From Blastocatellia bacterium (lineage in GTDB: Bacteria > Acidobacteriota > Blastocatellia > HR10 > J050), in the NCBI GenBank assembly GCA_026985075.1, contig JALSQX010000033.1, positions 62,001 through 126,000 on the forward strand: a stretch of DNA of 64,000 bases, in the 5' to 3' direction. The notes beneath the pieces were generated by a model that saw nothing but the letters and a program-made list of their open reading frames with translations, was not told where the DNA came from and did no database searches. How positions within the stretch are numbered: position 1 is the first letter of the stretch; every line of letters begins with the position of its first letter. Below, in pieces: positions 1 to 64,000 of this stretch. Made by a program: the position numbers and the translations under genes.

Positions 1-2694
1 CAGCTCGATGCTCATGTTCCACGGCAATTCGCGCCCGATGACGAAGTTGAACATATGGGCATAGGGCGTGACGATGGTATCGTCGATGCTGGTGGTGATG
101 GCGAACAGCCCGAAGGGCGGCGTCTGCGGGAATCCGCCCGGTGGCGCTTCCGGCTGGAAGGGCGTCCCGTCATTGGCCACTCGCGGAATATCGAATACCC
201 CGGTGAATCGCGGTCCGTTGGCTTCGGTGATCGTCCCCCAGGGCGTGGTCAAGCTGGTGGCCAACCCGAACGATCCGAAGCGATCGAACGTGGTCGCCAA
301 AGCATGCCCGATGCGATCGTACACCAGGCCATACCCGAAGCGGAACACGGTACGACCTCGGCCGAACAATCGCGGCAAGAAGCGACGCGGCGACCAGGCG
401 ACCGAAATACGGGGCGCCCAGTTGTTGTAGTCCTTTTCATAGAACCCGGGCTTGCCGTTGGCCGGACCGGCCAGATCGAAGCTGATGCGCGGGAGATCGA
501 ACGAGGGGATGCCCCGCTGCATGCTGGACCGACGGAGTTCGAGCCACTCGCCGAAGCTGGGCGTCGGTCTCACCTGCAGGCCGTTGACCTCCCACGGAGG
601 CGTGTAGTACTGATAGCGGACGCCGAAGGTGATGGTGAGACTGGGCGTAGCTTGCCACTTGTCCTGAGCATAGAACTCGTATTCGTTGGTGGCGTACTTT
701 CGGCGAATGACCGCCCCCTCGGGGAGGACATTCCCTTCGCGGTCGTAGTTATACCGCGCCGTGAACTGGCTGAGGATGCCGAGCAGCAGCGTCGGATAGG
801 AGTCGGCCCAACTGGCGAAGAAGCCGGGATCCACCGCCGGGAGCGTCTCACATCCGGGCTGCGAGCATCGCGGATGCCCCGGTGCCGTCCATCGACCCAC
901 GCCGAGCAACCAGGACCCGTTGGCGATGACCGTGTGGAACGAGTTCTGCGTGGAGAATCGAGGAATGCGGGTGAACCGAATGTTGGTGCCGAACTGCAGC
1001 GTGTGCGAGCCGCGAATCCAGGAGACGTCATCGACCAGATTGTGCGTCTTGGCGATGCGCCCACTGGAGCGCGTCGTCGCCGGAATGTTATCCAGGAACC
1101 GGAACGTCGCCTGCGTTCGCTGCTGCAAGCCCGCCGTCTCCGTGCTCAGCCGGGTCAGTCCCCAACGGAAGGAATTCACGATATTCGACTTGATGGTCGC
1201 GTCGTACCCGATGGCGAATCCCTTGGGATTGGTCAACGTCAGGCTGTTCGGGGGTTCCCCGGGAAACTGCGGCGAATCTCGTTCGGTGTCATCCTGGAAG
1301 TTTCCGCGGAAGAAGAGCCGATGAGCGGCCTTCAGATCGATGTTGAAGTCGCTGCGCAGGATGAACGTGTTGAACTGATCTTTGATCGGCGCGGCGAAGC
1401 GATACCCGACGATATTCAACCCATCGCGACCGGGATCATTGGGTTCAGGGAACTGCTGGAAGTAGGCCAACGCCGCCGGGTTCGGCCCGATCCCCAGCGG
1501 ATCGAGGGACGCCGCCTCCTCCGGCGTCAGCACGTGGATGCCCGCGGGAATATTGAACGTGCGCCCGGCCACGGTGATCGTCGTCGGCGGACACTCTTCG
1601 GGATTGGCGCATCGATACTGGAGATATCCGTGACGCAGCAACATCGAGGGGACGAACCGCAATTCCGATTGTTCGCGTTTCAGGCGGAACCCTTCGTAGT
1701 TGCCGAAGATGAACCAGCGATTCTTGATGATCGGGCCGCCCGCCGAGGCGCCGAAGATGTGGTAATTCAACACTGGCGGTTCATTGGGTCGCGGGGGCGA
1801 CGCTTCGATCTGGGACTTCTTCAGGAAATAATCGTTGGCCGACGTCGCCGTATTGCGGTGGTACCAGTAGAGCGACCCATGAAGCTCATTGGTTCCGCGT
1901 TTGGTCACCAGACTCACCTGCGCCGCGCTGGAGCGTCCCTGATTGGCTCCGTAGTTGGTCGTGGTGACGCGAAACTCCTCCACCGAATCCACCGTCATGC
2001 GGAGCACCGACGTGTAGGCGTAACCGAACTGAGGATCATTCACGTCGACGCCGTCCAGGGTCACGTTGGATTGGTCGCTGCGACTACCGTTGATGCTGCC
2101 GGTGCGGATGTCATTGGTGGGAAGATAAACGGCGCCCGGCTCAAGGCTCAGCAGATTGACGACGTTACGACCGAGCAGCGGGAGTTGACGGATCTGGAGT
2201 TCGCCGAACGGATTTCCGATACTGGCATCCGTCTTATTGATGAGCGATTCGGCTTCGATTTCCACGACCTCCACAATCTCTCCCACCTCGGTGAACTGGA
2301 GATCGAGCGTCATAGGGGTGTTGACGAGCAACTCCAGGTTCTCGCGCACGATGGTCTTGAATCCGGTCTGCTCGACGCGAAGATCATAGGTGCCGGGAGG
2401 GATCTGAACGAACTGGAAAAAGCCTCGCTCGTTGGTCGTCGTGGTCCGCGTCAACCCCGTCGCTTCATCGGTCAGCGTCACCGTCGCACCGGCCACCACC
2501 GCACCCTGCGGGTCGGTGACCGTCCCGGAGAGCGACGTCGTTGCCTGAGCGCGCACCACGAGCGTCATGAGCAATAAGAGAGTGAGACACCCCCAAATCT
2601 TCAGCGCACTTCTGCCGAAATCCACGTGAAAGATTTTCCGCGTAAAATTGCTCACAGATTTGAGGGCACCTCGCTCGAGGTCGATTCGAGTCAT
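1..2694 (-). CDS. TonB-dependent receptor, Oar type, N-terminal part (cut by left edge)
   Basis: The N-terminal 898 codons of an outer-membrane TonB-dependent receptor; the last barrel strands lie beyond the window edge. A hydrophobic signal segment (about residues 36-50, LTLLLLLMTLVVRAQ) precedes a carboxypeptidase-like regulatory domain (SGTVTDPQGAVVAGATVTL to about residue 130), then a plug with NGSRSDQSNVTLDGVDVND and a long Tyr/Arg-rich barrel. The ATG at 2694 was chosen because AAAGGAGGG lies 7 nt upstream and a promoter-like pair is at 2735-2763. Such receptors are known for uptake of large substrates or as Oar-like proteins; the ligand here is unknown. No energising TonB/ExbBD genes are nearby. 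Confidence 0.9.
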   Translation of the reverse strand, partial: MTRIDLERGALKSVSNFTRKIFHVDFGRSALKIWGCLTLLLLMTLVVRAQATTSLSGTVTDPQGAVVAGATVTLTDEATGLTRTTTTNERGFFQFVQIPPGTYDLRVEQTGFKTIVRENLELLVNTPMTLDLQFTEVGEIVEVVEIEAESLINKTDASIGNPFGELQIRQLPLLGRNVVNLLSLEPGAVYLPTNDIRTGSINGSRSDQSNVTLDGVDVNDPQFGYAYTSVLRMTVDSVEEFRVTTTNYGANQGRSSAAQVSLVTKRGTNELHGSLYWYHRNTATSANDYFLKKSQIEASPPRPNEPPVLNYHIFGASAGGPIIKNRWFIFGNYEGFRLKREQSELRFVPSMLLRHGYLQYRCANPEECPPTTITVAGRTFNIPAGIHVLTPEEAASLDPLGIGPNPAALAYFQQFPEPNDPGRDGLNIVGYRFAAPIKDQFNTFILRSDFNIDLKAAHRLFFRGNFQDDTERDSPQFPGEPPNSLTLTNPKGFAIGYDATIKSNIVNSFRWGLTRLSTETAGLQQRTQATFRFLDNIPATTRSSGRIAKTHNLVDDVSWIRGSHTLQFGTNIRFTRIPRFSTQNSFHTVIANGSWLLGVGRWTAPGHPRCSQPGCETLPAVDPGFFASWADSYPTLLLGILSQFTARYNYDREGNVLPEGAVIRRKYATNEYEFYAQDKWQATPSLTITFGVRYQYYTPPWEVNGLQVRPTPSFGEWLELRRSSMQRGIPSFDLPRISFDLAGPANGKPGFYEKDYNNWAPRISVAWSPRRFLPRLFGRGRTVFRFGYGLVYDRIGHALATTFDRFGSFGLATSLTTPWGTITEANGPRFTGVFDIPRVANDGTPFQPEAPPGGFPQTPPFGLFAITTSIDDTIVTPYAHMFNFVIGRELPWNMSIEL

Positions 2695-2734
2695 GGTCAA
2701 ACCCTCCTTTCTTTGATTGGCTGAAGTCGGTGTA

Positions 2735-2763
2735 AGCATAACCACATTCCTGGACGCTGTCAA
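2735..2763 (-). promoter_or_regulatory. Sigma70-type promoter for the left TonB receptor
   Basis: On the minus strand TTGACA (2763-2758) and TATGCT (2740-2735) are separated by exactly 17 nt. The -10 box lies about 40 nt before the receptor ATG at 2694. The -35 is a perfect consensus match. Confidence 0.6.
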
Positions 2764-2870
2764 GCCAGGGGGTAACCAAGAAACTGTCTCAAACTAGAAG
2801 AGTTACGGGGATTCGCTTCTCAATCTCGACGGTGCGTTTCCTAACACTGAACCGCTCCGTAGATCAGAGA

Positions 2871-3091
2871 TCATGACGAGGGCCTTGAATGTCGAACGAA
2901 CCCAGTATCGTTCGAATCTGGGGTTAAAGACGTCAGATTGACGGAGAGTCTCTTTGCCCCTCCCTCAGCCCGGGCCGAGTGACGCTCGCCCGGCCGCCGC
3001 AGGTGGTCATCGAGGAAGCGATACGAGGTTCGCAAGAACCTCCGGTACTCGGCGATCACGCTTCAAATAGCTTGGGGATGTTCGGAGTCAT
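2871..3091 (-). pseudogene. Relic of the start of a helicase-like gene
   Basis: A strong ribosome site (AAAGGAGG) precedes ATG at 3091, but the frame MTPNIPKLFEA stops after 11 codons at 3056. In the next frame, starting at GTG 3059, the reading continues VIAEYRRFLRTSYRFLDDHL, then loses protein-like character before about 2960. Adding one base at the GCGTGATC junction would fuse the two pieces. The YRRFLRTSYRF pattern weakly resembles the N-terminus of some superfamily II DEAD/DEAH helicases; that is inference from memory. It lies 17 nt downstream of the broken ATPase and may be the remains of one accessory operon. The rest of 2695-3055 shows nothing beyond the receptor promoter. Confidence 0.3.
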
Positions 3092-3108
3092 GAGCGTTTC
3101 CTCCTTTC

Positions 3109-4495
3109 TCACTTGCGGACAGGCCGCCTTGCCGACACATCGGGCTGCGCCGCGCCCTCTGCTTGCAGAGCGGTACCTGGCGCTCGCCTCAGCAACCAGA
3201 GGCTGGCATCGTAGACCCGGATCGCTTCGGGCACTCCTCGGATCGATTCCGAAACCAGCGTAACCAGGGAAAGAGCGGCGTCCGGATGCTCCTGAGCTGC
3301 GGACTCCAGGGCTCGCACCTCCCGTTCTAAAGTAGCGGCATCCTGAACCTCCGCACAGACCTGGATCAACTCCCGTCCTCCCCCTGGCCACCGGGCGAGA
3401 AAATCCACTTCGAAACCCTTCCGGGTACGGACATAACCGATCTCAGCGCCGTGCCGCAGCAGCTCGATGCACACAACCGTCTCAAGCGCCTTCGATGGTT
3501 GCACGCGGCCGCTTCGATCGAAAATCGGGATGAGCCCCGGATCGACGGGATAGATCTTCCGGGGATTGCTCATGCGCCGCCGTTCGGAATCCGTGACGAG
3601 CCAGACACCGTGAACGAGAAACGTATCTTCCAGGTGGCCGAGGTAAGCGTGGAGCGAATCCTTGGCGATGCGCACGCCCCGGGACTTGAGATCGTTGTAG
3701 AAGCGGTTGATGCTGAACAACCCGGCAGCATGAGCCAACAGATGCCGGACGAGTTGCCGTAGCGCCAGCGGATGCGAAACACCGTGCCGCTCGATCACAT
3801 CCCTGAGGAGCGTCGCGTCCACATAACTGCGCAGCAGTTCAACTCGATCTCGCTCCGAGGCCCCCTGCGCTTCGGAGAATCCACCAACTGTGAGGTACGT
3901 CTCCAGGTCCCTGCGCAGGGCCGAACGCTCGGCCTTGGTCGCTCGCTCCGGATCTCGGATCTCACGCCCGTGATGCCGCAGGAACTCGCGGAAGCTGACA
4001 AGGAAAGACCAGAGCCTCCATGGCGCGCCCGCGCATGCTGGTGGCCACCTCGCGCGAGAACATCCGCGCCGAGGCCCCGGACAGGAAGAGATCGAGGCTT
4101 TCGGTATCGAGAACTCGGCGGGCAAAGCGCTCCCAGCCTTCCACCATCTGGATCTCGTCCAAAAGGAAGAGCGCTCGCCTTCGGTCGCGCCACTCCGGAT
4201 GGAGGCGGTAGTATTCTTCGAGGAGTACAGACAGATCGGCGGCCGTGAGATCGGCCAGCCGCTCATCGTCGAAGTTGAAGTAGAGGATCCCCTCCCGCGG
4301 CGTCCCGGCCGCCACGCGGTCGGCGAGCACCTGCCACAGGAAGGTCGTCTTACCCGTCCGGCGCATGCCAATGACGGCGATCGCCTTGTTTGGAATCGCG
4401 GGCACGTGGATATCGCGCCGGGTGAAAGCGGGAATCGGCGCCGCCTCGGCGTCAAGGATCTTCTGGCGGAGGATTTGCCTGAGCTGTCCGTCCAT
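3109..4495 (-). pseudogene. AAA_14/DUF4143 ATPase, frameshifted
   Basis: An AAA-family ATPase with a C-terminal DUF4143 domain, a family often found in accessory regions and of unclear role. The N-terminal frame runs from ATG 4495 with Walker A GMRRTGKTT (about residue 43) and Walker B ALFLLDEIQMVEGW. It leaves the correct frame near 4005: it should read FP-SFREFLRHHG but becomes VFPCQLPRVPAASRA and stops at 3962. The other frame carries the remainder, SFREFLRHHG through DUF4143 (ALRQLVRHLLAH, YVRTRKGFEVDFLARW), to the stop at 3109. Removing one base in the CCTTGTCAGC stretch restores a protein of about 460 residues. It is either a recent pseudogene or an assembly error. Confidence 0.8.
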
Positions 4496-4658
4496 GGAGG
4501 ATGGAATAACAAAAATCTATCCTTTTTACAAGGACAGATTGATTGAAGGGCTCCTCCGCTCAACGCTCCAACGGTGTGGGGATTCGTTCAAGAGCACATC
4601 GACGCGAACGCTCATCGGAATCGGCGGCCAGTGCCACCAGAACCCGTCATCGACCATG

Positions 4659-5213
4659 TCAACGGTGAGAACTGTCCAAGGCGCTCATGCGACGAACGAT
4701 CTCGTCCCACTTCCCCTGCGCTTTGAGGATGAGTTCGACGGCGTCACGGACGCCGCCGCGACCGCCGGGACGTTTTGTGATCCAGTGAGCCGCTTCTTTG
4801 ACCTCCCGGACGGCATTGGCCACAGCGATGGCCAGTCCCACCCGGCGCATGACGGGCAGATCGGGCAAATCATCGCCGATATAAGCGACCTCATCATCGG
4901 TGAGGTTTTCCCTCTGAAGAACGTCTTCGTAAGCTTGAAGTTTGTCCTCAGCATTTTGATACAGATGATGGGCGTGCATCTCTTTGACGCGCCGGGCCAA
5001 CACCCGCGACTGGCGAGTGGTGATGATGCCGGTGCGCAAGCCCGCCTGAGCGGCGAGCTTCACGCCCTGTCCGTCCTGGGAGAAGAAGAATTTGATGTCC
5101 TCGCCATCGGGAAGCAGAATGATCCGTCCATCGGTGAGGACGCCGTCACAGTCCATCAAGATGAGCCGAATACGCTGCGCGCGCGCGGTGATCTCGTCCA
5201 TGTCCTTCACCAT
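4659..5213 (-). CDS. kdsC: 3-deoxy-D-manno-octulosonate 8-phosphate phosphatase
   Basis: HAD-superfamily phosphatase that dephosphorylates KDO-8-phosphate to KDO for LPS inner-core synthesis in the cytoplasm. The HAD nucleophile motif is DCDGVLTDG (Asp21, Asp23), followed by the TTRQS motif, a conserved Lys region and YIGDDLPDLPVM as motif IV. At 184 residues with no large cap it matches the tetrameric KdsC/YrbI class. It is the last gene of the operon with kdsA and the M1-like gene, 12 nt after the latter's stop, so the two KDO enzymes flank an unexpected partner. Confidence 0.9.
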   Translation of the reverse strand: MVKDMDEITARAQRIRLILMDCDGVLTDGRIILLPDGEDIKFFFSQDGQGVKLAAQAGLRTGIITTRQSRVLARRVKEMHAHHLYQNAEDKLQAYEDVLQRENLTDDEVAYIGDDLPDLPVMRRVGLAIAVANAVREVKEAAHWITKRPGGRGGVRDAVELILKAQGKWDEIVRRMSALDSSHR

Positions 5214-5225
5214 GCCCTTCCACGC

Positions 5226-7550
5226 TCACTTTTCCACGAAGACGGGAATCTCGTAGAGCTTCCAGCTCGACCCCTGCTGCCGGAGGATGTAGATGGCCCG
5301 AGCCTGACGCTGCCCCTCGCTGGTCGTGGCCAGCGTTTTCACATCCAGGATCACGCGATGAGCGTCCAGTGGCGCACCTCGCAAAATATCCGTCTTCCAT
5401 CCTTCGAGGAAGGCGACGCCGACGGCGAATGATTTCAGATTCTGCATGTCGACCAACTCTTTCACGGCCGCCGGACGTCCTGAGCCGATGGCGGCATCCA
5501 GTCGGGAGATGAATTGTCGCACCGGCTCGCCGGGCTCGGGGAGTTCACCGGCCGCTCGTTCGGCGCGAATGAGCGCATCTCGCGCCGCCAGCAAAGCCAC
5601 GTCTTCGGCCACAGCCAGCGCCGCCTGACGATAGTGAGCGACGGCATCGGCCGGTCGATGGCGCTTCATCGCCACGTCGGCGAGCGCCCAGCGAGCGTGG
5701 GCGAAGACGGCCAGCGAGGGGAGCGTCTCCGCCAGTGCGCGACGGGCCTCCCGCTCGGCTTCATCCAATCGATCCAACGCGGCCAGCGCCCGCGCCCACA
5801 GGGCTCGTGCTGCGGCATTCTCCGGTTCGCTGGCCAGGATCTGACGAAACTTGGCTTCGGCTTGAGCGGCCTCACCCCGGATGAGAGCCAGGGTTCCTTC
5901 CCCCACGAGTTTGGCCACCGGCGGTTTTCGCGGATAGACGTCGTTCTCGTACTTGGCCTGAATATACAACCGATCGGGGTCCACCCGGGCCCGCTTGGGT
6001 TGTGAAGGTGTTTGAAACACGGCCTGGGCATACCCCTGGGCTTCGATCTTCACCGTCTGGCGCAACCGCTGACCGTCCTCGGTTTCGATCTCCACATCGA
6101 CGTCGCCACCGCCATCGCCGAAATTGGCCACGGTGACCGACCATTTCCCGTTCTCATAGACCGGCTTCCCGACGGCGAAATCCGGCAAGACCACTCGATC
6201 GAACCACCGCTCCAGGATGGGTTCCAGTTTTTTGGCCTCACCGGCGGCCAACACGGCCTGGCGGAAATCGGCCAGCGTCACCGTTCGACCGGCCTCTCCG
6301 GAGAAGAGCGCCTTGATGATGGACAAGAACTTCTCCTCCCCCAGAGCCTTCTCGATGAGGCGCATCACCATGGGAACCTTGTTATAAATGCTGCGGAAGT
6401 ATTGCCGGTTGCGAAGAGATTGTCGCGCTAACGGAGCGTCATAGGCGCTCCCCCCTCTGACGATGGCCAGATATTCGGTGCGGAAACGGGCCACCATGCG
6501 ATCGGCCACCGCAGGGCCATACTGCCGACGCATGTAGAGCAGGGCCAGAAAACTGGGCAGACCATCGAACAGGACGCCGTGTCCCGGACCGGTGATGCGA
6601 TATCGGCCTCCCAGCCAATTGCGCGCCAGATTGCTGGCCAGAAAATAGACCGTCTCTTCATCGAGAATATCGCGGGCCAACGTTCGCTCATCCACCACCA
6701 GGATGCCCGGAGCGCCATAGAAGGGAACGCGCGACGAGGCCACGATGCGGATGGGCGCAGGCGCTGGCTGACCGAAAAACTCGGTGTAGAAGTCGAGTAT
6801 GCGCTCGGCTTCGCTCCGCAACCGATCGATGGTCTCAGCCTTGGCCAGCGCGTATCCTCGCGGTTGGTAGATCTCGATGGCTCCTCCCTCCCCGACTCGC
6901 TCGAAGTCCCTGGCGATGAACATGGGACGAGCGAACAACCGCTGCCGATACGTCGTCCGGGTCAGGCCATCGCGCGATTCTTCGGCGACCAATTCTCCCG
7001 AAGAGATCACTTTCATTCCCGTCGGCGCTTCGATGCGCAACGTGAATGGCGTCGCATCCACGTTGTAATCGATGAGGTAGGGCGTATGAATGACCGGAAC
7101 CCAGAAGCTCTCGGGCAGCAGGAGCCATTCGTCGATGGTCAGGGCGGCGCGCGCCGAGGCCTGTTCGACGGGGAACGTATAGTCCAGGACCACAGTCGTC
7201 GACCGACCGGGGGCCAGCGGGGCGTCCAGCTTGAAGTTCACGCTCACCGTCTGATTCTCTTCGCTCGTCTTGGTCTCAAAGGGGCGAGCGACGCCATCAA
7301 TGGTAGCTCCCGTGATTTCGGCCGTCTGGCCGAGCTTGAACCGCATCGTGGCGACCGGGCGGGATGAAGGATTGCTCACCGTGAGCGTTGCGCGCACCTG
7401 GACCTTATGCTCGCGGAGATCGAGGCGAGCGGTGATGTCGGTCTTCTCCAGCCGCAGGAGCAAATACGATGTCGCCGCCGGTTGTTGAGCGACGCTTCCC
7501 GTGGGCAGCAAGACGAGGATGATCGGCAACACGTGGTTGAGTCGTTTCAT
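5226..7550 (-). CDS. Secreted M1-peptidase-like protein without the zinc site, with C-terminal TPRs
   Basis: A 774-residue exported protein with a signal peptide (PIILVLLPTGSVAQQ). Residues 25-210 look like the beta-rich N-domain of M1 aminopeptidases and 230-450 like the gluzincin catalytic domain. Where active enzymes have HExxH(Q/N)W this protein has SNLARNW (306-312), and the third-ligand region (usually NEG) reads LFDGLPSF (327-334), so all zinc ligands and the catalytic Glu appear lost. A tetratricopeptide-like region (about 560-650, AQAEAKFRQILASEPENAAA) and a C-terminal domain follow. It starts 4 nt after kdsA, with its ribosome site at the kdsA stop. A scaffold or envelope-assembly role is inference. 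Confidence 0.8.
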   Translation of the reverse strand: MKRLNHVLPIILVLLPTGSVAQQPAATSYLLLRLEKTDITARLDLREHKVQVRATLTVSNPSSRPVATMRFKLGQTAEITGATIDGVARPFETKTSEENQTVSVNFKLDAPLAPGRSTTVVLDYTFPVEQASARAALTIDEWLLLPESFWVPVIHTPYLIDYNVDATPFTLRIEAPTGMKVISSGELVAEESRDGLTRTTYRQRLFARPMFIARDFERVGEGGAIEIYQPRGYALAKAETIDRLRSEAERILDFYTEFFGQPAPAPIRIVASSRVPFYGAPGILVVDERTLARDILDEETVYFLASNLARNWLGGRYRITGPGHGVLFDGLPSFLALLYMRRQYGPAVADRMVARFRTEYLAIVRGGSAYDAPLARQSLRNRQYFRSIYNKVPMVMRLIEKALGEEKFLSIIKALFSGEAGRTVTLADFRQAVLAAGEAKKLEPILERWFDRVVLPDFAVGKPVYENGKWSVTVANFGDGGGDVDVEIETEDGQRLRQTVKIEAQGYAQAVFQTPSQPKRARVDPDRLYIQAKYENDVYPRKPPVAKLVGEGTLALIRGEAAQAEAKFRQILASEPENAAARALWARALAALDRLDEAEREARRALAETLPSLAVFAHARWALADVAMKRHRPADAVAHYRQAALAVAEDVALLAARDALIRAERAAGELPEPGEPVRQFISRLDAAIGSGRPAAVKELVDMQNLKSFAVGVAFLEGWKTDILRGAPLDAHRVILDVKTLATTSEGQRQARAIYILRQQGSSWKLYEIPVFVEK

Positions 7551-7554
7551 CTGT

Positions 7555-8400
7555 TCACCTCACTCCCCATTCCTGGATCATAGCGTGAAGGGCTTTGACC
7601 ATGTTGAGCAAGGGGGCCAATCGCTCCAGAGGGAGCGCATTGGGACCATCGGAGAGCGCCCGCTCGGGATGATCGTGAACCTCCATGAACAACCCATCGA
7701 CGCCACAGGCGACGCCGGCCCGCGCCAGATCTTCGATGAATTCGGAGAGACCGCCCGACCGCGATCCTTCGCCGCCGGGCAACTGCAAGCTGTGCGTCAC
7801 ATCGAACACTACCGGATATCCCCACCGGCGCATGATGGGGAACGAGCGCATATCGACGACCAGGTTATTGTAGCCGAAGCTCGTGCCCCGCTCGGTGATC
7901 ATCACCTGGTGATTTCCCGTCGAGGTCACTTTCTCCACTGCATGCTGCATATCCCAAGGGGCCATGAACTGTCCTTTCTTGAGGTTCACCGCGCGACCCG
8001 ATCGACCGGCGGCCACTAATAAATCCGTCTGGCGACAGAGGAATGCCGGGATCTGTACCACATCGACGACCTCGGCGGCCACCGGGACTTGCTGGGTTTC
8101 ATGGACGTCCGTTAGAATGGGAACGTCGAACTCGCGTTTGACCCGTTCCAGGATGCGCACGCCTCGGTCGAGACCGGGTCCGCGGAACGAGCGAAGCGAT
8201 GAACGATTGGCCTTATCGTAGGAGGCTTTGAAGATGAAGGGGACGGCCAATGACTCGGCGACGCGCTTGATGTCCTCGGCCATTCGCAGGCAATGCTCTT
8301 CGCTCTCGATGACGCACGGCCCGGCGATGAGAAACAGATCGCGTCCGCCAATCTCGACTTCTCCGACGCGAAAGGGGCTCTTTCGGCTCTGGGCTGTCAT
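7555..8400 (-). CDS. kdsA: 2-dehydro-3-deoxyphosphooctonate aldolase (KDO-8-phosphate synthase)
   Basis: Condenses phosphoenolpyruvate with arabinose-5-phosphate to KDO-8-phosphate, the first committed KDO step. Motifs include LIAGPCVIES (23-32), FKASYDKANRSS, LTDVHE, NLKKGQFMAPWDM and FMEVHDHPERALSDGPNAL, in a 281-residue TIM barrel of normal length. Cys29 in GPCVIES is the residue of the metal-dependent class (Aquifex-like) rather than the Asn of the E. coli class. ATG 8400 is chosen because family similarity starts just after it; the open frame upstream is antisense to the VWFA gene. First gene of kdsA - M1-like - kdsC. Confidence 0.93.
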   Translation of the reverse strand: MTAQSRKSPFRVGEVEIGGRDLFLIAGPCVIESEEHCLRMAEDIKRVAESLAVPFIFKASYDKANRSSLRSFRGPGLDRGVRILERVKREFDVPILTDVHETQQVPVAAEVVDVVQIPAFLCRQTDLLVAAGRSGRAVNLKKGQFMAPWDMQHAVEKVTSTGNHQVMITERGTSFGYNNLVVDMRSFPIMRRWGYPVVFDVTHSLQLPGGEGSRSGGLSEFIEDLARAGVACGVDGLFMEVHDHPERALSDGPNALPLERLAPLLNMVKALHAMIQEWGVR

Positions 8401-8428
8401 CGTGATACTGATTGAGTCTAGCGCCGGA

Positions 8429-10555
8429 ATGTCCGTTTGGCAAGAACGCGCCGAGGCCGCCGCTCGTCCAGAGACCACTCCATTGATCTCCTCGTCACAG
8501 GAACATCCCCAAGAGCGGCCAATGGTCACCCTGGAGAGCCCGCTCATCGAACTCAACGTGTTCGTCACCGACGAGCGGGGACGACCGGTGACCGGATTGC
8601 GCCGAGACGATTTCGAGGTTCTGGAAGCGGGCGTTCCCCAACACATCTCCACGTTCAGCGTGGAGCGCTTCGACGCTCGCCTGGAACTGCCCCGCTCGAC
8701 GGGCGAGGATCGCTCCGAACAGCTCGCCCCCGGAGTCAGCAATCGCACCATCCTCATCGTCGTGGACGATCTTCACATTGCTCCACATAACATGTTGCGG
8801 GTGAAACGAGCGCTGCTGGAGTTCATCGATGGCGATGTTCGCGATGGCGATGATGTCGTTTTCGTCACCCCCAGTGGCCGACTCGGTTTCCTTCAGCAGT
8901 TGACGCGCGAGCGCGCCGTCATGCGGCTGGCCGTCGGACGACTCATGGGCCAGAAGACGTCTTTCCGTTCCGCATTCGACCGATTGGCGCTCACCCCTCA
9001 TCTGGCCGAGCGCCTGCTCCGCCGGGACCCCACGGCGCTGGAGGCGGTCGTCCGCGAGCTGCGGGCCCAACAGCCGCTGTTGAGTCCCGATGCGGCGATG
9101 AATATGGCCATGATGTCAGCCCGGCAGCTCATCGGCCAGATCGAACAACGGGCGCTGGCCACGATCAATACGCTGGCCGGAGCCATCGCCACCCTGCGCC
9201 GACGGCCGGGAAGCAAGTTGGCTATTTTCATCTCCGAAGGGTTCCTCCTGAGCACCGTGTCCACGCGGGCGCGCCGGCGTCTGCAATCGGTCATCGATGC
9301 CGCCACGCGAGCCCGCGTCGTCGTCTATACGGTAGATCCGCAAGGTCTCCACACCACCTCTTCCGACCCGGGAAGTAGCCCTCATGACGTCACGCCGGAG
9401 ATGATCAACGTGCGACTCTCCGATCGCATTTCCCAGCAATCGGCCCTGCAAGAAGCCCTGGCCACCATCGCGCATCAGACCGGAGGCGTGGCGTTCCTCA
9501 ATCACAACGACCTTCAGGCCGGGCTGCGATCGGTGCTGGCTGAGAACAACTTTTATTATGCCATCGGGTATCAACCGAGCCAGACGCGCTCCAAGCGCAC
9601 CAGATTCCGATCCATTCGAGTGAAGGTCAAAGGCCATCCCCGATGGAACGTGCGCTTCCAACAAGGGTATCTGGCCGCCGGGCGCGCCAAGCCCAAGGCA
9701 TCGGCACCCTCCCGTCGTCCCGAGGATCGCGTCCGAGAAGCGCTCGCCGCCATCATCCCATATGAAGAGATCGGCGTGACGGCGCGCGCCAGCTTCATCA
9801 ACGTGCCCGGGACCGGTTCGCTCATCATCGCCGCCATTCATCTGGATGGGCGCACGTTGCGCTTCCGACAGGCGAATGGAGCCTTCACGGCGACGGTCGA
9901 GCTCACCGGGGTGTTCTATGACACCGAAGGGAAGGTCGTTCACTCCTTCTCCAAGAAGCTGGATCTCAACCTGCGACCGCCGACGTACCAGGATATCCTC
10001 CAACGCGGCGTGGAGTATATCGAACACGTTCGCCCGGGTCCTGGACTCTATCAGATGCGCATCGCCGTCGTCGAGCCGTCCACGGGTCGATTGGGCAGTG
10101 CGAGTCAGTGGGTTGAAATCCCTGATCTGCGTAAACAGAGGCTCCAATTGAGCGACATCTTCTTCCTCACCGAACCGTCGCCCGACTCCCCCCGTGACTC
10201 TGGTCGCGCCGCGCCGAGGCAAGCCGAGCCCATGCTCATCGCTCCCACTCGGCGAGTATTCAACCGCGATGGATGGTTCGATTTTGGTTTCTACATCTAT
10301 AACGCGCATCGAGCGGCGGGGAGCAAGCCGGATCTGGTCGTTCAAATTCAGGTCCTGCAGAACAGCATGCCCGTGGTGACCAGTCCTCTGCGGGTAGTCC
10401 CCATTGGTGAAGGGACCGATGAACAACGCATTTTTTACGGGCGTCGCCTGATGCTTCAAAGCCTGGCTCCGGGCCAATACGAACTTCAGGTCATCGTCAT
10501 CGATCGACGCTCCCGGCAACGCGCCGTCAAGCGAATTGATTTCAACGTCATTTGA
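8429..10555 (+). CDS. VWFA-domain secreted protein (acidobacterial type)
   Basis: A large protein with an N-terminal segment IELNVFVTDERGRPVTGLRR, a von Willebrand A-like domain, and a C-terminal beta-rich half. The VWA core TILIVVDDLHIAPHN lacks the DxSxS metal site, so it is a degenerate MIDAS, as is common in acidobacterial VWFA-related proteins. FYYAIGYQPSQ and FRSIRVKVK are typical end-of-domain motifs. The start is uncertain. ATG 8429 gives 708 residues without a clear signal, whereas ATG 8327 adds a plausible Sec signal (LFRLWAVIVILIESSAG) but overlaps kdsA by 74 nt on the other strand. Function is unknown; probably envelope-associated. Confidence 0.8.
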   Translation: MSVWQERAEAAARPETTPLISSSQEHPQERPMVTLESPLIELNVFVTDERGRPVTGLRRDDFEVLEAGVPQHISTFSVERFDARLELPRSTGEDRSEQLAPGVSNRTILIVVDDLHIAPHNMLRVKRALLEFIDGDVRDGDDVVFVTPSGRLGFLQQLTRERAVMRLAVGRLMGQKTSFRSAFDRLALTPHLAERLLRRDPTALEAVVRELRAQQPLLSPDAAMNMAMMSARQLIGQIEQRALATINTLAGAIATLRRRPGSKLAIFISEGFLLSTVSTRARRRLQSVIDAATRARVVVYTVDPQGLHTTSSDPGSSPHDVTPEMINVRLSDRISQQSALQEALATIAHQTGGVAFLNHNDLQAGLRSVLAENNFYYAIGYQPSQTRSKRTRFRSIRVKVKGHPRWNVRFQQGYLAAGRAKPKASAPSRRPEDRVREALAAIIPYEEIGVTARASFINVPGTGSLIIAAIHLDGRTLRFRQANGAFTATVELTGVFYDTEGKVVHSFSKKLDLNLRPPTYQDILQRGVEYIEHVRPGPGLYQMRIAVVEPSTGRLGSASQWVEIPDLRKQRLQLSDIFFLTEPSPDSPRDSGRAAPRQAEPMLIAPTRRVFNRDGWFDFGFYIYNAHRAAGSKPDLVVQIQVLQNSMPVVTSPLRVVPIGEGTDEQRIFYGRRLMLQSLAPGQYELQVIVIDRRSRQRAVKRIDFNVI

Positions 10556-10573
10556 GGTTACATTCACTGCCTT

Positions 10574-11482
10574 ATGAAAGAGCGAATCGGATTCATCGGC
10601 CTGGGGACGATGGGACTCCCCATGGCCGAGCGATTGTGGAAAGCGGGTTACGATCTGGTCCTCTATAATCGAACGCCTCAAAAAGCGGAACCGATGATGC
10701 GGCGGGGAGCATTGCGGGTTCACTCCCCCCGAGAAGTGGCCGAAGCCGCGGCCATCTCGATCACCATGGTGTCGGACGATCAGGCGCTCACCGACATCGT
10801 CATCGGCCAGAACGGTCTCTACATGGGATTGGGGCCAGAGAAGATTCACATCGATATGAGTACCATCTCGCCGAAACTGGCCCGGAAACTGGACCGCCTC
10901 TATCAGAACAAAGAAGCTTCCTTCCTTCACGCTCCCGTGCTGGGAAGCAAGCCTCAGGCGGCGCAAGGCGCTCTCCTCATCTTCGTCGGTGGCGCTCAGG
11001 CTGCGTATGAACGCTGCCGTCCTCTGTTTGACGTCCTCGGCGAGCGGATCTGGTACTTTCCCGACGTCACGCAAGCGACCCATTTGAAGCTCACCTGCAA
11101 TCAATTCATCGCCAGCATGATGACGGCGCTGGCCCAAGGATTGGTGTTCGCTCAGAAGGCCGGTCTCTCCGCCGAGACGATCATCGACGTGCTCGGCGCC
11201 TCAGCCCTGAATGCGCCAATGTACCACAGCAAGACGCGAAAGATTCTCGAGCGGAGCTTCTCGGAAGCGAATTTCTTCGTCACGCACATGCTCAAGGATC
11301 TCGACCTGATGCTCGAGGCGGGCCGTCAACTCCACGCTCCCCTTCCCGGCGTGGCGGCCATCCGGGAACTGTTCGTCGCCGCTCAAGCTCAGGGATACGA
11401 TCGCGAGGACTATTCGGCGGTGATCAAGGTGCTGGAACGCCTCGCCGGAACTCAGGTTCGGAGGGAGCAACCGGTCTCATGA
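10574..11482 (+). CDS. NAD(P)-dependent beta-hydroxyacid dehydrogenase family protein
   Basis: Member of the 3-hydroxyisobutyrate dehydrogenase / glyoxylate-succinic semialdehyde reductase family. The Rossmann motif is GFIGLGTMGLPMAERL (7-22). The substrate loop is APVLGSKPQAAQGALLIFVG and the catalytic region HLKLTCNQFIASM places Lys and Asn four residues apart. Length (302) fits the family. It begins 18 nt after the VWFA gene and is followed 37 nt later by ubiX. The substrate cannot be assigned; the SKPQAAQ loop differs from the canonical SGG and is closer to GLYR-type reductases (inference). Confidence 0.85.
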   Translation: MKERIGFIGLGTMGLPMAERLWKAGYDLVLYNRTPQKAEPMMRRGALRVHSPREVAEAAAISITMVSDDQALTDIVIGQNGLYMGLGPEKIHIDMSTISPKLARKLDRLYQNKEASFLHAPVLGSKPQAAQGALLIFVGGAQAAYERCRPLFDVLGERIWYFPDVTQATHLKLTCNQFIASMMTALAQGLVFAQKAGLSAETIIDVLGASALNAPMYHSKTRKILERSFSEANFFVTHMLKDLDLMLEAGRQLHAPLPGVAAIRELFVAAQAQGYDREDYSAVIKVLERLAGTQVRREQPVS

Positions 11483-11519
11483 GGCTGGACCGCGCGCTGG
11501 ACGCCTCTCTAGAGTAAAG

Positions 11520-12098
11520 ATGACGAGACTCATCGTCGGCATCACGGGCAGTACGGGCGTCATTTACGGGATTCGACTGCTGGAAGTGCTCCAGAGCGTG
11601 CCCGAGATCGAAACCCACCTCGTCATCAGCCCGGCGGCCCGACAGACGCTCGCCCTGGAGACCGATTATGAGGTCAAACAGGTCGAAGCGCTGGCCGATC
11701 GCGTCTATCACTATCGGGACATCGCCGCCGCCATCTCATCCGGTTCGTTCAAAACCAGAGGAATGATCGTCATTCCCTGCTCGATGAAAACGCTGGCCGG
11801 CATCGCTCACTCGTATAGCGACAATTTGCTCCTGCGGGCCGCCGACGTGACGCTCAAAGAGCGTCGACGGTTGGTGCTCGTCCCCCGGGAGACGCCACTG
11901 CATCTCGGTCATCTGCGCTTGATGGTCCAGGTGACCGAGATGGGCGGCATCATCCTCCCACCCGTGCCGGCCTTCTATCACCACCCTCAAACGGTCGATG
12001 ACATCATCAATCAAACGGTCAATCGCGCCCTCGACCTGCTGGACGTTCAGTTGCCCACCGATCTCTTCCAACGATGGACGGGACCGAAAGTGAAATGA
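11520..12098 (+). CDS. ubiX: Flavin prenyltransferase UbiX
   Basis: Makes prenylated FMN, the cofactor of UbiD-type decarboxylases in quinone or aromatic-acid metabolism. The flavoprotein fold signature is VGITGSTGVIYGIRLLEVL at the N-terminus. The conserved PCSMKTLAGIAHSYSDNLL loop follows, then RAADVTLKERRRLVLVPRET, which binds phosphate and prenyl groups. 192 residues is standard. No ubiD is present in the window, so the partner decarboxylase must be elsewhere. Confidence 0.92.
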   Translation: MTRLIVGITGSTGVIYGIRLLEVLQSVPEIETHLVISPAARQTLALETDYEVKQVEALADRVYHYRDIAAAISSGSFKTRGMIVIPCSMKTLAGIAHSYSDNLLLRAADVTLKERRRLVLVPRETPLHLGHLRLMVQVTEMGGIILPPVPAFYHHPQTVDDIINQTVNRALDLLDVQLPTDLFQRWTGPKVK

Positions 12099-12364
12099 AA
12101 GCGACGCAGGGAGCAGAACCTCCCCTGAGATGAGACGGGATAGGACCTTCTGGCCATGGACCGAACCGAAGGTGACCGGCGTGAACCCGATGGTCCCACT
12201 CAGTGGGGCAGGAATTCACAGAGGGACTCCTCCACGGCCGACCCTCACCTGGTATTGACGGGGCATTGAACAATCGTCCATCCGGACCTCTACACAGGTA
12301 GCCCGCACTTGACGCTGATCCGAACGAGCGCTCTCCGTCCACGCCGGGTTGGTGTGGAGCGCCC
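12099..12364. other. Intergenic, nothing recognised
   Basis: Convergent gap between ubiX and the amidohydrolase. No RNA gene, strong hairpin with T-run, or convincing small gene was seen. Confidence 0.4.
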
Positions 12365-14119
12365 TCACCGCTTTTCGTAGACGACCTTCCCGCCGACAAT
12401 GGTGTACAGCACTTCGGTCGTCAGATATTCCCTGGGATCAACGGTGAGCAGATTTTTGGAGAGGATCGTCAGGTCGGCCAGTTTTCCCACTTCGATGGTC
12501 CCCTTCAGGTGCTCTTCAAAGCTCGCATAGGCTGAACCCAAGGTATAGGCTGTGATCGCCTCTTCGATGGTGAGCCGTTCGGCGGGAAACCAGCCTCCGG
12601 GCGGCTGTCCGGTCAGCGTCTGACGCGTGACGGCGGCATAAAGACCGAAGAGCGGATTGATCGGATAGGCTGAGGCCGTCGTTCCCGGCCAATCGGAGCC
12701 GAAGGCGAGAACGGCCCCACTCCGCTGAATGGTCCTGAAGGCGTACGCTCCTCGACTCCGCTCGTGCCCGATGCGCTCTTCCATCCAGCGCATATCGTCG
12801 CTCAGGTGATACGGCTGGACTTCGGCGATCACATTCAATGCGCCCAGCCGGCGAAAATCGGCGGGCGCGATCACCTGCGCGTGAACCAGTCGAAATCGCC
12901 GATCGCGACGGCCATGGCGACGAATGAGCTCTTCCAGATAATCGAGAAGCACATGATTGGCTTCATCGCCGATAGCATGAACGCTCAACTGCAATCCCAC
13001 CCGGTCGGCGTTGAGCATGTAGTTCAAAAACTTGCCCTCGACGAACCGCCCCCGCTCGTCGACCATCAACCGACGCCAGCGGCCGCGATTGGTGGGATCG
13101 TTGGCATACGGCTGGAAGAAGCGCGCCGTGCTCGTGCCCATGATGCCGTCGATATGCCCTTTGACGGCGCCCAATCGAATCCACTCGTCTCCGGAGCCCA
13201 CCTTGATGCCTCTCCCGGCGAGCTCCTTCCACCGTTCCAATCCATACCGGAAATGAACGCGGACGGTGAGCTCCCCTCGCGCGCGGAGTTCGCGGTAGAT
13301 ATCGAGCTGCTCATCATCGGACATGTCGCTGATGCTGGTGACGCCATACTGGCGTATCTCGGCCAGAGCTCGCCGCGTCTGACGCACTCTCCGACGATGA
13401 GAGAGGCGACGAGGGATCTTCGGACGAAACAGCGACATGACGCCTTTCCCTCGGAGAATCCCCGTCAGTCGCCCCCGCTCATCCCTCAAGAATTCGACGT
13501 CTGGCGCCGAGGGATGCTCCGGGTCCAATCCGACTGCTTTCAGGGCGGCTCGATTGGCCGCAAACTCGCTGAAATCGAACTTGTGGATGAACAGCGGATG
13601 ATCTCTGGTGATCTCCTCGACGAGCCGGACGTCGGGAGTGAACGGCTTTCGCTTCTCGCCTCCGGCGCTGCCCGGCGCCCACTGGTCGTAGGCTCCCCAG
13701 CCACCACCGGTGATCCACTCTCCCGGCCCGAGGTCTTTCACCAGGCGTTGAACGCGGGCGACGAATTCCTTCTGTGAGGTCACGGTCATGAGGTTGAATT
13801 CCAGGAACCGACCGGCCGACGCCACATGGACGTGACTGTCATTGAACCCGGGGACGACGAAGGCGCCTTTCACGTCGATGACCCGCGTTCGAGGTCCACG
13901 GTATCTGAGCGCTTCGGCATTCGATCCCACGGCGATGATTTTCTCCCCTCTGATGGCCACGGCTTCGGCCCGAGGGTGCTTCTCATTGACCGTCCAGACG
14001 AATCCGTTGTGGAGAATGAGATCGGCTCGTGGTGCCGACTGAGGCGAATGGGACTCACCGATTGAGACGCCCACCAGTGCCAGAGAACATACCAGGAGTC
14101 GGATGATCGCTCGTTTCAT
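12365..14119 (-). CDS. Secreted amidohydrolase, YtcJ-like
   Basis: A 584-residue metal-dependent amidohydrolase (amidohydrolase_3 type) with a signal peptide (LLVCSLALVGVSIGESHS). ADLILHNGFVWTVNEKHP marks the small beta domain, NDSHVHVA supplies the first two metal-binding His, and VHAQVIAPADF, AEVQPYH and FGSDWPGT provide the later ligands and catalytic Asp. The C-terminus has ADLTILSKNLLTVDP, the usual closing beta domain. Substrates of YtcJ relatives are mostly unknown. Monocistronic, and divergent from the Rieske gene. Confidence 0.88.
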   Translation of the reverse strand: MKRAIIRLLVCSLALVGVSIGESHSPQSAPRADLILHNGFVWTVNEKHPRAEAVAIRGEKIIAVGSNAEALRYRGPRTRVIDVKGAFVVPGFNDSHVHVASAGRFLEFNLMTVTSQKEFVARVQRLVKDLGPGEWITGGGWGAYDQWAPGSAGGEKRKPFTPDVRLVEEITRDHPLFIHKFDFSEFAANRAALKAVGLDPEHPSAPDVEFLRDERGRLTGILRGKGVMSLFRPKIPRRLSHRRRVRQTRRALAEIRQYGVTSISDMSDDEQLDIYRELRARGELTVRVHFRYGLERWKELAGRGIKVGSGDEWIRLGAVKGHIDGIMGTSTARFFQPYANDPTNRGRWRRLMVDERGRFVEGKFLNYMLNADRVGLQLSVHAIGDEANHVLLDYLEELIRRHGRRDRRFRLVHAQVIAPADFRRLGALNVIAEVQPYHLSDDMRWMEERIGHERSRGAYAFRTIQRSGAVLAFGSDWPGTTASAYPINPLFGLYAAVTRQTLTGQPPGGWFPAERLTIEEAITAYTLGSAYASFEEHLKGTIEVGKLADLTILSKNLLTVDPREYLTTEVLYTIVGGKVVYEKR

Positions 14120-14238
14120 AAGCTCCTCCCTCGCCGGGTATTATGCCATGAAAGCCGACCGGAAGCGAACGAGTCGCTCCTGAGAACCGGCAAGGCTCGA
14201 TCAGTTTTTGACGGCTGTGCCGGCGCGGCCCGATGGTC

Positions 14239-14267
14239 TTACCGGAACATCGAGGCTATGTTATAAT
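14239..14267 (+). promoter_or_regulatory. Possible promoter of the Rieske oxygenase gene
   Basis: A perfect TATAAT at 14262-14267 lies 21 nt before the ATG at 14289. The -35 position (14239-14244, TTACCG) is poor at 17-nt spacing. The call rests on the -10 box. Confidence 0.35.
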
Positions 14268-14288
14268 GCTCGCGCTTCGAGAACGGTT

Positions 14289-15368
14289 ATGAGTGAACCG
14301 ACGCCGCAAACCTCTGATGCTCAGATGCTGTTCGGCTTCTGGTATCCTGCGCTCAGGAGCCAGCGGGTTCGAGGGCGAAGATTAGTTCCCACCATGCTAT
14401 TGGGCGTTCCCCTGGTCATCGGTCGGGATGCTGATGGACGCCCATTCGCCTTCAAGGATGCCTGCCCGCACCGCGGCATGCCGTTTTCCCATGGAGCGTT
14501 CGATGGCCAACTCCTGGAATGCTGCTATCACGGATGGCAGTTCGATGTTCGCACCGGTCAATGCCGTCACATTCCGTCTTTGACGAGCGATGCCCGGCTG
14601 AAGCTGGACCGTCTTCGCGCCCTCACCTTCCCTTGTGACGAACAGGATGGGTACATCTGGGTGTACATGCCCGATGCCCATTCCCGCGATGGGGAAATCC
14701 CTCCGGCGCCCCGGCTTCCCGTGTTCAGCCCGCGCTATCGATTGGCTCATCTGTCGGCCGATCTCCCCTGCAACGTGGATCATGGCATCATCGGGCTGAT
14801 GGACCCCGCTCACGGGCCTTTCGTCCACCAGGCGTGGTGGTGGCGGACGCGGCGGAGCATTCATGAGAAAGAAAAAGTATTCGAACCCATTCCCAACGGG
14901 TTCCGGATTCGCGCCCACGCGCCATCGACGAACAGCGCCCCCTACAAGCTCCTCCGAATCTACGGGCATCCGGTGACCACGACGATCGAATTCGTCCTCC
15001 CCAATATGCGGTTCGAGAAAATTCAATGTGGCCCTTACTGGTTCTCCAGTCGGGCGACGGTGACGCCGATCACCGCCGATCGTTGTCGGCTGGATTATTG
15101 TGCGGCGTGGAATATTTTTTATCACCTCCCGTTCATGGCCTGGTTGCTCAAATTGTTTGGCCGCCTCTTCATTGAGCAGGATCGACGGACGATGGAAAAA
15201 CAGGCCTGGGGCCTGAAATATCATCCCCGCATGCTCCTCATCGATGATGCCGACCGTCCGGCCAAGTGGTACTTTCAGTTGAAGAAGGCTTATCTGGAGG
15301 CCAAACGGACGAACCAACCGATGAAACACCCGCTCTCGGGCCCGGTGACGCTCCGCTGGCGGAGCTAG
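14289..15368 (+). CDS. Rieske [2Fe-2S] aromatic-ring oxygenase family protein
   Basis: A 359-residue non-haem iron oxygenase of the PaO/vanillate demethylase-like type. The Rieske centre is CPHRGMPFSHG (Cys59, His61) plus CCYHGWQF (Cys78, His81). The catalytic iron site is in VDHGIIGLMDPAHGPFVHQ, where spaced Asp/His residues fit the two-His-one-carboxylate pattern. VHQAWWWR resembles pheophorbide-oxygenase-like or sterol-type members, but the substrate is unknown. ATG 14289 is preferred because homology begins soon after it. No reductase gene lies nearby. Confidence 0.88.
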   Translation: MSEPTPQTSDAQMLFGFWYPALRSQRVRGRRLVPTMLLGVPLVIGRDADGRPFAFKDACPHRGMPFSHGAFDGQLLECCYHGWQFDVRTGQCRHIPSLTSDARLKLDRLRALTFPCDEQDGYIWVYMPDAHSRDGEIPPAPRLPVFSPRYRLAHLSADLPCNVDHGIIGLMDPAHGPFVHQAWWWRTRRSIHEKEKVFEPIPNGFRIRAHAPSTNSAPYKLLRIYGHPVTTTIEFVLPNMRFEKIQCGPYWFSSRATVTPITADRCRLDYCAAWNIFYHLPFMAWLLKLFGRLFIEQDRRTMEKQAWGLKYHPRMLLIDDADRPAKWYFQLKKAYLEAKRTNQPMKHPLSGPVTLRWRS

Positions 15369-15523
15369 TCACGGCGGTGGGCATGCGGGACGTGCTCGCA
15401 AGAACGCCGGGCAAAACGGACAACCTTCTCATTCCCGAAGCTCACATATGAAAACCGGGGCCTGGCGACTCGCCCCGCCCGCCAGCCGCCCCCCCCGGAT
15501 AATCCAGCGAGGCCAAAAAAAAT

Positions 15524-15553
15524 TTGTTCTCGGCTTGCCAATTGTGCTAAAAT
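15524..15553 (+). promoter_or_regulatory. Possible promoter reading into the repeat island
   Basis: TTGTTC (15524-15529) and TAAAAT (15548-15553) are 18 nt apart in an AT-rich patch just before the repeats. A small inverted repeat ACCCC-TTACA-GGGGT follows at 15586-15600. If active, it would transcribe the 29-nt repeats as a non-coding RNA. Confidence 0.25.
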
Positions 15554-15666
15554 AGAGTCGTTGGTTCTGTCTGCATCACTGATTTACCCCTTACAGGGGT
15601 TGACATTCCGGGGTCACACAGCGAGGCCCCGGACTGTCCAGCGCGAAGGGATTTGTTTCATCGGCC

Positions 15667-15819
15667 GTTACTCGGGGAACATTGGTCCTGGGATCGGGAC
15701 ACTGAAGGGAGGTGGAGCGATGATTATTGAGAGTTGCTCGGGGAACATTGGTCCTGGGATCGGCACTTCGCCAGAGTCGCCGAAGCGAACGTTGCTCGGG
15801 GAACATTGGTCCTGGGATC
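15667..15819. repeat. Three-copy 29-nt direct repeat array, irregularly spaced
   Basis: Copies at 15667-15695, 15733-15761 and 15791-15819. Copies 2 and 3 are identical and copy 1 differs at one base (GTTA versus GTTG at the start). The conserved core begins CTCGGGGAACATTGG. Intervals are 37 and 29 nt and share no sequence except a few bases after copies 1 and 2. No cas genes are present and the repeat has no clear dyad symmetry, so it is not called as CRISPR. Confidence 0.75.
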
Positions 15820-15909
15820 AGGTAGTGCCACAGGAAGTCCGAGTTTCGATGAACGCTCGCCTGCCAGTCAACGCCGCCCTCACTCCACCCATGAAGGCCC
15901 CGGAGCTGG

Positions 15910-16513
15910 CCTCCGGGGATGGTTACTTCCCTCGCTACTCCCGCTCTCAACTGAACCCTCCCCGCCGACCAGCGGCGGGGCTTCCGAGGGAGAGGAAAAG
16001 CGCCGTGAACGAGCCGGCAACTGAACTCTCCCCGCGGTCCAGCCGCGGGGCTTCCTCACTCAGGTCCCAGTGCTCGCCTCCAGGGTCCCTGACGCTCGCC
16101 CACTAGTCACTGACCGTGCCCCAGTCTCCTGTCCCCGGTCCCTTGATGTTCGTTACCCTCGCCTGCTAGTCACTGACTGTGCCCCGGTCTCATGTCCTCG
16201 GTCCTCGGTCACCCGGGGATCGTTACTTCCCTCGCTCTCAACTGAACTCTCCCCGCCGACAAGCCGCGGGGCTTCCCAAAGGTGGGGGAAGGCACCTCCA
16301 ACGAGCCAGCAATTGAACTCTCCCCGCCGACAAGCCGCGGGGCTTCCCAAAGGTGGGGGAAAGCAACCCCAACTAGCCGACAATGTGACCCTCCCCGCCG
16401 ACGAGCGACGGGGCTTCCTCACTCAGGCCTCGGTGCTCGCCTCCGGGGATTGTTACTTCCCTTGTTACTCTCGCTCTCAACTGAACTCTCCCCGCCGACC
16501 AGCGGCGGGGCTT
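15910..16513. repeat. Six GC-hairpin repeats, IS200/IS605-end-like
   Basis: Hairpins at 15960-15980, 16030-16050, 16251-16271, 16322-16342, 16393-16413 and 16490-16510. All have the shape CCCCGC-N-GCGGGG (or a close variant) followed by CTTC. Three (1, 3, 6) are preceded by a shared flank of about 45 nt running from GGGGAT-N-GTTACTTCC to CAACTGAAC. Read on the minus strand, GAAGCCCCGC...GCGGGGAGAGTTCAGTTGA resembles the hairpin ends and guide-RNA scaffolds of IS200/IS605-type elements. No tnpA or tnpB lies in the window. Confidence 0.7.
16103..16204. repeat. Tandem direct repeat, about 39 nt, period 63
   Basis: Copies at about 16103-16141 and 16166-16204 share CTAGTCACTGAC(C/T)GTGCC and continue through GTCTC to CGGTCC with a few substitutions. 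It lies between hairpin copies 2 and 3. Confidence 0.55.
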
Positions 16514-16790
16514 CATCAGAAGGAGGAATGAGCTCCTCACGACGAGCTGATACCGTGACGCTTCCCCATCGCCCAACCCGGGCCTTCCCGAAGATCTGTG
16601 CCCATCCCGCCTTTCGCTGTGCAAATCTGTGGGCCATGCGACCATGAACCGCGAGACGCCACGCCCACCGAGCAGGAAGAGCCGCTCCGCTCAGACCAGA
16701 GCAAAGAGAGTGGGACAAAAATGGTCACAACCCGCTGATGGTGAAGAAATGGTAGTTCGGGGTCCGCCACCGTGGGCGGGTGATTATGAT

Positions 16791-16822
16791 TGGTGCCGGG
16801 AGGCGGGACTCGAACCGGCACG
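16791..16822 (-). other. tRNA 3'-end-like fragment (T-arm, acceptor strand, CCA)
   Basis: On the minus strand the piece reads GCCGGTTCGAGTCCCGC, a T-arm with a standard TTCGAGT loop and one stem mismatch, then an 8-nt acceptor-like strand, A and CCA at 16793-16791. No matching 5' acceptor strand, D-arm or anticodon arm is found within about 150 nt upstream, so it is not a working tRNA. Such orphan 3' ends can be att sites left by integrases, or remnants of a decayed tRNA. Confidence 0.35.
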
Positions 16823-17020
16823 AGGCAACGGCCCCTGGGAGGTTCCGTTCGGGCTCAGCAGCTTCTGGGGGTCACTCGTTTTCACCACCATCGCTCGCAA
16901 AGCCCCATGGGAAGCGGGCTGGGCGGGGAGGACGATTCTATCGCTCATCGCCTTTGGCTGCCGTTCACGCAAAAAAGAAAGAGCGCTCAACTGGCGCCCT
17001 CTGTAATCCGCTGATTTTGT

Positions 17021-17097
17021 TGGTTGCGGGGGCGGGATTTGAACCCGCGACCTTTGGGTTATGAGCCCAACGAGCTTCCAGACTGCTCCACCCCGCG
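17021..17097 (-). tRNA. Initiator tRNA-fMet (CAT)
   Basis: A complete 77-nt cloverleaf with encoded CCA. Acceptor strands are CGCGGGG and CCCCGCA, giving the C1-A72 mismatch specific to bacterial initiator tRNA. The D-arm is GAGC...GCTC, and the anticodon stem-loop is TTGGG-CTCATAA-CCCAA with the three G-C pairs typical of initiators. The T-arm is GCGGG-TTCAAAT-CCCGC. Confidence 0.96.
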
Positions 17098-17506
17098 CCA
17101 ATTTCCCATTTCAGGGAAGAATTATAGGACTGCCTCTATCCACTGTCAAGCTCCCTTTCTCGGTCTCGCGCTCCGGATCAACCAGAAGTCGGGTGACATC
17201 ATGGCCCCGGCGCCAGAGAATCCCGATTCTCCATCATAATGAATGGAACAGTCCCCGGGGCCATCTTCAGGGCTTCCAGAAACACGCCGTGCGTCCGGCG
17301 AACACTTGCGCCAAGGAACCCCGGCGAGGCTCAGAGCATGACGGAGAATCCTGGCCCCAGCACTCATCGAATGAGCGAGAGTGTCACGGCTGCTGATCAC
17401 CGTCAGGCACCGCTCTTTCGCTTCGTTGGACAGAAGACGAACGTTCTGTTTCACACCTTTCCGGTTTATGGTAAAATCCAGATGGAGTTCAACCGGTGAG
17501 GAGATC
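17098..17506. other. Intergenic between tRNA-fMet and the NfeD gene
   Basis: Apart from the NfeD promoter at 17450-17477 nothing is recognised. Open frames crossing it on the minus strand look like chance reading. Confidence 0.4.
17450..17477 (+). promoter_or_regulatory. Promoter of the NfeD-SPFH string
   Basis: TTCACA (17450-17455) and TAAAAT (17472-17477) lie 16 nt apart, 30 nt before the NfeD start, with GGTGAGGAG as ribosome site in between. Confidence 0.45.
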
Positions 17507-18016
17507 ATGAACTACATCCCATACCTGTGGCTGATTGTCGGCGTCGTCTTCATCATCGCCGAATTGATGACGCCGGGTTTCGTTCTCCTCTGGTTCGGCA
17601 TTGGGGCTCTGGCGGCCGGAGTCCTGGGATTCCTGGGAGCGGGACTCGCTCTCCAGATCAGCGCGTTCTTGATCCTGTCCGTGGCGCTGACCATTGCTTC
17701 TCGCACGATTTTCGAGAAGTTTTTCATGCGCAATGCCCCGGGAAGTAAAATCCGCATCGGCATGGACAGTCTTCCCGGCCAAGTGGGCGTCGTCGTCGAG
17801 CAAAGTCGAGGCCCCCTGCAGGAAGCCGCCGTCAAGGTCTATGGATCGACATGGACGGCATATCCGATGCCTGGCGAAGGCCCTCTGCGCGAGGGCGATC
17901 AGGTTCAGGTGGAGCGCGTGGATGGGACGGTACTCCATGTGAGGAAAATTCCGCGATCGGTCTCCTGGCGGAATGACCCGCTCCCGCCGACGTCGACGTC
18001 TGATTCCATTGATTGA
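17507..18016 (+). CDS. Short NfeD-family membrane protein
   Basis: A 169-residue membrane protein with two to three hydrophobic helices in residues 1-75 (LWLIVGVVFIIAELMTPGFV, GALAAGVLGFLGAGLALQI) and a C-terminal OB-fold domain (SLPGQVGVVVEQ, REGDQVQVERVDG). This is the short NfeD1b type lacking the ClpP-like protease. NfeD proteins are known partners of SPFH/stomatin proteins in membrane microdomains, and an SPFH gene follows 23 nt downstream. ATG 17507 has GAGGAG 5 nt upstream. Confidence 0.9.
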   Translation: MNYIPYLWLIVGVVFIIAELMTPGFVLLWFGIGALAAGVLGFLGAGLALQISAFLILSVALTIASRTIFEKFFMRNAPGSKIRIGMDSLPGQVGVVVEQSRGPLQEAAVKVYGSTWTAYPMPGEGPLREGDQVQVERVDGTVLHVRKIPRSVSWRNDPLPPTSTSDSID

Positions 18017-18039
18017 TCCCGTAAGGAGGTCCGGAATCG

Positions 18040-19047
18040 ATGGACGCATTGACACTCAGCGTATTCCTCATTTTCTTCTTCCTCATCCTGGTCGTTGCTC
18101 TGCAGGCCATCCGCATCGTCCCCCAGGCCACAGTGGTCGTCTTCGAGCGGTTGGGGCGATTTCATAAACTGGGCACCAGCGGTCTCAATCTCATCATCCC
18201 GCTGGTGGACAAACCTCGATCCGTCTACTGGACGCGATTCCCACCCGGGATGAACAAGATCGATCTGAGAGAACAATTCACCGATCTCCCCCTTCAACCG
18301 GTCATCACCCGAGACAACGTGACGATCAACGTGGATTCCGTGGTCTACTGGCAGATCACCGATCCCATCAAAGCCGTCTACGAAGTCGCCGATCTGACGG
18401 GTAGCATCATCCAGTTGACCATCACCGCCATGCGCAACGTCATGGGCGAAATGGATCTGGACGAGGCGCTCAGCTCGCGAGAGACGATCAACGCCAAATT
18501 GCGCGTCATCCTCGATGAAGCGACCCATAAATGGGGCGTGAAGGTGACCCGCGTGGAGGTCAAGAATATCAATCCCCCTGAGGACGTGCGGGCGACCATG
18601 GAGAAGCAGATGACCGCCGAACGCAATCGCCGGGCCCTGGTGCTGGAAGCCGAAGGCGAAAAACAATCGGCCATCACCCGGGCCGAAGGCGATAAACAGG
18701 CGGCCATCATGCGAGCCGAGGGCGAGATGCGCGCCGCCGTCCTCCGCGCCGAAGGCGAAGCGCAAGCTCGGCTGAAGACGGCCCAAGCGGAAGCCGAAGC
18801 CATTCGACAAATCACCGACGCCCTGGGACGAGTTGGCGATCCGGCGCACTATCTCATCACGTCCCGCTACATCGAATCGCTGAAGGAGATGGCCCAGAGC
18901 CGGAATAGCAAAGTCGTCTTCATGCCGGTGGAGACGGCGAGCGTGCTCTCTTCGGTCTCGGCGCTGGCCGAACTCGTCAAGGAGCAGCCCAAACCATCGG
19001 TCTCACAGGCGGACGTATCAACTCAGGTCCCCATGCCCGGAGAATAA
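18040..19047 (+). CDS. SPFH/Band 7 (stomatin-like, QmcA type) protein
   Basis: A 335-residue membrane-anchored SPFH protein. An N-terminal helix (SVFLIFFFLILVVALQAIRI) precedes the SPFH core ([46 protein letters not shown]). A long charged coiled coil (about residues 190-265) contains repeated AEGE/RAEG units, such as RAEGDKQAAIMRAEGEMRAA. It is expected to form an oligomeric cage or microdomain with the NfeD product of the gene just upstream. AAGGAGG lies before the ATG. Confidence 0.92.
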   Translation: MDALTLSVFLIFFFLILVVALQAIRIVPQATVVVFERLGRFHKLGTSGLNLIIPLVDKPRSVYWTRFPPGMNKIDLREQFTDLPLQPVITRDNVTINVDSVVYWQITDPIKAVYEVADLTGSIIQLTITAMRNVMGEMDLDEALSSRETINAKLRVILDEATHKWGVKVTRVEVKNINPPEDVRATMEKQMTAERNRRALVLEAEGEKQSAITRAEGDKQAAIMRAEGEMRAAVLRAEGEAQARLKTAQAEAEAIRQITDALGRVGDPAHYLITSRYIESLKEMAQSRNSKVVFMPVETASVLSSVSALAELVKEQPKPSVSQADVSTQVPMPGE

Positions 19048-19117
19048 CGTTTGACGATCGTCGGCAAACGGCGCAGAATACTAGAGGATGAATTCATCTT
19101 CGAGGAGTGACGAGAAC

Positions 19118-19942
19118 ATGGGAGGGACGAAAAAGACGTCACACACCGCCACGGGTCAGAGCGCTCCTCCGGCTTGGGTAGAGACACTCTTTGACGACTT
19201 TCTCGCCCGGCTCGAAGACAAACTCAATGACCCTCATCTGAATCGCTATGATGTCGTCCGTGATACGCTCTATCAGATTTATCTGGGCACCGTCCCCAAT
19301 TTCGCCCGCGTCCACGATTATACTTTCCCTGTGGGTGCTCGAGTATTGATGGCTTGCTTCGATCCGCGCAATGTGACGTTAGAATCGGAGAGGCATCCGG
19401 AAGTCATCGCCGATCTTTATGCCGAGCGCAAGCCCCTCATCTGGTTCTGGCAGTTGTTCGATCGCTCTCCGCTCGGATTGAACGACTACCTCGGGTTCCG
19501 CCTTCGTCAGATCCTCGCGCCGTACATCTTCAAGCACGTCGGCAAGGACTTTCGGTGCGCCCCATTCGTTCGCTGGCGCTTTGGCTACCACCTCTCCCTG
19601 GGCGATGGCGTCACCATAGGATCTTCGGCGTGGCTCGATGATCGTGGAGAGCTGGAGATCGGCCCTGGCGTGACCATCGGCGAAGGGGCGATCATCTATT
19701 CTCACGCCCCCGAACTGCGACCGACGGCATCGGCCCACACACAGAAGACGGTCATCGAGGAGGGCGCCGAGATCGGCGCTCACAGCACGCTCTGGCCGGG
19801 CATTCGCATTGGCGCTGGCGCTCGCGTCCAACCGGCGAGCCTCGTCACCCAGGACGTTCCGCCTCATCACCTCGCCGCGGGCGCGCCGGCCGAGATCCGG
19901 CCGCTTCCCCCCGGCCCCTCAGATGCGACGCCGCGTACATGA
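19118..19942 (+). CDS. Left-handed beta-helix (hexapeptide) acyltransferase-like protein
   Basis: About 274 residues. The C-terminal part (170-270) has hexapeptide-repeat turns, LGDGVTIGSSAWL, IGPGVTIGEGAIIYSHA, IEEGAEIGAHSTLWPGIRIG, typical of acetyl/acyltransferases. HTQKTVIEEGAEIGAH resembles the acceptor loop of maltose/galactoside acetyltransferases. The N-terminal 150 residues are helical and not recognised. The start is uncertain: ATG 19118 has GAGGAG at 10 nt, while ATG 19088 would add ten residues but has no spacing to its AGAGG. Third gene of a five-gene string. Substrate unknown. Confidence 0.75.
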   Translation: MGGTKKTSHTATGQSAPPAWVETLFDDFLARLEDKLNDPHLNRYDVVRDTLYQIYLGTVPNFARVHDYTFPVGARVLMACFDPRNVTLESERHPEVIADLYAERKPLIWFWQLFDRSPLGLNDYLGFRLRQILAPYIFKHVGKDFRCAPFVRWRFGYHLSLGDGVTIGSSAWLDDRGELEIGPGVTIGEGAIIYSHAPELRPTASAHTQKTVIEEGAEIGAHSTLWPGIRIGAGARVQPASLVTQDVPPHHLAAGAPAEIRPLPPGPSDATPRT

Positions 19943-20661
19943 GCAAAAGACATCGCTCGGCCAAGGGGCGATGTCGTTTGAGACAAACCGCTATGAGGCG
20001 AACCATTGGCACCAGCTCCTGGATTCTCGTTCTTCTGCTCGGCGGCCTCTCGAGCCGCATGGTCGCTCAACCACTCCGCTCTCTCCATCTCCTTTCGCCC
20101 TCTCGGCAAGAACAAAACCACGAGGTCATAGCCCGCATGGCACGCCGCCACCTTCTCCTCTCAACCTCTCGGCAAGAGCAGGAGCCACCGCCTCAGGAGA
20201 AACGCGGCGAAAAGGACGAATCCTCGGACGCCTCCTGGCCTCGAACGCCGGAGATGATGGAGGCGGAGATGCGCTATCGGGCGGCGGTGGAGTTTCGCAA
20301 GTCCGAGCATAAGAGGGCCGTCGCGGCGGCCGAAGAGATTCTCTCGCTCGCCGAAAAGTTGAAGCGATTGTCCAAGAGATCGAAGCGGGCTCCCGCCGAC
20401 AGAATCTTACAAAAAATCCAAAAATTGGCTCGGCGCATTCGTTCGTTCGGCGGCGGTGGGAAAGTCCCCCCGGGTGTCCACCTGTCGGCGCCGACCTTCC
20501 GCGCCGGCGCCGATAAGATCGCCGAATTGGCCGAGACCTTGAAACGAGATTTGGAGGGCCTCGACTATCGCGTCATCTCGCTGTCGGTCATCGATGGGGC
20601 CAATGCCATCATCTCGCTGTCGGAGGTCCTTCGCGAGCGATTGCGCTCGGGCGGAAGATGA
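19939..20661 (+). CDS. Secreted helical protein of unknown function
   Basis: 240 residues, not recognised. ATG 19939 overlaps the previous stop as ATGA, suggesting translational coupling. An internal ATG at 19993 would place the hydrophobic segment SSWILVLLLGGLSSRMVAQ as a more normal signal peptide. After a proline- and glutamate-rich linker the protein is strongly helical and charged, with AVAAAEEILSLAEKLKRLSK and a basic patch (KRSKRAPADRILQKIQKLAR). It ends in a second helical segment (ADKIAELAETLKRDLEGLD). It sits directly before a VWFA gene (13-nt gap). Confidence 0.65.
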   Translation: MSKRHRSAKGRCRLRQTAMRRTIGTSSWILVLLLGGLSSRMVAQPLRSLHLLSPSRQEQNHEVIARMARRHLLLSTSRQEQEPPPQEKRGEKDESSDASWPRTPEMMEAEMRYRAAVEFRKSEHKRAVAAAEEILSLAEKLKRLSKRSKRAPADRILQKIQKLARRIRSFGGGGKVPPGVHLSAPTFRAGADKIAELAETLKRDLEGLDYRVISLSVIDGANAIISLSEVLRERLRSGGR

Positions 20662-20674
20662 TCATCTGGGAACG

Positions 20675-21589
20675 ATGAAACGCGCACGCGCCCTTTCCAT
20701 CATTGTCATGCTTCATCTGGGGATGGGGCTCGTAATCCCTGCTCCTCCCCAGCAATCGTCCCAGGAGGGCGTGAGCCTCTCATCCCACCTGGTCTTGCTG
20801 AACCTCACCGTGACCGACGCCCAGCGCGCCTATGTTGGTGATCTCCGTCAAGAGGATTTTTCGGTCTTCGAGGATGGAGTGCCTCAAACCATCGCATTTT
20901 TCGGTTCAGAGGAGACGCCGTTTGCCGCCGCCATTCTCATCGATGTGAGCGGCAGCATGCAACAGATGATCCGCATCGCCTGTGCCGCGGCCCGGAATTT
21001 CGCCCAGAAGATGCGCACCGATGATGTGTTTGCCGCTTACGTATTCGCCGATCAGGTGGCGCGGGTTCAGGATTTCGGCTCCTACCCGGAATTGGACGAG
21101 ATCGTGTGGCGCATTCGGCCCGAAGGATATACGGCGCTCTACGATGCCGTCGTCCAGGCGGTCCAGGATTTGCACGAGCGACCGGAGCGCCGCCGCGCCA
21201 TTCTCGTGCTCTCGGACGGTGCCGATACGCGAAGTCGCCACTCGCTCACCGAGGTCATGAGAGTCGCCGCCGAGGCCTCGGTGACCATTTACACGGTCAA
21301 TCTGATGGATCCTCACTATGCGCGCCGCGCCGAAGCCCTTCAAGCCATGGGCGCGCTGCGCGCCATGGCCGAGAGAACGGGTGGACGATATATCGCCGAT
21401 CCCGGCGGCACGCGGATGTACGAGGCCTTCGACGAAATCGTCGAAGAACTTCGCCACCAGTACACGATCGGCTATTACCCGAACCCGGAAAAACGCGATG
21501 GGAAGTGGCACAAAATCAGCGTGAAAGTCTCCCGACCCGGCGTTCGCGTTCGCACTCGACCGGGCTATCGCGCTCCGAAGCGCCGCTGA
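20675..21589 (+). CDS. Secreted VWFA-domain protein with intact MIDAS
   Basis: 304 residues with an N-terminal signal (ALSIIVMLHLGMGLVIPAPP) and a short region LVLLNLTVTDAQRAYVGDLR as in other acidobacterial VWFA proteins. The von Willebrand A domain contains ILIDVSGSMQQM (the DxSxS metal site) and ILVLSDGADTRS. It ends with TIGYYPNPEKRDGKWHKI. Unlike the VWFA protein at 8429-10555, the metal-binding motif is complete. The last 34 nt of the gene are duplicated downstream (21625-21658). Function unknown; likely protein-protein adhesion outside the inner membrane. Confidence 0.88.
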   Translation: MKRARALSIIVMLHLGMGLVIPAPPQQSSQEGVSLSSHLVLLNLTVTDAQRAYVGDLRQEDFSVFEDGVPQTIAFFGSEETPFAAAILIDVSGSMQQMIRIACAAARNFAQKMRTDDVFAAYVFADQVARVQDFGSYPELDEIVWRIRPEGYTALYDAVVQAVQDLHERPERRRAILVLSDGADTRSRHSLTEVMRVAAEASVTIYTVNLMDPHYARRAEALQAMGALRAMAERTGGRYIADPGGTRMYEAFDEIVEELRHQYTIGYYPNPEKRDGKWHKISVKVSRPGVRVRTRPGYRAPKRR

Positions 21590-21658
21590 GAGCCAGTAGG
21601 AGGGCGCATCACTCACCTCATAGAACTCGACCGAGCTATCGCGCTCCGAAGCGCCGCT
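21554..21658. repeat. 34-bp direct repeat at the end of the VWFA gene
   Basis: Copies at 21554-21587 and 21625-21658 are identical except for one G/A change. Copy 1 encodes the C-terminus (RPGYRAPKRR) and copy 2 lies in the intergenic region 71 bp on. It looks like a small tandem duplication. Confidence 0.8.
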
Positions 21659-21785
21659 CTGCGCCCTCCGACCGGCCGCAGAGGAGACGCTCCCCCGCCA
21701 AAGGGGGCATTCTATCGAGTCAATCGATTATTCGGCCGATGGATGCGAAACGGCCTCTGAAAGAGTGGACCTCAGCCCGTCGCGT

Positions 21786-22949
21786 TCACAGGTTCAACTG
21801 GCGGAGCCGATCGATGGCTCTCTCAATGGTCTCCATGGACGTGGAGAAACAGAAGCGCAAGTGTCCCTGGCCGTGGGGCCCGAATACGACGCCGGGCACG
21901 GTGGAAATATTGGCCGTCTCCAACAGGTGGAGACTCGCTTTCCAGCTATCTTCCCCCAGCCGCTGGCGAACGTCGGGGAAGGCGTAAAATGATCCTTGCG
22001 GCGGATCGCAGGTGAATCCCACCGAGCGCAACCCGGCGATGAGCAGATCGCGCCGCCGCCGATACTCCTCCCGGATCGGTTGGAGGTAATCCTCTCCTAA
22101 TCGAAGTGCGGCCACCGCCGCCCACTGGGTGGGCGTATTCACCCCGTTGATGGAATAGAGGGTGAGCTTGCGAATCCCGGTCATCCACGGCTCGGCGGCG
22201 ATCACATAACCGATTCGCCATCCCGTCATGGCATAGGATTTGGAGAGGGTGAAGACGGTGAGCGTCCGCTCCAGCATTCCCGGGAGCGAAGCCATCGAGA
22301 CGTGTTCGACGTCAAAAACGACGTCTTCATAGGCTTCATCGGCAATGACCAATAGATCGTGACGGCGGGCGAACTCGGCCGCTTGCTGGACTTCCTGGCG
22401 ACTGAACACCACGCCATTGGGATTGGCCGGCGAGTTGAAGTACATGACGCGGGTTCGCTCGGTCAGATGCCGGGTCAACGTCGCCTCCATGCCCTCGGCG
22501 CGCACCTGCTGGAACGGAATCAACACCTGCCGCCCTCCGGCCAGGGCGACCAGATCCTTGATCGGCGTCCAGTAAGGAGAAAAGACGAGCACCTCATCTC
22601 CCGGATTGACGACGGAGAGGAATGAGACGAATAGCCCGTGAAGTCCTCCGGAGACGACAATGGCCTGTCCCGATTCGGCGGGGATGCGATTCTTGACGCG
22701 AACCTTTTCGATGATCGCCTCCAGCAGTTGAGGAATGCCGCTCGATGGAGCATAGCGCGTGTGATTCTCGGCCAGTGCCTTGATACACGCCTGCTTGACC
22801 GGCTCGGGCGTGGGAACGAAAGGCTCGCCGCCATGAAACGGGAGAATGTCGCGCCCCTCCCGCTCGAGGGCTAAGATCTTATTGCGAATGACGACGATCT
22901 CGGAGAATCCAACCTGATGCAGTCGACTGGCGAGTTGCTGTGCTGTCAC
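21786..22949 (-). CDS. Pyridoxal-phosphate aminotransferase, class I/II
   Basis: 387 residues, fold-type I PLP enzyme. Conserved elements are YAPSSGIPQLLEAI, NSPANPNG, VIADEAYEDVVFD (Asp and Tyr binding PLP), the lysine motif TLSKSYAMTGWRIGY, and a C-terminal RFCFSTS carrying the substrate-carboxylate Arg. It resembles aspartate/aromatic-type aminotransferases; the exact amino acid is not determined. GTG 22949 was chosen because GGGGGGA lies about 6 nt upstream and the longer open frame reads through an intergenic region. Confidence 0.88.
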   Translation of the reverse strand: MTAQQLASRLHQVGFSEIVVIRNKILALEREGRDILPFHGGEPFVPTPEPVKQACIKALAENHTRYAPSSGIPQLLEAIIEKVRVKNRIPAESGQAIVVSGGLHGLFVSFLSVVNPGDEVLVFSPYWTPIKDLVALAGGRQVLIPFQQVRAEGMEATLTRHLTERTRVMYFNSPANPNGVVFSRQEVQQAAEFARRHDLLVIADEAYEDVVFDVEHVSMASLPGMLERTLTVFTLSKSYAMTGWRIGYVIAAEPWMTGIRKLTLYSINGVNTPTQWAAVAALRLGEDYLQPIREEYRRRRDLLIAGLRSVGFTCDPPQGSFYAFPDVRQRLGEDSWKASLHLLETANISTVPGVVFGPHGQGHLRFCFSTSMETIERAIDRLRQLNL

Positions 22950-23048
22950 GGTCTTCCCCCCTGCATGAGTTCGCCATGGGATTATACGAAAAGCGGGTCC
23001 GCTCTGTAAACCAAAGCGAGCATCGCTCCTATGCCACCGGCCCATAAA

Positions 23049-23080
23049 CGAAGTGGCGCGAACCGATTCGCGCCACTTCG
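23049..23080 (-). terminator. Perfect 14-bp hairpin downstream of grpE
   Basis: CGAAGTGGCGCGAA and its exact reverse complement flank a 4-nt loop. On the minus strand it is followed by only a weak TTTAT, so it is a plausible end or stabiliser of the hsp20-dnaK-grpE transcript. It lies about 115 nt past the grpE stop. Confidence 0.5.
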
Positions 23081-23195
23081 TGTCTCGGCGAGAGGCCTCT
23101 CTCGAGGCGCTCAGAGGATGACCACATCTGCAGCGTTCGGCTCCTTGCCAGGACGCCTCCCTTCATCACCGCTCGCCCGCCACCGTGGCGGTCAC

Positions 23196-23714
23196 TCACC
23201 GAGCGACCTGAACGCGGGCCGGACGCAACACGCGGCCATCCCATCGATAGCCTTTCTGGTACTCGCGGACGATGGTGCCCGGCTCGACGCCCAGCGCTTC
23301 GGCCTGGACGGTATCTACCGCCTCGTGGAGCTCGGGATCGAACGGTTGGCCCAGGCTGTCGAAGGGTTTCACGCCATGCGACTCCAACAAATTCAAGAGC
23401 TGTCGATGGATGGCTTGCAGTCCCTCGGTGGTCCCGGCCTCCTCTGCGGTCAGGTGAGATGCCTGGTCAAAACTGTCCATCACATCGAGCAGCCCCAGGA
23501 GAAGATCTCGCTTCCCGGCCTGTCCGATACTCTCGGCCTCTTTTTCGATGCGGCGGCGATAATTCTCAAAATCGGCCAGCGTCCGCAGCAACTGATCGCG
23601 GGTCGCCTCCAGCTCCTGCTCTAACTGCTCTAACTCCGATGGCGTCGACTCGGGAGCGTCCGATGCCTCCAGACCCTCGGCAGATGCCACCTTCTCGATT
23701 GCATCCTTCTCCAT
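23196..23714 (-). CDS. grpE: Nucleotide exchange factor GrpE
   Basis: 172-residue co-chaperone that releases ADP from DnaK. A long N-terminal coiled coil (ELEQLEQELEATRDQLLRTL) contains the hallmark ADFENYRRR (47-55). The C-terminal beta domain has the conserved FDPELHEAV and YQKGYRWDGRVLRPARV. It is 59 nt after dnaK with GGAGGTGAG before the ATG, so it is co-transcribed with its partner. Confidence 0.95.
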   Translation of the reverse strand: MEKDAIEKVASAEGLEASDAPESTPSELEQLEQELEATRDQLLRTLADFENYRRRIEKEAESIGQAGKRDLLLGLLDVMDSFDQASHLTAEEAGTTEGLQAIHRQLLNLLESHGVKPFDSLGQPFDPELHEAVDTVQAEALGVEPGTIVREYQKGYRWDGRVLRPARVQVAR

Positions 23715-23773
23715 ACCAGACTCACCTCCATCGAGAGAATGTGGTGCCGCCAGAGGCCGGGCGGCACCGAGAA

Positions 23774-25672
23774 TTACTTACTCGTCTTGAACTCGGCATC
23801 GATGACATCCTCGCCTGACGAACTCGTCCCTCCTTCAGAGGTCGAACCGGTTCCTCCCGTCGAACCAGAGCTGGCCTGCTGGTAGGCATGAGCGGCCAGG
23901 CTGTGGGCGACCTGCTGGAGGTCGTTGGTGAGCTGGCGGATGCGATCAATCGGAGCCTGCTCTTTGATCGCTTGACGAATATCGTTGATGAGCTGCTCGG
24001 CCCGCGCCTTCTCGTGAACCGGCACTTTGTCGCCCAGATCCTTGAGCGTCTTCTCCACCTGGTAGGCCAGGCTGTCGGCGTTATTCCTGGCCTCCACCTC
24101 CTCGCGGCGCCGACGATCCTCCTCGGCGTGGGCCTCGGCATCCTTGATCATGCGTTCGATCTCCTCTTTGCTGAGAGACGTCGATCCGCTGATGGTGATC
24201 TTCTGCTCCCGGCCCGTCGCCTTGTCGCGCGCCGAAACATTGAGAATGCCGTTGGCGTCGATATCGAAGGTGACTTCAATCTGCGGGATACCCCGCGGCG
24301 CCGGAGCGATCCCCTCCAATCGGAACTGCCCCAGCACGCGATTGTCCCGAGCCATCTCGCGCTCTCCCTGAAGCACCACGATATCGACCGCCGTCTGATT
24401 ATCCTCGGCGGTGGTGAAGATTTCGGTTCGGCGAACGGGGATGGTCGTATTGCGCTCGATGAGCTTGGTCATCACGCCGCCCAGCGTCTCCACGCCCAAC
24501 GAGAGCGGCGTCACGTCTAACAGGAGCACATCCTTGACTTCGCCAGCCAACACGCCAGCCTGAATGGCCGCCCCAATGGCCACCACTTCGTCGGGATTGA
24601 CCGACTGGTTGGGCTCCTTCCCGGTGAGCCGCTTGACCAATTCCTGAACCGCCGGCATGCGCGTGGCGCCGCCGACCAGAATCACCTCGTCGACATCGTC
24701 CGCCGTCAACTTGGCATCGGCCAGAGCCTGCTTGACCGGACCCACGCATCGTTCGACCAGGTCCTGGGTCAACTGCTCGAACTTGGCCCGCGTCAACTTC
24801 ATCTCCAGATGTTTGGGCCCCGTCTGATCGGCGGTGATGAAGGGCAGGCTGATGGTCGTCTCCACCGTCGAAGAGAGCTCGATCTTAGCCTTCTCGGCGG
24901 CTTCTTTCAATCGCTGGAGCGCCTGACGGTCCTTCCTCAGATCGATGCCCTGATCGCGGAGGAATTCCTCGGCAATCCACTGCACGATCCGCTCGTCGAA
25001 ATCATCGCCGCCCAGGTGGGTATCGCCGCTGGTCGCTTTCACTTCGAAAACCCCATCGCCGACTTCCAGGATCGAGACATCAAACGTGCCTCCACCAAGA
25101 TCGAAGACGAGGATGGTCTCGTTCTTCTTCTTGTCCAACCCATAGGCCAGCGAGGCCGCCGTCGGCTCATTGATGATGCGCAGCACGTTGAGACCGGCAA
25201 TCTTGCCCGCATCCTTGGTCGCCTGCCGCTGGGCATCATTGAAGTACGCCGGGACGGTGATCACGGCATCGGTCACCTTCTCGCCCAGATACTTGGAGGC
25301 ATCTTCGACCAGTTTGCGCAAGATCATCGCCGAGATCTCCTCGGGCGCATACTGCTTGCTCTGAATCTCCACTCTGACGGCATCATTGGCTCCGGCGATG
25401 ACCTTGTAGGGCACTTGTTTGATCTCTTCGGTCACCTCGCTGTACTTGCGCCCCATGAATCGCTTGATGGAATAGATGGTGTTCTCCGGGTTGAGAATCG
25501 CCTGTCGTTTGGCCAGTTGGCCGACCAGGCGCTCGCCCGTCTTGGTGAAGGCGACCACAGAAGGAGTCACCCGCCCCCCTTCACTGTTGGGGATCACCGT
25601 CGGCTTCCCGCCTTCCATAACCGCCACCACCGAGTTGGTCGTTCCAAGATCAATCCCTACTGCCTTTGCCAT
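23774..25672 (-). CDS. dnaK: Chaperone DnaK (Hsp70)
   Basis: 632 residues. The ATPase domain opens with [20 protein letters not shown] and contains [14 protein letters not shown] and [14 protein letters not shown]. The linker is [15 protein letters not shown] and the peptide-binding and lid domains follow to a Gly/Ser/Thr-rich tail ending [20 protein letters not shown] precedes the ATG. It is the middle gene of hsp20-dnaK-grpE; no dnaJ is adjacent and no CIRCE-type inverted repeat was found upstream. Confidence 0.97.
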
Positions 25673-25788
25673 ATCTCATCACCTCCGTTCAGTCTCCATA
25701 TGGTTGAATCGCCGTCGGGTGCGGGCACGGCACCAGCACTCTCTCTGCTCACCATGCCCCGCTCCCCGGACGGGGGAACGAATTCACA

Positions 25789-26238
25789 CTATTTGACTTC
25801 AATCTGCTTGGCTCGGGCCTCCTCCCGCTTGGGCAACCGAATCCTGAGCACCCCATCCTTGAATGTCGCCTCTACCTTGTCGGCGTCCACGCTCCACGGG
25901 AGCGTGAAGCTCCGCGAAAAGAGGCCATAAGACCGCTCAATCCGTCGATAGTTCTCCTTCTTGTCCTCATGCTCCAACTTTCGTTCCCCCTCAACGGTCA
26001 AGATATTATCCTCAACGCTCACCTTCACCTCATCCCGGGTCAACCCCGGCAAATCGGCCTCGATGAGGATGGCGTCGGGCTCCTCGTAGATATCGACGAG
26101 CACTTCCATCGTCGGATGACCGACGATCAAACTCCGCTCGGCGCGAAACAGCTCGTCAAACAGACGATTGATCCGCTGTTGCAGCCGCTCTATGTCCTTG
26201 AAAGGATCGAATTCCTCAAATGGAGCCAATTGCGCCAT
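25789..26238 (-). CDS. Small heat-shock protein, Hsp20/alpha-crystallin family
   Basis: 149-residue holdase chaperone. The alpha-crystallin domain spans about 45-140, with VDIYEEPDAILIEADLPGLT, VSVEDNILTVEGERK, the SRSFTLPWSVD strand and KDGVLRIRLPK. The N-terminal arm includes FDPFKDIERLQQRINRLFDE. ATG 26238 has GGAGG at 7 nt; a longer in-frame start at 26265 is less likely. First gene of the heat-shock operon, behind a near-consensus sigma70 promoter. Confidence 0.93.
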   Translation of the reverse strand: MAQLAPFEEFDPFKDIERLQQRINRLFDELFRAERSLIVGHPTMEVLVDIYEEPDAILIEADLPGLTRDEVKVSVEDNILTVEGERKLEHEDKKENYRRIERSYGLFSRSFTLPWSVDADKVEATFKDGVLRIRLPKREEARAKQIEVK

Positions 26239-26302
26239 GGTTTTTCCCTCCTTGCCCAAGTTCACTCCTCAATCTCGTATGGTATTTCATGATTACGCTT
26301 TT

Positions 26303-26331
26303 ATAATAAAATATGAGTCAGAATTTGTCAA
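26303..26331 (-). promoter_or_regulatory. Near-consensus sigma70 promoter of hsp20-dnaK-grpE
   Basis: On the minus strand TTGACA (26331-26326) and TATTAT (26308-26303) are separated by exactly 17 nt, in a locally AT-rich stretch, 65 nt before the hsp20 ATG. The housekeeping-type boxes suggest that any heat control comes from a repressor or RNA structure rather than an alternative sigma factor (inference). Confidence 0.75.
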
Positions 26332-26884
26332 GTCTCTTTCGATTCAGGCCCATTCGTGCAACTCATTTAATTCCAATATATTGCATGAACAAGCGGTCGG
26401 ACGACGCTCGGGCCCCCTCTTATTTCAAAAGGAATCCGCTGCCCCCCCAGGAACGCTCTCCCCCTTTGGCGGCGAGCCGATTTCGCACACTCCCCCCGAG
26501 CACTGACCTGTATGAGAGAAGAGGGGGGCCAGAGCAGGTCTGGCATCACCCCCTCTCAGACTCCCTGCACCGAGAGGCACAAGCGAGCGCGGGAGCCGGG
26601 GCCGGGCTCGCCTGAGTCGTCGAGCCAGTCGCTTTGGAACAACACCAAGAAGCATCCTCCTTCGAGATGGGCGGCTCCATGGGTTGGCGGTCGATGTAGC
26701 CGGATGTCTTCGCCGCGATGAGCGATTCTGCGGGATCTGGCCAGCCACGCGTCCCCGGATGGGTCGCATAGCCTGCCATCTGGTGAAACAACACCACCCC
26801 CATGTCCGGTTCCGGGAACGCTCCTCAGATGCGGTCACGGTCTGTTGACTTCTGGGACTTCCCGCCTGAAAGTATAGAAATAGC

Positions 26885-26914
26885 TTGACGGAGATGAGCA
26901 ACTGTTCATAGAAT
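26885..26914 (+). promoter_or_regulatory. Promoter of the M36-like protease gene
   Basis: TTGACG (26885-26890) and TAGAAT (26909-26914) are 18 nt apart; the ATG lies 44 nt further on. Confidence 0.5.
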
Positions 26915-26958
26915 TGCCAAGACACTAAACCAGTAGTTGAGTAAAGGAGGCGACAGGA

Positions 26959-29913
26959 ATGAAGCGACGATGTCTTCGACGCATCTGCAGGGATGGACTT
27001 TCCTGTTTGATCGTAGCGGTGTTGCTGACGTACCCGCTGAGCGTCACGCAAGGAGAGAGCATCCAAGGAGAGAGCATCCAATCGACGTCGAAGTGGGGAG
27101 AAAGATGGCAAACCCGCTCCTATGATAAACCCATTCACCGCGGCCAACCCTCGGCAGCGGTGCGACCATATTGGGATCAATTCCGAGCAGAAGCACTCGA
27201 AAACCTGCGCGCTTTCTTCCACGACCGATTGGGAACGCCCAAGTCGATCTACGGGCGCATGGCCGATGTTTCTGCGCTCCAGTCCATGCCGGAGGTCGCC
27301 GCGCGGGAGTTCCTGCGACAGCACGCGGCTCTGTTCCGGCTCCGGAATCTGGACGACCTCACGGTGACTAAAGTGAGTCGGAGCCCCGGCGGAACCCATA
27401 TTTATTTCCAGCAGTTCTACCGAGGGGTGCGCGTTTATGGTGCCGAAGTCTCGGTGCATATCAATAATCGGGGCGAGATCACCACGGTCACCAACAGCTA
27501 TGAGCCGGATATCCGACTGAACTCGGTGAAACCGAGCATCAGTTCTGATATTGTCTATCAGCGCATGCTGTCAGAACTGGCCAGTTATTCCGATCAGCTG
27601 GTGAAGTACTTCGATCCCTCCCGGGAGCTGGTCATCTATCCAATGGGGTCGAGTGCCCGATTAGCCTGGCGCATTGTGATCCCTTTGCTGGAACCCGAGG
27701 GGACATGGGAGGCGTTCTGGGATGCGCTGACCGGAGAGCGCCTCAGCCCCATTGTAGACAAAAACTACTATCTTGATGGCACGGGGCGCGTATTCATCCC
27801 CAATCCCATCGTGGCCACTGGGGACACCAGCCTTCGGGACATGAATGACAGCAATGCCGCGGTTCCCGATGCCGCGTATACGACGGTCACGCTCCTGGAT
27901 CTGGATGGGAGTGGATTCCTCCGAGGACCTTTCGTCAACACCGATCCCACCCCCAATCAGGTGAATCGCGCCGACGGCGATTTCACCGATATCCAGCGCG
28001 GCGACAATGGATTCGAAGAAGTAGAGACCTACTGGGCGCTGGACACGGCCAAGCGGTATTTCGATCAGCTCGGGTTCTTCGACGTGATGAATTACTCGAT
28101 TGGCGTGAACGCCACCGGTATTAACGATTGCAATGCCTTCTACTCGAGCTTCGGCAACGGCATGGGGCAGATCACTCTCCACAGTCCTAACGGGACGCCC
28201 GATGCCGGCGAGGATGCCGAGGTGACGTGGCACGAATACGGTCACGCCATCATGGACAACCAGCGGCCCAATATCGCTCAGAATTTTGATGGCATGGGCG
28301 AAGGATTCGGCGACTATATGGCTTTTGCCATGGCGCGCCGCGAGAACCCCGATCCCGAATTCGATTTTTGTCTCTCGGAGTGGTTCAGTCAATGTTTCAC
28401 CTCCGACGAACCGGCCTGTTTACGCCGCATGGATTTACCTCCGGGCGTCGCGCACTGGCCCGAACACCGGAGTTTCGATCCGCACTTCACCGGCGAAATC
28501 TGGTCGGCGGCGCTGGCCGATCTGGCCGAGATGATCGAGCCGGGAGCGCCTCCCGACACGACGACCTCGCTCGTCCTGGAGGCCAATTTCCGATTACCCG
28601 GGGCTCCCTCGATGCCCGAGGGTGCCGAGGCCGTCTCTCAAGCCGATCAGGATCTCTTTGGCGGCGCCAATCAGTCGATCATCAATCAAGTGATGACCGA
28701 CCGCGGTCTTCTCCCTCAACCGTACAAGGTCACCTCTCCCACTGAAGGCGATTTCTGGCAGATCGGATCGGTTCAGACCATCACATGGGAGACGACCAGA
28801 CCCAGCTCGAAGACGGTGGTCATCATGATCTCTCGAACGGGCGGAGATGCCGGCTCGTTCTCCCGCATCGCCAGAGTGCCCAACACCGGCTCCTTCACCT
28901 GGACGGTGACCGGACCGGAGACGACCCAGGCCGTCATCCGCGTTAAGGAACAGGGCGCCGGCGATACCTATCGCGACCACAGTACTGGCGTGTTCACCAT
29001 CGGATCGGGTCCCCCACCATCAGGGTCGATCACGGTGACGGTTCCCAATGGTGGGGAGGATTGGCCGATTGGGTCGATGCAGACGATACAGTGGACGAGC
29101 ACGGGCAGCATCGCCAACGTCAAGATCGAGTTGTCTCGCGATGGGGGCAGCACGTTCGAGACGTTGTTTGCCAGCACGCCCAATGATGGGTCGGAGAGTT
29201 GGACGGTGACCGGACCGGCCACCACCAATGCTCTGATTCGCATCTCCGATGCCGCCAACCCGGCCACCACCGACTCCAGCGATGCCCCCTTCACCATCAG
29301 CCAACCGCCTCCGACCGATTCCATCACGGTGACGGTTCCCAATGGTGGGGAGGATTGGCCGATTGGGTCGATGCAGACGATACAGTGGACGAGCACGGGC
29401 AGCATCGCCAACGTCAAGATCGAGTTGTCTCGCGATGGGGGCAGCACGTTCGAGACGTTGTTTGCCAGCACGCCCAATGATGGGTCGGAGAGTTGGACGG
29501 TGACCGGACCGGCCACCACCAATGCTCTGATTCGCATCTCCGATGCCGCCAACCCGGCCACCACCGACTCCAGCGATGCCCCCTTCACCATCAGCCAACC
29601 GCCGTCGGGGACGATCACCGTGTTGGTTCCCAATGGCGGTGAAGTCTGGCCGATCGGGAGCACGCAGACGATCCGGTGGGACACCGGCGGTCTCGGCGGC
29701 AACGTCAAGATCAGGCTCTCTCGCAATGGAGGAGCCCGCTTCCGCCGCATCGTCCCCAGCACGCCCAATGATGGGGAATTCCAGTGGGTGGTGACGGGAC
29801 CGGCGACCTCGCAAGCGCTCATCCAGGTCGTATTCCTGGGTGACAGGACGATTCGAGATGCGAGCGACGGTCCATTTACGATCAGCACCACGGCCACCAG
29901 CAACGAGAGGTGA
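26959..29913 (+). CDS. Secreted fungalysin-like (M36/gluzincin) metalloprotease with C-terminal beta repeats
   Basis: 984 residues with a signal peptide (LIVAVLLTYPLSV). The N-terminal propeptide has an FTP-like inhibitor region (DDLTVTKVSRSPGGTHIYFQ, FYRGVRVYGAEVSVHINNRG). The catalytic zinc motif is HEYGHAIMDN (residues 425-434) with the downstream ligand in GMGEGFGDYMA (Glu448), as in M36-type gluzincins. From about 600 there are four modules of about 95 residues starting VPNGGE-W-IG and ending in TVTGP...FTIS. Modules 2 and 3 are nearly identical in DNA. AAAGGAGG precedes the ATG. A secreted proteolytic role is well supported. Confidence 0.9.
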   Translation: MKRRCLRRICRDGLSCLIVAVLLTYPLSVTQGESIQGESIQSTSKWGERWQTRSYDKPIHRGQPSAAVRPYWDQFRAEALENLRAFFHDRLGTPKSIYGRMADVSALQSMPEVAAREFLRQHAALFRLRNLDDLTVTKVSRSPGGTHIYFQQFYRGVRVYGAEVSVHINNRGEITTVTNSYEPDIRLNSVKPSISSDIVYQRMLSELASYSDQLVKYFDPSRELVIYPMGSSARLAWRIVIPLLEPEGTWEAFWDALTGERLSPIVDKNYYLDGTGRVFIPNPIVATGDTSLRDMNDSNAAVPDAAYTTVTLLDLDGSGFLRGPFVNTDPTPNQVNRADGDFTDIQRGDNGFEEVETYWALDTAKRYFDQLGFFDVMNYSIGVNATGINDCNAFYSSFGNGMGQITLHSPNGTPDAGEDAEVTWHEYGHAIMDNQRPNIAQNFDGMGEGFGDYMAFAMARRENPDPEFDFCLSEWFSQCFTSDEPACLRRMDLPPGVAHWPEHRSFDPHFTGEIWSAALADLAEMIEPGAPPDTTTSLVLEANFRLPGAPSMPEGAEAVSQADQDLFGGANQSIINQVMTDRGLLPQPYKVTSPTEGDFWQIGSVQTITWETTRPSSKTVVIMISRTGGDAGSFSRIARVPNTGSFTWTVTGPETTQAVIRVKEQGAGDTYRDHSTGVFTIGSGPPPSGSITVTVPNGGEDWPIGSMQTIQWTSTGSIANVKIELSRDGGSTFETLFASTPNDGSESWTVTGPATTNALIRISDAANPATTDSSDAPFTISQPPPTDSITVTVPNGGEDWPIGSMQTIQWTSTGSIANVKIELSRDGGSTFETLFASTPNDGSESWTVTGPATTNALIRISDAANPATTDSSDAPFTISQPPSGTITVLVPNGGEVWPIGSTQTIRWDTGGLGGNVKIRLSRNGGARFRRIVPSTPNDGEFQWVVTGPATSQALIQVVFLGDRTIRDASDGPFTISTTATSNER
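29031..29603. repeat. Two near-identical 279-bp tandem modules in the protease gene
   Basis: Copies at 29031-29309 and 29325-29603, period 294 bp (98 codons). The sequences appear identical over almost their whole length, whereas the flanking modules 1 and 4 are clearly diverged, so the duplication or its conversion is recent. Confidence 0.85.
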
Positions 29914-29951
29914 CCGGAGGAGCTTCTTGACAAACATCGGGGAAGACTCAT

Positions 29952-29985
29952 CCCACCAGGGGAGCCTAGACGCTCTCCTGGTGGG
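29952..29985. terminator. 14-bp hairpin after the protease gene
   Basis: CCCACCAGGGGAGC pairs with GCTCTCCTGGTGGG around a 6-nt loop, with one G-T pair. It lies 39 nt after the stop codon. There is no T-run, so termination efficiency is uncertain. Confidence 0.5.
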
Positions 29986-30118
29986 CGTCTCCGCCGGGTG
30001 ACGAGTCTCTCGGCGCGATTGGGGGCTTCGATGACGACCGCGAGTCTCCGGTCTGGAGACCGAGGTCGCCCGCTCCCAGCCGTGATGAGGGCGTCTTGAT
30101 TCTTCTCTCGAGCGTCAT

Positions 30119-31186
30119 ATGGAGGATGGGGTCGTGAGAGCCTCCGCTCTCTTGAGAGCGCTCATCGTTCTTTTGACCATCTGGGCTCTCCCCGTCAGGG
30201 GCGAGCGCGAGCCGTGGGAGTCCCCGCGATGTCCATCGGCGCTCGCCGATCACGTCATCATCATCAGCATCGACGGGTTGCGCCCCGATGCCCTCCAGAT
30301 GGCCGAGCCCGTCAACCTGCGCGCGCTGTGGGAGGCGGGCGCCTACTCCTGGTCGGCGCAAACGGTCCATCCCAGCAGCACGCTCCCGGCACACGCCTCC
30401 ATGGTGAGCGGAGTGACGGTGGAGAAGCACGGCGTGAGATGGAACGGGTACGAGCCGCGACGAGGATTCATCAGAGTGCCCACCATATTTTCGCTCGCCC
30501 ATCAGGCGGGGTTGAGCACGGCGGCGGTGGTGGGAAAGATCAAGCTGCTCCACCTCACTCCCCCGGACGTCGTCGACTTCATCGACAATCCCAGCCCGGT
30601 GGCCGTGGCCGAAGAAGTGGCGGCATCGGCGGCGACCTATTTCGCCGCCCATCGTCCATCGCTCATGTTCGCTCACTTCGCCGACCCCGACGTCGCCGGC
30701 CATCGATATGGCTGGCTCTCGGGCCATCAACTGGAATCCATTCGGAGAGTGGATCGCGCTCTGACGCTCTTACTGGATGTGTTGAAAAAGGACGATCGGT
30801 CAACGAGGACGCTTCTCATCATCACCGCCGACCACGGAGGTCATCGACGGCAACACGGCAGCTATCACATCGACGATATGACCATTCCCTGGATTCTCGT
30901 CGGCCCGTCGGTGAGGGCGAATGTTCTCATCGAGCGTCCCGTTCGCGTCTACGATACGGCGGCGATGGCTCTGTTCGCCCTCGGTCTTCCGGTGCCCGAA
31001 GAGTGGGATGGAGAGCCCATCCTCGAACCCCTGGAACGCGCTTCGATCACTGGCCGGACCATCGACCGACGGGTTCTGCCGCTCGGCGTGGCTCACCCTG
31101 ATGACCGACCTCCGCCCTCCTTGGCGAACGGCGCGATCATCCCGCATTGGCCGCCTTCTCCAGGCGAAGTCGCAAGTGTTCCTTGA
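30119..31186 (+). CDS. Secreted nucleotide pyrophosphatase/phosphodiesterase-type alkaline phosphatase family protein
   Basis: 355 residues, alkaline-phosphatase superfamily, NPP-like. A signal peptide (ALIVLLTIWALPVRG) precedes VIIISIDGLRPDAL (metal Asp) and SSTLPAHASMVSG with the Thr nucleophile. FADPDVAGHRYGW and ITADHGGH supply the remaining Asp/His metal ligands. No large insertion domain. The start is uncertain; ATG 30119 and GTG 30134 are both possible, with little ribosome-site support. Its 3' end overlaps the convergent CoA-binding gene by 50 bp. Confidence 0.85.
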   Translation: MEDGVVRASALLRALIVLLTIWALPVRGEREPWESPRCPSALADHVIIISIDGLRPDALQMAEPVNLRALWEAGAYSWSAQTVHPSSTLPAHASMVSGVTVEKHGVRWNGYEPRRGFIRVPTIFSLAHQAGLSTAAVVGKIKLLHLTPPDVVDFIDNPSPVAVAEEVAASAATYFAAHRPSLMFAHFADPDVAGHRYGWLSGHQLESIRRVDRALTLLLDVLKKDDRSTRTLLIITADHGGHRRQHGSYHIDDMTIPWILVGPSVRANVLIERPVRVYDTAAMALFALGLPVPEEWDGEPILEPLERASITGRTIDRRVLPLGVAHPDDRPPPSLANGAIIPHWPPSPGEVASVP

Positions 31187-31568
31187 GCATGCAGCGGTTC
31201 ATGACGACGAGCAACCCGGCATCTAATGCTCGGCGGGCCGCCTCTTCGTTGACCACCCCTTCTTGCATCCAGATGGCTCGAGCGCCCACTTCGATGGCTT
31301 GCTCGACGATGGGAAGGACGTGCTCCGGACGACGAAAGATGTCCACCGCATCAACCTTGACCGGGATGCTGAGCAGATCGGGGTAGGCCTTCTCGCCGAG
31401 GACCTCCACTTCGTTGGGATTGACGGGAATGATGCGGTAGCCCACCGACTGCAGATACTGCGAGACGCCATAGCTCGGGCGGTTCGGTTTCGAGGATAAC
31501 CCGACGACGGCGATAGTGGAGCATTCTTTCAACACTCTTTTGATCGTCTCAGGATCGTTGATTTTCAT
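31137..31568 (-). CDS. CoA-binding domain protein, YccU family
   Basis: 143-residue single-domain protein of the CoA-binding Rossmann type. TIAVVGLSSKPNRPSYGVSQ is the nucleotide-binding loop, followed by YRIIPVNPNEVEVLGEKAYP and ARAIWMQEGVVNEEA. The family is widespread and its reaction is not established. ATG 31568 has GAGGAG at the right distance; the longer frame to 31613 is weaker. It ends a long minus-strand gene run and overlaps the convergent phosphodiesterase gene. Confidence 0.88.
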   Translation of the reverse strand: MKINDPETIKRVLKECSTIAVVGLSSKPNRPSYGVSQYLQSVGYRIIPVNPNEVEVLGEKAYPDLLSIPVKVDAVDIFRRPEHVLPIVEQAIEVGARAIWMQEGVVNEEAARRALDAGLLVVMNRCMLKEHLRLRLEKAANAG

Positions 31569-31600
31569 CTCCTCACTCCCACAACGGTGGTCCGACTCTC

Positions 31601-33352
31601 TCACCGCGGGCACCCTCCGTTCATGAATGCGATGATGAGATCAGCAACTCGAGGCTCACGACTCCAGAGAACGTCATTATGAGCGTACTCGCTCACCTCG
31701 GTGGCGCAAAATCGAGTCGATGCGATGCTGCGCTGGTAGGGGAAGAAGGCGAACACGGTGGGCAACGGGCGCGTCTCGCCGGCGAAGATCCCCTGACCGG
31801 CGCTGATGCCGAGCACGGGAACATTCACCTCGCGGTTGTGGATGACGGTGAGCGGATTCCCGCCTCGTTCGGTCAGAGCGTTGAGGATCGCCGAAGAGAG
31901 GCTGGACGTGTCCAATCGAGCGGCCAGGAGGATATCCAGCACCAACCGTTGAGGGAAGAACCACTCGATGAAATTGGCTTCGCCACGGGACACATCGACC
32001 TCTCCATTCCCCGCTCCGTAGAGGAAGCCCCGGGCCACGTCTTCCCAATCGGAGACCTCCTTCCCCTCAAGTCCGAGGGGCGAGAGATCCCGCACCCCCG
32101 CCCAATCCTGGAGAACCGGGCGACCATCCGGATCGGTTCCCAGATCCCGGGGCGCGAACAATCCATTGGGATTGGCCCGATCGGGATCGGGTCGGCTCTC
32201 GGCGACATCGGCGACGCTCCGGCCCGGGGGGACGGCCAGAAATCCAAACGAGAATCGTTGCTGGGCTTGCTCGGCGAACTCGTCATCGGTATTGAGAGCG
32301 AAGGCGGCGACATTGGTACTGGGCACCGGAGGGCCAATATCGACTGGTAAGGGAGAAGCGCGATGGGGCGCGTAGAGGGCGAATTGAGCGAGAATCTCGG
32401 CCAATTGAAAAGAAAACGGCCCGAACAGATCGCCGCCCAGGAAAGGCGGTTCCCCCGATTCTTCGGGATGCCGGAGACGGTGAAGACCGGGAATACGGAG
32501 CATTCCGCCAATCACCACACCGGAACGGAGATACTCCTCGTCGCTGCGAATCTGGGGTGCTCGTGGTGAAGCGGCCACCGACGGCGTCCCATCCAGGAGA
32601 ATCAATCCATCGATGAGCGTGAATCCCGGCACGCCGTCGAAATCATAAGCGGCGAACAGCGCCGCCAGATCGGCACCCACAAAGTCGTGTCCGCCGAGGA
32701 AGATTTGTGGTCGACTGGCGCCGCCAGAGTTTCGCGCCTGTTGAACGATCGCCTTGAGATCCCGGAGATGCACATCCAATCCCCACTCGGCCATGAACCG
32801 GCTCAGTTCATACTCATACGGTGGATTGGCCAGCACGCCGCCCGGGCCGCTGGGATGGTTCTGGTAGGCATCCAGAGCCGCGAGGGCCGCCGCCATCGTT
32901 TGAGCCTTCTCGGCAGCGATCATCGCTCGCGCGTCTTCCAGAAGGTTGGCTCGCCGATCGACGGCCCAAACTTCGACGGCGCCGCCCGATCGGTGGACCA
33001 ACTGGTCGGCCAGACGTTCGAAGCTATTGGCCCCAGCGACGATTCCCGGAATGAAGATGACGATCGATCGTGGCGGCGCCTCCCGCCCTCGATCGAAGAA
33101 GCGCACATAAATGGCGCGATTCAGATTCAGGTGACCATCGACGAACGCCGCCGGATCGGTGATCGCCGCTCGCACCCTCTCGCTGACCGGGCTGAGGGGT
33201 GGCGTGTTCGGTTCGTCATATCCGGCGATGACGTGACGCTCTCGACCGACCAGCACCGGAGCGCTCGTCCCGCCCGAGACCGAGAGGCCCCCCAGGGCCA
33301 AGGCTGACGCCCAGAAGATCATCCATCTGATCGCTCGTTTCCCCTTTCGCAT
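31601..33352 (-). CDS. Secreted alpha/beta-hydrolase-like protein lacking a canonical serine elbow
   Basis: 583 residues with a signal peptide (MIFWASALALGGLSVSGGTS). The region IVIFIPGIVAGANSFERLAD looks like the oxyanion-loop strand of alpha/beta hydrolases and VWAVDRRANLLED like the next strand. Where GxSxG would be expected the sequence reads IFLGGHDFVGADLAALFA, with no Ser. A late conserved His could be in SEYAHNDVL. The middle (250-450) is not recognised. It begins 13 nt after the TonB receptor gene and may serve the same uptake route. The family call is moderate; the activity is unknown. Confidence 0.65.
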   Translation of the reverse strand: MRKGKRAIRWMIFWASALALGGLSVSGGTSAPVLVGRERHVIAGYDEPNTPPLSPVSERVRAAITDPAAFVDGHLNLNRAIYVRFFDRGREAPPRSIVIFIPGIVAGANSFERLADQLVHRSGGAVEVWAVDRRANLLEDARAMIAAEKAQTMAAALAALDAYQNHPSGPGGVLANPPYEYELSRFMAEWGLDVHLRDLKAIVQQARNSGGASRPQIFLGGHDFVGADLAALFAAYDFDGVPGFTLIDGLILLDGTPSVAASPRAPQIRSDEEYLRSGVVIGGMLRIPGLHRLRHPEESGEPPFLGGDLFGPFSFQLAEILAQFALYAPHRASPLPVDIGPPVPSTNVAAFALNTDDEFAEQAQQRFSFGFLAVPPGRSVADVAESRPDPDRANPNGLFAPRDLGTDPDGRPVLQDWAGVRDLSPLGLEGKEVSDWEDVARGFLYGAGNGEVDVSRGEANFIEWFFPQRLVLDILLAARLDTSSLSSAILNALTERGGNPLTVIHNREVNVPVLGISAGQGIFAGETRPLPTVFAFFPYQRSIASTRFCATEVSEYAHNDVLWSREPRVADLIIAFMNGGCPR

Positions 33353-33365
33353 CCGAGGCCTCCCG

Positions 33366-36300
33366 CTAATACGTGAGCTTGACGGCCAACTGGATGGACC
33401 GCGGCCCGCCGGGAGCGAATATCGCGCCGAGCTGTTGATTCTGAGAGTTGACCGTCGATGTCGATACGCCGAATTTCTCTGGCGAGGTCAAGGCGACGCC
33501 CAGGTTGGCCGTCTCCGTCGGTAAAGCGAAGTTAGGATGATTGAACAGATTGAAAAATTCGGCGCGGATTTGCAGTTTCACCCCCTCGGCGAGTTCGGTC
33601 TCTTTGGTCAGGCCGAGATCGAATTGGCTGAAGCTGGGACCCCGCAGCACATTTCGCCCCAGATTGCCGAATTGCCCCACCGGTGGGACGGCGAACGCCG
33701 CCGGATTGAGGCGCAGATCCGGTCCCCGTCGCGGGCCGAGGACCATGGGTTCGCCGGGCACCCGATCGGGACGTTGGGAGAAAAACGGCGTCGCATCTCC
33801 GAGCAGAGCGTTATCGAAACCCAGCGCCACGGTGAACGGTTGTCCTGAGCGAACCGACGTCACCCCACTGACCGACCAACCGTCCAGGAGCCGCGCCCCC
33901 ACGACGGTCAGCCATCGTGATCCGCGATGCCCCCTACTCCGTCCGAGATGCCGGAAGAGCGATGGGACGTTCCAGACGTAGCTCAAGGTGAACACATGAC
34001 GAGCGTCGAAATTCGAACTCCCGCGCTCGGCTGACACGTCATTGGGATTGCTGGGGAACGGCGAGACCGATCGCGCTCCGAAGATGGAGGTACCGAACAG
34101 GCCGATGGTCGAGGCATCATCGATGCTATGCGACCAGGTGTAATTGGCCAGGAACTGAAGTCCCCGGCTCAACCGTCGATCCACCGTGATCTGCAATCCA
34201 TGATATGAGGACTGAGAGGAAGCTTCATTCACCTGAACGAGGTCAAAGCGGGGATCGCGAGTGCTGGTCACCGGTCCGGGAATGGGTCCAAACGGTAACA
34301 GGAAGTTGATCACCCGGGCCCGCAACAACTTGATGCCTCGACTGCCCACGTAACCGAGTTGAACCATGGTATCGCCGCTGAGCTGGATCTGCACGTTCAC
34401 GTTGTACTGATAACTGTACGGCGTGCGAATGTTCAAAGGCACGGCGGTGGCCGCTCCGAACGGTGGCTCGATCGACGGGGCCGAGCGCAACGATGCCAGG
34501 AGATCGGGGTAGGGGCCGGGGAGGAACACGGCGTTGGTGAGCGTCAGCGGCGGATTGGCCACCAGATTCACCGCAATCTGCGTCACCATGTCGTAATAGA
34601 CGCCGAAGCCCCCGCGAATCACCAACCGAGGATGATCCAGCGGAGAGAAGGCGAATCCGAATCGCGGCGCCAGATTGTTATGATCGCCTCGATACGGCGG
34701 CGAGTGGAGGCTGGTGAACCCGAATCGTCCCCGAGCATCGCGAAACAGGTTGACCAGACGCCCGTTGACCTCGCGAAGAACGGTGTTCAACTCGTAGCGC
34801 ACGCCCCAGCTCAGCGTCAATCGAGGCGTCACATCGAACTCATCCTGACCATAGAAACTGAAATTGCTGAATCGAAATCCACGGTGTCGCTCTCCGACTT
34901 GATTGATGAACGCCTGCGGCGCATTGAGGACCAGCGCCTCCGTCGACGAAAAGACGAGCACGCCCGTCTCGCCGCCGTTATCGCGCAGACTGAATCGGTT
35001 GAACTGGACCCGGCGAATGTCTACGCCCGCCTTGATCGTATGGCGACCGTGGAGCCAACTGATGGCATCGATGTACTGGAAGGTGTTGAACGCTTCCCGG
35101 GACGGACCGACCGTCCCCCCGACGATATTGTTATTCAACGTGAGGTCAGACACGATGACCAACGGGAGCAGAGGCCGCCCGTCGGCGGTTTGAGCGGGAA
35201 CGGCGCCGAACAACGGCAAGACGCGATTCACTTGTGTGTTGGCGATGCGCGTGAACCCGAAGCGAAAATCATGAACGACTGTCGGCGAGAAGAGATGCAT
35301 GTAGTTCAAGGTCAGGGCCTGCAGCCGAATGTTCGTCTCCTCGACCACGTTGGGAGGGAGAAGGGCGGCGCTGGAGGCGAATTGCCGGGTTCCATCTCCC
35401 AGACTGTACCGACCGAAGAACTGATCGACGTCGCTGGGACGATAGTCGATCCTGACCGTCACATCGTTCTCGGTGATGCTGGAGGGTGTGGACCCGGTGA
35501 ACGGAGCGACGAGCGCGAGGGAATCATTGGTTTGTGGCGGGGCCAGGGGAGGACCGGTGGGGAGCACAATTTGATCGATCACCGGTCGAATACGCGGATC
35601 GGCGATCTGGCGGGCATAGCGCGACGGCACCGTCCCGTTGGCGACGGAACTCAATCGCTGCCGCAACCCTTCGTACAATCCGAAGAAGAACGCGCGTTTC
35701 TTTTTGATCGGCCCACTCACCGTCCCGCCAAACTGATTGCTCCGCAGCGGCGGTCGCTCCTGCCCGGCGGCATTGAGGAAGAAGTTATTGGCATCGAGCC
35801 GATCATGGCGGAAGAACTCGAACAAACGACCGTGAAATTCATTCGATCCCGAGCGGGTGATCACATTGACCACCGCTCCGGAGAATCGGCCAAATTCGGC
35901 CGAGTAATTATGCGTCTGGACCTTGAACTCCTGGATGGCCTCCACCGAAGCGAAAGGAGCGCTCGTCCCGCTGGGGCCCGTGGCATTGACCTGCATCACC
36001 GGTTGATTGACCTCGGTGCCATCGACGAGGAAGTTATTGGCCGAGGCTCGCTGACCGTTGACCACGAACGCCCCGATGCCGCCCTCGCTATCGACGGTCG
36101 CTCCGGCCATGAGCCGGGTCAACTGGGCGAAGTCGCGACCGTTCAACGGGAGATCGCGGGTCACGCGACCGGAGACCACGCCTCCCAATTCCGGACTTCG
36201 TAAATCGATCTGCTCCATTCCTCCCATCACCGTAATCGTTTCGGTGAGAGGACCCGGTTCCAACCGAACGTCGAGGACCGTTTCTGTGGCCACTTGAACG

Positions 36301-36677
36301 AGCACATGGCGAATCACGGCCTGCTTGAACTCGTGGGCGGACACCTTGACCGTATACGTCCCCGGAGGGAGCTGAGGGATGACATACCGACCGAACGCAT
36401 CGGCGGTCACCGTGCGCATCACCGTGGTCGCCTCATGCTCAACGTGGATGCTGGCGGCAGGGATCACGGCGCCGGTGGGATCGGTGACCGTCCCGGTGAG
36501 CGAACCGGTGATGGTTTGAGCCGAAACGGAGAAGGCGAGCAGCCCGAGCCATAGGCCGGTCCATGGAGTTCTCCCTCCCCACCGTCGGGGAAGATGTGGG
36601 AATCTCTTCCCGTGATGCCCAGGGTCAATCATGGGAACCCGGAGAAGCAGCCGACATCGCGCTCGGCTCTGTTTCAT
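33366..36677 (-). CDS. TonB-dependent receptor, Oar type (complete)
   Basis: 1103 residues. A signal segment (WTGLWLGLLAFSVSAQ) is followed by the carboxypeptidase-regulatory domain (SLTGTVTDPTGAVIPAASIH to LPPGTYTVKVSAHEF). The plug has VNGQRASANNFLVDGTEVNQ and a long barrel ends in the aromatic-terminated IQLAVKLTY, as for proper outer-membrane strands. ATG 36677 overlaps the coxG stop as ATGA, so translation may be coupled; ATG 36632 is an alternative. It lies inside a minus-strand run with the CODH-like genes upstream and a hydrolase downstream. Ligand unknown. Confidence 0.9.
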   Translation of the reverse strand: MKQSRARCRLLLRVPMIDPGHHGKRFPHLPRRWGGRTPWTGLWLGLLAFSVSAQTITGSLTGTVTDPTGAVIPAASIHVEHEATTVMRTVTADAFGRYVIPQLPPGTYTVKVSAHEFKQAVIRHVLVQVATETVLDVRLEPGPLTETITVMGGMEQIDLRSPELGGVVSGRVTRDLPLNGRDFAQLTRLMAGATVDSEGGIGAFVVNGQRASANNFLVDGTEVNQPVMQVNATGPSGTSAPFASVEAIQEFKVQTHNYSAEFGRFSGAVVNVITRSGSNEFHGRLFEFFRHDRLDANNFFLNAAGQERPPLRSNQFGGTVSGPIKKKRAFFFGLYEGLRQRLSSVANGTVPSRYARQIADPRIRPVIDQIVLPTGPPLAPPQTNDSLALVAPFTGSTPSSITENDVTVRIDYRPSDVDQFFGRYSLGDGTRQFASSAALLPPNVVEETNIRLQALTLNYMHLFSPTVVHDFRFGFTRIANTQVNRVLPLFGAVPAQTADGRPLLPLVIVSDLTLNNNIVGGTVGPSREAFNTFQYIDAISWLHGRHTIKAGVDIRRVQFNRFSLRDNGGETGVLVFSSTEALVLNAPQAFINQVGERHRGFRFSNFSFYGQDEFDVTPRLTLSWGVRYELNTVLREVNGRLVNLFRDARGRFGFTSLHSPPYRGDHNNLAPRFGFAFSPLDHPRLVIRGGFGVYYDMVTQIAVNLVANPPLTLTNAVFLPGPYPDLLASLRSAPSIEPPFGAATAVPLNIRTPYSYQYNVNVQIQLSGDTMVQLGYVGSRGIKLLRARVINFLLPFGPIPGPVTSTRDPRFDLVQVNEASSQSSYHGLQITVDRRLSRGLQFLANYTWSHSIDDASTIGLFGTSIFGARSVSPFPSNPNDVSAERGSSNFDARHVFTLSYVWNVPSLFRHLGRSRGHRGSRWLTVVGARLLDGWSVSGVTSVRSGQPFTVALGFDNALLGDATPFFSQRPDRVPGEPMVLGPRRGPDLRLNPAAFAVPPVGQFGNLGRNVLRGPSFSQFDLGLTKETELAEGVKLQIRAEFFNLFNHPNFALPTETANLGVALTSPEKFGVSTSTVNSQNQQLGAIFAPGGPRSIQLAVKLTY

Positions 36678-37219
36678 CGCCCAAACCACCGCTTCAGGAG
36701 CGACCATAAGAATCGGACGAGGTTCCGGAAGATTCCGTGTTTGGGCGGTTGGAGCGGTTGGCCGGTGGCCTGAGCCCGTTGCCGAGCCGCCGCCTCGGCG
36801 GCCAATGCCGTGAAAAATTGTCCGGCCAGCATCCGCGCCGTGCTCTGCAGCATGCGTTGTCCCACGCTGGCGATGGGCCCTCCCAATTGCACTTCCCCCT
36901 CATAGGTTATCTCCGTCCCCTCGTTCTCCTCCTCTAATCGCAACGCCCCTTTCCCGCGCACAATCCCCTGCGGACCTCGCCCTTCGACCTCCAGCTTCAT
37001 CACCACCTCCGGCACTTCCGGCTCCACCCTGATCCGCCCCTCATACCGCCCTTGCACTGCTCCCACTCCTAATCGCATCACCACCTCGTACCTTCCGTCC
37101 CCCGCTGCCCGAAGCTCCTCTACTCCCGGAGTGCATCGTCGGAGGACCTCCGGATCCACCAATAACTGCCAGACCTCCCGCCGCTCCGCGATCACTGTAT
37201 GTTTCCCGGCGATCTTCAT
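36674..37219 (-). CDS. coxG: CoxG-type SRPBCC protein
   Basis: 181 residues. The START/SRPBCC fold is signalled by MKIAGKHTVIAERREVWQLL, DPEVLRRCTPGVEEL and the late LGGPIASVGQRMLQSTARML helix. A basic C-terminal tail (FLWSLLKRWFGR) could bind the membrane; in Afipia (Oligotropha) CoxG recruits CO dehydrogenase to the membrane. It lies 131 nt after coxM and overlaps the TonB receptor start. Confidence 0.87.
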   Translation of the reverse strand: MKIAGKHTVIAERREVWQLLVDPEVLRRCTPGVEELRAAGDGRYEVVMRLGVGAVQGRYEGRIRVEPEVPEVVMKLEVEGRGPQGIVRGKGALRLEEENEGTEITYEGEVQLGGPIASVGQRMLQSTARMLAGQFFTALAAEAAARQRAQATGQPLQPPKHGIFRNLVRFLWSLLKRWFGR

Positions 37220-37350
37220 CTTCGCCCTCCTTCAGAGCACAGAGTGTGGCGCCAGCCGGCCGAGCTTGCGCTCAGTCACTTCCCTCCTCCGCAGCGAGTC
37301 ACAGCTCATGAACGATGCTTGGGAAAGTGATGGGCACAACTCTCGCCATC

Positions 37351-38214
37351 TCATCCCTCAGCCAGTGCCCGTCGCAATGCCCGCCGCGTACACACCCGCG
37401 CCAGGTGCGCCCGATACGCTGCTGACGCCTGGGCATCCTCGCTGGGTTCCACTCCCTGCGCGGCCTTCTCCGCCGCCGCCACCACCACGGTCTCGGTCAA
37501 TGCCTCCCCTCGCAACACCTCCTCCACGGCCCGCGCCCGGTAAGCCTTGGCTCCCACTCCCGTGACGCCCACAGCCACCCCCTGACACCTCCGGTTCTCA
37601 TCCAGCTGCAACCGCACCGCCACACCACACAACGCGAATCCCGAGGCCTTCTGCCGCACCTTCTCATAGGCGCTCCTCGTGTGAGCCGAGTCCACCGGCA
37701 CGCGAATCTCGGTCAATATCTCGCCGGCGTCCAACGCCGTCGTCATCACATCGACGAAGAAATCCTCGGCCGCAATCCACCGCTCTCCTCCAGGCCCGAC
37801 CACCTTCAGCCGCGCCTCGGCGGCCAACACGGCCGCCGGGAAATCCCCGGCCGGATCGGCATGCGCCAGGCTCCCCCCAATCGTGCCCCGATTCCTCACC
37901 TGCACATCGCCAATGGTCGCCGCCGTCGCCGCCAATAACCGACAATGCCGCCGGACCACCTCCGATTGTTCTACTGTCTCATGCCGGGTCATCGCCCCAA
38001 TGGCCACCTCGTTCCCATCCTGTCGAATATAGGCCAGGTCTGGAATTCGCCCCAAGTCCACCACCACCCGCGGCGTCGCCAACCGCAACTTCAACAACGG
38101 AAGTAAACTCTGTCCCCCAGCCAACACCTTGGCCTCCTCACCATATTGCTGAAGCAACGCCACCGCCTCGGCCACCGTCTTCGGTGCATAATAGTCGAAT
38201 GCACTGGGAATCAT
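37351..38214 (-). CDS. coxM: Molybdenum hydroxylase, FAD-binding medium subunit (CoxM type)
   Basis: 287 residues with the VAO-type FAD fold. AGGQSLLPLLKLR binds the FAD pyrophosphate and NRGTIGGSLAHADPAGDFPA is the second FAD motif. The C-terminal CO_deh_flav_C region has YEKVRQKASGFALCGVA. ATG 38214 is used because GGAGGTGAGG lies 7 nt upstream; a GTG three codons earlier overlaps the ribosome site. It carries electrons between the Fe-S subunit and the final acceptor. Confidence 0.92.
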   Translation of the reverse strand: MIPSAFDYYAPKTVAEAVALLQQYGEEAKVLAGGQSLLPLLKLRLATPRVVVDLGRIPDLAYIRQDGNEVAIGAMTRHETVEQSEVVRRHCRLLAATAATIGDVQVRNRGTIGGSLAHADPAGDFPAAVLAAEARLKVVGPGGERWIAAEDFFVDVMTTALDAGEILTEIRVPVDSAHTRSAYEKVRQKASGFALCGVAVRLQLDENRRCQGVAVGVTGVGAKAYRARAVEEVLRGEALTETVVVAAAEKAAQGVEPSEDAQASAAYRAHLARVCTRRALRRALAEG

Positions 38215-38295
38215 GAGCCTCACCTCCGGTCAATAAAGTTATCCTTGTTGTCCTCGGTCATCCTTGTCGGGTCGGGCGCACCCGACAATAGTCTC

Positions 38296-40629
38296 TCACG
38301 CCTTCGCGTCGCCCTGCAATAATCGCCAAATCTTTTCCGGCGTCAGCGGCATATCCACATGCCGCACGCCTCTCGGGGCCAACGCGTCCACCACGGCATT
38401 GACAATCGCCGGCGTCGCCCCGATCGTTCCCGCTTCCCCTACGCCTTTGATCCCCATCGGATTCACCGTCGTCGGCGTCTCGGTTCTCGCCGTCTCCATC
38501 CACGGCACATCTCCCGCCCGCGGCACCGCATAGCTGCTCAAATCCCCGCTCAACAACTGCCCCCACTCGTCATACACCACTTCCTCCATCAATGCCTGCC
38601 CCAGGGCCTGGACGATCCCTCCATGAATCTGTCCCTCGACCAACAGGGGATTGATCACCCGCCCACAATCATCCACGGCCACGTATCGCCGTATTTTCAC
38701 TTCTCCCGTTTCAGGATCGATGTCCACCACGGCCACGTGCGTCCCGAACGGGAAGGTGAAATTGCTCGGCTCGAAGAAGTACGTCGCCTCCAACCCCGGC
38801 GTCACTCCCGGCGGCAAGCTCTTGGCCAGATAGGCCGCCTGCGCCACCTCCTGGAAACTGACCACGCGCTCCGGATCTCGCCGGGACCGGTACTCGCCCA
38901 CTCCCTCCTCCACCTCTTCCCAGTCCACGCCCAACAGATGTGCCGCAAAACTCCTCACCTTCTCCTTGACCATCTGCACTGCCTCGTAGACCGCCGTCCC
39001 GCCCACCGCCGTCGCCCGACTCCCAAACGTTCCAATCCCATATGGCACGACGGCCGTGTCCCCATGGACCACATAAACGTCTTCCAACGGGACCCCGAGC
39101 TCGTCGGCCACCAATTGGGCGAACGATGTCTCTTGCCCTTGCCCGTGGGGCGAGGCCCCGGTCAATACCGTCACCTTCCCCGTCGGCTCCACGCGCACTG
39201 TGGCGCTCTCCCATCCTCCCGCTGGCAGGGCCGCCGATGGTCCCAACGCGCAAATCTCCACATAGCTGGATATCCCTATCCCCATCAGTTCCCCTCGCTG
39301 CCGCCGCTCGGCCTGCTCCTGCCGCAACTTCTCATACTCCACCACCTCCAACGCCTTCCGCAACGCCGCCTCATAATCTCCACTGTCATAGGCCAATCCG
39401 GTGGCCGTCTCATAGGGGAACTCTTCGGGTTGAGGGAAGTTCTTCACCCGCACTTCCACAGGATCCATTTCCAGTTGACGGGCGATCAGATCCATCACCC
39501 GTTCCAACACATACGTCGCCTCGGGGCGCCCCGCTCCCCGATAGGCATCCGTAGACATGGCGTTGGTGAACACTCCTACGATCTCGTACCCAATGGCTGG
39601 AATCTTATACGGTCCGGACAGCATCAACCCCGTCAACGGCGGTATGCCCGGCGTCAAGAGTTGATGATAGGCTCCCAGGTCACTGAGGATGCGCACCTCC
39701 AATCCCAACACCCGACCGTCGCGCGTCACGGCCACACGGACATCGTTGATCTGCCCTCGACCATGAATCGTGCTCATCATGTTCTCCCGCCGCGTCTCCA
39801 CCCACTTGACCGGCTTCTTCAATTCCCGCGCCAAATAAGCGACCAGTGCCTCCTCCCCATACACGTTCAACTTGCTCCCAAATCCTCCTCCCACTTCCGG
39901 CGCGATCACCCGCACCCGATGCTCGGCCATCCCCACCATCATCGCCAACTGCGTCCGCAAGAGATGGGGAATCTGCGTCGATGACCACACCGTCAACCGA
40001 TCTTCCCCCGGCCAGTATTCCGCCACCACTCCCCGCGGTTCCATGGCCACCGGGTGCAACCGCTGATTGACCAACCGCTGCTCAATCACGACATCGGCCC
40101 GTTCGAATGCGGCTTTCAGCGCCTCGCCTCCCTCAAACCGCAACACGAATGCCACATTGTCACCCAGCTCCTCGTGAATCACTGGCGCCCCTGGCGCCAC
40201 CGCTCGCTCCACATCCACCACCACCTCCAACGGTTCATACTCCACCTCCAGGCGATCCGCTGCGTCCTGTGCCGTATAGCGGTCCTTGGCCACCACCGCG
40301 GCCACCGGCTCTCCCACATAGCGCACCCGCTCCACGGCCAGGACCGGATGCTCCGGCACCTTCAACCCTTCCATCTCCGACGCGCAAGGAATCGACTTGA
40401 TTCGCCCCCGAATCGCCTCCCCCGTCAGCACGGCCACGACTCCGGGCATCGCCTCGGCCGCGGCCGTTTCGATCCGGTTGATCCGGGCGTGCCCATACGG
40501 ACTGCGCACCAGCACCATATGGAGCATCTCCGGCAACCGAATGTCGTCCACATAATGCGACGTTCCCGTCACTAACCGACGATCCTCAACGCGCGGAATC
40601 GCTTCCCCGACATACTTGCGCTTATCCAT
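38296..40629 (-). CDS. coxL: Molybdenum hydroxylase large subunit, form II CO-dehydrogenase-like
   Basis: 777 residues of the xanthine oxidase family. VGGGFGSK (246-253) and GVGEAGTIGATP, with the catalytic Glu, bind and serve the Mo-pterin (MCD) cofactor. The active-site loop is AYRGAGR (362-368), the form II signature, not the AYxCSFR of proven CO-oxidising form I enzymes. The substrate may therefore be something other than CO. ATG 40629 has GGAGGAG upstream. Codon use strongly favours G in third position, unlike most neighbours. Confidence 0.93.
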   Translation of the reverse strand: MDKRKYVGEAIPRVEDRRLVTGTSHYVDDIRLPEMLHMVLVRSPYGHARINRIETAAAEAMPGVVAVLTGEAIRGRIKSIPCASEMEGLKVPEHPVLAVERVRYVGEPVAAVVAKDRYTAQDAADRLEVEYEPLEVVVDVERAVAPGAPVIHEELGDNVAFVLRFEGGEALKAAFERADVVIEQRLVNQRLHPVAMEPRGVVAEYWPGEDRLTVWSSTQIPHLLRTQLAMMVGMAEHRVRVIAPEVGGGFGSKLNVYGEEALVAYLARELKKPVKWVETRRENMMSTIHGRGQINDVRVAVTRDGRVLGLEVRILSDLGAYHQLLTPGIPPLTGLMLSGPYKIPAIGYEIVGVFTNAMSTDAYRGAGRPEATYVLERVMDLIARQLEMDPVEVRVKNFPQPEEFPYETATGLAYDSGDYEAALRKALEVVEYEKLRQEQAERRQRGELMGIGISSYVEICALGPSAALPAGGWESATVRVEPTGKVTVLTGASPHGQGQETSFAQLVADELGVPLEDVYVVHGDTAVVPYGIGTFGSRATAVGGTAVYEAVQMVKEKVRSFAAHLLGVDWEEVEEGVGEYRSRRDPERVVSFQEVAQAAYLAKSLPPGVTPGLEATYFFEPSNFTFPFGTHVAVVDIDPETGEVKIRRYVAVDDCGRVINPLLVEGQIHGGIVQALGQALMEEVVYDEWGQLLSGDLSSYAVPRAGDVPWMETARTETPTTVNPMGIKGVGEAGTIGATPAIVNAVVDALAPRGVRHVDMPLTPEKIWRLLQGDAKA

Positions 40630-40680
40630 ATTCGCTCTCCTCCATAGGGTACTCGGAGCGCCCATCGGCGTCCGGCAGAC

Positions 40681-41196
40681 CTAAGCCTCCGGCGCCCCGG
40701 ACGACGTCCCTCGCTCATCTGCCGACGACGCCTTCAGCTTCCCGGCCGCGTACTGAATCGCTTCGATGATATGTTGATATCCTGTACATCGGCACACATT
40801 CCCGTCTAGGGCCCGCCGAATCTCCTCCACTGTCGGCGCCTTCCGCCGCTCCAATAAGTCACAGGCCACCATGATCATCCCCGGCGTGCAATAGCCACAT
40901 TGCACGCCATGCTTGACCCAAAACCCCTCCTGTACCGGATGCAACTGTCCTCCCTCGGCTAACCCCTCAATCGTCCGTACCTCTCCCCCATCGGCCTGCA
41001 CGGCCAACACCAGGCACGACTTGACCGCCCGCCCATCCAGCATCACCGTGCACGCCCCACATAACCCTGTCTCACATCCAATATGCGTCCCCGTCAATCC
41101 CACCACCTCTCGTAAATAATGCACCAACAGGAGCCGGGGCTCGATCTCATGCTCATACTCCCGACCGTTGATCGTCACATGGATGGTCTTTTTCAC
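40681..41196 (-). CDS. coxS: Molybdenum hydroxylase small [2Fe-2S] subunit (CoxS type)
   Basis: 171 residues. The plant-type ferredoxin cluster is CETGLCGACTVML (Cys41, 46, 49) plus Cys61 in KSCLVLA. The second cluster is QCGYCTPGM and CRCTGYQHI. Both clusters are complete. The start is GTG 41196, with AAGGAGGGAAAG just upstream. First gene of coxS-coxL-coxM-coxG; the coxDEF and XdhC-type maturation genes are not in the window. Confidence 0.94.
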   Translation of the reverse strand: MKKTIHVTINGREYEHEIEPRLLLVHYLREVVGLTGTHIGCETGLCGACTVMLDGRAVKSCLVLAVQADGGEVRTIEGLAEGGQLHPVQEGFWVKHGVQCGYCTPGMIMVACDLLERRKAPTVEEIRRALDGNVCRCTGYQHIIEAIQYAAGKLKASSADERGTSSGAPEA

Positions 41197-41286
41197 CGCT
41201 TTCCCTCCTTCAGTAAGGCTCCTTTGACGAGTCCCTCCGACCCTCTCCGGCGCTGGCTGACGCCGTCGCCGATTTGGCCTCTAAAA

Positions 41287-41529
41287 TTAACACACAGCCG
41301 ACTCTTTTTGGAAGCCCAACCGCGTCAAGATCGAGAGGCGCCGACCACTGACCACAGCCACCCGAATGTGCCCATTCTGGACGAGCGATCCGGAGAGTTC
41401 CATCAGTTCAGCTTGTGGTTCTGGCCTCGATGTATTCTGACCGATCGGCGCCAGAGTGCTAAAGAAGAGCCGCGGCCGCCCGGCCACGCATTCGAGAATG
41501 CTCTCGTCCTGATGCGAAGCCATCATCAT
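41287..41529 (-). pseudogene. Small open frame, possibly a relic of a zinc/quinone oxidoreductase
   Basis: 80 codons starting 7 nt after the MscS stop, without a ribosome site. The stretch PEPQAELMELSGSLVQNGHI, followed by RVAV, weakly recalls the C-terminal part of quinone oxidoreductases (AELAALVEAGKIR-like). The call is from memory and not firm. It could equally be chance reading between coxS and the MscS gene. Confidence 0.2.
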
Positions 41530-41535
41530 CGTCGA

Positions 41536-42900
41536 CTAAGGACGGTCGCGAACCGAGAGCTCCTGATCGCTCTCGGCGCTCCCACCGATCAATGGTTGAC
41601 CCGAGGCGTGCTGGAGAAGAAGGGCGAACGGTTTGCTCGCCTCGCCGAAATATACGCTCACATGAGGGAATGGGATTTCGATCCCCTTCTCATCGAACGT
41701 CTTCTTGATGCGGCGCCGGAGCTCTCGCCCCACGGTCCACTGCTTCAATGGGAGGGTTTTGATCATCGCTTTGATGGTCACCTGAGATTCGCCGAAATCA
41801 TCGACGCCCAACACCTCCAAGGGCTCGAGGATGAGCGGGCCGTAGGTTTCATCCCGGGCCAATTCTTCGCCGATTTCTCTCAGTACCTGCATGACGTAGT
41901 CCACATCTTCCTTGTAGGCGACGCCGACATCGATGACATATCTGGACCACTCCTTGGTCATGTTGGAGACCTGCCTGATTTCTCCGTTGGGGAACGTATG
42001 AACCGTGCCGTGAAGATCCCTGAGCACCAGCGTGCGCAATCTGATGGCTTCGACGAGTCCCGCCGTGTCGTTGATTTTGACGACATCGCCGATGCGGACC
42101 TGATCTTCCAGGATCAAGAAGAACCCGCTGATGATGTCGCGCACCAGGTTCTGGGCGCCGAAGCCGACCGCCAGCCCGGCGATGCCTGCCCCGGTGATGA
42201 TGGGCGTGATGTCCATCCCGAATTCGCTCAGAATCATCATGACGGCGACGCCGATGACGAGGACCAGGGAGATGCTGGTGATGATCTTCCCAATCGTGCG
42301 CGCCCGCTTCTCTGCCTCCGAGAGATGCGTGGGATCTTGATCCTCGACCATCTGTTCCATGCGGGCGACGGCCAGACGAACGATCTTCAAAACGACATAA
42401 GCCCCCACGATGATCCCGATGATGCGGATGAGGCGAACGCCTTCCTCAGTGAGATCGATGTTGAGGAACTTCAGAATCGCCGCTCCGGCGATGAGCACGA
42501 AGAAGACGTTGACGAGGTTGCGCACCGGCTGCATGTAGTGCTCCCACGCCGGTCGGTTTTGGCTCACGCCGACGAGGAACAGCGAAACAATCCGCGCCGA
42601 CAGGGCCGCCACGACGATGAGGATGAGGACGATCAGCCCTCGTTGAATCCACTCCAGGATCACCGCCGACACGGGGAGCAGGTGGCTGATGAAATAGAGC
42701 ACAATGAGAAGGAGAATGGGAACGACGGCGCCATCCACATAGCGAATAATTTGATCGTCGATCTCCGTCTCCGTTCTGGCCGCCCACCGCATCAAGTATC
42801 GATGGATGATCCACCGAATGAGCCCGGCGACCAGCACGGCGATCAGTGGATACACGAGGTACTTGGCTTCAAATCCAATCAATGAGGTGAGATCGTCCAT
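41536..42900 (-). CDS. MscS-family mechanosensitive channel
   Basis: 454 residues. Several N-terminal membrane helices (YLVYPLIAVLVAGLIRWII, VVPILLLIVLYFISHLL, IVLILIVVAALSARIVSLFL) precede the pore helix GAGIAGLAVGFGAQNLVRDI and the MscS beta domain (EDQVRIGDVVKINDTAGLVE). A cytoplasmic alpha-beta domain and a C-terminal extension follow. ATG 42900 has AAAGGAGGG upstream. The role is release of solutes on osmotic down-shock, or ion flux. Confidence 0.93.
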   Translation of the reverse strand: MDDLTSLIGFEAKYLVYPLIAVLVAGLIRWIIHRYLMRWAARTETEIDDQIIRYVDGAVVPILLLIVLYFISHLLPVSAVILEWIQRGLIVLILIVVAALSARIVSLFLVGVSQNRPAWEHYMQPVRNLVNVFFVLIAGAAILKFLNIDLTEEGVRLIRIIGIIVGAYVVLKIVRLAVARMEQMVEDQDPTHLSEAEKRARTIGKIITSISLVLVIGVAVMMILSEFGMDITPIITGAGIAGLAVGFGAQNLVRDIISGFFLILEDQVRIGDVVKINDTAGLVEAIRLRTLVLRDLHGTVHTFPNGEIRQVSNMTKEWSRYVIDVGVAYKEDVDYVMQVLREIGEELARDETYGPLILEPLEVLGVDDFGESQVTIKAMIKTLPLKQWTVGRELRRRIKKTFDEKGIEIPFPHVSVYFGEASKPFALLLQHASGQPLIGGSAESDQELSVRDRP

Positions 42901-43015
42901 ACCTGCCCTCCTTTCCGGCATCGCCTCAGCAGGCGATGCCAAGCTGAACGATGCGCCTCACCAATTATAAACGGTGGCCTATGACCACGCTATCTGGGCA
43001 CCGCCCGGAGAGGGT

Positions 43016-43780
43016 TCATTGCCCATCACTTCCAACGTCCAGAAGGGCGAGCAACTCGCCCAATCCCTCAATGGTATAATCCGGGGCGGGACTGTCCTCC
43101 GGGAGAGGCTGGTCAGTTCGGCGAAGCCAGGCGGCGTCCAGGCCCGTCCGCTTCGCCCCCACGACGTCAGCGTCCAGGCTATCGCCCACATGAAGGCACG
43201 CTTGGGGTCGCACGCCGAGGGCCTCTACGGCCGCCAAGAAGCATTGTGGGGCCGGCTTCCGCCATCCGATCTCCCCAGAGATGACGATCGTCCGGAAATA
43301 GGGGGTCAACCGATAGTGATCGAGGACCCGGCGCGCCGTCGGTGGATGATCGAAATTCGAGACGAGCGCCAGAGCGTATCGGGGGGCGAGGGCTTCCAGG
43401 ACGCGGCGCCGATCGGGGGGACACTCCATGGCGGCGACCATGCGATCCATGTGGGCGGTGACCAGAGCTCGAACCACAGACGAGGGTGGCGAGACAATGC
43501 CCAATCGCTGGAGGACGCGCCGGAATCGCTCTTCGGCCAGCACCTCCCGCTGGCTCTTTCGCCGCCATTCATCCACTTCCTGGTAAGCGACCCGAAAGAG
43601 CGTCCGCAAGAAGTCGTCCAGGCCGATCTCGGGGTAATACTGCCGCAAGACGTCGTAGATGACTTCTCCCGTAGATCGGCGCTCTTCCCCGTCCACCCTC
43701 ACCAGGGGAAGCTTGTCCTCATCCAGATCGACCAGCGTATCGAAGAGATCGAATGAAATGGCCTGATAGCGCCCGCCCAT
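43016..43780 (-). CDS. HAD-superfamily hydrolase
   Basis: 254 residues. Motif I is ISFDLFDTLVD, motif II lies at ALVSNFDHP, motif III Lys is in GWRKPAPQCFLAAVEALG and motif IV is HVGDSLDADVVGA. The helical cap places it in subfamily I (haloacid dehalogenase / phosphoglycolate-phosphatase-like); the substrate is unknown. ATG 43780 is chosen because homology begins five residues later and AAGGA is near; the upstream in-frame extension looks non-coding. Confidence 0.85.
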   Translation of the reverse strand: MGGRYQAISFDLFDTLVDLDEDKLPLVRVDGEERRSTGEVIYDVLRQYYPEIGLDDFLRTLFRVAYQEVDEWRRKSQREVLAEERFRRVLQRLGIVSPPSSVVRALVTAHMDRMVAAMECPPDRRRVLEALAPRYALALVSNFDHPPTARRVLDHYRLTPYFRTIVISGEIGWRKPAPQCFLAAVEALGVRPQACLHVGDSLDADVVGAKRTGLDAAWLRRTDQPLPEDSPAPDYTIEGLGELLALLDVGSDGQ

Positions 43781-43964
43781 CGGGTTGTCCTTGTGAGAAG
43801 CCACTGAATCGTCAATCGAGAGATCGCCGCCGGGTATCCGACTATCGACGGGACCGGTGGTCATAGGGCCCCGGGTCCCCATCAGAGCGATGACCGTTTC
43901 ATCGCGTGATCGTTCCGGCCGAACGCCGAGGGGTGAGATGCTCACCTCACCCCTCGGAACGCCA

Positions 43965-46877
43965 TCATGGCGCTGGTTCGAACACCTGTTCAGACATCCG
44001 ATCGGCTTCGACTTGATTCGGCCTGAGGAGCATGGGATGGTAACGATTGGTCAACCACCGACCGAGCATGCTGGCATAAAATGGGCTACTGACGACGCCA
44101 CTCTCGCCGCCGGGGATGATCTCGAATCCATTGACGCCGGCTGGTGTCATCTCGCCCACGAATCGACGAGCTGGACCGCCGCCGAACATGAAGCCATTGA
44201 CCGAGGAGGCCCGGGCGCTGTGACCGGAAGCATCGACGACGTCGAACCCCCCCGACCGCGCCACGCCGGGGAGATCTGGGGCCAGATGGGAGAACCCGCC
44301 GGCCTCGGGAATGTCGAACGGCCCTCTCAACGGATGATCGAAGACGATGCGATGCAGTCGCCCCCACCGGTAATCCCGCTGATTCGTGGAATGATCGAAG
44401 GCGGGAGCGAACGCATCGCCGGCGAGCAAGTCGAGCGCTTCGCGCAGGCTCTTCAGGATGAGGAAATCGCGAGCCGCTTCCGGCGTCGGTGCACCATCCA
44501 CCTGGAAGAAATTCACGCCCGACGCGCCCACGCCCTGCCGCGTATCGAAGGTCTCCAGCAAATGCCTCAGCGCCGCCAGGGCCTGATCGCTTCCCGGAAG
44601 GTGATCGCCCAGGCCCAATCGGATCAACGTGGCATCAATGGTATTGCGGATGATGCGACTGCGCCATACGCTGTAGATAGTGGCCGCCACGCTGTGCCGA
44701 ATGTCCTGATCGGTGGGCTCGGGGAGGTTATCCGGATCGTCGCCAGGATCGTATCCGCGACGGATGCCCGTGGGCGTGCTGAAATCCCAGACCGAGAGCC
44801 GGGCTACCGCTTCGGCGACCTGAGGATCATCGGCCAATGCCGCCAGCATGTCCGGAGCGCCTTCACTCTGGGCATTCTGAAATGCCGCCAGGATATACGG
44901 CGTCAGCACTTCGGCATCGAGCATCTGGTTATTGGCCTGAAATCGCTTCATATCGGCGACGGAGATTTTCCCGCCATTGGCAATAGCCGCCTCGATGAGT
45001 CGCCGAATGCGCCCGATACGAAAGCCTCCATCGTAGCCCACGTTCAAGTAATAGATGCCGCCGCCCGGACGGAGCTGATTCAGCGGATTGTTATCCACCG
45101 TCGTTCCGACGGGATCATTATTGGCATTGGCGACGAATCCTTGCGGCGGATTCACCACGTGAGGCATCTCTTCGGCGGGCAAGATCTCATAGTTGATCGC
45201 CTGTCCCGGCTGTGGATTGCGGAGCGGCAACCATTCGTTCTTGTGCTCGTGGGTCCCATCGCGAATGAAGAAGGGCGGCACGCCATCGACTTGCTCCAGC
45301 TCTTGGAGATCCTCTCTGAGCGGCAACTCCGCGCTGGTGAAATAGGCGATGTTTCCGTCCACGTCAGCATAGGCCCAGTTTTGCGAGCCGAAATCGAAGA
45401 ATTGCAGGCCTTGTTTGAAGTCGTCGAGATTCCGAGCGCGGGCCCAAATGCGGAACGTTTCCAGCTCACGAGTGGCCCGCCAGCCCGTATATTGAATGCT
45501 CAAGCCGGTCACTCGAAGGGGATTGCTGGCGTCGACGGCGACGATGGGACCGTTGTTTCTCCGGGGCACGATCAACGTCAATCCCCCTTCGTCTGGCGGG
45601 ACATCGGCTTGCTCAATATTATCCAGTTCACCGTCGCCGACCTGGTTGACGCGATAGACCTGAACGATGAACGAGAGCGGTTCGCGGCGGTTTTCGAATC
45701 GCGTCCATCCGGGCAGACGGGTGGCCGGATTCAAAATCAACCGCTCCTGGTAGACGTCGGTCACATCCATGGGGTTGGTCGTCGCCCCCCAACAGATGCG
45801 ATCGTTGCATCCGAGAACGATGACCGGCGTGCCCGCGAACGAGACTCCGTTGACGTTCATCGGGCCAAACTCCGGATCATTCTCGACGATCAAGTGGGCC
45901 TCGTAGAAAATGGAAGGCGTGTTCAGAGACAGGTGAGGATCGTTGGCCATGATGGGATAGCCCGATTCGGTCACACGGCCACTGACGATCCACCAGTTAC
46001 TGCCTGCGGTTGCATCGCGGCGATGGAATACCGATTGGAGGAAAGGAACGTTCTTGATCTTCTCCAGGTATTGCCTGGCCAGTTTGAGGGCTTCCGGAGA
46101 AACGACCTTTCTCAAGTTCCGCGCCGCTTCGATCATCTGCTTTCGCCGAGCCGCGGCGGCCGCCGCTCCTCCAGGAGTGAAACCGGGAATGGACACACTG
46201 GGATCAAATGGTGCGCTGCGAAAAACATCCTCCATGAAGAGCACCGTGCCATCAAAACCGCCGGCCTCGCCCGCCTCCTGATAGGCGGCCAGGTCTTCGG
46301 TCAACTCGATGTCCTGGAGGCCATCGAAGGAGAGCTGAAACGCCAGTCCTTTCCCGATGACCACGCTGTCGACCGGCGTCCACGGTGGCACGCTCGCCTT
46401 GGTGAGCTCCAAGGCTTGGTATTCGGGGGGCAGCGGATTGTCAGGATCGAACACGAAGGCATTCACCCCATCGGCATACGCCTGGAGCAACGCCCGTCCC
46501 TCCGAAGAATAGGCTGGAACGGACTCCTCGGCGGCACGACGCAATCCCAACGTCCGAAGCTGAACGTCGGATTCGAGTGCCGACGGACCGACGAGTTCAG
46601 CCAACGTCCCACTGAGCGTTCGACGTAACAGGTCCATCTGAAAGAACCGATCTTGAGCATGAATATACCCCAGCATGAAAATGGCATCGTGGTCATTCTG
46701 GGCGAAAATGTGCGGAATGTCATTGGAATCGCGGACGACCCGTACCGGGGCGATGAGTCCCTCCAGTGGAACGGCCTGTTCGGTCATGGCCCGGCTGGAG
46801 GTCAGGAACCGCCCCATTGGCACAAAAGCGATACAGAGGAAGGGAATGAGGATGAATCGAAGCAATTTTCCTTTCAT
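43965..46877 (-). CDS. Penicillin acylase family N-terminal nucleophile hydrolase
   Basis: 970 residues, made as a precursor that cuts itself into two chains. The alpha-chain region has VRDSNDIPHIFAQNDHDAIF and GYIHAQDRFFQMDLLRR. The processing site is AGSNWWIVSGR, giving Ser293 as the new N-terminal nucleophile. YPIMANDPHLSLNTPSIFYE and TNPMDVTDVYQE are beta-chain motifs. A signal peptide (FILIPFLCIAFVPMG) indicates export. Family substrates include beta-lactams, acyl-homoserine lactones and other amides; none can be chosen here. GAGGAGG precedes the ATG. Confidence 0.92.
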   Translation of the reverse strand: MKGKLLRFILIPFLCIAFVPMGRFLTSSRAMTEQAVPLEGLIAPVRVVRDSNDIPHIFAQNDHDAIFMLGYIHAQDRFFQMDLLRRTLSGTLAELVGPSALESDVQLRTLGLRRAAEESVPAYSSEGRALLQAYADGVNAFVFDPDNPLPPEYQALELTKASVPPWTPVDSVVIGKGLAFQLSFDGLQDIELTEDLAAYQEAGEAGGFDGTVLFMEDVFRSAPFDPSVSIPGFTPGGAAAAAARRKQMIEAARNLRKVVSPEALKLARQYLEKIKNVPFLQSVFHRRDATAGSNWWIVSGRVTESGYPIMANDPHLSLNTPSIFYEAHLIVENDPEFGPMNVNGVSFAGTPVIVLGCNDRICWGATTNPMDVTDVYQERLILNPATRLPGWTRFENRREPLSFIVQVYRVNQVGDGELDNIEQADVPPDEGGLTLIVPRRNNGPIVAVDASNPLRVTGLSIQYTGWRATRELETFRIWARARNLDDFKQGLQFFDFGSQNWAYADVDGNIAYFTSAELPLREDLQELEQVDGVPPFFIRDGTHEHKNEWLPLRNPQPGQAINYEILPAEEMPHVVNPPQGFVANANNDPVGTTVDNNPLNQLRPGGGIYYLNVGYDGGFRIGRIRRLIEAAIANGGKISVADMKRFQANNQMLDAEVLTPYILAAFQNAQSEGAPDMLAALADDPQVAEAVARLSVWDFSTPTGIRRGYDPGDDPDNLPEPTDQDIRHSVAATIYSVWRSRIIRNTIDATLIRLGLGDHLPGSDQALAALRHLLETFDTRQGVGASGVNFFQVDGAPTPEAARDFLILKSLREALDLLAGDAFAPAFDHSTNQRDYRWGRLHRIVFDHPLRGPFDIPEAGGFSHLAPDLPGVARSGGFDVVDASGHSARASSVNGFMFGGGPARRFVGEMTPAGVNGFEIIPGGESGVVSSPFYASMLGRWLTNRYHPMLLRPNQVEADRMSEQVFEPAP

Positions 46878-47151
46878 AGCGCCTCCTCTCGTGTTGGTTT
46901 TCGTTCTCTCGCCCTCCGATGTCTGGCTTCATGGGGCTCGGGCGGGAAGGATGCGCCCGCGTTTCACCACCTCCGTGAACCCCCAGAGACCAGACCTCCT
47001 CGGGTTTCATCCTGTAACATCACCCACCGGCGATGGCCAACTTACTTCACCGAGAGGTCAAAGTCAAGTCATCGCAGGGAAAAATCCGAGTCCGCCGGGA
47101 TCGCCGCTCCTTCGCGATCCCGAGGCTCACTCACTGATCGCGTCGCTGACG
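46878..47151. other. Intergenic, nothing recognised
   Basis: Gap between lnt and the acylase gene. A TTGACT box on the minus strand near 47065-47060 is too far upstream and lacks a good -10, so no promoter is called. Confidence 0.4.
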
Positions 47152-48786
47152 TCAAGTCGATGACCGGGAGGAAATCCTCACCATCATCGCTCCCAGCACG
47201 GCGATCCCACCGAGCAGAGCGCAGCCGATGGCAAACAGGTCCCCCAATCGAGTGTAGACAGTGGCCCGCGGGCGACCAGGAGATGAAGGAATCGTCCAGT
47301 ATCGAACCGCCGATTCGCCCAACCAGGTGTGATCGACGACGAGGCCACCCCCGGTGATGTAAGCACTGATGCCGTTGTTGGTGACCCGAATGAGGGGACG
47401 ATCGTTTTCTGCGGCCCGAAAGATGGCATGCCAGAGATGCTGTTGGGCCGCCGCCGTTGGTCCGAACCATCCGTCATTCGTCACCTCAATCAACAGCGTG
47501 GCCCCGTTCGCCGTCAACTTCCGAGGAATCTCCGGCCAGGCCGCTTCCGAGCAGATGAAACTGCCCACCTTGACCCTCCCCAAATCGGCAACGGTGTATT
47601 CGCGCCCGGGAGTGAAATCTCCAGCCAGGGCGGGCAGGCGATCAATCCATGGGATCAGCCCTCGCAGGGGCACATATTCGCCAAAGGGGAGCAGTCCGAT
47701 CTTCTCATACTCGGCGATGACCTCCCCTTGGGGAGAGAGCACGGCCACGCTGTTGTACCACGCATCGGGCGGACGTCGCTCAACGGCATTGAGAAGCAGG
47801 TACACGCCATGTTCGCGAACGAGCGATTGCAGCATGTCGAGCACCTCCGGCGAATCACCGAGCGAGATATTCAGAGGAGACTCCGGCCATACGACGAGAT
47901 CGACCTCGGGATGAGTGGCCAACGCACTTCGTGTGGTGGCCACCAGGCGGAGGAAGTGGCGCGTCTGAAGCTCCGGATCGAAGAGGGCGGTGATGGGGAT
48001 GTTCGGCTGAATGGCCAATACGCGGAATCCTCCTCTCCACTCATGAGGCCTCGGAACCGAAGGCCGGGCCCCTCCCCAGGAACTGACGAGACTCGCCGCG
48101 ACGAGCGCTCCCATTCCCCCGAGACCGACCAGACGCCAGGTCCATCGCCACTCCCACTCGCTCCGATTCAGCAGCCGGAGACTCGCCCACACCAATGCAC
48201 TCTGAGTGGCGACCAAAAGGAAGCTCACCCCGTAAACGCCGGCGCCCCGAGCGATCCCCACCAGCCAGGGGTGGAGAGCCTGACTATAACCGAGCGCATT
48301 CCATCCAATAGTGGTCACCTCGGCGCGCGCCCACTCGGTGGCGACCCAGAGAAAGGGAACGAGGAGAAAACCACCCTGACCGAGCCGACGAACAATGATG
48401 TTGAAGGTCAGCGCAAAGATTCCCCAGAAACTCCCCAACACGACGGCGGGAACGATTCCCAGAGTATAGGCGAGCCAGGCGGGCAGGCCACCATAGTGAA
48501 TCATCGAATAAGTGACCCAGAAGCAACTCCCATAGAAGAACGTCGATCCGGCCAGCAGCCCATAACCGAACCCACTCTTGGCGCTCCTCGGCGCACGAGC
48601 CAATGTGTAGAGCAACGGGGCGATGCCGATCCAGGCCAGAAACGAAAGGCCCAGGGGAGGAAAGGCCACAATGAGCAGGGACGAACTGAGCAGTGCGGAG
48701 AGCCATCCAGCTCGATGATGGGTGATCCATGAACGTCGTGGGCTGGGTGACCCACCAACGCGCTGGCCGTCTTTCTTCTCCATCAT
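47152..48786 (-). CDS. lnt: Apolipoprotein N-acyltransferase
   Basis: 544 residues. N-terminal membrane helices (SALLSSSLLIVAFPPLGLSF onward) are followed by a periplasmic nitrilase domain. The catalytic triad is visible as Glu in VVWPESPL, Lys in YEKIGLLPFGEYVP and Cys in GSFICSEAAWPEI, where Ser replaces the usual Tyr after Cys. It adds the third acyl chain to outer-membrane lipoproteins. The SPOR gene lies 13 nt upstream in the same direction. Confidence 0.94.
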   Translation of the reverse strand: MMEKKDGQRVGGSPSPRRSWITHHRAGWLSALLSSSLLIVAFPPLGLSFLAWIGIAPLLYTLARAPRSAKSGFGYGLLAGSTFFYGSCFWVTYSMIHYGGLPAWLAYTLGIVPAVVLGSFWGIFALTFNIIVRRLGQGGFLLVPFLWVATEWARAEVTTIGWNALGYSQALHPWLVGIARGAGVYGVSFLLVATQSALVWASLRLLNRSEWEWRWTWRLVGLGGMGALVAASLVSSWGGARPSVPRPHEWRGGFRVLAIQPNIPITALFDPELQTRHFLRLVATTRSALATHPEVDLVVWPESPLNISLGDSPEVLDMLQSLVREHGVYLLLNAVERRPPDAWYNSVAVLSPQGEVIAEYEKIGLLPFGEYVPLRGLIPWIDRLPALAGDFTPGREYTVADLGRVKVGSFICSEAAWPEIPRKLTANGATLLIEVTNDGWFGPTAAAQQHLWHAIFRAAENDRPLIRVTNNGISAYITGGGLVVDHTWLGESAVRYWTIPSSPGRPRATVYTRLGDLFAIGCALLGGIAVLGAMMVRISSRSST

Positions 48787-48799
48787 CGAGCCGAGGCCG

Positions 48800-49489
48800 T
48801 CAAGGTCGTGTGACGATCTTCACTCCCGACACGCCTTCATTACGAAGCTCTGATAATGTCCGGGCTGCTGAATCGCGGTCTACATAGGGACCGAGGAGGA
48901 CCAAATAGCGCTTCTCCCCCGAATCGAGCGTTTGGACTTTCGTGTGAGCGCTCAGGTACTCTCGGCTGCGCAACGTGGCGGCCAATTCTTCCGCCTGATC
49001 GGCATCGTCGAAGGCGCCCGCTTGAACAAAATAGGTCGTAGGCAATTGGTACGTCCGCTCGAGCGGGGATTCGCCGGGCGAGGAGGGCGCCGTGGTGGAC
49101 GCAGGACTCCCGGCCGACCGCTGAGGCGATGAGGAGGCTGGCGGCGCGCTCGGAGGCGCCGGACGAGCGACTGAAGGGGCCAGCTCGCGCTTCGCCGGGG
49201 CACCCACAGAAGCCTTCGGGGATTCCCCCTTCAACGATGAAGACCGAGAGGTCGTTCCCTCCGCCTGCCGAGGAGCGAGTTGTTTGGACGGAACGGGACT
49301 GGGTGACGTTGAGCGTGGCGGGAATCCTGGCCGCGCACTCGGCGAGGCGCCCAGCGATGCGCTGGCCGATGAACCGGCCGTCCACTTGCCGACAAACAGC
49401 CCGAGAAGGAAGAACACGAAGCAGAGCGTCACACCGGCGATGAACAGGACAATCCATTGGCGTTGATCCAGTCGTTGGCTTCCCACCAT
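48800..49489 (-). CDS. SPOR-domain membrane protein
   Basis: 229 residues. One N-terminal membrane helix (WIVLFIAGVTLCFVFFLLGL), a long Pro/Ser/Ala-rich periplasmic linker (about 40-145), and a C-terminal SPOR domain (YFVQAGAFDDADQAEELAAT, KRYLVLLGPYVDRDSAARTL). SPOR domains bind denuded peptidoglycan strands at division sites, so a division or envelope-remodelling role is likely. ATG 49489 has AAGGAGGAT upstream. Confidence 0.92.
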   Translation of the reverse strand: MVGSQRLDQRQWIVLFIAGVTLCFVFFLLGLFVGKWTAGSSASASLGASPSARPGFPPRSTSPSPVPSKQLAPRQAEGTTSRSSSLKGESPKASVGAPAKRELAPSVARPAPPSAPPASSSPQRSAGSPASTTAPSSPGESPLERTYQLPTTYFVQAGAFDDADQAEELAATLRSREYLSAHTKVQTLDSGEKRYLVLLGPYVDRDSAARTLSELRNEGVSGVKIVTRP

Positions 49490-49512
49490 AGATCCTCCTT
49501 AGCCTGAGCATA

Positions 49513-50310
49513 TCAATCGGATGACGATGGCATTCGCGCGGCCATCGATCGGCCAAACAATCCGAGGAGTTCGATGGGGAGCGGGAAGATGATGGTCGTG
49601 TTTCTCTCCACGCCGATCTCCAGCAGGGTTTGGAGGTAGCGGAGTTGAATGCTGAGTGGCTCGGTCGCCAGTTGAGCGGCGGCTTCAGTGAGTTTGACCG
49701 AGGCCAGCAACTCGCCGTCCGCGTGAATGATCTTGGCTCGCTTCTCTCGCTCGGCCTCCGCCTGCTTGGAGATGGCGCGCACCATCTCTTGAGGGAGATC
49801 GACGGCTTTGATTTCGACCATACTCACCTTGATGCCCCAAGGGTCGGTATGCCGATCGAGAATCTCGGCCAGTCGCGCGTTCAACTGCTCGCGCTTACTG
49901 AGCAGATCGTCCAACTCCACTTCGCCCAGAACGGATCGCAGCGTCGTCTGAGCGAGCTGAGAGGTGGCGTAGAGATAATTTTCCACCTCCACGATAGCCT
50001 TATTGGCATCCAGGACGCGGAAGTAGACCACGGCGTTCACCTTGACGGTGACGTTATCGCGAGTAATCACATCCTGCGGGGCGACATCCATGGCCACGGT
50101 GCGAAGGCTCACTCGGACCATGCGCTGAAAAGGCACGATGACCAACCGAATGCCCGGCGCTAACGGTTGGGGACGCAATCGCCCCAGAGTGAACACCACT
50201 CCTCGCTCGTACTCATTGATGACTTTGATGCAACTCAGTGCCCACAGGATGAGAATACCGATGGCGATCGTACCACCAGTGAGGAATCCCTCCAGTTGAA
50301 TCCCCAGCAT
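49513..50310 (-). CDS. Slipin/stomatin-like SPFH protein
   Basis: 265 residues. An N-terminal hairpin helix ([20 protein letters not shown]) precedes the SPFH domain ([54 protein letters not shown]). A short coiled coil follows and the family-typical C-terminus reads [15 protein letters not shown] 50310 is used because GGAGGTGA is 6 nt upstream; ATG 50316 is too close to it. The long NfeD protease gene lies upstream in the same direction, the classical stomatin-STOPP pairing. Confidence 0.92.
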
Positions 50311-50490
50311 GATCATTCACCTCCTGTCAAACTCACCGCGGAGAATGGGAGCGCCTCATGAAAACAAAAGGCAGTTACCCACCCGTCAGACGGACTTCCA
50401 CTCTCCCGGCTGATCCCTCCTCCCACGGTGATGGGTGGCCGCGGTCAACCAGGGAGTTCCCACCACTGCCCCATCCACGCGCATCCCGCA

Positions 50491-51849
50491 TCAATAGCCG
50501 GCCTCCCGAGTGGATTCCTTGCGATTGGCTTCCACATCGACGATCGAAGCGCGACGGGGCGCCGTGGGACTGACCGCTTCAACCAACAACTTCAATCCGT
50601 CCAATCCCACTACGCGAACCCGTGCCCCAGCGGGAATACGAGATTCGGATACAGCTTTCCACCACTCTCCGTGAATGAACACGCGGCCCTCGGGATCGAT
50701 CTCCGTCTCGGCGACGCCGATTTCGCCCACAATGCCCAGATCTCCCGTGACCACCTTATGGCGGCGGCTGCGCAATGCCAGATGAAGGATCACATAGATG
50801 ACCACGGCCATGGGAATGGCCACGCCCACGGCGACCGTCGGGTTGATCCGAATGGCCGGATCGGGAGCATCAACCAACACTAAGGCGCCAATCACCATGG
50901 AGACAATCCCTCCCACGCCCAATATGCCGAACCCTTGAACCATCGCTTCGGCGATGAATAATCCGATGGCCAGAATGATCAGCACGACGCCCAAGATATT
51001 AATGGGCAACAGGTGGAATCCATAGAGAGCGAGCAATAGCGAGATTCCTCCCACGACGGCGGGCACTATCGCTCCGGGATGATTGAATTCGAAGTAGAGA
51101 CACAACAACCCGATCATCCCGAGGATGAAGGCAATATTGGGATTGGCCAGGAAACTGAGGACGCGTTCCCGGACCGTGGGTTCAACGTAGGCGATGGGCT
51201 CGCCCTTCAGGTGAAGGGTCACTTTTTCGCCGTCGAGGCGCTCCACCGTCCAACCGTCCAATTTCTCCATCAACTCGTTCACGTCCCGGGCCACCAGATC
51301 GATGAGGTGCTCCTTCAGCGCTTCCGTCTCGGTATAGGATCGGCTCTCGCGAACGGCGGCTTCGGCCAACGCAATATTGCGATGGCGTTTTTCGGCCAAG
51401 GAGCGGACATAGGCGGCGGCATCATTCTCGACTTTTTTGAACAACGTCTTGCTCTTCTCTTCATCCAGGCCGATGGCCACGGGATGAGCGGCCCCGGTAT
51501 TCGTCCCCGGAGCCATGGCGGCGACATCCGCCGAAATGAGAATGACAAATCCCGCCGAGGCCGCGCGGGCACCACTGGGAGCCACGTACACCACAATGGG
51601 GACCTTGGAGGCCAGAATGTGTTCGACGATCTCATGCATGGAATCGACCAGCCCGCCCGGCGTGCGCAGCTTAATGATGAGGGCCTCGACACCTCTCTGC
51701 TCGGCCAACCGGATGGAACGGATGACCAGCTCGGCACTTCCCGGATGGACCTGATCGTCGAATTCCAAGACGAGAACCTCGGCTCGCGCAGAGGCGTGAA
51801 CTCCGAGGAAGAGGGAAATCCCGAGTAGTAGCGACCCAATGGTTCTCAT
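50491..51849 (-). CDS. Long NfeD protein with ClpP-like serine protease domain
   Basis: 452 residues. Signal peptide (TIGSLLLGISLFLGVHASAR), then a ClpP/crotonase-type protease domain with LIIKLRTPGGLVDSMHEIVE and the Ser nucleophile in ARAASAGFVILISAD. The domain of membrane helices (FILGMIGLLCLYFEFNHPGA, VLIILAIGLFIAEAMVQGFG) is followed by the OB-fold NfeD domain (GDLGIVGEIGVAETEI). Archaeal homologues cleave the stomatin C-terminus; here the slipin gene lies 180 nt downstream. ATG 51849 is preferred for the signal peptide. Confidence 0.92.
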   Translation of the reverse strand: MRTIGSLLLGISLFLGVHASARAEVLVLEFDDQVHPGSAELVIRSIRLAEQRGVEALIIKLRTPGGLVDSMHEIVEHILASKVPIVVYVAPSGARAASAGFVILISADVAAMAPGTNTGAAHPVAIGLDEEKSKTLFKKVENDAAAYVRSLAEKRHRNIALAEAAVRESRSYTETEALKEHLIDLVARDVNELMEKLDGWTVERLDGEKVTLHLKGEPIAYVEPTVRERVLSFLANPNIAFILGMIGLLCLYFEFNHPGAIVPAVVGGISLLLALYGFHLLPINILGVVLIILAIGLFIAEAMVQGFGILGVGGIVSMVIGALVLVDAPDPAIRINPTVAVGVAIPMAVVIYVILHLALRSRRHKVVTGDLGIVGEIGVAETEIDPEGRVFIHGEWWKAVSESRIPAGARVRVVGLDGLKLLVEAVSPTAPRRASIVDVEANRKESTREAGY

Positions 51850-51978
51850 GCCGTCATCATAATTTACCATAAAACGGCGCCGTCGTCATGCCCATTTGTC
51901 GCGCTCATCAGGTGGTCCCCACGTCCCCACCTGACGACCGAGGGACGGCCGGTAGAGTTGAGCTGAGCCGTGCCTTGC

Positions 51979-52007
51979 TTGACTTCTCAGCGATCGAGTC
52001 GTAGAGT
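51979..52007 (+). promoter_or_regulatory. Promoter of korAB
   Basis: TTGACT (51979-51984) and TAGAGT (52002-52007) are 17 nt apart, 40 nt before the korA ATG; GGAAGGAGA supplies the ribosome site. Confidence 0.5.
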
Positions 52008-52047
52008 TATGCTTTAGACGCGAGGACACCTTGGAAGGAGAAACACC

Positions 52048-53886
52048 ATGACGCCCAGCGATACACAGGTTGAAGAAGCCCGGTCGGCGCTTCAGACGAA
52101 GAAGGTCGTCAATGATTTCAGCATTCGGGTGGCTACGGTGAACGGGACGGGGAGCCAGACATCCAATCTCGTCCTTCTCCGCGCCCTGTTTCAGATGGGC
52201 ATCCCGGTCACCGGAAAGAACATCTTCCCATCGAACATCGCCGGATTGCCCACCTGGTTCATCATTCGCGCCTCCAGGGATGGATATCTCAGCCACACGC
52301 GGGACAGCCAGGTGCTCGTCGCCCTCAATCCGGAAACGGCCGAGGAAGATGTTCACACCATGCCCACGGGCTCGGCCATCATCTACGATGAACCCCTCAC
52401 ATTAGATCGACTCCGGGACGACGTGGTGTTCTACGCCGTCCCGTTCAACAAGCTGGTGACGCCCATCTGCCGCGATCCCAAATTGCGCAAATATGTCCGC
52501 AACATGATCTACGTGGGAGTGCTGGCTCACCTGCTGGCCATCGATCGGGATGAGATCGCCCGCGCTCTGAATAAACAATTGGGCCGGAAAAAGAAGGCCT
52601 TGGAAATGAACTGGGCGGCCATTGAAACGGGATGGCAATACGCCCAACAGCATCTGCCCAAACGCGACCCATTCATCCTGGAGCCGATGGACCAGAACCG
52701 AGACAAGATCCTCATCGATGGGAACACGGCGGCGGCGCTGGGCTGTATCTTTGCTGGCGTGACCGTCGTCTCCTGGTACCCGATTACGCCCTCCAGCTCG
52801 CTCGGCGAGGCGCTCATCGATTACATGAAGAAATATCGCATTGACCGGGAGACGGGCAAAGCGACCTTCGCCATCATTCAGGCTGAAGACGAACTGGCCG
52901 CGCTGGGCATGGTGCTCGGCGCTGGTTGGGCGGGCGCGCGGGCGATGACCGCGACCTCCGGGCCGGGCATCTCGCTGATGGCCGAGTTCTCCGGCCTCGG
53001 CTACTACGCTGAGGTCCCCGCCGTCATCTTCGACGTTCAGCGCGTGGGACCATCGACGGGCTTGCCGACGCGGACGATGCAGGGCGATCTCCTGTCCACC
53101 GCCGTCCTGTCGCATGGGGATACCAAGCACATCATGCTCTTTCCCGGCTCGGCCTGGGAGTGCTACACCATGGCCCTGGAGGCCTTCGATCTCGCCGAGG
53201 AATTCCAGACGCCGGTGTTCGTCATGTCGGATCTCGATCTGGGGATGAACTACTGGATCAGCGACCCCCTGCCCTATCCCGATCGACCGCCCAATCGGGG
53301 GAAGGTTCTCACCGAAGACGACCTCCAACGACTGGGACGCTTCGAACGTTATCGGGATGTGGACGGCGACGGAATCCCTTACCGCACCATCCCCGGGACG
53401 CCATTGCCCGCCTACTTCTGTCGAGGCAGCGGACATAATGAGCAGGCCGAATACACGGAACGCCCCGATGCCTACGTGCGCAACATGGATCGTCTGGCGC
53501 GGAAGTTCGAGACGGCTCGCCAACGAGTGCCCGCCCCGGAGGTCATCGACCATCCGCGGGCTCGGGTGGGCATCATCGGCTATGGCTCCAGTCATTATGC
53601 CATCCTGGAAGCGCGCGACCACCTGCGCCAGCAGGCCAACCTGGAAACGGCTTACCTGCGCATCCGCGCCTACCCCTTCAATGAGCAGGTCGAAGCGTTT
53701 GTGCGTCGTTATGCGCCCGTCTACGTCGTGGATCTGAACCGCGACGGTCAGATGCGCGATCTCCTCAAGCTGGATCTGCCGGCCGAATTGACCCCGCGAC
53801 TCCGTAGCGTACGCCACTATGATGGGCATCCCATTGACGCCCGCCACATCACGGATGACATTCTCTCACAGGAGGCTTCCCTATGA
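52048..53886 (+). CDS. korA: 2-oxoacid:ferredoxin oxidoreductase, fused gamma-alpha subunit
   Basis: 612 residues. The N-terminal gamma domain (about 20-200) has NGTGSQTSNLVLLRALFQMG and KNIFPSNIAGLPTWFIIRAS. The alpha/pyrimidine domain begins near 225 with LIDGNTAAALGCIFAGVTVV, YPITPSSSLGEALIDYM and MTATSGPGISLMAEFSGLGY. This is the two-subunit 2-oxoglutarate-type arrangement (KorA/KorB) of bacteria using the reductive or ferredoxin-linked TCA step. korB overlaps its stop by 4 nt. Confidence 0.93.
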   Translation: MTPSDTQVEEARSALQTKKVVNDFSIRVATVNGTGSQTSNLVLLRALFQMGIPVTGKNIFPSNIAGLPTWFIIRASRDGYLSHTRDSQVLVALNPETAEEDVHTMPTGSAIIYDEPLTLDRLRDDVVFYAVPFNKLVTPICRDPKLRKYVRNMIYVGVLAHLLAIDRDEIARALNKQLGRKKKALEMNWAAIETGWQYAQQHLPKRDPFILEPMDQNRDKILIDGNTAAALGCIFAGVTVVSWYPITPSSSLGEALIDYMKKYRIDRETGKATFAIIQAEDELAALGMVLGAGWAGARAMTATSGPGISLMAEFSGLGYYAEVPAVIFDVQRVGPSTGLPTRTMQGDLLSTAVLSHGDTKHIMLFPGSAWECYTMALEAFDLAEEFQTPVFVMSDLDLGMNYWISDPLPYPDRPPNRGKVLTEDDLQRLGRFERYRDVDGDGIPYRTIPGTPLPAYFCRGSGHNEQAEYTERPDAYVRNMDRLARKFETARQRVPAPEVIDHPRARVGIIGYGSSHYAILEARDHLRQQANLETAYLRIRAYPFNEQVEAFVRRYAPVYVVDLNRDGQMRDLLKLDLPAELTPRLRSVRHYDGHPIDARHITDDILSQEASL

Positions 53887-54920
53887 GCGTGACGACGAGT
53901 TCGCCGAAGCTCAATCGCATTGGGCTCCCTCTGGCGGCTTACAAAGGAGGGAAAACAACCCTATGTGCTGGCTGTGGTCACAATGCCATCTCCGAGCGCA
54001 TCATTGAAGCATTTTTCGAATTGGGCGTCGATCTGCAGTGGGTGGCCAAATTTTCGGGAATCGGATGCTCGAGTAAAAGCCCGGCCTACTTCCTCGGCGG
54101 CACCCACGCCTTCAACGGCGTCCATGGGCGCATGCCCGCCGTGGCCACCGGTGCCCTCTTGGCGAACCGGCGGCTCATCGGGTTGGGCGTGAGCGGAGAT
54201 GGAGATACGGCGTCCATCGGCATCGGACAATTCGTTCATCTCGTCCGTCGGAATGTGCCGCTCATCTATATCGTCGAGAACAATGGCGTCTACGGGCTCA
54301 CCAAAGGGCAGTTCTCGGCCACCGCTGACCTGGGCTCCACGTTGAGAAATGGGGTCGTCAACGACCTCCCCCCGATTGATATCTGCAGCCTCTCTATCGA
54401 ACTGGGCGCCACTTTTGTGGCCCGATCGTTCTCCGGCGACAAAAAGCAACTGCTCGCTCTGTTGAAAGCCGCTCTCTCGCATCGAGGATTGGCCGTGCTC
54501 GACGTGATCTCTCCCTGCGTCGCTTTCAACGATCATGAAGGGTCGACAAAAAGCTACAAGTACGTGAAAGAGCACGACGATCCTCTCGGGGATGTCCACT
54601 TCATCCCCTCTTACGAGGACATCTCGGTGAATTATGAACCGGGGACGACGCGCGATATTCGACTCCACGATGGTTCTCATCTGCTGCTCAGCAAGCTCCC
54701 CGAGGACTACGATCCAACGGATAAGATGGCCGCCCTCCGGATGCTGGACGACGCGCGCAAGAAGGGCGAGCACCTCACCGGCCTCATCTACATCGATACG
54801 AACAGCAAAGATTTCATCGAGTTACTCAACCTGCCTGACGAACCTCTGGCCACACTTCCTGTGGAGAAGGTCCGGCCGCCGAAGGAGGTGCTGGATGAGA
54901 TCAACGAGAGCTTCCGCTGA
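53883..54920 (+). CDS. korB: 2-oxoacid:ferredoxin oxidoreductase, beta subunit
   Basis: 345 residues, thiamine-pyrophosphate subunit. LCAGCGHNAISERII and FSGIGCSSKSPAYFLGG carry Cys residues that bind the Fe-S cluster. GVSGDGDTASIGIGQFVHLV with IVENNGVYGLTKGQ is the TPP-magnesium motif. The start overlaps korA as ATGA. The electron acceptor would be ferredoxin; no ferredoxin gene lies next to it. Confidence 0.94.
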   Translation: MSVTTSSPKLNRIGLPLAAYKGGKTTLCAGCGHNAISERIIEAFFELGVDLQWVAKFSGIGCSSKSPAYFLGGTHAFNGVHGRMPAVATGALLANRRLIGLGVSGDGDTASIGIGQFVHLVRRNVPLIYIVENNGVYGLTKGQFSATADLGSTLRNGVVNDLPPIDICSLSIELGATFVARSFSGDKKQLLALLKAALSHRGLAVLDVISPCVAFNDHEGSTKSYKYVKEHDDPLGDVHFIPSYEDISVNYEPGTTRDIRLHDGSHLLLSKLPEDYDPTDKMAALRMLDDARKKGEHLTGLIYIDTNSKDFIELLNLPDEPLATLPVEKVRPPKEVLDEINESFR

Positions 54921-55028
54921 GCGGTCATGTCTCTCGGGAGATCATCCAAACCGGCGCGTTTGCTCCCTGAATGACAGAATGCCAGTCGTGGTTCGCCGAC
55001 GCCCGAGATGGAAGGGAATCGATTGTCA

Positions 55029-55814
55029 TCACTCTGCGCCCTTCATTTGCGTCAAGGTGAAGGTCAATGCCCGGTACACCTCGTCCATGAACCATGCTAA
55101 CCACGCCAGGATGCTGGTGCCGAGAGCGTTGATTTCGAATCCCCGATCATACGTCGTCGGAAACTGCCGAGGATCATCGGGCAGGAGAATCCGGCACTGG
55201 CCGACCGACGGGGATTGATCCGATGGGGCGACGTCACTCACCACCGGTCCGATCAGCAACGGAACCATGAGCCCGACATTGGCCCAATGACTCAGCGCCT
55301 GATAAGGCGGATCGGCCGTTTCGCCGGTCGTGTGGCGGGCAAGGAGCTGACCGATGGGCTCACGAGCGAACTGATCGTGGGCGAGGAGCTTCTGGCGGAC
55401 CGTGTAGAAAGAAATCCAGCGAGCCTTGGTCAGAGGATCGTCAAATAGCCCCGCCCCGTCCCGGTGCCAGTAGATGAGGTTGACTTCCCGAGCCAGCGCA
55501 TCGAGCAACAGTTTGCCCGCCTGGAAGAACGCCCAGAGATGGGATTCGATGCTCTGGGTTTCAGTCTCTCCCAGGGGCAGAAGGTCATCTCGGGGATGAA
55601 TCCGACAGGCTCTCAGCCGGGCGAAGAACTCCCTCGCTCGGGTGTGGCAAACGAAACTGGCGGCATGATAGCGGCCAGCCAAGCGCACCCACAGTTCCGG
55701 CATCTGGAGGCGAATCCAGCCTTGGATGAACGCGTCCTCTTGCTCAGTGTGACGCCAACACTGCAATGAGTAGGGAACCTCGGATGGGGGATGCTCTTCG
55801 AATGACCGTTTCAC
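55029..55814 (-). CDS. Unknown helical protein coupled to polyprenyl synthase
   Basis: 261 residues, not recognised. It is rich in aromatic and charged residues, with helices such as HLWAFFQAGKLLLDALAREV and TKARWISFYTVRQKLLAH, and a late hydrophobic stretch SILAWLAWFMDEVYRALTFT. There is no signal peptide or metal motif. The helical layout vaguely recalls HEPN-like domains, but no firm link can be made. Its ATG overlaps the polyprenyl synthase stop by 4 nt, so translation is probably coupled. Last gene of the metG-tatD-synthase run. Confidence 0.7.
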   Translation of the reverse strand: MKRSFEEHPPSEVPYSLQCWRHTEQEDAFIQGWIRLQMPELWVRLAGRYHAASFVCHTRAREFFARLRACRIHPRDDLLPLGETETQSIESHLWAFFQAGKLLLDALAREVNLIYWHRDGAGLFDDPLTKARWISFYTVRQKLLAHDQFAREPIGQLLARHTTGETADPPYQALSHWANVGLMVPLLIGPVVSDVAPSDQSPSVGQCRILLPDDPRQFPTTYDRGFEINALGTSILAWLAWFMDEVYRALTFTLTQMKGAE

Positions 55815-56827
55815 TTGGAACGCTCGGTCACAAAAACCGTCAGGTTTCGCAGAGCCTCCTTATAAATGGAGGCTGGAACGATCTGGAGGCAGCGACGCGC
55901 CCGCGCGGCATAGTCGCGGGCCAGGGCGTGCGTTCGTTCCAACACGCCTTGTTCATCGAGCAGGCGCACAAACGATGCCCGATCGACCGTGCGGTAGTCC
56001 ATCTCCCGGATGACCGTTTCGATCATCCGAAGATGCTCGGGATGTCCCCGTTCGATGAGATAAATCAAAGGGAGGGTAATCTTCCCCTCCCGGAGATCGT
56101 TGCCTGCCGGCTTGCCCAAAACGTGTTCATCAGAGGTGAAGTCCAATACGTCGTCGATGAGCTGAAACGCGATGCCCAGATTCAATCCGTATTCGCGGAG
56201 AGCGCGGCGTTCATCCGGTGAGGCGCCTCCCAGTATCCCCCCGATTTCGGTGCAGGCGCTGAACAGATAGGCCGTCTTGCATCGAACGATATTCAGATAC
56301 TCCTCCACGGTGATAGCCAGATTGCCGATATGCGTCAACTGAATGAGCTCACCCTCGGTCATCTTCCGCGTCATCGAGGTGAGAATGTCCAGAACTTCGA
56401 AGTTGCGCTCTTTCAGCGTCGTCTCGAACGCCGCCATGTACAGCCAATCGCCCATCAACACCGTGATCTCATTTCCCCAGAGGTGATTGACCGATGGGCG
56501 GCCCCGACGGATGTGAGCGTTATCGATGATGTCATCGTGCACCAGGGTCGCCGTGTGCAGACACTCGACGACCGTGGCCAGGCGAATGGTGCTTGGTTTG
56601 ACCGACTGGTCGAACAACTTGGCGGTCAACAAGAGGAGAGCGGGGCGGATGCGCTTCCCGCCACCATCTCGAATATAGGCCCCGATCTTGGAGATGATGT
56701 GAATATTCGAGCTGACCTGACGCCCGAACTCTCGTTCCACCTCGGCCAGCTCATCGCCGATGAGCTCGAAGACCTGTCGGACGACGCCATCAGAGGTCGG
56801 TTGTGAATCGGCTGCCGTGTGACTCAT
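55811..56827 (-). CDS. Polyprenyl diphosphate synthase (long-chain type)
   Basis: 338 residues. First aspartate-rich motif LVHDDIIDNAHIRRGRPSVN, second FQLIDDVLDFTSDEHVLGKP, both complete, and GKRIRPALLLLTAKLF for pyrophosphate binding. It most resembles octaprenyl/solanesyl diphosphate synthases that make quinone side chains. ATG 56827 marks the start of homology; the upstream in-frame stretch overlaps tatD. 53 nt separate it from tatD. Confidence 0.9.
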   Translation of the reverse strand: MSHTAADSQPTSDGVVRQVFELIGDELAEVEREFGRQVSSNIHIISKIGAYIRDGGGKRIRPALLLLTAKLFDQSVKPSTIRLATVVECLHTATLVHDDIIDNAHIRRGRPSVNHLWGNEITVLMGDWLYMAAFETTLKERNFEVLDILTSMTRKMTEGELIQLTHIGNLAITVEEYLNIVRCKTAYLFSACTEIGGILGGASPDERRALREYGLNLGIAFQLIDDVLDFTSDEHVLGKPAGNDLREGKITLPLIYLIERGHPEHLRMIETVIREMDYRTVDRASFVRLLDEQGVLERTHALARDYAARARRCLQIVPASIYKEALRNLTVFVTERSK

Positions 56828-56880
56828 GGATGACCGGTGAATGTAGCACGTTTCGACATGGGACACAATATCGAAAAAAT

Positions 56881-57675
56881 TTAACCTGCGCTTTCCAGCG
56901 GGAGATGGAAGAGTCGACGAAAATTCTCGCCGGTGATCTGACCCACCGCCGCTGCGGTCAATCCGCGCAGTCGGCCAAGCGTCTCGGCGACATAGCGAAC
57001 ATTGAACGGCTCGTTCCGCTTCCCTCGAACCGGCACGGGAGCTAGCAGCGGACAATCCGTCTCGATGAGTATCCGGTCGAGCGGCAGGGTTTGCGCGACG
57101 CGGCGCAGGGCGTCAGCGTTGTTGAACGTGAGGATGCCGGAGAAGGAAATATACAACCCGAGATCGAGACACGATCGCGCGAAAGCCTCCGTGCCGGTGA
57201 AACAATGCATGATGCCGCTGAGACCGCTCCCCTGCCATTCTTGCCGAAGGAGATCGAGCGTATCGTGTTCCGCCTCCCGCGTGTGAATGATGACCGGCAG
57301 CCCGCGCTGGCGGGCTAATTGGAGCTGGCGACGGAAGACGGCTCGCTGCACCGCTCTGGGAGAGTGATCATAGTGATAATCGAGACCGATTTCCCCCCAG
57401 GCGAGTACCCTCGGATGTGTGGAGAGGTCCATCAGCCGCTCCTCCCACCGGTCATCATACCAGCGGGCGTCATGGGGATGGAGCCCGAAGGCCAGATAAA
57501 TGAAGTCGTAGCGTTCGGCCAGGGCGAGCGCGATCTCGATCGTTCCCTCCTCCAGATAGCCCGCGCCGATATCGAGAATGACCTCGACGCCACCGCTCTG
57601 GGCTCGCTGGATCACTTCATGGCGATCCGCCTGGAACGCCGGAGCATCGATGTGAGCGTGGGAATCGATATACAT
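56881..57675 (-). CDS. tatD: TatD-family metal-dependent hydrolase/DNase
   Basis: 264 residues, TIM-barrel. Metal ligands are in MYIDSHAHIDAPAF (HxH), GEIGLDYHYD (Glu), PVIIHTREAEHD (His), GIMHCFTG (His) and LIETDCPLLAP (Asp). The set is complete. Homologues act as 3'-5' DNases; the metG-tatD gene order is common in bacteria. 47 nt after metG. Confidence 0.93.
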   Translation of the reverse strand: MYIDSHAHIDAPAFQADRHEVIQRAQSGGVEVILDIGAGYLEEGTIEIALALAERYDFIYLAFGLHPHDARWYDDRWEERLMDLSTHPRVLAWGEIGLDYHYDHSPRAVQRAVFRRQLQLARQRGLPVIIHTREAEHDTLDLLRQEWQGSGLSGIMHCFTGTEAFARSCLDLGLYISFSGILTFNNADALRRVAQTLPLDRILIETDCPLLAPVPVRGKRNEPFNVRYVAETLGRLRGLTAAAVGQITGENFRRLFHLPLESAG

Positions 57676-57722
57676 CGCGGCTCAGCACGCAGAGGCGCGC
57701 GTCACCGAGGTTCCGACTCCTA

Positions 57723-59684
57723 CTACCTCAATCGCGCGCCGTTGGGGACATCCTCCAGGAAGCCGGCCAATACCGGGCGGCCTTCGTCGCCGACGGCGGC
57801 CGCCAGGATCATCCCATTGGACTCAATCCCACGGATTTTGCGAGGCTTCAAATTGGCCACGACGATCACCTTGCGTCCGATGAGATCCTCTGGCTTGTAC
57901 TCCTGAGCAATGCCGGCGACGAGCTGCCGAGGTTGTGGTTCGCCGATATCGACGGTGAGCTGGATGAGCTTCTCCGTATTCTCGACGCGGCGGGCCTCGA
58001 CGACCGTCCCCGCGCGCAGGTCGATTTTGGCGAAATCATCAATGGTGATGTATTCTGCCTGCCCCCCGGCGGATGACGCAGCGCGAGCCGCTGCCGGCGC
58101 CGGCGCGGGATGCTCTTTGCCTTGAATCTCTGACATAGTGACCTCCTTGTCGATTTTGGGAAACACCGGCTTCACTTCTCCGATGGGTGTCCCCTCCACA
58201 GGGACGTCGAACTGGAGTTGTTCCGGGTCTTCATCTGCGGGTGTCCCGGGCATGCCCATTTGTCGCCATATGGACGCGGTCGCCTCGGGGAGCACAGGGA
58301 CCAAGAGGACGGTGATGAACCGCAGTGCTTTCACCGCCGTATTGAGGATCACTTCGAGTCGCGGGCGCTCGGTTTCCTCCTTGCTGAGGAGCCAGGGGCG
58401 GTTATCGGTGAGGTACTTATCGACACGGGCGATGAGCTCCCAGACCGATTCCAGCGCTCGATGAAACTGGTAGCTGTCGAACCCCCTGAGGAAGGCCTCC
58501 CTGACCTCTTCGGCCTTGGCGCTGATCTCGCGCTCTTCCGGTCCCCACTGCGCTCTCTGCGCCCGAGGAATGATGCCCTGGCAGTACCGACGGACCATGG
58601 TGAGCGTGCGACTGCTCAAGTTCCCCAGTCCATCGGCGAGATCGGCATTGACGCGATCGATCAACCCGTGGTAGGTGAAATCCCCATCTTGCCCAAAAAC
58701 CATCTCCCGAAGGCAGAAGTACCGGACCATGTCGTTGGTGAAATGGCGTTTGAGAACCGCCAGATCGATGACGTTCCCTAATGTCTTACTCATCTTCCGC
58801 CCGCCCGAGAGCCACATCCCATGGGCAAACACCGTCCGCGGCAAGGGAAGCCCCGCGGCCATGAGAAAGGCGGGCCAGTAGACGGCATGGAAGCGCAGGA
58901 TATCCTTCCCCACCAGATGGAGGTCGGCCGGCCAGTAGGTCTCAAACCCCCGACGCTCGCTGTTGCCGAACCCGAGCGCCGTAATATAGTTCGACAGCGC
59001 ATCAAACCACACATACATGACATGGCGAGGGTCATCGGGGACAGGGATGCCCCAACTGATGGAAACGCGACTGATCGAGAGATCGCGCAATCCACTCCGC
59101 ACGAAGCTCACCACTTCATTCCGCCGCCCTTCCGGTTGGACGAATTCAGGATGTTCCCGGTAAAGCTCGAGCAACCGATCTTGAAATGCCGACAGTCTGA
59201 AGAAATAGCTCTCTTCGGCGACGTACTCGGTCGGTCGCTCGTGCAACGGACAAATGGGCTGCTCCTGTGAGCCTTCCGCCTTGAACTCGTTACAATGCGG
59301 ACAGTACCACCCGGCGTATTCGCCTTTGTAGATGTACCCGGCGTCGCGAACCCGCCGCCACAACTCCTGGGCTCCCTGATGATGATAGCGGGCCGTGGTT
59401 CGAATCCAGTGATCGTATCGCAAATCGAACTGGGCGAATGTGCGCTGGAATTCGGCGACGATTTCGTCCACATGTTGTTGGACGGGAATGCCTCGCTGCT
59501 TAGCGGCGCGTTCGATGTTGACGCCATGCTCATCCGTTCCCGTCAGGAAAAACACCTTGTAGCCGCGTTGCCGCTTGTGACGCGCCAGCGTATCAGCCAC
59601 TAACGTGGTGTACAAATGACCCAAATGGGGACGGGAGTTAACATAATAAATTGGCGTTGTGACATAAAATTTTTTCATGCTCAA
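57723..59684 (-). CDS. metG: Methionyl-tRNA synthetase with C-terminal tRNA-binding domain
   Basis: 653 residues. Class I signatures are RPHLGHLYTT (HIGH) and GGRKMSKTLGNVIDL (KMSKS). A zinc knuckle is WYCPHC with CPLHE. The anticodon-binding helical domain is followed by a short Ala/Pro linker and a Trbp111-like domain (IDDFAKIDLRAGTVVEARRV, RQLVAGIAQEYKPEDLIGRK). The start may be TTG 59684, 7 nt after GGAGGG, or ATG 59678. Confidence 0.95.
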   Translation of the reverse strand: MSMKKFYVTTPIYYVNSRPHLGHLYTTLVADTLARHKRQRGYKVFFLTGTDEHGVNIERAAKQRGIPVQQHVDEIVAEFQRTFAQFDLRYDHWIRTTARYHHQGAQELWRRVRDAGYIYKGEYAGWYCPHCNEFKAEGSQEQPICPLHERPTEYVAEESYFFRLSAFQDRLLELYREHPEFVQPEGRRNEVVSFVRSGLRDLSISRVSISWGIPVPDDPRHVMYVWFDALSNYITALGFGNSERRGFETYWPADLHLVGKDILRFHAVYWPAFLMAAGLPLPRTVFAHGMWLSGGRKMSKTLGNVIDLAVLKRHFTNDMVRYFCLREMVFGQDGDFTYHGLIDRVNADLADGLGNLSSRTLTMVRRYCQGIIPRAQRAQWGPEEREISAKAEEVREAFLRGFDSYQFHRALESVWELIARVDKYLTDNRPWLLSKEETERPRLEVILNTAVKALRFITVLLVPVLPEATASIWRQMGMPGTPADEDPEQLQFDVPVEGTPIGEVKPVFPKIDKEVTMSEIQGKEHPAPAPAAARAASSAGGQAEYITIDDFAKIDLRAGTVVEARRVENTEKLIQLTVDIGEPQPRQLVAGIAQEYKPEDLIGRKVIVVANLKPRKIRGIESNGMILAAAVGDEGRPVLAGFLEDVPNGARLR

Positions 59685-60099
59685 TACTCAACCCTCCAAT
59701 CCACGACCAGAGACAGTGAATTATATCCGCCCGGGACGCTAAACACCACCGGTTTCGGCGCCCCCCGGTGCGACCATCGGACGCCCCCGCGATGAGCGCC
59801 ATCGGGACGTCCGCCCCATCCTTCCGGCGAACAGGTCTCCTCATCACGACGAACACCGAAGGGGGCTCTCTCTCCCGGGATGACTCTGGGTCCTGGAATA
59901 CGGCGTGGAGATGAACGTCTCCGGCCAAGCGCGCTCTCTGCTGGAGCGATGCTTGGCCCTCTTCCGCTGTGACCATCGCACCGGAGGATGAGCGATCCGC
60001 TAACGGGAGGGCGATCGGGTGACTCCGACGAGGTGCTGTCGTCCGGTCGATGCTACGGTCTCTCTTTGGGCTCTCGCGATGGCGCGTTCCGGGGCATCC
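59685..60099. other. Intergenic, nothing recognised
   Basis: GC-rich gap between the larC stop and the metG start. Open frames here lack ribosome sites and family resemblance. Confidence 0.4.
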
Positions 60100-61314
60100 T
60101 CATTCATTCTTCTCCCCTTTCTCTCCCTCGGCCGCGCGGTCGAATGCCGCCATCGCCGCGCGCATCACCGCGCGCAACGGAACGTCGAACTTCTGAGCAG
60201 CCTCTCGACAATCCTCATACTCGGGGGCGACGGTGATCGGTTGATCTCCCAGGGAGGAAACCTTCACCCGGACGGGGCCGTACGGAGTGGAGACATTCAC
60301 GACTCGCCGGTGGAGACAGCGTCGCTCGACATCATGGTATCGCAGCCCGATGGTCGTCGTCTCCTTGAACAACAGATCGATCAACCGCTCCCGATCCTCC
60401 ATCCGGCAGAGAAGAGTGATCAGGACTCCCGGGCGATTCTTCTTCATCTGAGTCGGCATGTAGAAGATGTCCAACGCACCGTGAGCCAACGCCCGCTCCA
60501 TGACATAGCCCAGGATTTCCGGACTGACATCATCGATGTTGGCCTCGATGACGGTGACCCGCTCGCTGATCGCCGGCATGCGCTGATCTTGACGAGGAGC
60601 GTCCCCGAGCAGGAGTCGGAGGACGTTCGGCCATTGATCGAACTCCTTGGTTCCCGCCCCATAGCCAACCCGCTCCAGGCGCATCACGGGCAAAGGCCCA
60701 TACGATTCGCACACCGTGGAGATGATCGCCGCGCCCGTCGGCGTGACCAATTCAGCTTCGAGGTCGGTCGAATAGATGGGCGCGCCTTTCAACAGTTCGG
60801 CGGTCGCGACCGCCGGAACGGGCATCGGTCCATGAGTGCTGGATGCCATCCCCCGCCCGACATTGAGGGCCGAGCTGATGAATCGCTCAACCCCCAGGAG
60901 ATGGAACCCCAAGCAGGCACCGACAACGTCGACGATGGCATCAACCGCTCCCACTTCGTGAAAGTGAACCTGTTCCAGTGGAATTCCATGCGCCCGGGCC
61001 TCAGCCTCTCCCAATCGGCGAAAAACCCGGCAGGCCATATCGATGACCGGTTGGGGCAATGGAGCGCGACCGATGAGGTCCAGGATCTGGGGCAAATGGC
61101 GTTGCCGTTGACGGGCCTCGCCGACCCGGACATCGAACTTGAGAGCCCTCAAGCCACATCGGTTCACGGGTCGCACTTCGACGTCCACCGCGCCGAGCCG
61201 TAATGCGCCGATTCCTTCTTTCAACCGGGACAGACTCACACCGAGATCCAGCAACGCAGCGTTGATCATATCCCCGCTGGCTCCGGAGAAACCATCGAAA
61301 TAGAGCGTACGCAT
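60100..61314 (-). CDS. larC: Nickel pincer cofactor (LarC-type) biosynthesis protein
   Basis: 404 residues. LarC inserts nickel into the pyridinium-thioacid precursor used by lactate racemase-type enzymes. Family signatures are FDGFSGASGDM at the N-terminus, VHFHEVGAVDAIVDVVGA, STHGPMPVPAVAT, ELVTPTGAAII and the C-terminal VIEANIDDVSPEILGYVMER. The gene is a single uninterrupted frame, whereas some bacteria split it in two. ATG 61314 has CGAGGA at 7 nt. larA, larB and larE are absent from the window. Confidence 0.93.
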   Translation of the reverse strand: MRTLYFDGFSGASGDMINAALLDLGVSLSRLKEGIGALRLGAVDVEVRPVNRCGLRALKFDVRVGEARQRQRHLPQILDLIGRAPLPQPVIDMACRVFRRLGEAEARAHGIPLEQVHFHEVGAVDAIVDVVGACLGFHLLGVERFISSALNVGRGMASSTHGPMPVPAVATAELLKGAPIYSTDLEAELVTPTGAAIISTVCESYGPLPVMRLERVGYGAGTKEFDQWPNVLRLLLGDAPRQDQRMPAISERVTVIEANIDDVSPEILGYVMERALAHGALDIFYMPTQMKKNRPGVLITLLCRMEDRERLIDLLFKETTTIGLRYHDVERRCLHRRVVNVSTPYGPVRVKVSSLGDQPITVAPEYEDCREAAQKFDVPLRAVMRAAMAAFDRAAEGEKGEKNE

Positions 61315-61426
61315 CGTTAATCCTCGAATGGTCGCATCGGCGAAATCTCGGAAGCGGCCGACCAATGGACCGTTCCACCGCTCCGCGCCGTCGTCGCCCG
61401 TGAGCGTGCCTCCGCGAGCCGCCGCG

Positions 61427-62164
61427 TCAGGCGTCGCTCAATGCCGGGAGCACCTCTCCGGCCTTCCCGGCGAGCGTCACATCGACCAGACGGGATGCCG
61501 GCGTCGCCTCCGGATTGACTTCGATCAAATAGGCGCCCCCACGTCGGGCGATGACCGGCAGATAGGCGGCTGGATAGACGATGGCGGACGTTCCGATGAT
61601 GAAGAACAGCTCACCACGGGCCGCCTCCGTCTGCGCTCGATGGAGCACCTCGCCGGGCAGCGCTTCGCCGAACAACACGACATCAGGACGAAGCACCCCA
61701 CCACAGGCACATTTCGGAGGAATCTCCCGGAGGGGGACCTGGCGATTTTCCGCTACGCGACCGCACGAGAGGCAACGAACTCGCCAGATGTTTCCATGGA
61801 GCTCGAGAACCGTTCGACTCCCGGCGGCGCGATGAAGATCATCGATATTCTGCGTGATGATGACGAACGACTCGAATCGCTTCTCCCAATCGGCCAATGC
61901 GCGATGCGCGGCATTCGGTCTGGCTCGACTGATCACCTCGCGGCGATAATTGAACCACTCCCAGACGAGCGCCGGATCTCTGGTCAACATGTCTGCCGAT
62001 GAAATCTGCTCAAACGGAAATCCCTTCCACACCGCGCTCCCCCCACCACCACGAAAGGTCGGCACGCCGCTCTCGGCCGAGATGCCCGCCCCGGTGAGAA
62101 CGACCACTCGCCGGGCGCGACGAAATCTCCGCTTGAGTTCTTCGGTGATCTCAGTCTGAATCAT
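61427..62164 (-). CDS. cobB: NAD-dependent protein deacylase, sirtuin
   Basis: 245 residues. The NAD-binding [28 protein letters not shown], catalytic His in ELHGNIW and a zinc finger (CLSC...CAC) are all present. It belongs to the class III group by [11 protein letters not shown], the counterpart of the SIRT5 Tyr/Arg acyl-pocket motif. The Tyr position is Phe here, while the Arg is kept. ATG 62164 marks the start of homology. It faces deoC across a 111-nt divergent gap. Confidence 0.92.
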
Positions 62165-62275
62165 GCGAAGACAATGATAGTACCGACCGCGCCGCATTTC
62201 TGCAAGCAGTGGACGGAACGACGTCGAGGGCGATACCATATACGGTCATCATCCTGTCCGAGAGGCGTGTTTTCT

Positions 62276-63130
62276 ATGAGCGTCGATCGTGAGTTGGTTC
62301 GCCAAATCGCCGATGCCATCCTGGCCAAGCTGGAGCAAGCCGACCTCATCGAATGCCCCAGTCCTCATGAGTGTTTCATCAAACAACCGGATCAGATCCG
62401 TCAGGTCATCGCTCTGGGCGCTGAGCGATTGGGGGCCAAGCCCGAACCGGCCGATTCCGCCGGCGAGATGGCTCGTTATATCGACCACACGTTGCTCAAA
62501 CCCGAAGCCACGCTGGCTCAGATTCACCAACTCTGCGATGAGGCTCTGGAGTACGGTTTCGCCGCCGTCTGTGTCAATCCGGCCTGGGTCAAGGACGTCG
62601 CCAAGCGACTCCATGGCTCTCAGGTCAAACCGTGTAGTGTCGTGGGATTCCCTCTGGGAGCGACGCCGGGCGATGTGAAGGCTTATGAGGCGCGTCGGGC
62701 CATCTTCGATGGTGCTCGCGAAATTGATATGGTCATCAATATTGGCGCACTGAAATCGGGATTGGACGATCTGGTGGAACGGGATATCCGGCTCGTCGTC
62801 GAAGCGTGCCATGAGCATGAGGCCATCTGTAAGGTGATCATCGAAACGGCGCTGCTCGATGAACCGGAGAAGGTGAAAGCCTGCGTCCTGGCCAAAGAAG
62901 CGGGGGCCGATTTCGTGAAGACGTCGACGGGGTTCAGCAAGGGAGGAGCGACCATTGAAGATGTCGCGCTCATGCGTCGAGTGGTAGGCCCACAAGTGGG
63001 AGTGAAAGCGGCCGGGGGAATTCGCAGCTTCGAGGCTGCTCAGCAGATGCTCGCCGCCGGCGCGACCCGCATCGGAGCCAGCGTGGGAGTGAAGATCGTC
63101 CGCGAGGCGAAAGCCGGTTCGCGATCCTGA
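62276..63130 (+). CDS. deoC: Deoxyribose-phosphate aldolase with N-terminal extension
   Basis: 284 residues. The core begins near residue 66 ([15 protein letters not shown]), with [28 protein letters not shown], the Schiff-base Lys in [14 protein letters not shown] and VKAAGGIR. The 65-residue extension, absent from ordinary DeoC, opens with an amphipathic helix ([20 protein letters not shown]) and continues into a linker. Such helices resemble encapsulation peptides of bacterial-microcompartment enzymes (inference). The start at ATG 62276 lacks a strong ribosome site. No shell-protein gene is present. Confidence 0.92.
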
Positions 63131-63416
63131 TGGGGCGAGGGCCGCTCGGCTCACCGGGAGGCGCGACCATCGACGGCAACCAATGCTCGACGATGACCTC
63201 ATGTGGTGGACGATCACTCCGGGACACAACATGACCAATGAAGCGACACTCGCAAAGGGTGATGCCGGGGAGAGAACCCGTCCCGTAGACCTCCGGCAAT
63301 ATATCGAAGGAGTCTCTCATGGCTTCCGAGCTGCACCGCACCGATGAAAAGGGACTCGTTGGGAGACGTGGCGCAAGTTGCCGACTTGCGTTACCCTCTC
63401 CGTTCCAAGGAGAGCG
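63131..63416. other. Leader region before the CRTAC1-type gene
   Basis: No gene. Two small inverted repeats sit just before the ATG (63372-63390 and 63396-63414). Confidence 0.4.
63372..63414 (+). promoter_or_regulatory. Tandem small hairpins covering the ribosome site
   Basis: CGCAAGT-TGCCG-ACTTGCG (63372-63390) is followed by CTCTCC-GTTCCAA-GGAGAG (63396-63414). The 3' arm of the second is the Shine-Dalgarno sequence of the next gene, so folding could limit its translation. Confidence 0.4.
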
Positions 63417-64000
63417 ATGATGATACCTGAAGGACGATTCCGCATCGGCTGGCCTCATGTACTTTTCGTCTCACTCATGGTCGGCGCCATCATCTTCCCG
63501 GAACAAGCAGAGAGCGATCGCGCGCCAACCTCGGTTTCCTTCAGAGATGTTTCGACGAGACTCGATTTCACTCACCGGACGGAAGGAGGCGAGGGGCTCG
63601 CCGGCGCCGCCTGGTTCGACTACAACGGCGACGGGCTCCTCGACATTTATCTCACCAATGGAATCGGTCATCCGAATGGTCTCTTCCGCAATAACGGTGA
63701 TGGGACGTTCACCAACGTGAGCCAGGAAGCAGGCGTCGAGAATGGTGCGGGAAATTCGGGCGTCGTGGCCGGAGACATCGACAACGATGGCTATGTGGAT
63801 CTTTTCCTCACCGGCGAAGGTGGCATTCTGGGATCTCGTCAGAGTTCGGTCAAGCTGTATCACAACAATGGCGATGGAACGTTCACCGACGTCACTCGGG
63901 CTTCCGGGCTCGTTGGGCCAGAAACGGCGTGGAGCGCGGCCCTGGCCGACATCGATGATGATGGGTTCCTCGATCTGTTCATCGCCAGCCCGGGACGCGC
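63417..64000 (+). CDS. CRTAC1/FG-GAP (VCBS) repeat secreted protein, N-terminal part
   Basis: The first 194 codons; the gene continues past the right edge. A signal segment (WPHVLFVSLMVGAIIFPEQA) is followed by FRDVSTRLDFTHRTEGGEG and integrin-alpha-like repeats with calcium loops DYNGDGLLD, DIDNDGYVD and DIDDDGFLD. Repeated HNNGDGTFTDVT motifs are typical of the CRTAC1 homologue family. ATG 63417 and 63420 both follow AAGGAGAG closely. Cell-surface or secreted adhesion-like role inferred. Confidence 0.88.
   Translation, partial: MMIPEGRFRIGWPHVLFVSLMVGAIIFPEQAESDRAPTSVSFRDVSTRLDFTHRTEGGEGLAGAAWFDYNGDGLLDIYLTNGIGHPNGLFRNNGDGTFTNVSQEAGVENGAGNSGVVAGDIDNDGYVDLFLTGEGGILGSRQSSVKLYHNNGDGTFTDVTRASGLVGPETAWSAALADIDDDGFLDLFIASPGR

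Follow-up and report, generated by a model that had tools for sequence, protein, structure and literature searches.

The window, a 64,000-nucleotide stretch of the genome of a Blastocatellia bacterium (G000), contains an array of short GC-rich hairpins. We interpret this array, with a probability of roughly three in four, as single-strand hairpin elements of the REP type, clustered in a BIME-like manner and mobilised in trans by a transposase with two fused Y1 domains, encoded on contig C95 of the same genome. Few bacterial repeats are as common as REP elements, yet little is understood of the way in which they spread. The REP transposases known so far belong to class 2 and have a single domain, and IS608 TnpA is a dimer with two trans active sites. 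If our interpretation is true, the C95 protein is a natural fused TnpA with one composite active site, tied to REP-like arrays in two phyla, which would suggest that loss of the second site is part of the conversion of an IS transposase into a REP mobiliser.

A hairpin array with covarying stems

We found six GC-rich hairpins, with starts at 15960, 16030, 16251, 16322, 16393 and 16490, at the place and with the stems described in an earlier note on this DNA; together they span 15960-16510. Copies 1 and 6 are identical in form (CCCCGCCG-ACCAG-CGGCGGGG), copy 2 has the form CCCCGCGG-TCCAG-CCGCGGGG, and copies 3-5 are paired at seven of eight stem positions. We refer to these hairpins as type B. 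A seventh hairpin, of another type (A), opens the array at 15898-15918, and decayed copies are interspersed among the six type B hairpins. Dinucleotide-preserving shuffling of positions 15300-17200 (300 shuffles) yielded a mean of 0.087 hairpins and a maximum of 2, as compared to the 7 observed.

The array begins on the plus strand with a type A element at 15890-15945 (GAAGG-CCCCGGAG-ctggc-CTCCGGGG-ATGGTTACTTCCCTCGCTAC), which folds as a hairpin with 8/8 pairs at 15898-15918. It is followed on the minus strand by copy 1 of type B (15936-15984; hairpin 15960-15980, 8/8 pairs; 65.6 bits with a type B covariance model) and copy 2, with its compensated stem CCCCGCGG/CCGCGGGG (16006-16054; hairpin 16030-16050; 68.6 bits). 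A degenerate A2-type remnant on the plus strand (16065-16110), recognised by eye against the A2 consensus, has a decayed stem and has kept the tail TCCCTGAC...CTAGTCAC; a 57-nt repeat pair (16085-16141 and 16148-16204) overlaps it. A truncated type A remnant (CACCCGGGGATCGTTACTTCCCTCGCTC) on the plus strand at 16206-16237 was likewise assigned by eye, against the A consensus, with its register taken from repeat family D2. The minus strand then carries copy 3 (16227-16275; hairpin 16251-16271, 7/8 pairs with the mismatch at pair 7; 61.8 bits), copy 4 (16298-16346; hairpin 16322-16342, 7/8 pairs; 62.9 bits) and copy 5 (16369-16417; hairpin 16393-16413, 7/8 Watson-Crick pairs with the last being G-T; 58.0 bits). 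A decayed type A element on the plus strand (16424-16470, repeat family D2) precedes copy 6 on the minus strand (16466-16514; hairpin 16490-16510, 8/8 pairs; 65.8 bits), and positions 16425-16514 constitute a second copy of the 90-nt A-B unit at 15895-15984, with 91% identity. A weak, degenerate seventh B-like copy on the minus strand at 16539-16587 scored 15.7 bits (E 0.023) with the covariance model. Just upstream of the array, at 15667-15824, are three 34-nt repeats (TTGCTCGGGGAACATTGGTCCTGGGATC...) spaced 58-66 nt apart, whose 20-nt core had no further occurrence in the fetched genome stretches.

We built the covariance model of type B from 59 genome copies that include the six window copies, such that the scores of 58-69 bits for the latter are partly due to construction. 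Two stem pairs vary on both sides among the 59 copies; pair 5 is GC in 43, AU in 11 and GU in 4, and pair 7 is GC in 23, CG in 10 and AU in 8. The proportion of paired cells in the structure was 96.2%, and the covariation score was 0.169, as compared to 0.086 for shuffles and 0.008-0.057 for slid controls. Hence, the compensatory stem changes reported in the earlier note are real, extending genome-wide, and the covariation exceeds that of shuffled sequence. The gain in folding of single copies over shuffled versions of themselves was modest (z -0.8 to -3.5), indicating that the evidence lies in covariation and repetition rather than in stability. A G-G mismatch at pair 7 occurred in 26 of 170 type B copies (L021-L040), indicating that the stem constraint is not absolute at this pair; the mismatch is reminiscent of the stem bulge needed by E. 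coli REPs (PMC8266576).

A genus-specific, REP-like hairpin family

The 621-base array had 139 BLAST matches in its own genome. We counted hairpins with the pattern CCCC-N4-5 nt-N4-GGGG, with at least 6 of 8 positions paired, and observed 309 in 21 fetched stretches of G000, including the window. The 297 hairpins with a CTNG-type loop were classified as 170 type B, 50 type A, 46 type A2 and 31 others. The consensus is GAA.G-CCCCGGAG-CT.GC-CTCCGGGG-ATCGTTACTTCCCCGCTAC for type A, CAAG-CCCCGGAG-CT.G.-CTCCGGGG-TCC.TGACTTGCC.GCTAGTCA for type A2, and GGAAG-CCCCGC.G-CT.GT-C.GCGGGG-AGG.GTCAGTTG..AGCT.GT for type B, which in the window lies on the minus strand. A2, A and inverted B hairpins alternate at fixed spacings of 69-71, 59-62 and 70-73 nt, in a BIME-like manner, and A and B lie on opposite strands, 59-62 nt apart, in dozens of places, as in the inverted pairs of REPINs and BIMEs. 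The hairpins are short palindromes with a high, dispersed copy number, as for REPs, and the arrays are spread over many contigs of G000. The type B covariance model had at least 104 matches in G000 and 88 in a congener (G001), none in a same-family genome, and single marginal matches in 2 of the other 55 genomes; copies beyond the window, for which the earlier note had proposed a search, are therefore numerous. The hairpin family is genus-specific and REP-like, being present in its own genome and one congener and essentially absent from other relatives.

We also compared the array with the orthologous locus of G001, where the left gene (88% identical) and the right tRNA-Met are both in place. 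Window positions 15673-16993 (~1,320 nt) correspond to ~190 nt in G001, and we observed no hairpin in this orthologous intergenic region. Two species of the genus thus differ in the presence of this array, through either insertion or deletion, and the boundaries are diffuse: the window has ~1.1 kb extra, more than the array alone, and its boundaries are not clean, with no readable target duplication. Most of the comparable arrays of G001 are at places common to G000, suggesting that many copies are old. Elsewhere in the window, an amidohydrolase-like gene (12365-14119; assigned by tblastn to annotated amidohydrolases) has no aligned counterpart in G001, and the G001 matches to window positions 12101 and 14227 are only ~145 nt apart.

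A candidate mobilising protein with two fused Y1 domains

Matches to the Y1_Tnp profile in G000 were found only on C95, at 24100-24408 and 24505-24852. These correspond to two domains of one 286-amino-acid open reading frame, which is a single-copy gene. The earlier note's statement that there is no transposase thus holds for the immediate neighbourhood of the array but not for the genome, where this tandem Y1 gene lies inside an array on C95. Hairpins of types A, A2 and B flank the gene, their mixed order being the same on either side, and the gene's 3' end extends into a degenerate hairpin of type A. The orientation is likewise the same on either side, with A on the minus and B on the plus strand, unlike the inverted arrangement seen for the homologues described below. 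The C95 protein passed the cut-off of the NCBI IS200/IS605 transposase family NF033573 (120.6 bits; cut-off 55). Its score against the NCBIfam RAYT family REP_Tyr_transpos (44.1 bits) was below the cut-off of 80, and its Y motif is YLRHQETHH, without the Y---NP of class 2. The minus-strand reading of type B is GAAG-hairpin-AGNG-TCAG; together with the match of the C95 protein to NF033573, this gives good support to the suggestion that the hairpins are non-autonomous, IS200/IS605-like ends on the minus strand.

The same suggestion had a second branch, in which the hairpins are omega-RNA or guide-like RNAs, and the array could be envisaged as remnant IS200/IS605 ends or omega-RNA scaffolds of a TnpB system that has been lost. 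The minus-strand motif GAAGCCCC-hairpin-GGGGAG-TCA does resemble IS605 right ends, although this is a resemblance only. By contrast, a search of G000 for the TnpB zinc-ribbon family gave no match, whereas the same search was positive in 6 of 14 control genomes; the search for tnpA and tnpB proposed earlier recovered the distant, IS200-type tandem Y1 gene and no TnpB. Moreover, the hairpins occur in hundreds of copies without an attached coding sequence, and the Y1 gene is single-copy. An Rfam search of the window found a tRNA and no other family. Based on the absence of a TnpB family match in G000 and of any Rfam match other than the tRNA, we rejected the TnpB/omega-RNA reading, and we regard a lost TnpB system as highly improbable.

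We did not find the tandem Y1 protein in G001 despite the ~88 B elements of that genome, which is fragmented (480 contigs), consistent with either loss or missing sequence. When the neighbouring ATPase gene was used to look for a syntenic counterpart of the C95 locus in G001, none was found. G001 encodes an ordinary single-domain, class 2-type Y1 protein (YILNNP; L120:4376-5047).

Hairpin arrays accompany homologues of the tandem Y1 protein

We identified full-length relatives of the tandem Y1 protein, with 27-44% identity, in other genomes of the class Blastocatellia; a search by name added homologues from MAGs of Blastocatellia/Acidobacteriota and of Pirellulaceae (Planctomycetota). They are rare, being present in 2 of 297 sampled Acidobacteriota genomes. 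Every full-length homologue has hairpin arrays within ~1 kb. The upstream arrays have the form AATC-hairpin-ATCnTT[AC]...CGCTA, and the downstream arrays, where both sides are present, are inverted; the hairpins share a common plan, with stem sequences that differ between genomes. At most loci, we observed 1.05-7.3 hairpins per kb near the gene, as compared to 0-0.5 elsewhere. A partial, broken match (L111) had no flanking hairpins. Hairpins of the homologue type are also dispersed in the host genomes, with 44 in G017, 151 in G021 and 258 in G040, and 27 copies are present in a congener of G017; none were found in three other f4 relatives, or with reversed-pattern controls. Two of the four Pirellulaceae genomes searched carry 37 and 32 hairpin copies, and all 37 copies in the one genome are at its two gene loci. 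Overall, the association of the gene with hairpins of its own, both next to it and dispersed over the genome, is as expected for a REPtron. In Pirellulaceae M30B19, we observed two related tandem Y1 loci (L104 and L107), each with ~15-20 near-identical hairpins in inverted arrays. G017 has a second tandem Y1 copy that is broken (L075, G017:C3:206000-216000, 4277-5092), with its domains in different frames, between hairpin arrays.

These observations bear on the possibility that the hairpins are passive, having spread by recombination or slippage, or that they serve as terminators, mRNA-stabilising sites or nucleoid-binding sites, with the Y1 gene being incidental. Tandem arrays with periods of 69-73 nt and the many sites common to both species are as expected for old, locally expanding repeats, and an RNA function would give rise to covariation too. 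However, the arrays are dispersed on many contigs, and the conserved unpaired foot and 3' motif suit a protein substrate better than a terminator, there being no T run. Furthermore, in two phyla, each of the divergent homologues is enclosed by hairpins that follow the same plan with other stem sequences and are inverted across the gene, an arrangement that chance would not repeat. We therefore consider passive hairpins to be decidedly unlikely.

A putative composite active site

We aligned 13 tandem Y1 homologues, in all of which PF01797 was found, and compared their active-site residues. In domain 1, the second His of the HUH motif is replaced by Arg, Gln or Lys in all 12 homologues that cover it, and the first His is also lost in 7, while Tyr115, Gln119 and His122-His123 are kept in 13/13. 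In domain 2, the HUH residues His200-x-His202 are kept in 13/13, the Gln four residues after the Tyr is missing in every homologue with a residue there, and six of the 13 have Phe or Trp instead of the Tyr itself, which is still present in the G000 and Pirellulaceae proteins. Consequently, no single Y1 domain combines HUH with the catalytic Tyr-Gln in any homologue; the former is in domain 2 and the latter in domain 1. Relatives with a single domain, from the same class, have both motifs in one chain. In IS608 TnpA, the HUH motif acts together with a helix of the partner subunit that carries the Tyr and Gln, and the +4 Gln is a metal ligand. The pattern of loss suggests that the tandem protein is a single-chain pseudo-dimer with one composite active site.

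The elements could also be mobilised by the tandem Y1 protein with domain 2 acting in cis, or by a dimer of fused chains with two sites. A cis site formed by H200, H202 and Y265 is conceivable in the G000 and Pirellulaceae proteins, since domain 2 of these proteins retains both HUH and Tyr. On the other hand, the replacement of the domain 2 Tyr in six homologues and the absence of the +4 Gln in all argue against this arrangement, and the invariance of the domain 1 Tyr and Gln, in a domain without HUH, is sensible only if they serve another domain. Hence, we view a cis or two-site mechanism as unlikely, and favour the single composite site.

A tree of the separated domains had one clade per domain, with support of 99 and 98, and a broadly concordant order within the clades, for which a single fusion event is the simplest reading. 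We also modelled the structure of the C95 protein using the 13 sequences as input; an earlier model from 6 sequences was poor around Tyr115. The model (pLDDT 81.6, pTM 0.80) contains two Y1-type folds, and its best fold matches are the TnpA proteins of ISDra2 and IS608 (Z ~15). Its lower-confidence region, residues 100-130, is the Tyr115 helix itself, and the model therefore does not establish the trans geometry.

We infer binding, cleavage, the cleavage position and mobility by the C95 protein, and propose the following course. Each element would comprise a guide foot, an 8-bp hairpin, 4-5 nt, a cleavage-like motif (TTAC, TGAC or TCAG) and GCTA; types A and B, lying on opposite strands, form inverted, REPIN-like pairs. 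Upon exposure of a strand, e.g. as lagging-strand template, the C95 protein would bind the hairpin and cleave at the motif 3' of it, using a single composite active site made up of His200/His202 from domain 2 and Tyr115/Gln119 from domain 1. Such a site would correspond to the trans arrangement seen in IS608 TnpA dimers, fixed within a single chain. The protein would then rejoin the cut strand elsewhere, and copies would grow into arrays by local recombination. On balance, we think that this represents a second, independent origin of REP mobilisation, in which an IS200-type TnpA underwent a single duplication and fusion, prior to the divergence or exchange of the Acidobacteriota and Planctomycetota copies. 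The two halves would then have lost complementary parts of the active site, and the resulting single-chain pseudo-dimer, with just one trans composite site, would mobilise hundreds of hairpins lacking a GTAG foot.

Relation to known REP and IS200/IS605 systems

Judging from the sequences, we place the system as an IS200-derived, fused, REP-associated variant that would work like a REP/REPtron. Defining features both of the canonical GTAG REP/class 2 RAYT family and of IS200/IS605 elements were tested and found to be absent, indicating that it is neither. REP, REPIN and BIME systems with class 2 TnpAREP (RAYT) REPtrons (Quentin et al. 2018, PMC6006769) similarly have high-copy hairpins in alternating orientation, several related subtypes per genome, and a low-copy Y1 gene flanked by arrays of cognate hairpins. 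By contrast, class 2 REPs have a GT[AG]G tetranucleotide at the hairpin foot (PMC6006769), whereas the consensus over the 266 classified copies has neither GTAG (GT[AG]G) nor CGTC as a foot tag, the feet being GAAG (B), GAATG or GAAAG (A) and CAAG (A2). GTAG arises only where the distal GCTAC of type A, ~16 nt away, is read on the complementary strand. Class 2 RAYTs have one Y1 domain with Y---NP, as opposed to the two fused Y1 domains and Y---Q--HH of the C95 protein, and we rejected the assignment of this protein as a class 2 RAYT, given its score below the NCBI cut-off and its lack of Y---NP.

The best sequence and fold matches of the C95 protein are IS200/IS605 TnpA proteins (IS608, ISDra2), and the pattern of its residues is reminiscent of TnpA dimers, with their composite trans active site. 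Domain 1 shares the signature Y---Q--HH with TnpAY1 subclass 1.2, which has been reported to lack REP-like structures (PMC6006769). Unlike IS200/IS605 TnpA, the C95 protein is a fused pair with complementary losses, encoded by a single-copy gene, with hundreds of separate hairpins. Likewise, instead of the multi-copy element of IS200/IS605, with tnpA and often tnpB between its ends, G000 has one tandem Y1 gene.

Class 3 TnpAY1 proteins, known from Solibacter usitatus, with about 600 hairpins, and others, are similar in occurring in Acidobacteriota and Planctomycetota, with many atypical hairpins and a Y...Q-type motif (PMC6006769). However, class 3 proteins have a single domain (155-amino-acid profile) with NHVH, Y----Q and a CnGA foot (PMC6006769), whereas the tandem Y1 proteins have two domains with DH[ITV]H and Y---Q, and the hairpin feet in G000 are GAAG, GAATG and CAAG. 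CTGA precedes the B hairpins on the opposite strand; we regard it as the complement of TCAG, and hence not as a class 3 CnGA foot. As the motifs differ, we rejected class 3 for the C95 protein. In the literature searched, coverage of which was incomplete, we found no account of a Y1 (REP) transposase in fused or tandem form. Quentin et al. discarded unexpectedly long proteins as fusions or annotation errors (PMC6006769), and fused Y1 proteins may have been set aside in that survey.
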